From a virus: a stretch of 24,112 nt of DNA. The notes beneath the pieces are model-generated. The model was given only the letters and a program-made list of their open reading frames with translations, was not told where the DNA came from and did no database searches. Below, piece after piece: positions 1-24,112 of this stretch (positions within the stretch are counted from its first letter, which is position 1; each line of letters begins with the position of its first letter). A program made the translations under genes and the position numbers. The stretch covers positions 1 to 24,112 of IMG/VR virus record IMGVR_UViG_3300035034_002275, one strand, 5' to 3'.

Positions 1-264
1 ATGAATACGTACGAGATTCCGCAGGAAGATTGGGATGAGGTTATGCGGCTGAGCAAAGAAGCTGCTCGAACGCCGGTAATCGCCATGTCCGTCAAGGATG
101 GGATGGAGGGGCGAGACTTCGCCTCGATGGCGAGAGAGCGGGTTTACTCGAAGTGGCGCGAGATAGGCGACATGCTCGGATTCGATGGGTCGAGCGTCTC
201 GCCCGTAGACGAATCGCGGCGTTTGGTGCGGGCAACCCCCATCGAAGAAAGAGGGGAGACATGA
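1..264 (+). CDS. Small hypothetical phage protein
   Basis: An 87-residue acidic soluble protein that I do not recognise. It begins with ATG at the first base of the window, so the upstream signal cannot be seen and the real start could lie further left. It has no membrane segment or cysteine motif. The middle (residues about 35-60, with an ARERVYSKWREIG stretch) looks helical. Its TGA overlaps the ATG of the next 28-codon frame in an ATGA junction, the usual coupling in this operon. The same coupling pattern through the following small frames suggests it is the first visible member of the early gene cluster. No function is inferred. Confidence 0.6.
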   Translation: MNTYEIPQEDWDEVMRLSKEAARTPVIAMSVKDGMEGRDFASMARERVYSKWREIGDMLGFDGSSVSPVDESRRLVRATPIEERGET

Positions 265-347
265 ACGCGACAGACAACCGGACGCAGGGATTCATCTCCC
301 GAAAGATGGTCCCGCTTATTCGGGCCGCGACGGAGCCCGCCCCATGA
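261..347 (+). CDS. 28-residue micro-ORF coupled to both neighbours
   Basis: This frame encodes 28 residues (MNATDNRTQGFISRKMVPLI then RAATEPAP). A GAGGGGAG ribosome-binding sequence at 251-258 lies just upstream of the ATG. The ATG overlaps the stop of the gene before, and its own TGA overlaps the ATG of the gene after, both as ATGA. That double coupling and the good binding site are the evidence that it is translated. The peptide matches nothing I know. It may be a real micro-protein or may mainly carry ribosomes from one gene to the next. Confidence 0.45.
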   Translation: MNATDNRTQGFISRKMVPLIRAATEPAP

Positions 348-595
348 CCCGCAGCGAGCTACGCCGACAGGTAGACCAGTCCGGTGTGACGGTGATCGAC
401 TCTCACACCGTGGAGATCGCAGGGGTGAGGTATCGCCGCTCCGACCTGCCGCCAGAGGGATACGAGGAACGTCAAGTAGATAATCTGATGTCTATAACAA
501 AGGATGGCGGGTTAGTCACTTGCGGGTGGACGTTGGAGTCCGACGAAACGCCCTACACGATATTCGTCCCGAAGGAGGCCGACGATGAGCGGTGA
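344..595 (+). CDS. Small hypothetical phage protein
   Basis: An 83-residue protein that I do not recognise. The residues alternate in a beta-rich way (for example GVTVIDSHTVEIAGVRYRRS), suggesting a small mostly-beta fold, followed by an acidic C-terminus. It starts in an ATGA overlap with the preceding 28-codon frame, with a GGAG element about ten bases upstream. It overlaps the next gene by 11 bases. Codon use is GC-rich like its neighbours except around 481-525, which is more AT-rich. Its position among small early genes suggests an accessory or host-takeover role, but nothing in the sequence shows one. Confidence 0.6.
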   Translation: MTRSELRRQVDQSGVTVIDSHTVEIAGVRYRRSDLPPEGYEERQVDNLMSITKDGGLVTCGWTLESDETPYTIFVPKEADDER

Positions 596-1271
596 GCATG
601 ATGAACTGGCGAGGCGGCGGGCCATGGCGCGGAGGGACCGCCAGCGGGCGGCCATAATGGGTCGCCCTACGGACCCTATCGACGCCTACCTGCGCCGGCT
701 GGAACGAGAGATCGAGGACGTCCGGCAGCGGGCGCTATACGCAGCGGGACCCGAACCGAAGGGAGGACGTACGGTGAAGGCACTATATCTGGTGACCATC
801 CACGACGACAACCGGGCGGACGTTATCGAGGAGCACATGGCGGCCCACGACCCGATGAGCGCCGTCAACATGGTGGGCGAGCGTTACGGCTACTCCCGCC
901 TCGCCGAGGGCGCCGTCGTTAGCGCCACGGTAGACCGTCACCGCGGTGCAAAGCTTGACCACGGGAACGGGCTACGGGCCTACGTGTACGAGTCGCCGAT
1001 GCTCGAGCGCCCGACCGCGGCCTTCGAGGACCGGGCGCGCATGGCGCACGAGCGGCCGCCGGCGGAGCGCCGCATGACGGCGGAGCGCCGCACGCTGCCG
1101 AGCGACGCGGCGGACGAGATCAAGCGCCTGTCGGACAAGGTGGTCGAGCTCCGGCGCCGGAACGAGCGGCAGTTTCGTAGGTTGTTGAGCGCCATCCGTG
1201 AGATACTCAACGAGCCGTTCGAGGAGGTCCGTGAGCTATTCGCCGAGCCGAACGAGGAGGATGATCGATGA
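585..1271 (+). CDS. Hypothetical phage protein with C-terminal coiled coil
   Basis: A 228-residue highly charged protein of unknown function. Three parts are visible. Residues 1-60 are Arg-rich and helical. Residues 64-135 (VKALYLVTIHDDN onward) look like a small alpha/beta domain. A tail from about 150 starts with a tandem ERRMTAERRT repeat and ends in a predicted coiled coil (KRLSDKVVELRRRNERQFRRLL) and a helix rich in glutamate. Start: ATG 585 lies within the last 11 bases of the previous gene. An alternative GTG at 774, in frame, has a strong GGGAGG at 761-766 and would yield the protein without the Arg-rich N-terminus. The stop overlaps the next ATG. Confidence 0.6.
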   Translation: MSGEHDELARRRAMARRDRQRAAIMGRPTDPIDAYLRRLEREIEDVRQRALYAAGPEPKGGRTVKALYLVTIHDDNRADVIEEHMAAHDPMSAVNMVGERYGYSRLAEGAVVSATVDRHRGAKLDHGNGLRAYVYESPMLERPTAAFEDRARMAHERPPAERRMTAERRTLPSDAADEIKRLSDKVVELRRRNERQFRRLLSAIREILNEPFEEVRELFAEPNEEDDR

Positions 1272-1720
1272 AAGACACTGGCGACTGGAGGCCCGCGGAC
1301 GTGGAGTATACGTCTGTCTACAAGGTGGCCGTGAACTCGACCGCGGGCGGAGTGTCGGAGGCGGCGACCGAGCGCGTGGCGGACGAGGCGTTCGAGGCCG
1401 TGCGCGGCGGCGGGCGATGGAAGGGGCCGGACGGCGAGGAGTACGTGGCCGTCTTCGCGCCGCACGACCTACGCCGGGGCTGCGCGGACCCGATGATCGT
1501 CGGGTATAAGAAGCTGCGCGCGGCGGACTGGTACGTGGCGCTGGACGGGGAGATCGTACTTGGCCCGGCCCGCACGAAACGAGGATGCCTCGCCCATATC
1601 AGGGCGAAGCGGGGCAAGATTGTCGCGGCCGGATGGTACACGGCCAAGGGGCACGACGTGTTCATCCGGGGCATGGCAGAGGCCGTACTCGGGCGGAGAC
1701 TCACCGAGGGGGAACGATGA
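1268..1720 (+). CDS. Hypothetical phage protein
   Basis: A 150-residue protein that I do not recognise. It has no signal peptide or membrane segment. A central region (residues about 60-110) is beta-rich with aromatic residues (ADWYVALDGEIVLGP), and the C-terminus is basic. Its start (ATGA overlap with the preceding gene, with a GAGGAGG element at 1254-1260) and its stop (ATGA overlap with the following gene) place it firmly in the translationally coupled early cluster. Function is unknown. The Gly-rich, basic surface would fit nucleic acid contact, but that is only a guess. Confidence 0.6.
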   Translation: MKDTGDWRPADVEYTSVYKVAVNSTAGGVSEAATERVADEAFEAVRGGGRWKGPDGEEYVAVFAPHDLRRGCADPMIVGYKKLRAADWYVALDGEIVLGPARTKRGCLAHIRAKRGKIVAAGWYTAKGHDVFIRGMAEAVLGRRLTEGER

Positions 1721-2292
1721 TTAGCGACCGCGCGGCGATCGAACTACTGTGGAGCGAGACGGGCCGGGACGGCTCGCCGCTCGACGACTACGGCGACCCG
1801 GTGCTGACGCAGGCCTTCGCCGATATGATGAGCTACTGCCCCCGGGCCGCGGCCGTCTTCCTGTACGAGCCGTCCAGCGGCCTCGACAACTATGTTCGCG
1901 CGTGGTACGCGGCGCAGGACGACATGCCGGTGCGGTGGGCGCTGGCCGTGGCCCTGCGGTTCGGCATCGTGACCGGGACGCAGGAACCGTGGTCCGAGTG
2001 CGGGCGCCGAATGGGCCTCGACTACTCGACGGCGCGCGAGCACGCGGCGAAGGGGCTAACGTGGCTCTGGATGAGTTTCAACGGCAGGGGCGGGGAGAAC
2101 CTGCACCAGCTACGGGCGGCAGCGGCGGAGGCCCTGCAGGAGCCCGGCACGCCCGGCGGTCAGCCGGGGCCGGCCGCGCCCCTCGAGGATGAAGGGCTAT
2201 GGCAACCCACGCACGCCCGGAGATGCCGTAAGTGGTACACCGGGGCGGAGATACGGGCGAGATTCGGGTCTTCGGTCTTTGTTCGCCCCTGA
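1717..2292 (+). CDS. Possible helix-turn-helix protein, sigma-region-4-like
   Basis: A 191-residue protein starting at the ATG that overlaps the stop of the previous gene. A longer open frame exists to 1585 but lies wholly inside the upstream gene. Residues about 75-115 contain ALRFGIVTGTQEPWSECGRR followed by MGLDYSTAREHAAKGLTWLW. This resembles the paired-helix DNA-binding arrangement of sigma-70 region 4 and of phage late regulators such as ArpU/RinA. The N-terminal half is acidic and helical. The C-terminus is Pro/Gly-rich and then basic. If the reading is right, it could be a transcriptional regulator of the phage. Confidence in the gene is good; confidence in the domain is low to moderate. 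Confidence 0.6.
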   Translation: MISDRAAIELLWSETGRDGSPLDDYGDPVLTQAFADMMSYCPRAAAVFLYEPSSGLDNYVRAWYAAQDDMPVRWALAVALRFGIVTGTQEPWSECGRRMGLDYSTAREHAAKGLTWLWMSFNGRGGENLHQLRAAAAEALQEPGTPGGQPGPAAPLEDEGLWQPTHARRCRKWYTGAEIRARFGSSVFVRP

Positions 2293-2351
2293 ATACCCCG
2301 TAGGGTGAGGGGGTAGGCCAGCCACGGCACCCAAATGAACGCAGGGCGAAC
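2281..2351 (+). repeat. Inverted repeat bracketing the 2293-2364 gap
   Basis: GTTCGCCC (2281-2288) and GGGCGAAC (2344-2351) are perfect 8-base inverted copies. They enclose the stop codon of the preceding gene and the short gap before the metallophosphoesterase. In RNA they would form a stem that ends just before the AAGGAGA ribosome-binding site at 2354-2360. There is no T-tract, so it is not a standard terminator. A structural or regulatory role is inference. Confidence 0.35.
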
Positions 2352-2364
2352 TTAAGGAGAAGTG

Positions 2365-3603
2365 ATGAGCGACCGAGATTGGACGAACGAGGAGGCCCGG
2401 CTGGCCCTTGATATGTACGCGGACCCGGAGGTGACCTATGCGATGATCGGCGAGGCGCTCGGCGGTATCTCGGGCGCGGCCGCGCGCGGCCGCGTCCGTC
2501 GTCTCCGGGAGAACCCTCCCGACGACGATGACGACACGACGAGGACGGTAGCTCATCGGGGCACCATCGCCGAGGTGATGGCGGAGCACGGCCTCGACCC
2601 GGGCGAGTGGACGGCCGAGCGGGTTACGGTGACGAGCGACAAGACGTGGACGAAATTCGTCCGTACCGTAGACCCGGTGCAGATCGGCATCATCCGCGAG
2701 CTCGCGGCCGACATGCTGACGCACGTACCGGACTACGGCGCGCCGGCGGTGACGCGCTCCGAGAGCGCCGGGGAGTACATGTTGGAGATCGACATGTTCG
2801 ACCATCACTTCGGCGCGGTGGTCTGGGGCGACGAGGTGCTCGGGGAGAATTATGACCTCGCCATCGCGGAGCGAAAGTACCGCGAGGCCTTCGGCCAACT
2901 GCTGGCCGTGGCCGAGATGTTCCCGGTGCAGAAGATCCTGTTGCCGTTCGGGAACGACCTCGTACACTTCGAGCCCGGGATGCAGGACGCCGGCAGCGGG
3001 GCACGGACGGTCAGCGGCACGCTGCTCGACGCCGACACGCGGTACAAGAAAGTGTTCAAGCGTACACGTATGGCGATGGTCGCCGCTATCGAGGCCGCGG
3101 CGCAGGTCGCCCCGGTCGAGGTGGTCATCATCCCGGGGAACCACGGCGGCACGACAGAGTTTGCCATCGGCGACTCGCTGGAGTGCTGGTTCCGTGAGCA
3201 CCCCTACGTTCGCATCGACAACACGCCGCCCGTCCGCAAATATACGCGGTTCGGCAGCAACCTGATCGGGTTTACGCACGGGCACGGGGAGAAGCTGACC
3301 GACCTCCCGCAGATTATGGCCGAGGAGGCCGCGCGGTATTGTGGCCCCGGCGCGTGGGAGGGCACGATGTTCCGGGAGTGGCACGTCGGCCACCGGCACC
3401 GCGTCAAGAAGACGATTCACCAGCCGGTCGAGGACCTGAAGGGCATTGTCGTGCGCGAACTGCCGAGCCTGACACCGACCGACGCATGGCACTTCTTCAA
3501 GGGTTTCGTCGGATCCCGGCGCGGGGCCACGGCGTTCCTGTGGCACCCGGAGCACGGCCCCGAGGGCGTGTTCAGCTTCAACGCACTGAAAGAGGGGGAG
3601 TAA
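2365..3603 (+). CDS. Metallophosphoesterase with N-terminal DNA-binding-like domain
   Basis: A 412-residue enzyme of the calcineurin-like metallophosphoesterase superfamily. The metal-binding motifs are present in order: DHH at residues 146-148, GND at 196-198 with H201, GNH at 258-260, HGH at 305-307 and GHRH at 342-345. These residues hold a two-metal centre that hydrolyses phosphodiesters, so a DNA nuclease or phosphatase role during replication or host DNA breakdown is likely. Residues 6-50 (WTNEEARLALDMYAD onward, then a basic GRVRRLRE helix) resemble an HTH or SANT-like DNA-binding unit, joined by an Asp-rich linker. ATG 2365 is preferred over GTG 2362 because AAGGAGA at 2354-2360 is too close to the GTG. 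Substrate is unknown. Confidence 0.85.
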   Translation: MSDRDWTNEEARLALDMYADPEVTYAMIGEALGGISGAAARGRVRRLRENPPDDDDDTTRTVAHRGTIAEVMAEHGLDPGEWTAERVTVTSDKTWTKFVRTVDPVQIGIIRELAADMLTHVPDYGAPAVTRSESAGEYMLEIDMFDHHFGAVVWGDEVLGENYDLAIAERKYREAFGQLLAVAEMFPVQKILLPFGNDLVHFEPGMQDAGSGARTVSGTLLDADTRYKKVFKRTRMAMVAAIEAAAQVAPVEVVIIPGNHGGTTEFAIGDSLECWFREHPYVRIDNTPPVRKYTRFGSNLIGFTHGHGEKLTDLPQIMAEEAARYCGPGAWEGTMFREWHVGHRHRVKKTIHQPVEDLKGIVVRELPSLTPTDAWHFFKGFVGSRRGATAFLWHPEHGPEGVFSFNALKEGE

Positions 3604-3604
3604 G

Positions 3605-3847
3605 GTGCCAACCCCGCCGAGGGACAGTGTACGGGTGACGGTGGACGGTATGCGGGAGACGCTCGGCGAGCTCGGGCTCTCGCAGTCGGCGCTCGCCCGG
3701 GAGGCGGGCGTCTCCCGGCAGGAGGTGAGCCGATGGTTGCGCGGGGACCGTGCGCCCACGACCCGCAACCTGCTCGCGCTCGCCATGGCATTACAGCGGT
3801 TGGCGTACGCCGACGAACCGTGGCCGGAGCACTACAATGGCGACTAA
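3605..3847 (+). CDS. XRE-family helix-turn-helix regulator
   Basis: An 80-residue protein with a single Cro/CI-type DNA-binding domain. Residues about 25-63 read LSQSALAREAGVSRQEVSRW then LRGDRAPTTRNLLALAMAL, the usual five-helix pattern with the recognition helix at GVSRQEVSRWL. There is no oligomerisation or cleavage domain, so it resembles Cro-like small repressors or antitoxin-type regulators rather than a full CI. The start is GTG at 3605, two bases after the previous stop, with GGGGGAG at 3594-3600 as ribosome-binding site. It overlaps the next gene by 11 bases. Its operator cannot be identified here. Confidence 0.8.
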   Translation: MPTPPRDSVRVTVDGMRETLGELGLSQSALAREAGVSRQEVSRWLRGDRAPTTRNLLALAMALQRLAYADEPWPEHYNGD

Positions 3848-4229
3848 CCTACTGCAGTTCCACCGGAAGAAGTGGCGCCCCGAGTTCCACGTCGAGGGCA
3901 CAGAGTCCATCGTGCGACTGCCGGGCGGGCTCACCCGGCGGAGCGACCTGTTCGGGTTCGCCGACACAGTGCTCGTGGCGATGGGCGGGGGCCTGATCTT
4001 CTGTCAGGTTACGAGCCGGAGCAACATGAGCGCGCGGTTGCGGAAGATTCAGCGCGAGGAGACCGGCACCGGGCAGTGGGCCGTGCCGATCCGCGACCTC
4101 GCCCGCGAAGTGCTGCTCGCCGGGCACCGTATCCTCATCGAGGGATGGGACCAGCCGGGCGGGAGCGGGACGCGGTGGCGGGACAAAGAGCGGTGGGTAA
4201 CTCTGGAGGATCTGGAGGTGAGCGGATGA
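3837..4229 (+). CDS. PD-(D/E)XK-like nuclease
   Basis: A 130-residue protein beginning at ATG 3837, inside the end of the XRE gene with GGAG at 3826-3829 upstream. Residues 36-63 show the core of a restriction-endonuclease fold: SDLFGFADTVLV (candidate acid D37 or D43), a Gly turn, then the strand IFCQVTSRSN, in which Q57-V-T-S takes the place of the usual E-x-K. A basic helix ARLRKIQREE follows. This pattern is common in small phage and plasmid nucleases related to Holliday-junction resolvases. It sits directly before an SNF2 helicase, so a branched-DNA processing role is plausible. The Q in place of E is seen in some family members, but activity is not certain. Confidence 0.6.
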   Translation: MATNLLQFHRKKWRPEFHVEGTESIVRLPGGLTRRSDLFGFADTVLVAMGGGLIFCQVTSRSNMSARLRKIQREETGTGQWAVPIRDLAREVLLAGHRILIEGWDQPGGSGTRWRDKERWVTLEDLEVSG

Positions 4230-4435
4230 CGTACGCTAGGCAGCACCTCTGCCGCCACTGCAAGCGGATGGTCTGGCACGGGTGGTATGACTGCCCCGAG
4301 AAGCCGAAGGACCTAGGGATGAACCCCTATCCCTTCCAAAGAGAGGGGGTCAATTTCCTGTTAGCTGATAACCGTCGTTATCTAGCTGACAGGATGAGAC
4401 CTCGGGCCTCGGAAAGACGGTCCAGACCGTGCTAG
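4226..4435 (+). CDS. SNF2-type helicase, N-terminal piece (frame broken before Walker A)
   Basis: Starts at ATG 4226 in an ATGA overlap with the nuclease gene. The 69-codon frame opens with a possible zinc-binding knuckle (C9, C12, H19, C24 in CRHCKRMVWHGWYDC). It then gives the SNF2 Q-motif region YPFQREGVNFLL and NRRYLAD, which should run straight into DE-x-GLGKT. Instead this frame reads on as RMRPRASERRSRPC and stops at 4433. The GLGKT sequence is present in the -1 frame at 4405-4419. An excess of five bases, AGGAT at 4391-4395, would account for the break: without it the product reads YLADETSGLGKT. The piece is therefore either half of a gene damaged by mutation or sequence error, or the upstream part of a recoded gene. 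Confidence 0.65.
   Translation: MTYARQHLCRHCKRMVWHGWYDCPEKPKDLGMNPYPFQREGVNFLLADNRRYLADRMRPRASERRSRPC
4356..4394 (+). repeat. Quasi-palindromic hairpin at the helicase frame break
   Basis: TCCTGT (4356-4361) pairs with ACAGGA (4389-4394), AGCT with AGCT, and GATAAC with GTTATC, around a CGTC loop. One extra A interrupts the stem on the 3' side. It is one of the strongest stems on the plus strand. Its 3' foot includes four of the five bases that put the helicase out of frame. Confidence 0.6.
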
Positions 4436-5499
4436 CGGCCAAGATCCTGCGGCCCGATACGACGCTGGTGGTGGGCCCCGCCTCGACGCTGGAGAACTGG
4501 CGGCGGGAGTGGGAGAAGTGGGGCGGCCCCCCGGGGCTGCAGGTTATCAGCTATAGCAAGCTCTCACGCCGGGGCGGGGGCCCCCAGAGTCTCCCGCTCG
4601 TGGTGCTGGACGAAGCGCACTACACAAAGACGCCGACCGCCAAGCGGACGCGGACGGCCCTCGGCCTCGCGGCGCGGGCCGACCGGGCGTGGTGCCTGTC
4701 GGGATCCCCGGCGCCGAACGGCGACCCGCGGGAGCTCTATTCAGTGTTCCGCTATCTCTGGCCGGAGCTTATGCCGCCCGGGGAGAGCGGGACGATGACC
4801 GCGTGGGAATGGATGCAGCATTTTTGCCGGTGGCGGCCGACGCCGTACGGACCTAAGATCACGGGAACGAGGAACGTCATGAAACTGCGCGGCATGCTCG
4901 ACAAGGTGATGCTGCGCCGCGACCTCGACGACGTGGGGATAGAGCTCCCCCCGCTCCGGGTGACGGTCCACTACCTGACGGACGCTCCGACGGTGGACGC
5001 CCCTGACGAGACGCCGGGGCCGACGCTCCGCCGCCTACTCGGCGCGATCAAGGCGGGGCCGGTGGCCGACCTGATCGCGGGGGAACTGAAGGACGGGGCG
5101 TACGACAAGATCGTGGTGATGTACCACCACAAGGCGACCGGGGCGGTGCTCCGTGACGGCATGGCCGGCGTGATGCCGATCTTCCGGTTCGATGGGAACA
5201 CGACGCTACAGCGACGGCAGGAGCAGATCGACGGCTTCGAGCGGGCGACGCGCGCGGTGTTCCTCGTGCAGCAACAGGCGGGCGGGGTCGGGATCAACCT
5301 TCAGAGCGCGAACGAGATTGCTCTGGTGGAGCCCGATTGGTCGCCCGAGGTGAACGCGCAGGCTATCAAGCGGGTGCATCGCATCGGACAGGACCGTCCG
5401 GTGAGGGCCCGGGTGTTCGCGGTGTCGTCCACGCTGGACGGCCCGATACTGGAGACGATAGCAGAGAAAGTGGACCGCCGACAGGAGATATTCGGATGA
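4429..5499 (+). CDS. SNF2/DEAH-like helicase, main part
   Basis: This frame carries nearly all of a superfamily 2 SNF2-type ATPase. Just upstream in the same frame is Walker A (GLGKT, 4405-4419). Within it are motif Ia (VVGPASTLENWRREW), motif II VVLDEAHYTKT (DEAH), motif III CLSGSPAPN, and the helicase C domain ending in QQQAGGVGINLQSANEIALV and QAIKRVHRIGQ (motifs V and VI with arginine finger). ATP-driven DNA translocation or remodelling is the expected activity, probably in replication or recombination. The GTG at 4429 has no ribosome-binding site and would delete Walker A, so I do not believe it is a true start. Intact product would come from 4226-5499 read through the break. Confidence 0.8.
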   Translation: MLAAKILRPDTTLVVGPASTLENWRREWEKWGGPPGLQVISYSKLSRRGGGPQSLPLVVLDEAHYTKTPTAKRTRTALGLAARADRAWCLSGSPAPNGDPRELYSVFRYLWPELMPPGESGTMTAWEWMQHFCRWRPTPYGPKITGTRNVMKLRGMLDKVMLRRDLDDVGIELPPLRVTVHYLTDAPTVDAPDETPGPTLRRLLGAIKAGPVADLIAGELKDGAYDKIVVMYHHKATGAVLRDGMAGVMPIFRFDGNTTLQRRQEQIDGFERATRAVFLVQQQAGGVGINLQSANEIALVEPDWSPEVNAQAIKRVHRIGQDRPVRARVFAVSSTLDGPILETIAEKVDRRQEIFG

Positions 5500-5693
5500 G
5501 CAAGGGCGACAAGCGACGGCCGACGGCCGTGGACAACGAGGCGTTCGAGGAGCGGTGGGCGCGCACGTTCGGCGGTACGCCGGAGGACGACCACGAGGTG
5601 ATAGCCGATCGCGGGGTCGACCCCGGGCTAAATTCTATCGCCGACGCGGCAGCGTGGGCCGAGGCGGACGACGAGAGGAGCGGACGGTGTTAG
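5496..5693 (+). CDS. Small acidic hypothetical protein
   Basis: A 65-residue protein starting at the ATG that overlaps the helicase stop, with AGGAG at 5482-5486 as ribosome-binding site. It is Asp/Glu-rich (AAAWAEADDERSGRC at the end) and lacks recognisable motifs. It overlaps the next gene by seven bases. The acidic composition would suit a small DNA-mimic or binding partner, but nothing shows this directly. Confidence 0.6.
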   Translation: MSKGDKRRPTAVDNEAFEERWARTFGGTPEDDHEVIADRGVDPGLNSIADAAAWAEADDERSGRC

Positions 5694-6061
5694 TATACCT
5701 GAGCGGGCAGATGACCGGGATCGAGGGGCATAACTACCCGGCGTTCGTGACGGCCGCGGCGCGGCTGCGCGAACTTGGGTACAACGTGCTCAACCCGGCC
5801 GAGACGGCGGGCGGCGCGACGCACCTTGACCGGGAGACGTACCTTGCGATCGACGCGGCGTACGTACAGCAGGCCGACGCGGTGGCGGTGATGCTGCCCG
5901 GTGGCTGGATCTCTAAGGGCGCGAAGTTCGAGATGATCTACGCCACGTCCCTCGGCAAACCCGTCTACGTGTACGACGCGGAGAACGGGCTCGGGTCCGA
6001 GGTCGAAGTGCTCGACTGGACGCTGGACGCCCGGATCTCGGACGAGGAGATCTACTCATGA
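5687..6061 (+). CDS. DUF4406 / nucleoside deoxyribosyltransferase-like protein
   Basis: A 124-residue protein. The start is GTG 5687 with GAGGAG at 5674-5679. The N-terminus VYLSGQMTGIEGHNYPAF followed by AARLRELGYNVLNPAE is typical of the DUF4406 family, which has a Rossmann-like fold related to nucleoside 2-deoxyribosyltransferases. Further family features are YLAIDAAYVQQADAVAVMLPG, then the SKGAKFEMIYATSLGKPVYVY segment, where the glutamate of KFE matches the catalytic-type position. A role in nucleotide or nucleoside metabolism is plausible. The substrate is unknown and many phages carry this family without a known function. Its stop overlaps the next ATG. Confidence 0.8.
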   Translation: MLVYLSGQMTGIEGHNYPAFVTAAARLRELGYNVLNPAETAGGATHLDRETYLAIDAAYVQQADAVAVMLPGGWISKGAKFEMIYATSLGKPVYVYDAENGLGSEVEVLDWTLDARISDEEIYS

Positions 6062-6297
6062 GGCCATACTGGGTGACGCGCCGGATGGCGAAGGCCCGGC
6101 AGTTCTTTTCCCCGGGCATGGTGCGCCGGGACCGGCGCCGCGACCTCGACTTCATCGTGATGCCCGACCAGACCGTGTACGTGCGCCGGGTGCGCCGCGA
6201 ACCGTCCGCTCCCCGCGCTGATAAAAGGGGACGTGACCTGAGCGGCGGGGCACCGACCCTGCCATGGCGCAAAGTGAGGGAGGCAAAACATGGGTGA
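6058..6297 (+). CDS. Small basic hypothetical protein
   Basis: A 79-residue, very Arg-rich protein (MVRRDRRRDLDF, VYVRRVRREP) starting in an ATGA overlap with the DUF4406 gene. No known domain. The basic charge suggests nucleic acid binding, which is inference only. It overlaps the DUF2800 gene by eight bases, and its last part carries that gene's AGGGAGG ribosome-binding site. Confidence 0.55.
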   Translation: MRPYWVTRRMAKARQFFSPGMVRRDRRRDLDFIVMPDQTVYVRRVRREPSAPRADKRGRDLSGGAPTLPWRKVREAKHG

Positions 6298-7762
6298 CCT
6301 GATCGAACTGCCGCAGGCCGGCGAGGAGCGCCCGGCGCACGCTACGCTCGGCGCGTCATCCTCCGAACGGTGGATAAACTGCGCGGGGTCCGTTCGCCTG
6401 TCGGAGGGCAAGGAAGACCGCCCGTCCGTCTACAAGCAGGAGGGCAGTGCGGCCCACGAGGTCGCGGCCCGGGCCCTGACGACGGGGCGCGACCCGGCCC
6501 TGTGGCTCGGCGCGCTGATCGAGGTTACGGACGGCGACGAGAAGTTCATGGTCGAGGTCACGGAGGAGATGACCGAGGCGGCCGATGTCTTCGTAAACTA
6601 TGTACGCTCCGTGATGGCGAAGCCCGGCGAGCGCGAACTGTTCGTGGAGACGCGCATCGACCTGTCGAAGCTGAACCCGCCCGCCCCGATGTACGGCAGG
6701 GCGGACGCGGGGATCGTGGTCCGGGTGCAGGGGAAGACCGCCATTGAGGTGGTCGATTTCAAGTACGGGCAGGGGAAGGTGGTCGAGGTCAAGGGGAACA
6801 GTCAGGGCCGGTACTACGCGCTCGGCTTCACTGTCGCGGCCGAGGTCAAGGCCGACCTTTACAAAGTGACCATCGTGCAGCCCCGGGCCGGGCACCCCGA
6901 CGGGCCTATCCGCTCCGAGACGTTTACGTGGGACGAGATGGTCGCGTTCAAGAATGAACTGTTCGCGGCGGCCACGGCCACGCAAGACCCGAACGCCCCG
7001 CTCATCCCGGGCGACTGGTGCGGGTTCTGCAAAGCGAAGGCAGTATGTCCGGCACTGAAAAAGCTGGCGGAGGAGACGGCGCGGACGGAGTTCTCCAACC
7101 TGCCGGTGGTGGCCGGCGATGAGACCGCGCCGCCCGCTCTCCCGGCCCCGGCCGAGCTTACCCCGGAGGAGCTCCGGGAGGTGATGGAGAAGGCCCACAT
7201 AATTACGGCGTGGATTACCGCGGTGCAGAGCTACGTGACGACGCTGACCGAGAGCGGCATGGACCTCGGGTACAAGCTGGTGCCGAAGCGCGGCACCCGG
7301 CGGTGGGTGGACGAGGACGCGACGGCCGAATGGCTGGAGCAGCACCTCGGGGACGCGGCGTACAAGCGCAAGCTCCGATCGCCGTACCAGTCGGAGCAGG
7401 CCCTCAAGCAGATCAACATGAACCTGCCCGATGAGATGTGGCAGACGGTCAGCAGTGGCACGAACCTCGTGCCCAACGATGACCCGCGGGAAGCGGTGCC
7501 GCCGCCCCTCGGAGCGGCGGACGAGTTCGAGGACTACCTGCCACTGGTCGAGGCGGAGTACACGCCCGACACGAAGAACGCCATCGGCGACCTCAGCGAG
7601 GGCGCGGTCGAACCCGAGTGGGCGGTCAGTTGCCACCGGGACGACCTGCGCGACCTGACGGTGCGGGCGGTGAACGAGACGGACGCACGGCGCGTGGCGC
7701 GGCTGCGGTGGGACGTGGGCCGACTTCCGAACAATACGAGCGTAACGAACGTAACGAAGTAA
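6290..7762 (+). CDS. DUF2800 RecB/Cas4-like PD-(D/E)XK nuclease
   Basis: A 490-residue protein of the phage DUF2800 family. The family signature HATLGASSSERWINCAGS is at residues 17-34, and YKQEGSAAHEVA includes H56. The nuclease core shows GRADAG with D139 and VVDFKYG with D156 and K158, the D...DxK arrangement of RecB-type nucleases. Cysteines C31, C244, C247 and C253 (in WCGFCKAKAVCP) match the one-plus-three layout that binds a 4Fe-4S cluster in AddB and Cas4. It probably resects or trims DNA ends in phage recombination. In known prophages this family sits next to a DUF2815 protein, as it does here. ATG 6290 has a good AGGGAGG site. The C-terminal 60 residues look divergent. Confidence 0.88.
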   Translation: MGDLIELPQAGEERPAHATLGASSSERWINCAGSVRLSEGKEDRPSVYKQEGSAAHEVAARALTTGRDPALWLGALIEVTDGDEKFMVEVTEEMTEAADVFVNYVRSVMAKPGERELFVETRIDLSKLNPPAPMYGRADAGIVVRVQGKTAIEVVDFKYGQGKVVEVKGNSQGRYYALGFTVAAEVKADLYKVTIVQPRAGHPDGPIRSETFTWDEMVAFKNELFAAATATQDPNAPLIPGDWCGFCKAKAVCPALKKLAEETARTEFSNLPVVAGDETAPPALPAPAELTPEELREVMEKAHIITAWITAVQSYVTTLTESGMDLGYKLVPKRGTRRWVDEDATAEWLEQHLGDAAYKRKLRSPYQSEQALKQINMNLPDEMWQTVSSGTNLVPNDDPREAVPPPLGAADEFEDYLPLVEAEYTPDTKNAIGDLSEGAVEPEWAVSCHRDDLRDLTVRAVNETDARRVARLRWDVGRLPNNTSVTNVTK

Positions 7763-7803
7763 AGGGCGTAGCCGCCGGCCCCGGTAAACGGGCGGCAGTC
7801 ATT

Positions 7804-7826
7804 GCGCGACGCATTAGACGACGCGC
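7804..7826 (+). promoter_or_regulatory. Hairpin upstream of the single-strand binding protein gene
   Basis: GCGCG (7804-7808) pairs with CGCGC (7822-7826), then an A-A mismatch and CG/CG close a CATTAGA loop. It lies in the 82-base gap after the DUF2800 gene, just before the GAGGAGACGGAG ribosome-binding region. No T-tract follows, so it is unlikely to terminate. It may stabilise or gate the message for the highly expressed binding protein; that is inference. Confidence 0.3.
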
Positions 7827-7844
7827 GAACGAGGAGACGGAGCA

Positions 7845-8477
7845 ATGGCGGAGCAGATCAAACGTAGGGTCATCACCCCGGAGTGCATGCTCTCGTACCC
7901 ACACCTGTACGAGCCGACCCGGTACGATGAGAAGGCCGCGCTGAAGTACTCCGTGGCGGCAGTGTTCCTGCCCGGCACGGACCTCACCGAGATGAAGAAA
8001 GCCATCGTCGAGGTGGGTGGCGCGAGGTGGAAGGACTTCGTGGCGGGCGTGAAGTCGGGCAAGTACCACTTCCCGTTCCATTCGGACCCGGAGATGATCG
8101 CCGGGAAGGGCTACCCCGAAGGGGCAGTCTACTTCAACGCTTCCTCGGACGGACAGCCCGGCGTGGTTACGCTGGTGCCCGATCCGGCCACCGGGAAGCC
8201 GATGACCGCGGAGCCGAGTCAGGTCTACCCGGGAGTTATCGCTCGTCTGAGCGTGACCTTCTACACGTTCCCGGCGGGCGACCGCAAGGGGAACCGCGGT
8301 GTGGGCGTGGGCCTGAACAACGTCCAGATCATCCGTGACGGCGAGCGGCTCGACGGGCGCATGGCGCCGGCCGATGAGTTCGACGCGGACCCGGACGCAG
8401 TGGCCGACCTGTCGGATCTGGAACCGACGGAGGCCGATGACGGCGGTGACGATGAGTTGCTGTCCGACCTGATGTAG
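7845..8477 (+). CDS. DUF2815 single-stranded DNA-binding protein
   Basis: A 210-residue protein of the DUF2815 family (RRVITPECMLSYPHLYEPT, then YSVAAVFLPG and the GVGLNNVQIIRDGERLDGR end of the core), which has the OB-fold of T7 gp2.5-like single-strand binding proteins. The core is followed by a strongly acidic tail from about residue 180 (DEFDADPDAVADLSDLEP onward, ending DDELLSDLM), the type of tail that recruits replication partners. It is expected to coat single-stranded DNA during replication and recombination with the neighbouring DUF2800 nuclease and polymerase. The start has GAGGAG at 7831-7836. A structured 158-base gap follows. Confidence 0.88.
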   Translation: MAEQIKRRVITPECMLSYPHLYEPTRYDEKAALKYSVAAVFLPGTDLTEMKKAIVEVGGARWKDFVAGVKSGKYHFPFHSDPEMIAGKGYPEGAVYFNASSDGQPGVVTLVPDPATGKPMTAEPSQVYPGVIARLSVTFYTFPAGDRKGNRGVGVGLNNVQIIRDGERLDGRMAPADEFDADPDAVADLSDLEPTEADDGGDDELLSDLM

Positions 8478-8484
8478 GCCCGCA

Positions 8485-8502
8485 GGCCCCCGTTTAGGGG
8501 CC
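8485..8502 (+). terminator. GC-rich stem-loop after the binding protein gene
   Basis: GGCCCC (8485-8490) and GGGGCC (8497-8502) form a perfect 6-bp stem with a CGTTTA loop, eight bases after the stop codon. A second small hairpin (GGCC-GAAC-GGCC, 8499-8510) overlaps it. There is no run of T, so termination would be weak. Protection of the upstream mRNA end or a spacer before the tmRNA-like RNA are alternatives. Confidence 0.35.
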
Positions 8503-8554
8503 GAACGGCCGGGGTGAGCGGGGGGTTAGTAAATTGGCCCCGCCACCCCAACTT

Positions 8555-8636
8555 GGGGGTGAAAAGGTGTTCGACGAGGAGAACCCGAAACAGGGAACTT
8601 GCTCGGACGGCAGTTCGATTCTGCCCACCTCCACTA
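8555..8636 (+). ncRNA. tmRNA-like tRNA-like domain without mRNA-like domain (mini-SsrA)
   Basis: Acceptor stem: GGGGGTG (8555-8561) pairs over all seven positions with CACCTCC (8626-8632), including G3-U70, the alanine identity pair. The discriminator is A (8633). The D-loop has GG and TTCGACG (8570-8576), starting at RNA position 16 as in E. coli tmRNA. CGGAC (8604-8608) directly precedes a canonical T arm: 5-bp stem GGCAG/CTGCC with loop TTCGATT. CGGAC before the T stem is a tmRNA hallmark. The rest of tmRNA (tag frame, pseudoknots, over 250 bases) is missing. A short helix fills the place of P2: CCGA/TCGG (8585-8588/8603-8606), then CAGG/CTTG on a GAA loop. CTA stands where CCA is expected, so CCA would have to be made by processing and addition. 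A tRNA is unlikely because no 5-7-5 anticodon arm exists. Confidence 0.75.
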
Positions 8637-10567
8637 TGAAACTGAATCTTGACTTCGAGACGCGGAGCCCGGTCGACCTCAAAGTGTGCGGCGCGCACGT
8701 CTATGCGGCGCACCCGGGGACCGAGATCCTCTGCATGGCGTGGGCCATCGGGGACGGGACGCCGCAGTTGTGGACTCCGGAGCAACATATCCCCTCCGCT
8801 ATTGCCGATACGGTAAGAGATCTGGAGGAGATCCGCGGCTGGAACGTCCAGTTCGAGCGGCTGATCTGGCGGCATATCCTCGGCCCGCGGCACGGCATGC
8901 CCGTGCCCGAGCTCGAACAGTACTACTGCACGATGGCCGAGGCCGCGGCGATGGCGCTGCCGCGCTCCCTCGGTAAGTGCGCGAAGGTGCTGAGCCTCCC
9001 GGTGGAGAAGGACGCGGAGGGCCGTAAGCTTATGCTCGCGATGGCCTCGCCCGGGAAGGACGGAACGTACCGGGACGAGCCCGGGGACCGGGAGCGCCTC
9101 GGCGAGTACTGCGTGCAGGACGTAGTTACGGAGAAGGCCGTGGCCGCTCGAGTCCTCCGACTGCCGCCGGGCGAGCGCGAGGTTTACGTGCTCGACCAAC
9201 GGATCAATGACCGGGGTATCCGGGTGGACGTGCCGCTCGTCAAGGCGGCGCGGAAGGCGGTGAAGGTCGCGGATAAGATCGGGAACGCTCGCCTCGCCGA
9301 GATTACGAACGGCGACGTGGAGAAGGCCACGCAGGTCCAGCGGATCAAGGCGTGGGTCGAGGACCGGATGGCGGTGGTGGACGGGTGGGGGATACCCGAT
9401 CTGACAAAGAACACCGTCAACGATTTGTTAGCTGGCGATGACCTACCGGACGACGTGCGGGAGGTGTTGGAGATCCGCCGGGACAACGGCCGCACCTCCA
9501 CCGGCAAGCTGCCGAAGATGATCCTCGGGCTGGTGCTCGACCGCCTGCAGGGGCTGCTCGGGTACCACGCCGCTTCGACGGGGCGGTGGGCGGGCTACCG
9601 GGTGCAGCCACAGAACTTCCCACGGCCCGGGTTCGACGCCCGGCCCTACATACCGGACGTCCTGAACGGCGACCTCGACATGATCCGGCTGGATCACGGC
9701 CTGATCGAGACGGTCAGCTTCATGCTGCGGAACATGCTGATACCGAGCGAAGGCTGCCGGTTCCTGTCGGGCGACTATGCACAGATTGAAGCTCGCATTG
9801 TCAATTGGTACGCGGGCGACATGTTTCAGGACAAGGCGTACGAGCGCATGGCCGGGACGATCTACGGCGTGCCGTGGGAGGAGGTCGGCAAGGAGGACCC
9901 GCGCCGGCAGATCGGGAAGAATACCGAGCTCGGCTGCGGGTTCGGGATGGGATGGGAGAAGTTCATCGACTACTGCTACAAGGCCACGGGCGAGCGTCCG
10001 CCGGAGGATCTGGCCCGCCGCGCCGTCGATGCGTACCGCGACAAGCACGCGAGGGTGAAGCAATCATGGTACGAGACGGAGCGCGCGGCCATGCGGGCCG
10101 TGCTCAACCCCGGCAGCGTGGAGTCCGTCGGCATCGGCGTGCAGGTCCGGTACGTCGTCCGCGGGCAGTACCTCTGGTGCCTGCTCCCGAGCGGGCGGCG
10201 GCTGGCGTACGCGCTCCCGGCGATCAAGATGCGGCCGACGCCGTGGGGCGAACAGCGGCCGAGCCTGACGTTTATGGGGACGACGGCGTACGTGCGTCGC
10301 TGGCACCGATACAATTCCTACGGGGGGATGCTGGTCGAGAACATCGTACAGGCGCTCGCCCGGGACGTTATGGTCCGCGGGATGAAGAACGTGGAGGCCG
10401 CTGGCTATCCGATCGTGCTGACCGTCCATGACGAAGTTCTCTCGGACGTTCCGCTCGACCACGGCTCGCTCGACGAGTACCTCCGATTGCTGACCACGGC
10501 GCCCGCGTGGGCCGAGGGACTGAACGTAGAAGTGGAGGGGTGGGAAGGCGATCGGTGGCGGAAGTGA
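8636..10567 (+). CDS. Family A DNA polymerase with 3'-5' exonuclease domain
   Basis: A 643-residue replicative polymerase. The DnaQ-like exonuclease comes first: LDFETRS with D6 and E8, WNVQFERLIW, and GEYCVQDVV. The polymerase domain has motif A SGDYAQIEAR (D380), motif B RRQIGKNTELGCGFGMG (R423/R424, K428) and motif C LTVHDEV (H598, D599, E600). No 5'-3' exonuclease domain is present, as in T7-like phage enzymes. I chose ATG 8636 because family members start just before LDFET. The open frame extends to a TTG at 8534 and contains GTG 8567, but that region is the tmRNA-like RNA. ATG 8636 has no Shine-Dalgarno sequence; the preceding CACCTCC is anti-SD-like. Confidence 0.92.
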   Translation: MKLNLDFETRSPVDLKVCGAHVYAAHPGTEILCMAWAIGDGTPQLWTPEQHIPSAIADTVRDLEEIRGWNVQFERLIWRHILGPRHGMPVPELEQYYCTMAEAAAMALPRSLGKCAKVLSLPVEKDAEGRKLMLAMASPGKDGTYRDEPGDRERLGEYCVQDVVTEKAVAARVLRLPPGEREVYVLDQRINDRGIRVDVPLVKAARKAVKVADKIGNARLAEITNGDVEKATQVQRIKAWVEDRMAVVDGWGIPDLTKNTVNDLLAGDDLPDDVREVLEIRRDNGRTSTGKLPKMILGLVLDRLQGLLGYHAASTGRWAGYRVQPQNFPRPGFDARPYIPDVLNGDLDMIRLDHGLIETVSFMLRNMLIPSEGCRFLSGDYAQIEARIVNWYAGDMFQDKAYERMAGTIYGVPWEEVGKEDPRRQIGKNTELGCGFGMGWEKFIDYCYKATGERPPEDLARRAVDAYRDKHARVKQSWYETERAAMRAVLNPGSVESVGIGVQVRYVVRGQYLWCLLPSGRRLAYALPAIKMRPTPWGEQRPSLTFMGTTAYVRRWHRYNSYGGMLVENIVQALARDVMVRGMKNVEAAGYPIVLTVHDEVLSDVPLDHGSLDEYLRLLTTAPAWAEGLNVEVEGWEGDRWRK

Positions 10568-10609
10568 TGCGATCAGCGGAGACTCATCTACAGCAAAGGG
10601 ATACCCGCC

Positions 10610-12583
10610 GTGGCTGACATTGCGAGGAAACTCTACGACGCCGGCTACCGGGATCTCGTTAGCGTGATTCCCCCGGACGCGGAGCTTTCACCGAACAGCC
10701 GTATCACGCCCGAGCAGCGGGGGAAGACCCCCGGGCTGCACGGCGTGCGCGGCTGGTATGGGTACAAGTGGAGCGACGAAGCGGACGTGGAGTTGGCGGA
10801 GCGGATCGACCGCCACGGGGCGAACATCGGTCTGCGCGCCCGGAAGTTCCCCGGGCTCGACCTCGACACCGAGGACCCGGGCCTGACCCTCGTGGTCACG
10901 AACATCGCGACAGAGATCCTCGGTCCGGCCCCGGTGCGGTTCTCCCGGGAGCCGCGGCGCATGCTCCAGTACCGGACGGATACGCCGTTCCCGAAGCAGG
11001 CGGCCGTCATCACCTACAAGGGTGAGAGCCACGTCGTCGAGATGTTGGCCGACGGTCAGCAGTACCTCATACACGGCACGCACCCGAGCGGAACGAAGTA
11101 CCGTTGGGAGGGCTTCCTCCCGGACCCGTCGCAACTGACGCTCATCAGCGGGGAAAAGGTTGACGCCTTCTTCCGCATACTGGAGCAGCGTCTCGGCGAG
11201 CGCGGGGTCGAGGTGGAGATCGTCGGCACGGGACGGCCCGCCGGCACGGCCGCACCGATCCCGGACGAGATCAGCGCGGGGGCGCGGAACGCTACCCTAG
11301 TGTCGATCGCCGGCACCTTCCGCTCCCGGAACATCGGCGAGGAGGCCGCCCGGGCGGCGCTACGAGCGGAGAACGCGAAGCGTTGTCAGCCACCGCTGTC
11401 GGACGAGGAGGTGGACGGCATCGTAGCGTCCGTCTACGGGCGGTACGCGGCCGGGGCCAGCGTCACGACGATCCCGGCCGAGGATGAGTTCACGGCGGAC
11501 GCCACCGCGGCGCCCGTCGTAGGTCCGACCGAGGAGGAGCAGGAGAACATCTTCGACCGGGTGCAGCTATGCGGCGACGTGGAGTGGGTCCCGGCCGAGT
11601 TCCTGATCGACGGCTTCCTTCTCGACAGCAACTTCAATCTGTTCGGGGCCGAGTCGGGAGCGTACAAGACGACGCTCGCCCTGCACGTAGCGGTGGGCGT
11701 GGCGACGGGCGAGGACGTGCTCGGGCACAAGGTCAACCGCACCGGGCCCGTGCTGTTCATATCACAGGAGGATGACGCCGGCACGCTGGACAATCACGCG
11801 CGGGCGATCGCGAAGGGCATGGGAGTAGAGGGACCGCCCGAGATCGAGTTCCTCGCGCTGGAGGGGTTCAGCCTATCGAACAAGGCCCATCAGGCGCAGC
11901 TACAGGAGTACGTCCGGGAGCGCGGCATCGTGCTCGTGGTGGTCGATCCCGCGGCCTATATGTTCGACGGGGACGAGAACAGCAACACCGACTGGCGGGA
12001 GCCTTTCCGGGCGCTGCGCTCCCTGCTGATCGGCGGGGGCGGTCCGGCCCTGCTGGTGGTCCACCACGCCGGGAAGGGGTCGCCGGGCAAGTCGGACCGC
12101 GACCGCCTGTTCCGCGGCGCGATGATGATTCTCGATAACTCCCGTACCGCGTGGGGCCTGACGAAGACGGACGACAGCACCTTCACCCTCACCTGCCACA
12201 AGATGAGCCGGGCGAAAGAGCCCGAGGCACTGGCGGTGTCGGTGAACGTGGAGACGGACGAGACCGACACCGGATGGGCCTCGTGCGAGTTCGACACCGC
12301 TATCGCGTGGAAGGCGCAGTATGATGCGAAGCAGGGGGCGGCGGAGATGGAGGCGCTCGCCTTCCTGTCGGAGAACCCCGGGGTCCTGACCACGGAACTG
12401 CAGGACGCGATCGGGGGGACGAAGGCGTTCCGGCTCTCGGTGGTGCGGAGCATGGAGCAGCGCGGGATCATCCGTAACGAGCCCGGGGACGGGAACGCGA
12501 AACTCTGGTACGCGACGGGAGCGACGGACGAGTTCACAGCACAGCCACTAGGAGATGAAGATGATGACGTCAGAGGGTCTTAA
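10610..12583 (+). CDS. Primase-polymerase / RepA-like helicase fusion
   Basis: A 657-residue multidomain replication protein. Residues about 1-200 form a bifunctional primase-polymerase-like domain with GLDLDTEDP (D84, D86) as metal-binding acids. A PriCT-like helical linker (GARNATLVSIAGTFRSRNIG to VDGIVASVYGRY) spans about 220-280. A RecA-like AAA ATPase domain follows: Walker A GAESGAYKTT (346-355), in which Y replaces the usual Gly before K353, as in AAA_25/RepA relatives; Walker B VLVVVDP (D446); and VVHHAGKG (H485, H486). The C-terminal part (about 590-640) looks like a winged helix. It should prime and unwind at the fork with the family A polymerase. The start is GTG 10610 with a weak AAAGGG upstream; the gap of 42 bases holds nothing else clear. 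Confidence 0.88.
   Translation: MADIARKLYDAGYRDLVSVIPPDAELSPNSRITPEQRGKTPGLHGVRGWYGYKWSDEADVELAERIDRHGANIGLRARKFPGLDLDTEDPGLTLVVTNIATEILGPAPVRFSREPRRMLQYRTDTPFPKQAAVITYKGESHVVEMLADGQQYLIHGTHPSGTKYRWEGFLPDPSQLTLISGEKVDAFFRILEQRLGERGVEVEIVGTGRPAGTAAPIPDEISAGARNATLVSIAGTFRSRNIGEEAARAALRAENAKRCQPPLSDEEVDGIVASVYGRYAAGASVTTIPAEDEFTADATAAPVVGPTEEEQENIFDRVQLCGDVEWVPAEFLIDGFLLDSNFNLFGAESGAYKTTLALHVAVGVATGEDVLGHKVNRTGPVLFISQEDDAGTLDNHARAIAKGMGVEGPPEIEFLALEGFSLSNKAHQAQLQEYVRERGIVLVVVDPAAYMFDGDENSNTDWREPFRALRSLLIGGGGPALLVVHHAGKGSPGKSDRDRLFRGAMMILDNSRTAWGLTKTDDSTFTLTCHKMSRAKEPEALAVSVNVETDETDTGWASCEFDTAIAWKAQYDAKQGAAEMEALAFLSENPGVLTTELQDAIGGTKAFRLSVVRSMEQRGIIRNEPGDGNAKLWYATGATDEFTAQPLGDEDDDVRGS
12545..12563 (+). 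repeat. 19-base direct repeat, copy 1 (translation start region)
   Basis: CCACTAGGAGATGAAGATG occurs here and identically at 12706-12724. It holds an AGGAG ribosome-binding site and two in-frame ATG codons. This copy lies at the end of the primase-helicase gene and serves the 35-residue frame. Confidence 0.85.
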
Positions 12584-12668
12584 CGCCATGAAGCGGGTGC
12601 GGGATTTGCTCGTGGAGTGGGAGTTAGCGGGGAAAGGCAACCGCACCGACCCGTACTTGGGCAGTTAG
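12561..12668 (+). CDS. 35-residue small protein
   Basis: A short frame (MMTSEGLNAMKRVRDLLVEW then ELAGKGNRTDPYLGS). ATG 12561 is six bases from the GGAG at 12551-12554. ATG 12555 in the same frame touches the binding site and is less likely. It overlaps the end of the primase-helicase gene by 23 bases. The first 22 residues could form an amphipathic helix. It is not a known family. Its start region is an exact copy of that of the next gene. Confidence 0.5.
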   Translation: MMTSEGLNAMKRVRDLLVEWELAGKGNRTDPYLGS

Positions 12669-12705
12669 GGGGTGTGCAAACGAACTCCGTCATGCCATCG
12701 AACAT

Positions 12706-12724
12706 CCACTAGGAGATGAAGATG
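12706..12724 (+). repeat. 19-base direct repeat, copy 2 (translation start region)
   Basis: Exact second copy of the element at 12545-12563, 161 bases downstream. It supplies the ribosome-binding site and start codon for the DUF5664-like gene. Recombination between the copies would delete the 35-residue frame while leaving a working start for the following gene. Confidence 0.85.
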
Positions 12725-13255
12725 CAGGACAAGAATAACCCGACGCAGACGAAGGCGTCGAACCCGAAGGACGTGCTCGCCGCGAGCGAGAGCCGGGTGC
12801 AGATGGGGCTGATCCCCCGCACCGCGCTCATCCATACGGCGATGGCGTTCGCGGACGGGGCGAAGAAGTACGGCGCCTACAACTGGCGCGAGGAGGGCGT
12901 GGGGGTGATGACGTACCTCGACGCGGCGGATCGGCACATCGCCGACTTCCTTGACGGAGAGACCGCGGCGGGCGACAGCAAGGCGCATCACCTCGGCCAT
13001 GCTATCGCGTGCCTCGCGATCATACTCGACGCCTTCGCCGTCGGCAACGTGGTGGACAACCGTCCGCCCATCGCGCCGACCGCCGACTTCATGGAGCAGG
13101 TAAAGAGCGGCTCGACCTGCCCGGAGCGCAAGGAGGAGACCGATGGTAAGCGTGTCACTCATCAGCGCGATACTTTGGTGGGCGACTGCGGCTACCCCGG
13201 CTGCCGCAGTCGCGTGTGCTATCCCCACAACCCCGGAGGCGACGGTGAACTTTAG
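12722..13255 (+). CDS. DUF5664-like dATP/dGTP diphosphohydrolase with Cys-rich tail
   Basis: A 177-residue protein. The core (residues about 13-118) follows the phage DUF5664 pattern: SNPKDVLAASESRVQMGLIP, AMAFADGAKKYGAYNWR, YLDAADRHIADFLDGE and HHLGHAIACLAIILDA. DUF5664 relates to all-alpha nucleotide pyrophosphohydrolases, including MazZ of cyanophage S-2L, which makes dGMP for 2-aminoadenine DNA. No PurZ is in this window, so general nucleotide-pool control is the safer reading. The last 45 residues add a tail with CGYPGCRSRVCYPH (three Cys and one His), perhaps a zinc knuckle. This tail shares DNA with the start of the lysin gene in another frame. ATG 12722 is chosen by analogy with the duplicated start region; ATG 12716 is an alternative. 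Confidence 0.78.
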   Translation: MQDKNNPTQTKASNPKDVLAASESRVQMGLIPRTALIHTAMAFADGAKKYGAYNWREEGVGVMTYLDAADRHIADFLDGETAAGDSKAHHLGHAIACLAIILDAFAVGNVVDNRPPIAPTADFMEQVKSGSTCPERKEETDGKRVTHQRDTLVGDCGYPGCRSRVCYPHNPGGDGEL

Positions 13256-13757
13256 CGAGGCGTTTCAGAAGACGGTGTTCGATTGGGAGGGCGGCGACCG
13301 GCTGCACAACGTCCCGGGCGACCCGGGCGGGCTGACGAAGTACGGGATCTCGCAGCGGGCGTACCCGGCGCTTCGCATCGCGAGCCTGACGGAGTCGGCC
13401 GCGAAAGACATCTACCACGGAGACTACTGGCGCCCGCTCCGGGTGGGCGAGCTCCCCGACGCGCTGCGGTGGGACGTGTTCGACTTCGGCGTGAACGCCG
13501 GGCTGCGCCGGAGCGCGGTCGCCCTGCAGCGAGCGATCAATCACTGCCGCGGCGCGCGGGGGTATCCCGAGATCGCGACGGACGGGCAGATCGGGCCGCG
13601 GACGATCTCCGCGGCGCAGGGCTTGCCCGCGCTACGTCTGCTGCGCGTGTTCCGCGCGGTGCGGACGCAGCACTATATGATTCTGGCCGACAGGGGGATG
13701 GAGAAGTTTCTGGAGGGATGGCTGGACCGGGTGGACGGAACGGCGGGGAACGCCTAA
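13143..13757 (+). CDS. GH108 muramidase-type endolysin with N-terminal export signal
   Basis: A 204-residue lysin. The catalytic domain has FDWEGGD (E49 as acid) then PGDPGGLTKYGIS, the GH108 signature. A C-terminal PG_binding_3-type region follows (RAINHCRGARGYPEIATDGQ then IGPRTISA). The enzyme should cut peptidoglycan at the end of infection. The long form from ATG 13143 (AAGGAGGAG at 13130-13138) starts with about 27 hydrophobic residues (VSLISAILWWATAATPAAAV), a signal peptide or signal-arrest-release anchor. A second in-frame start, GTG 13245 with GGAGG at 13235-13239, would make a cytosolic form beginning at VNFSEAF. No separate holin gene is seen nearby. A terminator follows. Confidence 0.85.
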   Translation: MVSVSLISAILWWATAATPAAAVACAIPTTPEATVNFSEAFQKTVFDWEGGDRLHNVPGDPGGLTKYGISQRAYPALRIASLTESAAKDIYHGDYWRPLRVGELPDALRWDVFDFGVNAGLRRSAVALQRAINHCRGARGYPEIATDGQIGPRTISAAQGLPALRLLRVFRAVRTQHYMILADRGMEKFLEGWLDRVDGTAGNA

Positions 13758-13793
13758 AACCGCTCAGGATCGTTTCTAAGGGCCGCGGACGCA

Positions 13794-13829
13794 AAAAGGC
13801 CACTCCCGTACCCCCGGGAGTGGCCTTTT
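13794..13829. terminator. Bidirectional intrinsic terminator between convergent operons
   Basis: AAAAGGCCACTCCC (13794-13807) pairs perfectly with GGGAGTGGCCTTTT (13816-13829); G13808-C13815 adds a fifteenth pair around a TACCCC loop. The A-run on one side and T-run on the other make it work in both directions. It ends the replication/lysis block on the plus strand and the virion block on the minus strand. Confidence 0.9.
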
Positions 13830-13838
13830 GCGTGTCCG

Positions 13839-16800
13839 TCAGCCCTGCGGGCGCCTGTCGCGGAACCGTTGGCTCAGTAAACCGGCCGCCGCGGTGGGCG
13901 CCGCGAGCGGACCAAGCTGGAAGAACCCGAGGTCACGAGCGTCGTCCAGAGTCAGACGCCGCTGCGAACGGACCTCCGGTCGCGGGAACATGACCTGAGC
14001 CCCCGACTTTCCTGTCATCACCTCGCTCCGAGGAACCTCCAACTGAAACAGTCCGTACGGTGAATCCCTCATGGCCGCCTCGAACCTCTCCGGGCCGAGG
14101 TAGTTATTAGGCCGCTCCCTTAGCCCGCGGTGGGTCGCTGCGTCCGGGAACCCAAATATCATCCCGCCGCCGTAGGGATCCGCATGGCGCCCACTGAACC
14201 GCTCGGGGAAGTCCATTGACGGGCCGGGCACCATCAGGGTCGGAGCGGTGAGGGCGGCCTGATCGGCGCCCGCGCGCGGTCCCTGAAACGGCCCGCGCCC
14301 GGAGCCCGGATCCTCCACCCGGAACACGCTCCGCAGATCGTCCGCGGGCGCCATCGCGCCCTCCGGTAGCCGGTCGAGCACGCCAAGGCGCTCCCCGAGG
14401 GCCCGGGCGTGCGTCGGCCCGATCTGTGTAAACTGAGTGAACCGATCGAACATCTCCGGCGTCATGCTCGGGTTCTCGTGCAGGAAGCGGACCGACCCCT
14501 GCAGGCCGAGCCGGCTGGACTCTAACGCACGCTTCACGTCGGGCCCGACGCCCGCCATCCGCAGGGCGTCGTCCACCACGCGCCCCCAACCTCGGCCGCC
14601 CGGCAGAGCGGCGGCGCCGCCCGCTACGAGCATGCCCTCCTCACTACCGGATTCCGTCGCACCGAGCCCCGCGGCCACCGCGCCGAGGCCGAACAGCGCA
14701 CGTCGCTGCGCCACGCGATCGAGCCGCGCGGTCAGACCGAAGATGTCGGCCTCCCGGATCTGGCTCGGGTCGTAGTTCGCGAGACGCTCCGGGTCGGCCG
14801 GGACGAGCGGGGCGACTTCGATATTCACCTCGCGCAGCATGGCCGCGTTCTCCGGCTCGTTCAGGAGCGTGGCGAAGCTCGGGGCCTCCCCGATCTCCTG
14901 CCGTAGCTGGTTGAACGTGGGCGTACCACCCCCGTGCGCGGTCGTGCTCGACCCGAGGAGTTCCGCCGCCCGCGCTTCGAGCGTCTGGCCTCGTGCGAGC
15001 GGCTGCTCGCGGAGGTGCTTGATGACGCCCCACCGCATCGCCTGTACGTTCGACACGTCAACGGGCTGCCCCGTCATCTCGCTGAGGCGCGCGGCCGTCC
15101 GCCGGTAAGAGGGCGTCATGCCGAGCACGGCGATGTTGTCCACGCGGCGCGCGCGAACGCCGGGCGTTACCGGCCCGCCCCCCGCCCCCGCAAACTCGTG
15201 CGTGTCGATCACCGGGCGCGTCCGCACCCGGCCCTCCATCGAGCCGAGGATCGTCGCGTCCAGCAGGTTCGCGCCGAACGGATCGACCTTCACCCCGCTC
15301 AGGACACCCTGCGTGTTGCTCATGGCCGCTGCGCGCCGGCCGCCCGAGGCCGTCGGCTGTGGGGCGAACTGCCCTGCCGCCAGCAGGCGCCGGGAGATCA
15401 GGTCGTCGACGGGCGTGGTCAGCGCGGTGATCGCGTTGTTCGTCGTCGCACTCGGGAGGAGCTCCGTGCCCGCCGCGTCGACGATCTTACGGATAGCCTC
15501 CGGGCCCGTCGGTCTGCCGGCCTGCACCCAATCTCTCCAGATTTGGATCGCGCCCTTCGCGTTGCCCTCGATCGAGGTGCGCGGACTGCCGGCGGCCGCC
15601 ATCCATGCGAACCGGACCGCATCGTCCTCGCCGAAGGTCCGCAGGATCGTGTCCGCGCTCGAACGGTACCAAGCGTCGAGCTCCGCCCCGAGGAGAGCTT
15701 GGCTCGCCATCTCGCGCTCACCCGGCATGAGGCTCGCGATGTGCAGCGCCTCCTCGGCCCGGTGAGGGTTGTCCTGTTCCATCCGCAGGAACATACGTCG
15801 CTCGGGCGGGGTGAGGTCTTCGAGGAACTGCTCGCGGTGCGCGACGGCGCGCTCGGGCACGACCTTGTTGAGCTCCGCCCGGTAGAGCGCCTGCTCCGTC
15901 ATCGCCTCACCGGCCGTGACCGGGGGGCGCCCGGGGCCCGCGCCCTGCGCCGCTCGGGGCGTCGGGACCGGGGCGGACTTGAACTCGGGGTGCGCGAGGT
16001 TCAGGATGCTGTACTGATTGTTCTCGATCCCGTACTGGATCGCAGCGTCCTGATCGTCGAACGTCTTCGTAAGGTTGATCTCATGGCCGGAGCCTGTCGA
16101 GGTATCCGCGCCGCTCGCCGTACCGATCCTCAGATCGGGGTCGGCCCGTAGAGCGGCCTGCACCTCGGGGTCATCGATGAACGCACGGATGTCAGCCTCG
16201 GTGAAAGGCTCCTCCTGAATCCTCGGCGGGATGAGGTCCTCGGCCGCGACGGCCCACAGATCTTCGCCCGCGAGGGTCTCGCCGGTACGGGGGTCGATGG
16301 TGCTGCCGCCGTAATTGCTGTGACCTTCAAAGACGCCGCGCGTTGCCGGGGCCGGGTCGATAGGCCGCGCGCGAGCTTCCGCACCGGCCCCGCGCCGCAG
16401 GTCCGTAGCGGCGAGGAACGCCTGCTCCTGTGCGTCCGAGATCGGGCCCTCGCCCCTCCGCGCACGATCCGCGTTGATGCGGTCAAGGCGCTCGCGGTGG
16501 GGCCCGTCGATCGGGGGGCGCTCGGCCGCGGCCCTGCGGAGCTCCTCCGCGTCCACGGGGTACGGACCTTTCGAGTAAAACTCGGCCCATTCCGACAGAG
16601 GAGCGTCCGGGGCGGGCCGCTGGTCGCGCAACGCCTCGCGCCGGGCGGCAACGTCGGCCATCGCCGCGTCCGCCTGAGCGGGCGTGACCATCCCCAACTG
16701 CTCGGACTCGTCCGCGCCAAACCGGCGTCCCGTATTCTCGCGGTTGAGGAACACGCCTTCCGGCGTACCGTCGTCCACGATGAAGCCCGCGGTCATATCT

Positions 16801-18257
16801 TCCAGCGGCATGTCGCGAGTGATTTTCCCGTCCTCCAGCGCCTTCATCTCCACGTTCATGTGCATCGGGTCGCCCCGGAGGATCTCGCCACTCTCCAGCC
16901 GGTAGGCGGCCTCTAGCGGCTTCTCCCCGGGCCGTACCGGGGGTAGATCGGGCATGGGCTCGGGAGCGGTACGCGGGTCGATGTAGTTGCCCATGTCGTC
17001 CACGGCGCTCGCCCCGCCCGGGAGCCCCTCAGCGTCCGCGCGCTGGCGCAGGAACGCGAGCTCGTCGCCGGTGAGGTTGGGATCAACCGGAGCGCCCTGC
17101 TCCGAGGCGAACTTGTGGATCTTGTCGTCCGCCGCCCTCACGGCGTCGTCCACCACTTCCGGGTTGACGGCGTTCCCCTGCAACAACGCCCGAGCTTCGT
17201 CGCTCGTACGCGCCACGCCCTGATCGGCCTCGGCGATGATGCTGGACTCACCACGCTTCACGCCCACCACCTTCGCGGCCTGCGCTCGGGTATGGGCCGT
17301 ACCGGCCGCCAGATTGTAGGCCCCGCCGCCCGCGTGGGAGAACTCGTCGAGCGCGCTCTCTACGTGGATGTTGCCGAGGCGGTTGCGCACCCCCGGCTCC
17401 TCGATGTTCGCCAACCAGTGCGAGCGCCCCGTGGGGACGAACACACCGCGCGCCTCATCGAACCACCCGGGCAGCATGGTGTGGCCCTGCTCGACCAGCC
17501 TCAAGACCTCGGCCCGCGCCGTCGGGGTGATGCTCGTCAGATCGAGCTTGGCGAGCGTGCCGATTTTCCGCGCGGCGGCGATCGGAATGAGGGCCGCACC
17601 GAGCATCGCGTCGATCCCACCCTCGAACAGGCCGCGCTGTAGCGGCGAGGCGTCAGGACCGAGGAACGAGAACTCGGGCACCGTGGCGCCGATACCCCCG
17701 GACAGGAGGGCGGGGCCGGCTACCGGGCCGCCCATGTTAGCGGCGGCACCGTAGCCACCGAACAGCGTAGCGCCCGTACCGAGGACGCGCCCGGTCATCG
17801 CCGCGCCCGGGTGCCGTGCCTCGATCTGCGTCAGCGGACGGTTGAAGGTCTCCTCGCCGAGACGCTCTGCGGCGCCCTTGGCGCCCGCCATGTCGAGGAG
17901 CCCCGCTACGGGGCGTGCGACCTCCAGCGGCCCGCGGAGCATCCCCACGGCCGTCGCCCGCGCCGCGTCCGAGTTGCCGGAGATGATACCGTCCCGGGTC
18001 GTCTCCATCGTCGCGTCGAGCAGCCCACGGGCCGCGCCCTCAAACTGATCCCGGTGACCACTGCGGCGACGGCGGTCTATGTTCCGGTCGAAGTCGAGGC
18101 GCTGGTTCTGAGTGCGCGACTTCACCACCGACCGGAGCGACTCCAGCCCGTGAACCCCCGGCACGTTTGCCTGTAAGATGAGCGCGTTGATCCGGCCGAG
18201 CGAAGTGCCGGAGGTCTCCAGCATCTCCATCGCGCGTAACAGTTCCTCTGGATTCAT
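13839..18257 (-). CDS. Giant virion/ejection-type protein (1472 residues)
   Basis: The last gene of the minus-strand operon, starting in an ATGA overlap with the neck protein gene. The N-terminus (NPEELLRAMEML, then INALILQANVPGVHGLESL) resembles that of the 551-residue protein upstream. Gly/Ala-rich, weakly hydrophobic stretches (residues about 145-200) and a long charged, Pro-rich middle follow. Residues roughly 880-1000 (VRFAWMAAAGSPRTSIEGNA, GAIQIWRDWVQAGRPTGPEA, GVKVDPFGANLLD) are reminiscent of a conserved DUF7178-like module in large phage proteins, but that match is tentative. A Gly/Ala-rich segment near 1200 (ALFGLGAVAAGLGA) could insert in membranes. Length, position and composition fit an internal ejection protein that enters the cell with the DNA. 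No catalytic motif is secure. Confidence 0.7.
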   Translation of the reverse strand: MNPEELLRAMEMLETSGTSLGRINALILQANVPGVHGLESLRSVVKSRTQNQRLDFDRNIDRRRRSGHRDQFEGAARGLLDATMETTRDGIISGNSDAARATAVGMLRGPLEVARPVAGLLDMAGAKGAAERLGEETFNRPLTQIEARHPGAAMTGRVLGTGATLFGGYGAAANMGGPVAGPALLSGGIGATVPEFSFLGPDASPLQRGLFEGGIDAMLGAALIPIAAARKIGTLAKLDLTSITPTARAEVLRLVEQGHTMLPGWFDEARGVFVPTGRSHWLANIEEPGVRNRLGNIHVESALDEFSHAGGGAYNLAAGTAHTRAQAAKVVGVKRGESSIIAEADQGVARTSDEARALLQGNAVNPEVVDDAVRAADDKIHKFASEQGAPVDPNLTGDELAFLRQRADAEGLPGGASAVDDMGNYIDPRTAPEPMPDLPPVRPGEKPLEAAYRLESGEILRGDPMHMNVEMKALEDGKITRDMPLEDMTAGFIVDDGTPEGVFLNRENTGRRFGADESEQLGMVTPAQADAAMADVAARREALRDQRPAPDAPLSEWAEFYSKGPYPVDAEELRRAAAERPPIDGPHRERLDRINADRARRGEGPISDAQEQAFLAATDLRRGAGAEARARPIDPAPATRGVFEGHSNYGGSTIDPRTGETLAGEDLWAVAAEDLIPPRIQEEPFTEADIRAFIDDPEVQAALRADPDLRIGTASGADTSTGSGHEINLTKTFDDQDAAIQYGIENNQYSILNLAHPEFKSAPVPTPRAAQGAGPGRPPVTAGEAMTEQALYRAELNKVVPERAVAHREQFLEDLTPPERRMFLRMEQDNPHRAEEALHIASLMPGEREMASQALLGAELDAWYRSSADTILRTFGEDDAVRFAWMAAAGSPRTSIEGNAKGAIQIWRDWVQAGRPTGPEAIRKIVDAAGTELLPSATTNNAITALTTPVDDLISRRLLAAGQFAPQPTASGGRRAAAMSNTQGVLSGVKVDPFGANLLDATILGSMEGRVRTRPVIDTHEFAGAGGGPVTPGVRARRVDNIAVLGMTPSYRRTAARLSEMTGQPVDVSNVQAMRWGVIKHLREQPLARGQTLEARAAELLGSSTTAHGGGTPTFNQLRQEIGEAPSFATLLNEPENAAMLREVNIEVAPLVPADPERLANYDPSQIREADIFGLTARLDRVAQRRALFGLGAVAAGLGATESGSEEGMLVAGGAAALPGGRGWGRVVDDALRMAGVGPDVKRALESSRLGLQGSVRFLHENPSMTPEMFDRFTQFTQIGPTHARALGERLGVLDRLPEGAMAPADDLRSVFRVEDPGSGRGPFQGPRAGADQAALTAPTLMVPGPSMDFPERFSGRHADPYGGGMIFGFPDAATHRGLRERPNNYLGPERFEAAMRDSPYGLFQLEVPRSEVMTGKSGAQVMFPRPEVRSQRRLTLDDARDLGFFQLGPLAAPTAAAGLLSQRFRDRRPQG

Positions 18258-19756
18258 CTCCGCCCTCCCGGCACCACGTCAAGGCGCGGAACACCCACGC
18301 GCCAGTTCGGTTGAACCTGTGTCATCCGCAGTCGCACCTGCCGCGCGGTCTGCCGGATGCTCGTCTGCTCGGACAGAGTGAACGGACCGAACTCGGTCTC
18401 GTCCCCGTCCGGGTAGAACTTCAAGAACAGGGTCGCGCTCACGTCGCCCACCGTCTTGTCGTCAGGAATGAGGTAGAGCATCGAGAACACCTGATCGCCC
18501 TCGCCAAGCTCCAGAGGGCCGCCCTCGGCGAACGGTACGAGGCTACTATAGTCCTCGCCGCGCTCGTGCTCGAACAGGGTGTACTCGTCCGTGGCGGTCT
18601 TGCCGATCATGAGCGGGTACTGGTTCGGCGAGCGGTCGATCCCGTAGGTGCGCGAGAGTTCACCGAACATCCAGAATTCGTGAATCCAGTTGTAGCTCAC
18701 GTAGCGGTCGTTCGACGCGGACCCGGCCGAGGGGTAGTACCAAGTGACCTCACCGTAGTCGGAGTTCGTAGTGCAGAATACCAGCGACCGCTGAACGGTG
18801 TTGAAGTCGCTGAACACGTAATCGCCCACCTCGCTCGGGAGGGGCTTCACGAACCCGTCGTAGCGGAAGAACCCGCGTTTGCCCATCCAGAACGCGAGCG
18901 AGCCAAACATGCCGACCGCGTGGCGGGAGATGATCCCGCAGTTCGCGCCGGCCTGAGAGACCTTGTAGATCGCCGTGCCGCCCACGAACTCCATGCGCTG
19001 CAGGTCCGTGTCGGTCCAGATCAGGGTCTCGTCCTTGCCCCGGCGACCGCACATCAGTTCCCCGTTCCCGGGGAGGGGGTAGTCGCCCGCGAAGCTGTCG
19101 CTCGCCGCGGTCCAGTCCGTGCGGTCGTCCTGATCGGACCACGCGAGGGCCCGGCGATCGCCGTCCGCCCCGAGGGCCACCAGTACGCGCTCGGGCGTTA
19201 CGACGATCGCGGTCGCGGTAGGCGCGTTCGCGACCGCCGTCAGGTCGTTCCCGGTGTCGAGATCCCACTCGTAGATCTTCCCGGTGGGTACGTGGCACGC
19301 GACGAGGACCTCCCCGAACGTGTCGAACTGCCACGAGGAGGCCTCGACAATCTGGTTCTTCACGTCGGAGACGACACCGCCGTACGGGCCCGCGCCATAG
19401 AAGCCTTCGCCGTACGCCGCGCCGTCCACCACAGTGGCCTCTTCCTCGCCGGCCACGAGGTCGCCCGGGGTGATCTCCGTCAGCGTACCGACGGAGTATC
19501 CCCACACCTTCGACGCGCCGCCGAAAGCGAGGTACATGACACCCACGTCGTCCCTCCAGCCGAGCATGCCGCGGATCGGCTGATCGAACGTGATGTCCGC
19601 GTCGGTGCTCAACGTGGCCGCCTGCCAGCCGCCGATCGGCTGTAGGGCCCCCTCGTACCAGCGGACGAGGTTCATGTCGTAAATGCGCCCCATCGACTGA
19701 TACTCCGTACCGTTGCGATAAGCTCCGGGCGGGTACGCCAGTTTCACGAGCGGCAT
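18254..19756 (-). CDS. P22 gp10-like packaged-DNA stabilisation / neck protein
   Basis: A 500-residue, beta-rich protein without signal or membrane segments. It starts MPLVKLAYPPGAYRNGTEYQ and runs through repeated short beta blades, for example ALAWSDQDDRTDW, ETLIWTDTDLQRMEFVGG, SLAFWMGKRGFFRYDGFVKP and YYPSAGSASNDRYVSYNWI. This resembles the P22 gp10 family of tail-hub or packaged-DNA stabilisation proteins (usual length about 470), which close the portal after packaging and carry the tail needle. The start codon shares one base with the previous stop (TGATG). It is the clearest marker that the window belongs to a short-tailed phage. Confidence 0.8.
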   Translation of the reverse strand: MPLVKLAYPPGAYRNGTEYQSMGRIYDMNLVRWYEGALQPIGGWQAATLSTDADITFDQPIRGMLGWRDDVGVMYLAFGGASKVWGYSVGTLTEITPGDLVAGEEEATVVDGAAYGEGFYGAGPYGGVVSDVKNQIVEASSWQFDTFGEVLVACHVPTGKIYEWDLDTGNDLTAVANAPTATAIVVTPERVLVALGADGDRRALAWSDQDDRTDWTAASDSFAGDYPLPGNGELMCGRRGKDETLIWTDTDLQRMEFVGGTAIYKVSQAGANCGIISRHAVGMFGSLAFWMGKRGFFRYDGFVKPLPSEVGDYVFSDFNTVQRSLVFCTTNSDYGEVTWYYPSAGSASNDRYVSYNWIHEFWMFGELSRTYGIDRSPNQYPLMIGKTATDEYTLFEHERGEDYSSLVPFAEGGPLELGEGDQVFSMLYLIPDDKTVGDVSATLFLKFYPDGDETEFGPFTLSEQTSIRQTARQVRLRMTQVQPNWRVGVPRLDVVPGGRR

Positions 19757-21411
19757 CAGTAGCTCCCACCGAGCCCGGTATTCAGCAGGCCCCCCGGGCT
19801 GGAGACATCTAACGGGGCCGGATCGTTCGGGGCGAGCAGGCCTTGGGGCTCCACCATCGACCCGAACAGTCTGCCGACCTCGGTCTGACCCGTCTGCCTC
19901 GCGACGTTACCGGCCCCCTGTGTGGCGACCCGGGCGAGCGCGCCCGACCGGATCAGTTCGCTCGCCCGTTCGGCGCCGCCATCCTCCAGCAGAAGCTCGC
20001 TGATGAGTTCCCCGACCCGCTGACGGCGGGACTCCATGTTGAACAACTCCGAACGCACCGCGCCCGAGCTTACCGTCGGCAGCCCCGGATCGAAGGCGGG
20101 GAACGCCGCATCAATCGCCGCCTGAAACCGCTCCCGGCCCTGCACGCGATCCATAAGCTCGGCGTACTGTCTACGCGCCGGCCGGAATCCCGGGACGAGT
20201 TGGTCGAGGTACGAGTCGAGCCGCTGACTGGCCGCGATCGCGTCGCCGATCTCATGCGAGAGGGCCGGCGGCTTCATCTGCCGGGAAAGAAGCTCCCGGA
20301 CGGACTGGAGCTCCCGGAAGTTCAAGTTGTTGACCCCGGACGCGGAACCGCGTACCCGGGCAAGAATCTCGTTCGTAACCGGATTGGACCGAAGGAAGCG
20401 CAGGAGCTTCGGGTCGTCCACCGCCACGTTCGTGTCCTCCAGCGGCTTCCAGATAGCGCGCTTCGCCGCCGCCACCTGCTCGGGGTTCACCCGAGCGCGC
20501 AGCGCCGTGATGGCCGTCTCCGGCCGACTGACGGCCGTTCGCAGTGCGCCCGGCGCCTGCGCGCCGAAGGCAGGGATGTCGGCGAGCACCGCATCGTCGC
20601 CGAGCGCCCGTACGGCCCCGGGAAGATCCCCGGGCGCCAAGCCGGCCCGCTGTGCCGTCCGGGTGAGCGCCGCCCGTGCCGCCTGCGACGTGGTGCGGAA
20701 AAGCCCTCCAGCGACGCGCATAGCGGCCTGACCGCCGGCAACTGCGCCCTGCGCCCCGACCCCTAGCATAGCCCCCGCCCCCGCGCCGGCCGCCGTCGGA
20801 AGTGCCCGTTCGACGGGACCGCCCTCGGCCTCGCCCGCGGCGATAAGTCCGCCCTCAATAGCGCCCGTTCCGGCCGCCGCTCTCCCGGTACGGAGGGCGC
20901 CGCCACCGCCGCGCATCGCGTCGAACAATCCTCGGCCCGCGAACGGAGCGGTCGCGACGATGCCGGCCCCTTCCGCGGCCAACGAGGCGCCGGGGTTCGT
21001 CGTGCGGAGCGCGTCCACGCGCTCACGGGAACCTTCTACGGTCTCGTCCCACGCGGCCAGCGCGGCGTCCGAAGCCCCGCGCAGCCCTTCGCCGCCCATG
21101 AGGGCCTCGACGCCCGCGCGCTGCGACGCGAAGCCGCCCGCCGCTTCGTCCGCCCACCCGAACGTCGCGCCCTGCGCGAACATGCGGTTGAAGTTCGATA
21201 CGGGGGAGTGCTCCGTCGCCACCCGAAGATCCTGCGCCCGCGCCTCCTCGGCCCGAACGATCGGGTCCGCGGCAAGCTGGAGCGACATCAGGCCGGGGAT
21301 CTGCCCGTTGGTGATTTGCCGGATGCGCTCGTTCACCTCGTTGTACGACGCACCCTGCCGCATGGCCTCCTGCGCCCCACGAAGAAGTTGTGCAAGACGT
21401 TCGGGGTCCAT
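19756..21411 (-). CDS. Ejection/internal virion protein (551 residues)
   Basis: Starts at ATG 21411, two bases before the previous stop, with GGGAGGAAA upstream on the minus strand. The N-terminal helix region (MDPERLAQLLRGAQEAM, then NERIRQITNGQIPGLMSLQ) is followed by GATFGWADEAAGG. Next come long Gly/Ala-rich, mildly hydrophobic stretches (about residues 145-240: LAAEGAGIVATAPFAG and TAAGAGAGAMLGVGAQGAVA), then a helical, Arg/Glu-rich C-terminal half. Such layouts are typical of phage DNA-ejection proteins that leave the virion and form a conduit through the envelope. I find no enzyme motif. It precedes the neck protein gene, as ejection genes often do in P22-like phages. Confidence 0.65.
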   Translation of the reverse strand: MDPERLAQLLRGAQEAMRQGASYNEVNERIRQITNGQIPGLMSLQLAADPIVRAEEARAQDLRVATEHSPVSNFNRMFAQGATFGWADEAAGGFASQRAGVEALMGGEGLRGASDAALAAWDETVEGSRERVDALRTTNPGASLAAEGAGIVATAPFAGRGLFDAMRGGGGALRTGRAAAGTGAIEGGLIAAGEAEGGPVERALPTAAGAGAGAMLGVGAQGAVAGGQAAMRVAGGLFRTTSQAARAALTRTAQRAGLAPGDLPGAVRALGDDAVLADIPAFGAQAPGALRTAVSRPETAITALRARVNPEQVAAAKRAIWKPLEDTNVAVDDPKLLRFLRSNPVTNEILARVRGSASGVNNLNFRELQSVRELLSRQMKPPALSHEIGDAIAASQRLDSYLDQLVPGFRPARRQYAELMDRVQGRERFQAAIDAAFPAFDPGLPTVSSGAVRSELFNMESRRQRVGELISELLLEDGGAERASELIRSGALARVATQGAGNVARQTGQTEVGRLFGSMVEPQGLLAPNDPAPLDVSSPGGLLNTGLGGSY

Positions 21412-21412
21412 A

Positions 21413-22654
21413 TTAATTTCCTCCCGGAATCAGGTCGCTGAACTCTCCGGCACCGCCGGAACCGGCCGGGCCGCCGAAGGTCGGGGGAGCGAAGCCGTCC
21501 ATGCCGCTCTGGGCCCGGAACATCTCCAGAACTTCGGGACCAGCGATCATCTCGTCCTTGATGATGTCGGCCTCCAACCCCTGCAAGGTCTGCTCGATAT
21601 TCCCGATCGTATCTCCCTCATCGAAACCGAAGTCTCGGTAGATCAGATCGCGAGCCTGTACGGCCGTGATACCGCGGACGCCGGCCTCCCGGTGCGCGAT
21701 CCTGTCGATGAAGACACCGAGCGCGTTGAGGAACTCCTGCGTCTCCGGGTCAATCCGGTGCCGCTGCGAGAGTACGGTCGTAAGTACCCCGTTCTGCTCG
21801 TAGCGGAGCCGGTCGAACCGGAGGCCGCGCAGCGGGTTCTCGGGGTTCTCCGCCATCCGCTGTTGGAGGTAGTTCTTGATGATGCCGTAGCTCAAGCGGT
21901 TGGGCACGGCCAGTGACGCCGCCTCGTACTGTTCCGTCGTGAAGCCCTTCGAGGGGTCTGGCGTCTCCGCCAGCCACGGCTCGCCGATGGTCTCCCCCGT
22001 CTCCGGGTTACGGAACACGTTGTAGACCTGCCCGTCGGGGCCGAGGAACTCGGTCTGCACGCCGCGCATCGTCTCCGCCTGCGGGATCGCGCCTACGAGA
22101 AGCTGACCGTCGAGGCCGACGTAGGCGCCTTTCTTCCCGTCCCACGAAGCGAGTACGACCTCGCCGTTGAGCAGGCGCACCGGCTTCGGCGCTTCCAGAT
22201 TTCGTTCCGGGGCTTGGGCCTTGCCGAGCGGGGCGATCGTAGCCCCGGTCTGCTTGTTGATGAGGTCCATCGAACCGTCGGGGCGCGTGATGACCTGTGT
22301 TTCCAGTTCACCGGGCTCGGGCCGGGACGCCAGAATCGACTTCGCCTCACCGGACGCGAACGTCTGCCCGGCGAGCGCGGCCTTGCCGATGACGGACATC
22401 AGTCCGCCCCGCTGCATGTTGCCCGTGGCGAGGAGGCCGGTGGCCCCCGCGCGCATGAGCGCCTGCCGGCGGACGCGATCGTTCTCTCCCGCGCTCAGGC
22501 GAGGGTCGGCCGGGCCGGAGAACGCCTGCTCCAGAGGAGGACGTCCCGGGGGCGCGGCCGGCGCTGCCGGAGGTGCCGCAGCGGGGTTAGCCTGCTGCGT
22601 CGCGTGCTGGGCGAGAAGTAGCTGCGCGAGCGGAGAGTCGAAGACGGTAGGCAT
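21413..22654 (-). CDS. Hypothetical virion protein
   Basis: A 413-residue protein starting in a TAATG overlap with the upstream gene. The N-terminus has a Pro/Ala-rich linker (ANPAAAPPAAPAAPPGRPP), then a short Gly-rich segment. The middle contains beta repeats around QVITRPDGSMDLINKQTG, RLLNGEVVLASWDGKKGAYV and EFLGPDGQVYNVFRNPETGE, suggesting small beta-hairpin units. The C-terminal half is helical (YGIIKNYLQQRMAENPENP, FLNALGVFIDRIAHREAG). I do not recognise a family. Placement between the N-terminally hydrophobic protein and the ejection protein suggests a structural or ejection partner. Confidence 0.65.
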   Translation of the reverse strand: MPTVFDSPLAQLLLAQHATQQANPAAAPPAAPAAPPGRPPLEQAFSGPADPRLSAGENDRVRRQALMRAGATGLLATGNMQRGGLMSVIGKAALAGQTFASGEAKSILASRPEPGELETQVITRPDGSMDLINKQTGATIAPLGKAQAPERNLEAPKPVRLLNGEVVLASWDGKKGAYVGLDGQLLVGAIPQAETMRGVQTEFLGPDGQVYNVFRNPETGETIGEPWLAETPDPSKGFTTEQYEAASLAVPNRLSYGIIKNYLQQRMAENPENPLRGLRFDRLRYEQNGVLTTVLSQRHRIDPETQEFLNALGVFIDRIAHREAGVRGITAVQARDLIYRDFGFDEGDTIGNIEQTLQGLEADIIKDEMIAGPEVLEMFRAQSGMDGFAPPTFGGPAGSGGAGEFSDLIPGGN

Positions 22655-23571
22655 TACTCATACCTCCGGCCAACATCACCGAACCTGTATCGCGAGAGCG
22701 CCGGGGGGCGAGGGGCCATCGGGCCCATAGACGGGCCGGCGGACGGCGCCATCGCGCCCATAGACGGGCCGGCGTACGGCGCGGAAGTATTGTAGATCGC
22801 CTCGTCGAACGACCCTATTCCGGCCTCGTAACCGGAGGGCCCGGCGGCGGAAGGGCCTTGGAGCCCCGCGCCGAACGTAGCGCCACTGGCGCCGCCCGCG
22901 AGCATGCGCTCCATCCATCCGGCACCGTTGCCCTCGATGGTCTTGGACATGCCGTACGGCCCGGTGCTGTTAGCGAGCATCTCCTGCGAAGCGCCCAAGC
23001 GGCTGAGGTTGTGCTGCCCCGAACTGAGGGCGAGACCGTGCGCCCCGGTAACCCCCTCCGAGAGCATGCCACCCCGCAGTAGCGCGCGGTGCAGTTCCTC
23101 GTTCGACGCGAACGCACCCTGCGCCGCGCCGTACTGGCCGCCGCGGCCGGAGCCGGAGAGTGTGGCCTGTTTGCGGAACTCGTTCATACGCGCGGCCGAG
23201 TCTCGGTCGAACGCCGCGAGCGTCGGGTCCATCACGTCCTGCAGGTACGGATTCATCCACGCCCGATAGCTCTCGGGCCCGAAGCCCGGGTCGACGCCGG
23301 GGATGCCCGCGCCGATGCCGGCCGCGGCGTTCGAGAGCCTCAGCCCGCCGGGGCGGAGATACTGTTCGATCCACCGCTGCGTCGCCGGGTCGAGGCGCTG
23401 CGTGGCCGTCTGGTCCCCGCCCCCGCCCAACAGGCCGCCGAGCGCGCCTAGGCCGGCGGCGATCGCGATCGGGCCGATGGCGAGGGTCTGCCCCGCCACC
23501 TCGGGCATGAGGTGTCCAGCGAGAATCGTCAGTGCCGCCGCAGCGACGAACCTAAGAAACGTCGTCATCAT
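22654..23571 (-). CDS. Virion protein with hydrophobic N-terminus and tandem C-terminal repeats
   Basis: A 305-residue protein. Residues 4-50 are hydrophobic and Gly-rich (FLRFVAAAALTILAGHL, IAIAAGLGALGGLLGGGG), which would allow membrane insertion. A conserved-looking module follows: WMNPYLQDVMDPTLAAFDRD, MNEFRKQATLSGSGRGGQYG and AFASNEELHRALLRGGML. I associate this pattern with podovirus internal or DNA-transfer proteins encoded near ejection genes. The C-terminus has two copies of an 11-residue Pro/Met-rich repeat (AGPSMGxMAP). The MM start overlaps the preceding gene by 20 bases; either ATG could be used. Confidence 0.65.
   Translation of the reverse strand: MMTTFLRFVAAAALTILAGHLMPEVAGQTLAIGPIAIAAGLGALGGLLGGGGDQTATQRLDPATQRWIEQYLRPGGLRLSNAAAGIGAGIPGVDPGFGPESYRAWMNPYLQDVMDPTLAAFDRDSAARMNEFRKQATLSGSGRGGQYGAAQGAFASNEELHRALLRGGMLSEGVTGAHGLALSSGQHNLSRLGASQEMLANSTGPYGMSKTIEGNGAGWMERMLAGGASGATFGAGLQGPSAAGPSGYEAGIGSFDEAIYNTSAPYAGPSMGAMAPSAGPSMGPMAPRPPALSRYRFGDVGRRYE
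22715..22780 (-). repeat. Two tandem 33-base coding repeats
   Basis: Units 22715-22747 and 22748-22780 differ at only two bases and encode the paired AGPSMG-x-MAP segments near the C-terminus of the 305-residue virion protein. Length is a multiple of three, so copy changes would keep the frame. Confidence 0.8.
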
Positions 23572-23740
23572 CCTGCTCCACTTCTTCGGGGGTGACTTCG
23601 GGGGTGACTTCGGGGGCTTGCCCGGCCGCCACGATCGCCGTCAGTTCGTTGACGTGCGCCGCGAGCAGTTTCGTCTGTGCCTGCGACTGCTGGTAGCGCG
23701 CGATGGCGGCCTGTACGATTTCCTGCTGTGCGTCAGTCAT
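23552..23740 (-). CDS. Small virion-operon protein with acidic PEVT-repeat tail
   Basis: A 62-residue protein (start MTDAQQEIVQAAIARYQQSQ). ATG 23740 has GGAG (23750-23747 on the minus strand) six bases upstream. A longer frame to 23809 exists but lacks such a site. The first 45 residues are helical and Gln-rich and could form a coiled coil. The tail PEVTPEVTPEEVEQDDDD is acidic and encoded by a 12-base tandem repeat at 23584-23607. Function unknown. It overlaps the next gene by 20 bases. Confidence 0.65.
   Translation of the reverse strand: MTDAQQEIVQAAIARYQQSQAQTKLLAAHVNELTAIVAAGQAPEVTPEVTPEEVEQDDDDVS
23584..23607 (-). repeat. 12-base tandem repeat encoding PEVT
   Basis: CTTCGGGGGTGA (plus-strand reading) is present twice in a row, followed by a partial third copy. 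On the minus strand it encodes the repeated PEVT of the small acidic-tailed protein. Confidence 0.8.
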
Positions 23741-23798
23741 GGCTATCTCCTTAGTCGGTCCTGCTCGATCCGCGATACCCCGTGCGGCATCAAGGTCG

Positions 23799-23909
23799 CT
23801 ACGGAACACGGGGGCTAATCCTGCCGGCCAACGAGCGGGCCATCTCCGCGCCCGCCTCTGCGATCTCCTTCATATCTTTCTCTCCACATCCGTTACAAGG
23901 TTTACCCAT
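23799..23909 (-). CDS. 36-residue protein with CxxC
   Basis: A short frame, MGKPCNGCGEKDMKEIAEAG then AEMARSLAGRISPRVP. The CNGCGEK knuckle followed by an amphipathic helix looks like a real peptide; two cysteines could bind metal if the protein dimerises. The ATG lies inside the last codons of the 55-residue repeat protein (eight-base overlap), so it is probably translated by coupling. A GGA at 23921-23919 on the minus strand is only a weak binding site. The 58 bases between this gene and the next hold only that gene's ribosome-binding site. Confidence 0.5.
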   Translation of the reverse strand: MGKPCNGCGEKDMKEIAEAGAEMARSLAGRISPRVP

Positions 23910-24069
23910 TGGAGGGATCCTTTGTAAAGAACTGCCGCCAACTAGACCCGTCGTACACCCACCCCTCCACAATCTCCCTCCATGCGGAGCCATCGTACAC
24001 ATAGGGCCTCTGTACCCCCCGCCACGCGGAGCCATCATACACGTTCCATGTCTCTACTGTAAGTGCCAT
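23902..24069 (-). CDS. 55-residue VYDGS-W repeat protein
   Basis: This minus-strand frame starts at ATG 24069 after a perfect AAGGAGG (24081-24075 on the minus strand). It encodes MALTVETWN, then three repeats VYDGSAWRGVQRPY, VYDGSAWREIVEGW and VYDGSSWRQFF, and ends FTKDPSNG. Such aromatic VYDGS-W-R repeats occur in small phage structural or decoration proteins and form short beta-hairpins. The codon use is more AT-rich than elsewhere. Its first place in the visible late operon suggests an abundant virion component, but the function is not known. Confidence 0.75.
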   Translation of the reverse strand: MALTVETWNVYDGSAWRGVQRPYVYDGSAWREIVEGWVYDGSSWRQFFTKDPSNG

Positions 24070-24078
24070 GATGCCTCC

Positions 24079-24112
24079 TTAGTAGATGAGGTGTAGGGCG
24101 CCCTTGTTAGGC
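24079..24112 (-). CDS. C-terminal end of an upstream virion gene (partial)
   Basis: Reading the minus strand in from the right edge gives PNKGALHLIY followed by TAA at 24081-24079. The stop lies within the ribosome-binding site of the 55-residue protein, the same tight spacing as other gene pairs here. Only ten residues are visible, so this is a plausible end of a gene, not a proven one. Confidence 0.35.
   Translation of the reverse strand, partial: PNKGALHLIY

Follow-up and report, generated by a model that had tools for sequence, protein, structure and literature searches.

A phage RNA that retains the tRNA-like domain of tmRNA without the mRNA-like domain, a member of a conserved viral family and a candidate decoy against ribosome rescue

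The DNA analysed (the window) is the 24,112-nucleotide stretch formed by positions 1 to 24,112 of IMG/VR record IMGVR_UViG_3300035034_002275. Within this 24.1-kb virus record, an 82-base element on the plus strand was found to lie between the genes of an ssDNA-binding protein and a DNA polymerase, with the following features:

7845..8477 (+): gene for a Gp2.5/Enc34-like ssDNA-binding protein, upstream (phrog_112, E 7.9e-33; PF10991)
8555..8636 (+): gene for a tmRNA-like RNA consisting of the tRNA-like domain (TLD) only (RF00023, 56.4 bits; family model R1, 49.8 bits)
8555..8561 (+): acceptor 5' strand GGGGGUG, with G3 at 8557 (7/7 pairs with 8626-8632)
8570..8576 (+): D-loop-like UUCGACG, element positions 16-22 (UUCGAC kept in family alignments; R1 match)
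8576..8604 (+): short arm replacing the mRNA-like domain (sequence read directly; family covariation)
8604..8608 (+): CGGAC, element positions 50-54, directly 5' of the T arm (GGAC invariant in alignment A1)
8609..8625 (+): T arm GGCAG-UUCGAUU-CUGCC, with loop UUCGAUU (5/5 pairs)
8626..8633 (+): acceptor 3' strand CACCUCC, with U70 at 8630, and discriminator A (direct reading; 38/38 viral elements)
8636..10567 (+): DNA polymerase (polA) gene, downstream (phrog_17, E 1.3e-99; translation MKLNLDFETRS from 8636)

The element begins 77 bases 3' of the ssDNA-binding protein gene and its last base is the first base of the polA ATG (CUAUG). Homology of the polymerase to phrog_17 starts at residue 33 of an ORF opened at 8534, and there is no Shine-Dalgarno-like sequence ahead of the polA ATG (8626-8640). 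Neither a sigma-70-type promoter nor a terminator was found at positions 7700-8800, and no integrase was identified among the window ORFs scanned. Elsewhere in the window, a 1,472-aa ORF on the minus strand (13839-18257) lies beside virion genes and has no Pfam or PHROG match.

The element extends for 79 bases up to discriminator A79 (8633) and for 82 bases with the encoded CUA (8634-8636). A preliminary description made from the sequence had proposed that it keeps the tRNA-like domain of tmRNA and has lost the mRNA-like domain, pointing to a 7/7 acceptor stem with G3-U70, TTCGACG at positions 16-22, CGGAC before a perfect T arm and a discriminator A. Each of these features was found on direct reading, with both elements of alanine identity, G3.U70 (8557/8630) and the discriminator A, present. 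A covariance search (cmscan) then returned the tmRNA model RF00023 as the sole Rfam match anywhere in the window, with a score above the gathering cut-off of 47 bits (E 6.8e-20) and an alignment covering both ends of the model (positions 1-374), 312 middle positions being deleted. The mRNA-like domain with its resume codon and tag frame is absent from the element, and so are pseudoknots PK1-PK4, as only 29 bases separate UUCGAC and GGAC. In their place is a short arm, composed of an outer stem (GAGGAG/CUUGCUC, six pairs with one bulged G) and an inner hairpin (CCC-GAAACA-GGG). The window element was thus confirmed to be the tRNA-like domain of tmRNA without the mRNA-like domain.

Other classes of RNA were also considered. 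A permuted tmRNA was rejected, the order of the parts being acceptor 5' strand, arm, T arm and acceptor 3' strand. The anticodon arm and canonical D arm of a tRNA are absent from the element, and no tRNA-family match was obtained in the window with Rfam or ARAGORN; the latter program, which the preliminary description had proposed as a check, called neither a tRNA nor a tmRNA on the element. The folding energy gave a z-score of -3.05 against dinucleotide shuffles. The minimum-energy fold of the single sequence, however, pairs GUUCGA with the CUCGGAC region, unlike the tRNA-like fold, and the latter therefore rests on comparison and not on energy.

To collect relatives, viral and bacterial collections were searched with a pattern containing UUCGAC, GGAC and the T loop only, and elements were selected by the pairing of T stem and arm alone, that is, blind to the acceptor. 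Using this approach, 38 of 112 distinct viral matches qualified, and a 7/7 acceptor, G3.U70 and A73 were present in all 38; from bacteria, one of 118 matches qualified, and its acceptor pairs in 3/7 positions. The alanine determinants noted in the preliminary description are consequently kept without exception in this viral set. Two stricter patterns followed, both of which already included U70-C71-C72, and for this reason the invariance of G3.U70 rests on the acceptor-blind set of 38.

Complete scans identified 104 contigs with the CCGCAYGCGG form of the inner hairpin and 61 contigs with a UUCAA T loop, while the general form of the stricter pattern was present in at least 119 contigs. As approximately 24 of the UUCAA contigs are among these 119 listed matches, compared with 61 in all, the family total can be placed at roughly 300 IMG/VR contigs, which is a crude estimate. 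In total, 157 distinct elements were collected from 222 loci (nearly all viral), all with a 7/7 acceptor and a 5/5 T stem, and RF00023 matched in 46 of 47 related records. The elements range from 66 to 98 bases in length (mostly 78-85), with an arm of 26-34 bases in most members and an encoded CCA in about a third (49/157). Length variants are of two kinds. At 92-98 bases, L248:2907-2998, L254:11908-12005 and L276:11235-11332 carry a longer inner arm that differs from the usual one; at 66 bases, L255:298-363, L266:1041-1106 and L294:7797-7862 have a greatly shortened arm that lacks the inner hairpin. One record (G017) carries two short elements of slightly different sequence (L264, L300). BLAST of the window element among phages gave matches to its 3' half only, and an exact search with the 22 bases of its 5' end gave no match. 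Several candidates were rejected: L136, L138, L148 and L124-L127 are parts of full-length or permuted tmRNAs, L402 fails the acceptor test, and an ARAGORN tmRNA call with an implausible tag (L019:2976-3318) was judged likely to be false, its locus holding a short element.

The general pattern imposed no pairing, and yet a 7/7 acceptor was present in 136 of 140 distinct matches, a 5/5 T stem in 139 of 140, and at least five of the six basal pairs of the arm in 127 of 140, compared with 6% in mispaired controls. Because the family pairs throughout under a pattern of this kind, chance can be excluded for the window element. The preliminary description had also looked to related phages for the same short element with compensatory stem changes, and such changes are found. 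Alignment A4 consists of 80 distinct rows; 96.8% of its cells pair, and changes on both sides occur in 19 of 22 pairs. Its covariation score is 0.731, whereas shuffled alignments reach 0.145 +/- 0.009 and slid partners no more than 0.113. Covariation occurs in acceptor pairs 4-7, the outer arm stem, the inner hairpin and the T stem (the latter with 100% of cells paired), while acceptor pairs 1-3 (G1-C72, G2-C71 and G3.U70) are invariant. Since the fit of A4 followed the model structure and a few tRNA matches are among its rows, the pairing test on the 140 matches is the cleaner of the two. Another alignment, A1, was kept out of the covariation analysis, its acceptor being misregistered. UUCGAC is conserved across the family alignments. 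A GCN codon with an in-frame stop was present in 51 of 136 family members, compared with 40.7 +/- 4.8 in shuffled sequences, an excess of about two standard deviations which is not zero but is too weak to argue convincingly for a hidden mini tag frame.

The short element is nearly confined to phages. Two pattern matches were found in 1,053 genomes from three bacterial classes, one of which was rejected on the acceptor test. The other, a true element (L401/L403), lies 13 bases 3' of a tRNA-Phe within a prophage, surrounded by integrase, terminase, portal and capsid genes. Plasmids gave no match for three family members; an R1 search of 45 bacterial genomes was also empty, and as it had no positive control it is not counted as evidence. 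Among isolated phages, the element fills a gap in the tRNA array of Streptomyces phage Shaeky, four bases past the annotated end of tRNA-Phe, and is located between tRNA-Val and tRNA-Ser in Streptomyces phages GiJojo, LuckySocke and pSt2308, upstream of the capsid gene in Pontimonas phage phiPsal1 and upstream of the primase in Stenotrophomonas phage Jojan60. None of these six phages has a tmRNA annotated at the element. In GiJojo (L396:5999-6241) the annotation places a hypothetical protein, gene 44, across the RNA; this gene is probably spurious. As for the neighbourhood of polA itself, viral relatives of the window polymerase (L123-L127) carry permuted, full-length-type tmRNA genes approximately 0.4-1.5 kb 3' of polA, so that tmRNA-type genes seem to have a recurrent home near polA.

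The location of the elements bears on what they may do. One explanation is that they act in cis, as RNase P/RNase Z punctuation that processes an operon or controls the next gene. The window element abuts the polA start, so that the polA message would be left with almost no leader if the 3' end of the RNA were trimmed, and many other elements are closely followed by an ORF, the commonest downstream families being capsid and DnaB-like or primase proteins. The neighbours nevertheless vary widely, with the proteins downstream of 57 loci falling into 43 clusters (the two largest having eight and seven members), some elements lie within tRNA arrays, and processing enzymes have no need of G3.U70; a role in cis is thus considered quite unlikely. 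The lack of a fixed neighbour gene argues instead for action in trans.

It was also suggested in the preliminary description that the element could be left over from integration in ssrA. In support of a relic or attachment site of this kind, or of a decaying tmRNA, a tyrosine integrase is encoded within approximately 2 kb of the element in five records (G031, G032, G034, G037 and G040) and, farther away, in the region of the L403 prophage. However, while eight of the 47 larger records have a tyrosine integrase (PF00589), 39 have no match, in a search that covered the tyrosine family and not the serine integrases, one of which is present in Shaeky. The window element is located between the ssDNA-binding protein and polA genes, and it is a complete domain, whereas att copies retain just the 3' part of ssrA. 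Covariation and invariant identity pairs are not shown by relics either, and this origin appears highly improbable.

Phage tRNA arrays are often linked to tRNA-cutting defences. Given that elements share the location of large phage tRNA arrays, they could act as a bait or sponge outside ribosome rescue, the host enzymes concerned being either tRNA- or tmRNA-cutting defence nucleases or alanyl-tRNA synthetase (AlaRS). The element has no anticodon arm, which is the usual target of such nucleases, and it keeps the tmRNA-specific UUCGAC and GGAC, neither of which would be needed by a plain tRNA-Ala minihelix sponge, so that this function has little probability.

The RNA keeps the features that AlaRS, EF-Tu and SmpB recognise on tmRNA, with no template. 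The reading that we favour, with a probability of roughly 0.6, is that of a trans-acting, alanylated tRNA-like-domain RNA that would compete with the tmRNA of the host, both for SmpB and EF-Tu and for stalled ribosomes. The RNA would be transcribed inside a phage operon or tRNA array and trimmed like a tRNA, as the position of some elements in tRNA arrays suggests, the host adding CCA where it is not encoded. Host AlaRS would then charge it with alanine by way of G3.U70, and host SmpB and EF-Tu would bind the charged RNA. None of 47 element-carrying records yielded an SmpB gene, in a search whose positive controls were detected, and any SmpB partner would therefore be that of the host. The RNA would go on to compete with host tmRNA for SmpB and stalled ribosomes and, having no resume codon or tag frame, rescue and degradation tagging would be blocked or diverted during infection.

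Competition with host tmRNA would be the simplest mechanism. One report (PMC4131195, citing Mao 2009) states that tmRNA is strongly inhibited by a molecule similar to the RNA of mycobacteriophage DS6A, in chargeable and unchargeable form alike, and that titration of SmpB may be the cause. This points in the direction of the decoy suggested in the preliminary description, with which the present findings are consistent. Since the inhibitor described there needs no charging, the absolute conservation of G3.U70 suggests a role that includes alanylation, for example in EF-Tu delivery to stalled ribosomes; simple SmpB titration leaves this conservation unexplained, which hints at something more. It may be that the charged RNA is a mimic, alanylated and delivered with SmpB and EF-Tu, whose missing message would produce a dead-end complex with the inner hairpin as a working part, an elaboration that differs from passive titration of SmpB and to which we give somewhat less than an even chance. 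Under this reading, many phages across host phyla would target trans-translation by means of an RNA.

Some phages carry a full-length tmRNA, and one record (L039, G005) has a full-length tmRNA match (77588-77979, 94 bits) together with a short element (46486-46567). The apparent presence of both in one phage fits less well with a plain block of trans-translation. It would be more in keeping with a tag-less rescue RNA, which with SmpB would add alanine to stalled chains and free ribosomes while leaving phage proteins unmarked for proteolysis, and the strict G3.U70 and A73, implying that charging matters beyond SmpB titration, also speak for such a factor. As there is no template, however, the ribosome would have nothing to resume on, and the similar molecule described in PMC4131195 inhibits tmRNA, so that a rescue function is rather unlikely.

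If the competition with host tmRNA proposed here is correct, ribosome rescue would be commonly manipulated by phages. An alanine signal strictly kept in an RNA that is unable to tag leads to a clear prediction, and it is one that the isolated carriers LuckySocke, Shaeky, phiPsal1 and Jojan60 make testable.

With regard to known systems, the window element shares with the standard one-piece tmRNA (RF00023) the acceptor G3.U70, UUCGAC, GGAC, T arm and discriminator A in the same 5'-to-3' order, and the short elements differ from it in lacking the mRNA-like domain, tag frame and pseudoknots. The permuted two-piece tmRNAs (RF04321, RF01849) are also phage-borne, including in relatives of the window DNA polymerase, but are permuted with a full mRNA-like piece, whereas the window element is unpermuted. 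The tag reading frame has also been lost naturally from the CDS-less plastid tmRNAs of Mallomonadaceae (two sequences of about 65 bp; PMC11915505), which are organellar and shorter and are likened here by description. The preliminary description knew of no phage RNA of this kind; this does not hold, as the 'TLD only' tmRNA of mycobacteriophage DS6A has been described (tmRNA Website tmID 11587; PMC4131195, PMC11915505), a phage RNA with little beyond the tRNA-like domain of tmRNA and no tag reading frame. The window element is likewise phage-encoded and a tRNA-like domain alone, the likeness being one of description and not of sequence, and the single reported case contrasts with the 157 distinct sequences collected here. 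No description of a broad phage family of such RNAs was found in the literature searched, in which few subscription papers were covered, and the short elements are usually unannotated and missed by ARAGORN. While the kind was therefore already known, merely as a remark on one mycobacteriophage, its breadth, conserved inner hairpin and strict alanine determinant look new, and the elements form a large conserved class of phage RNA present in Streptomyces, Pontimonas and Stenotrophomonas phages and in many uncultured viruses.
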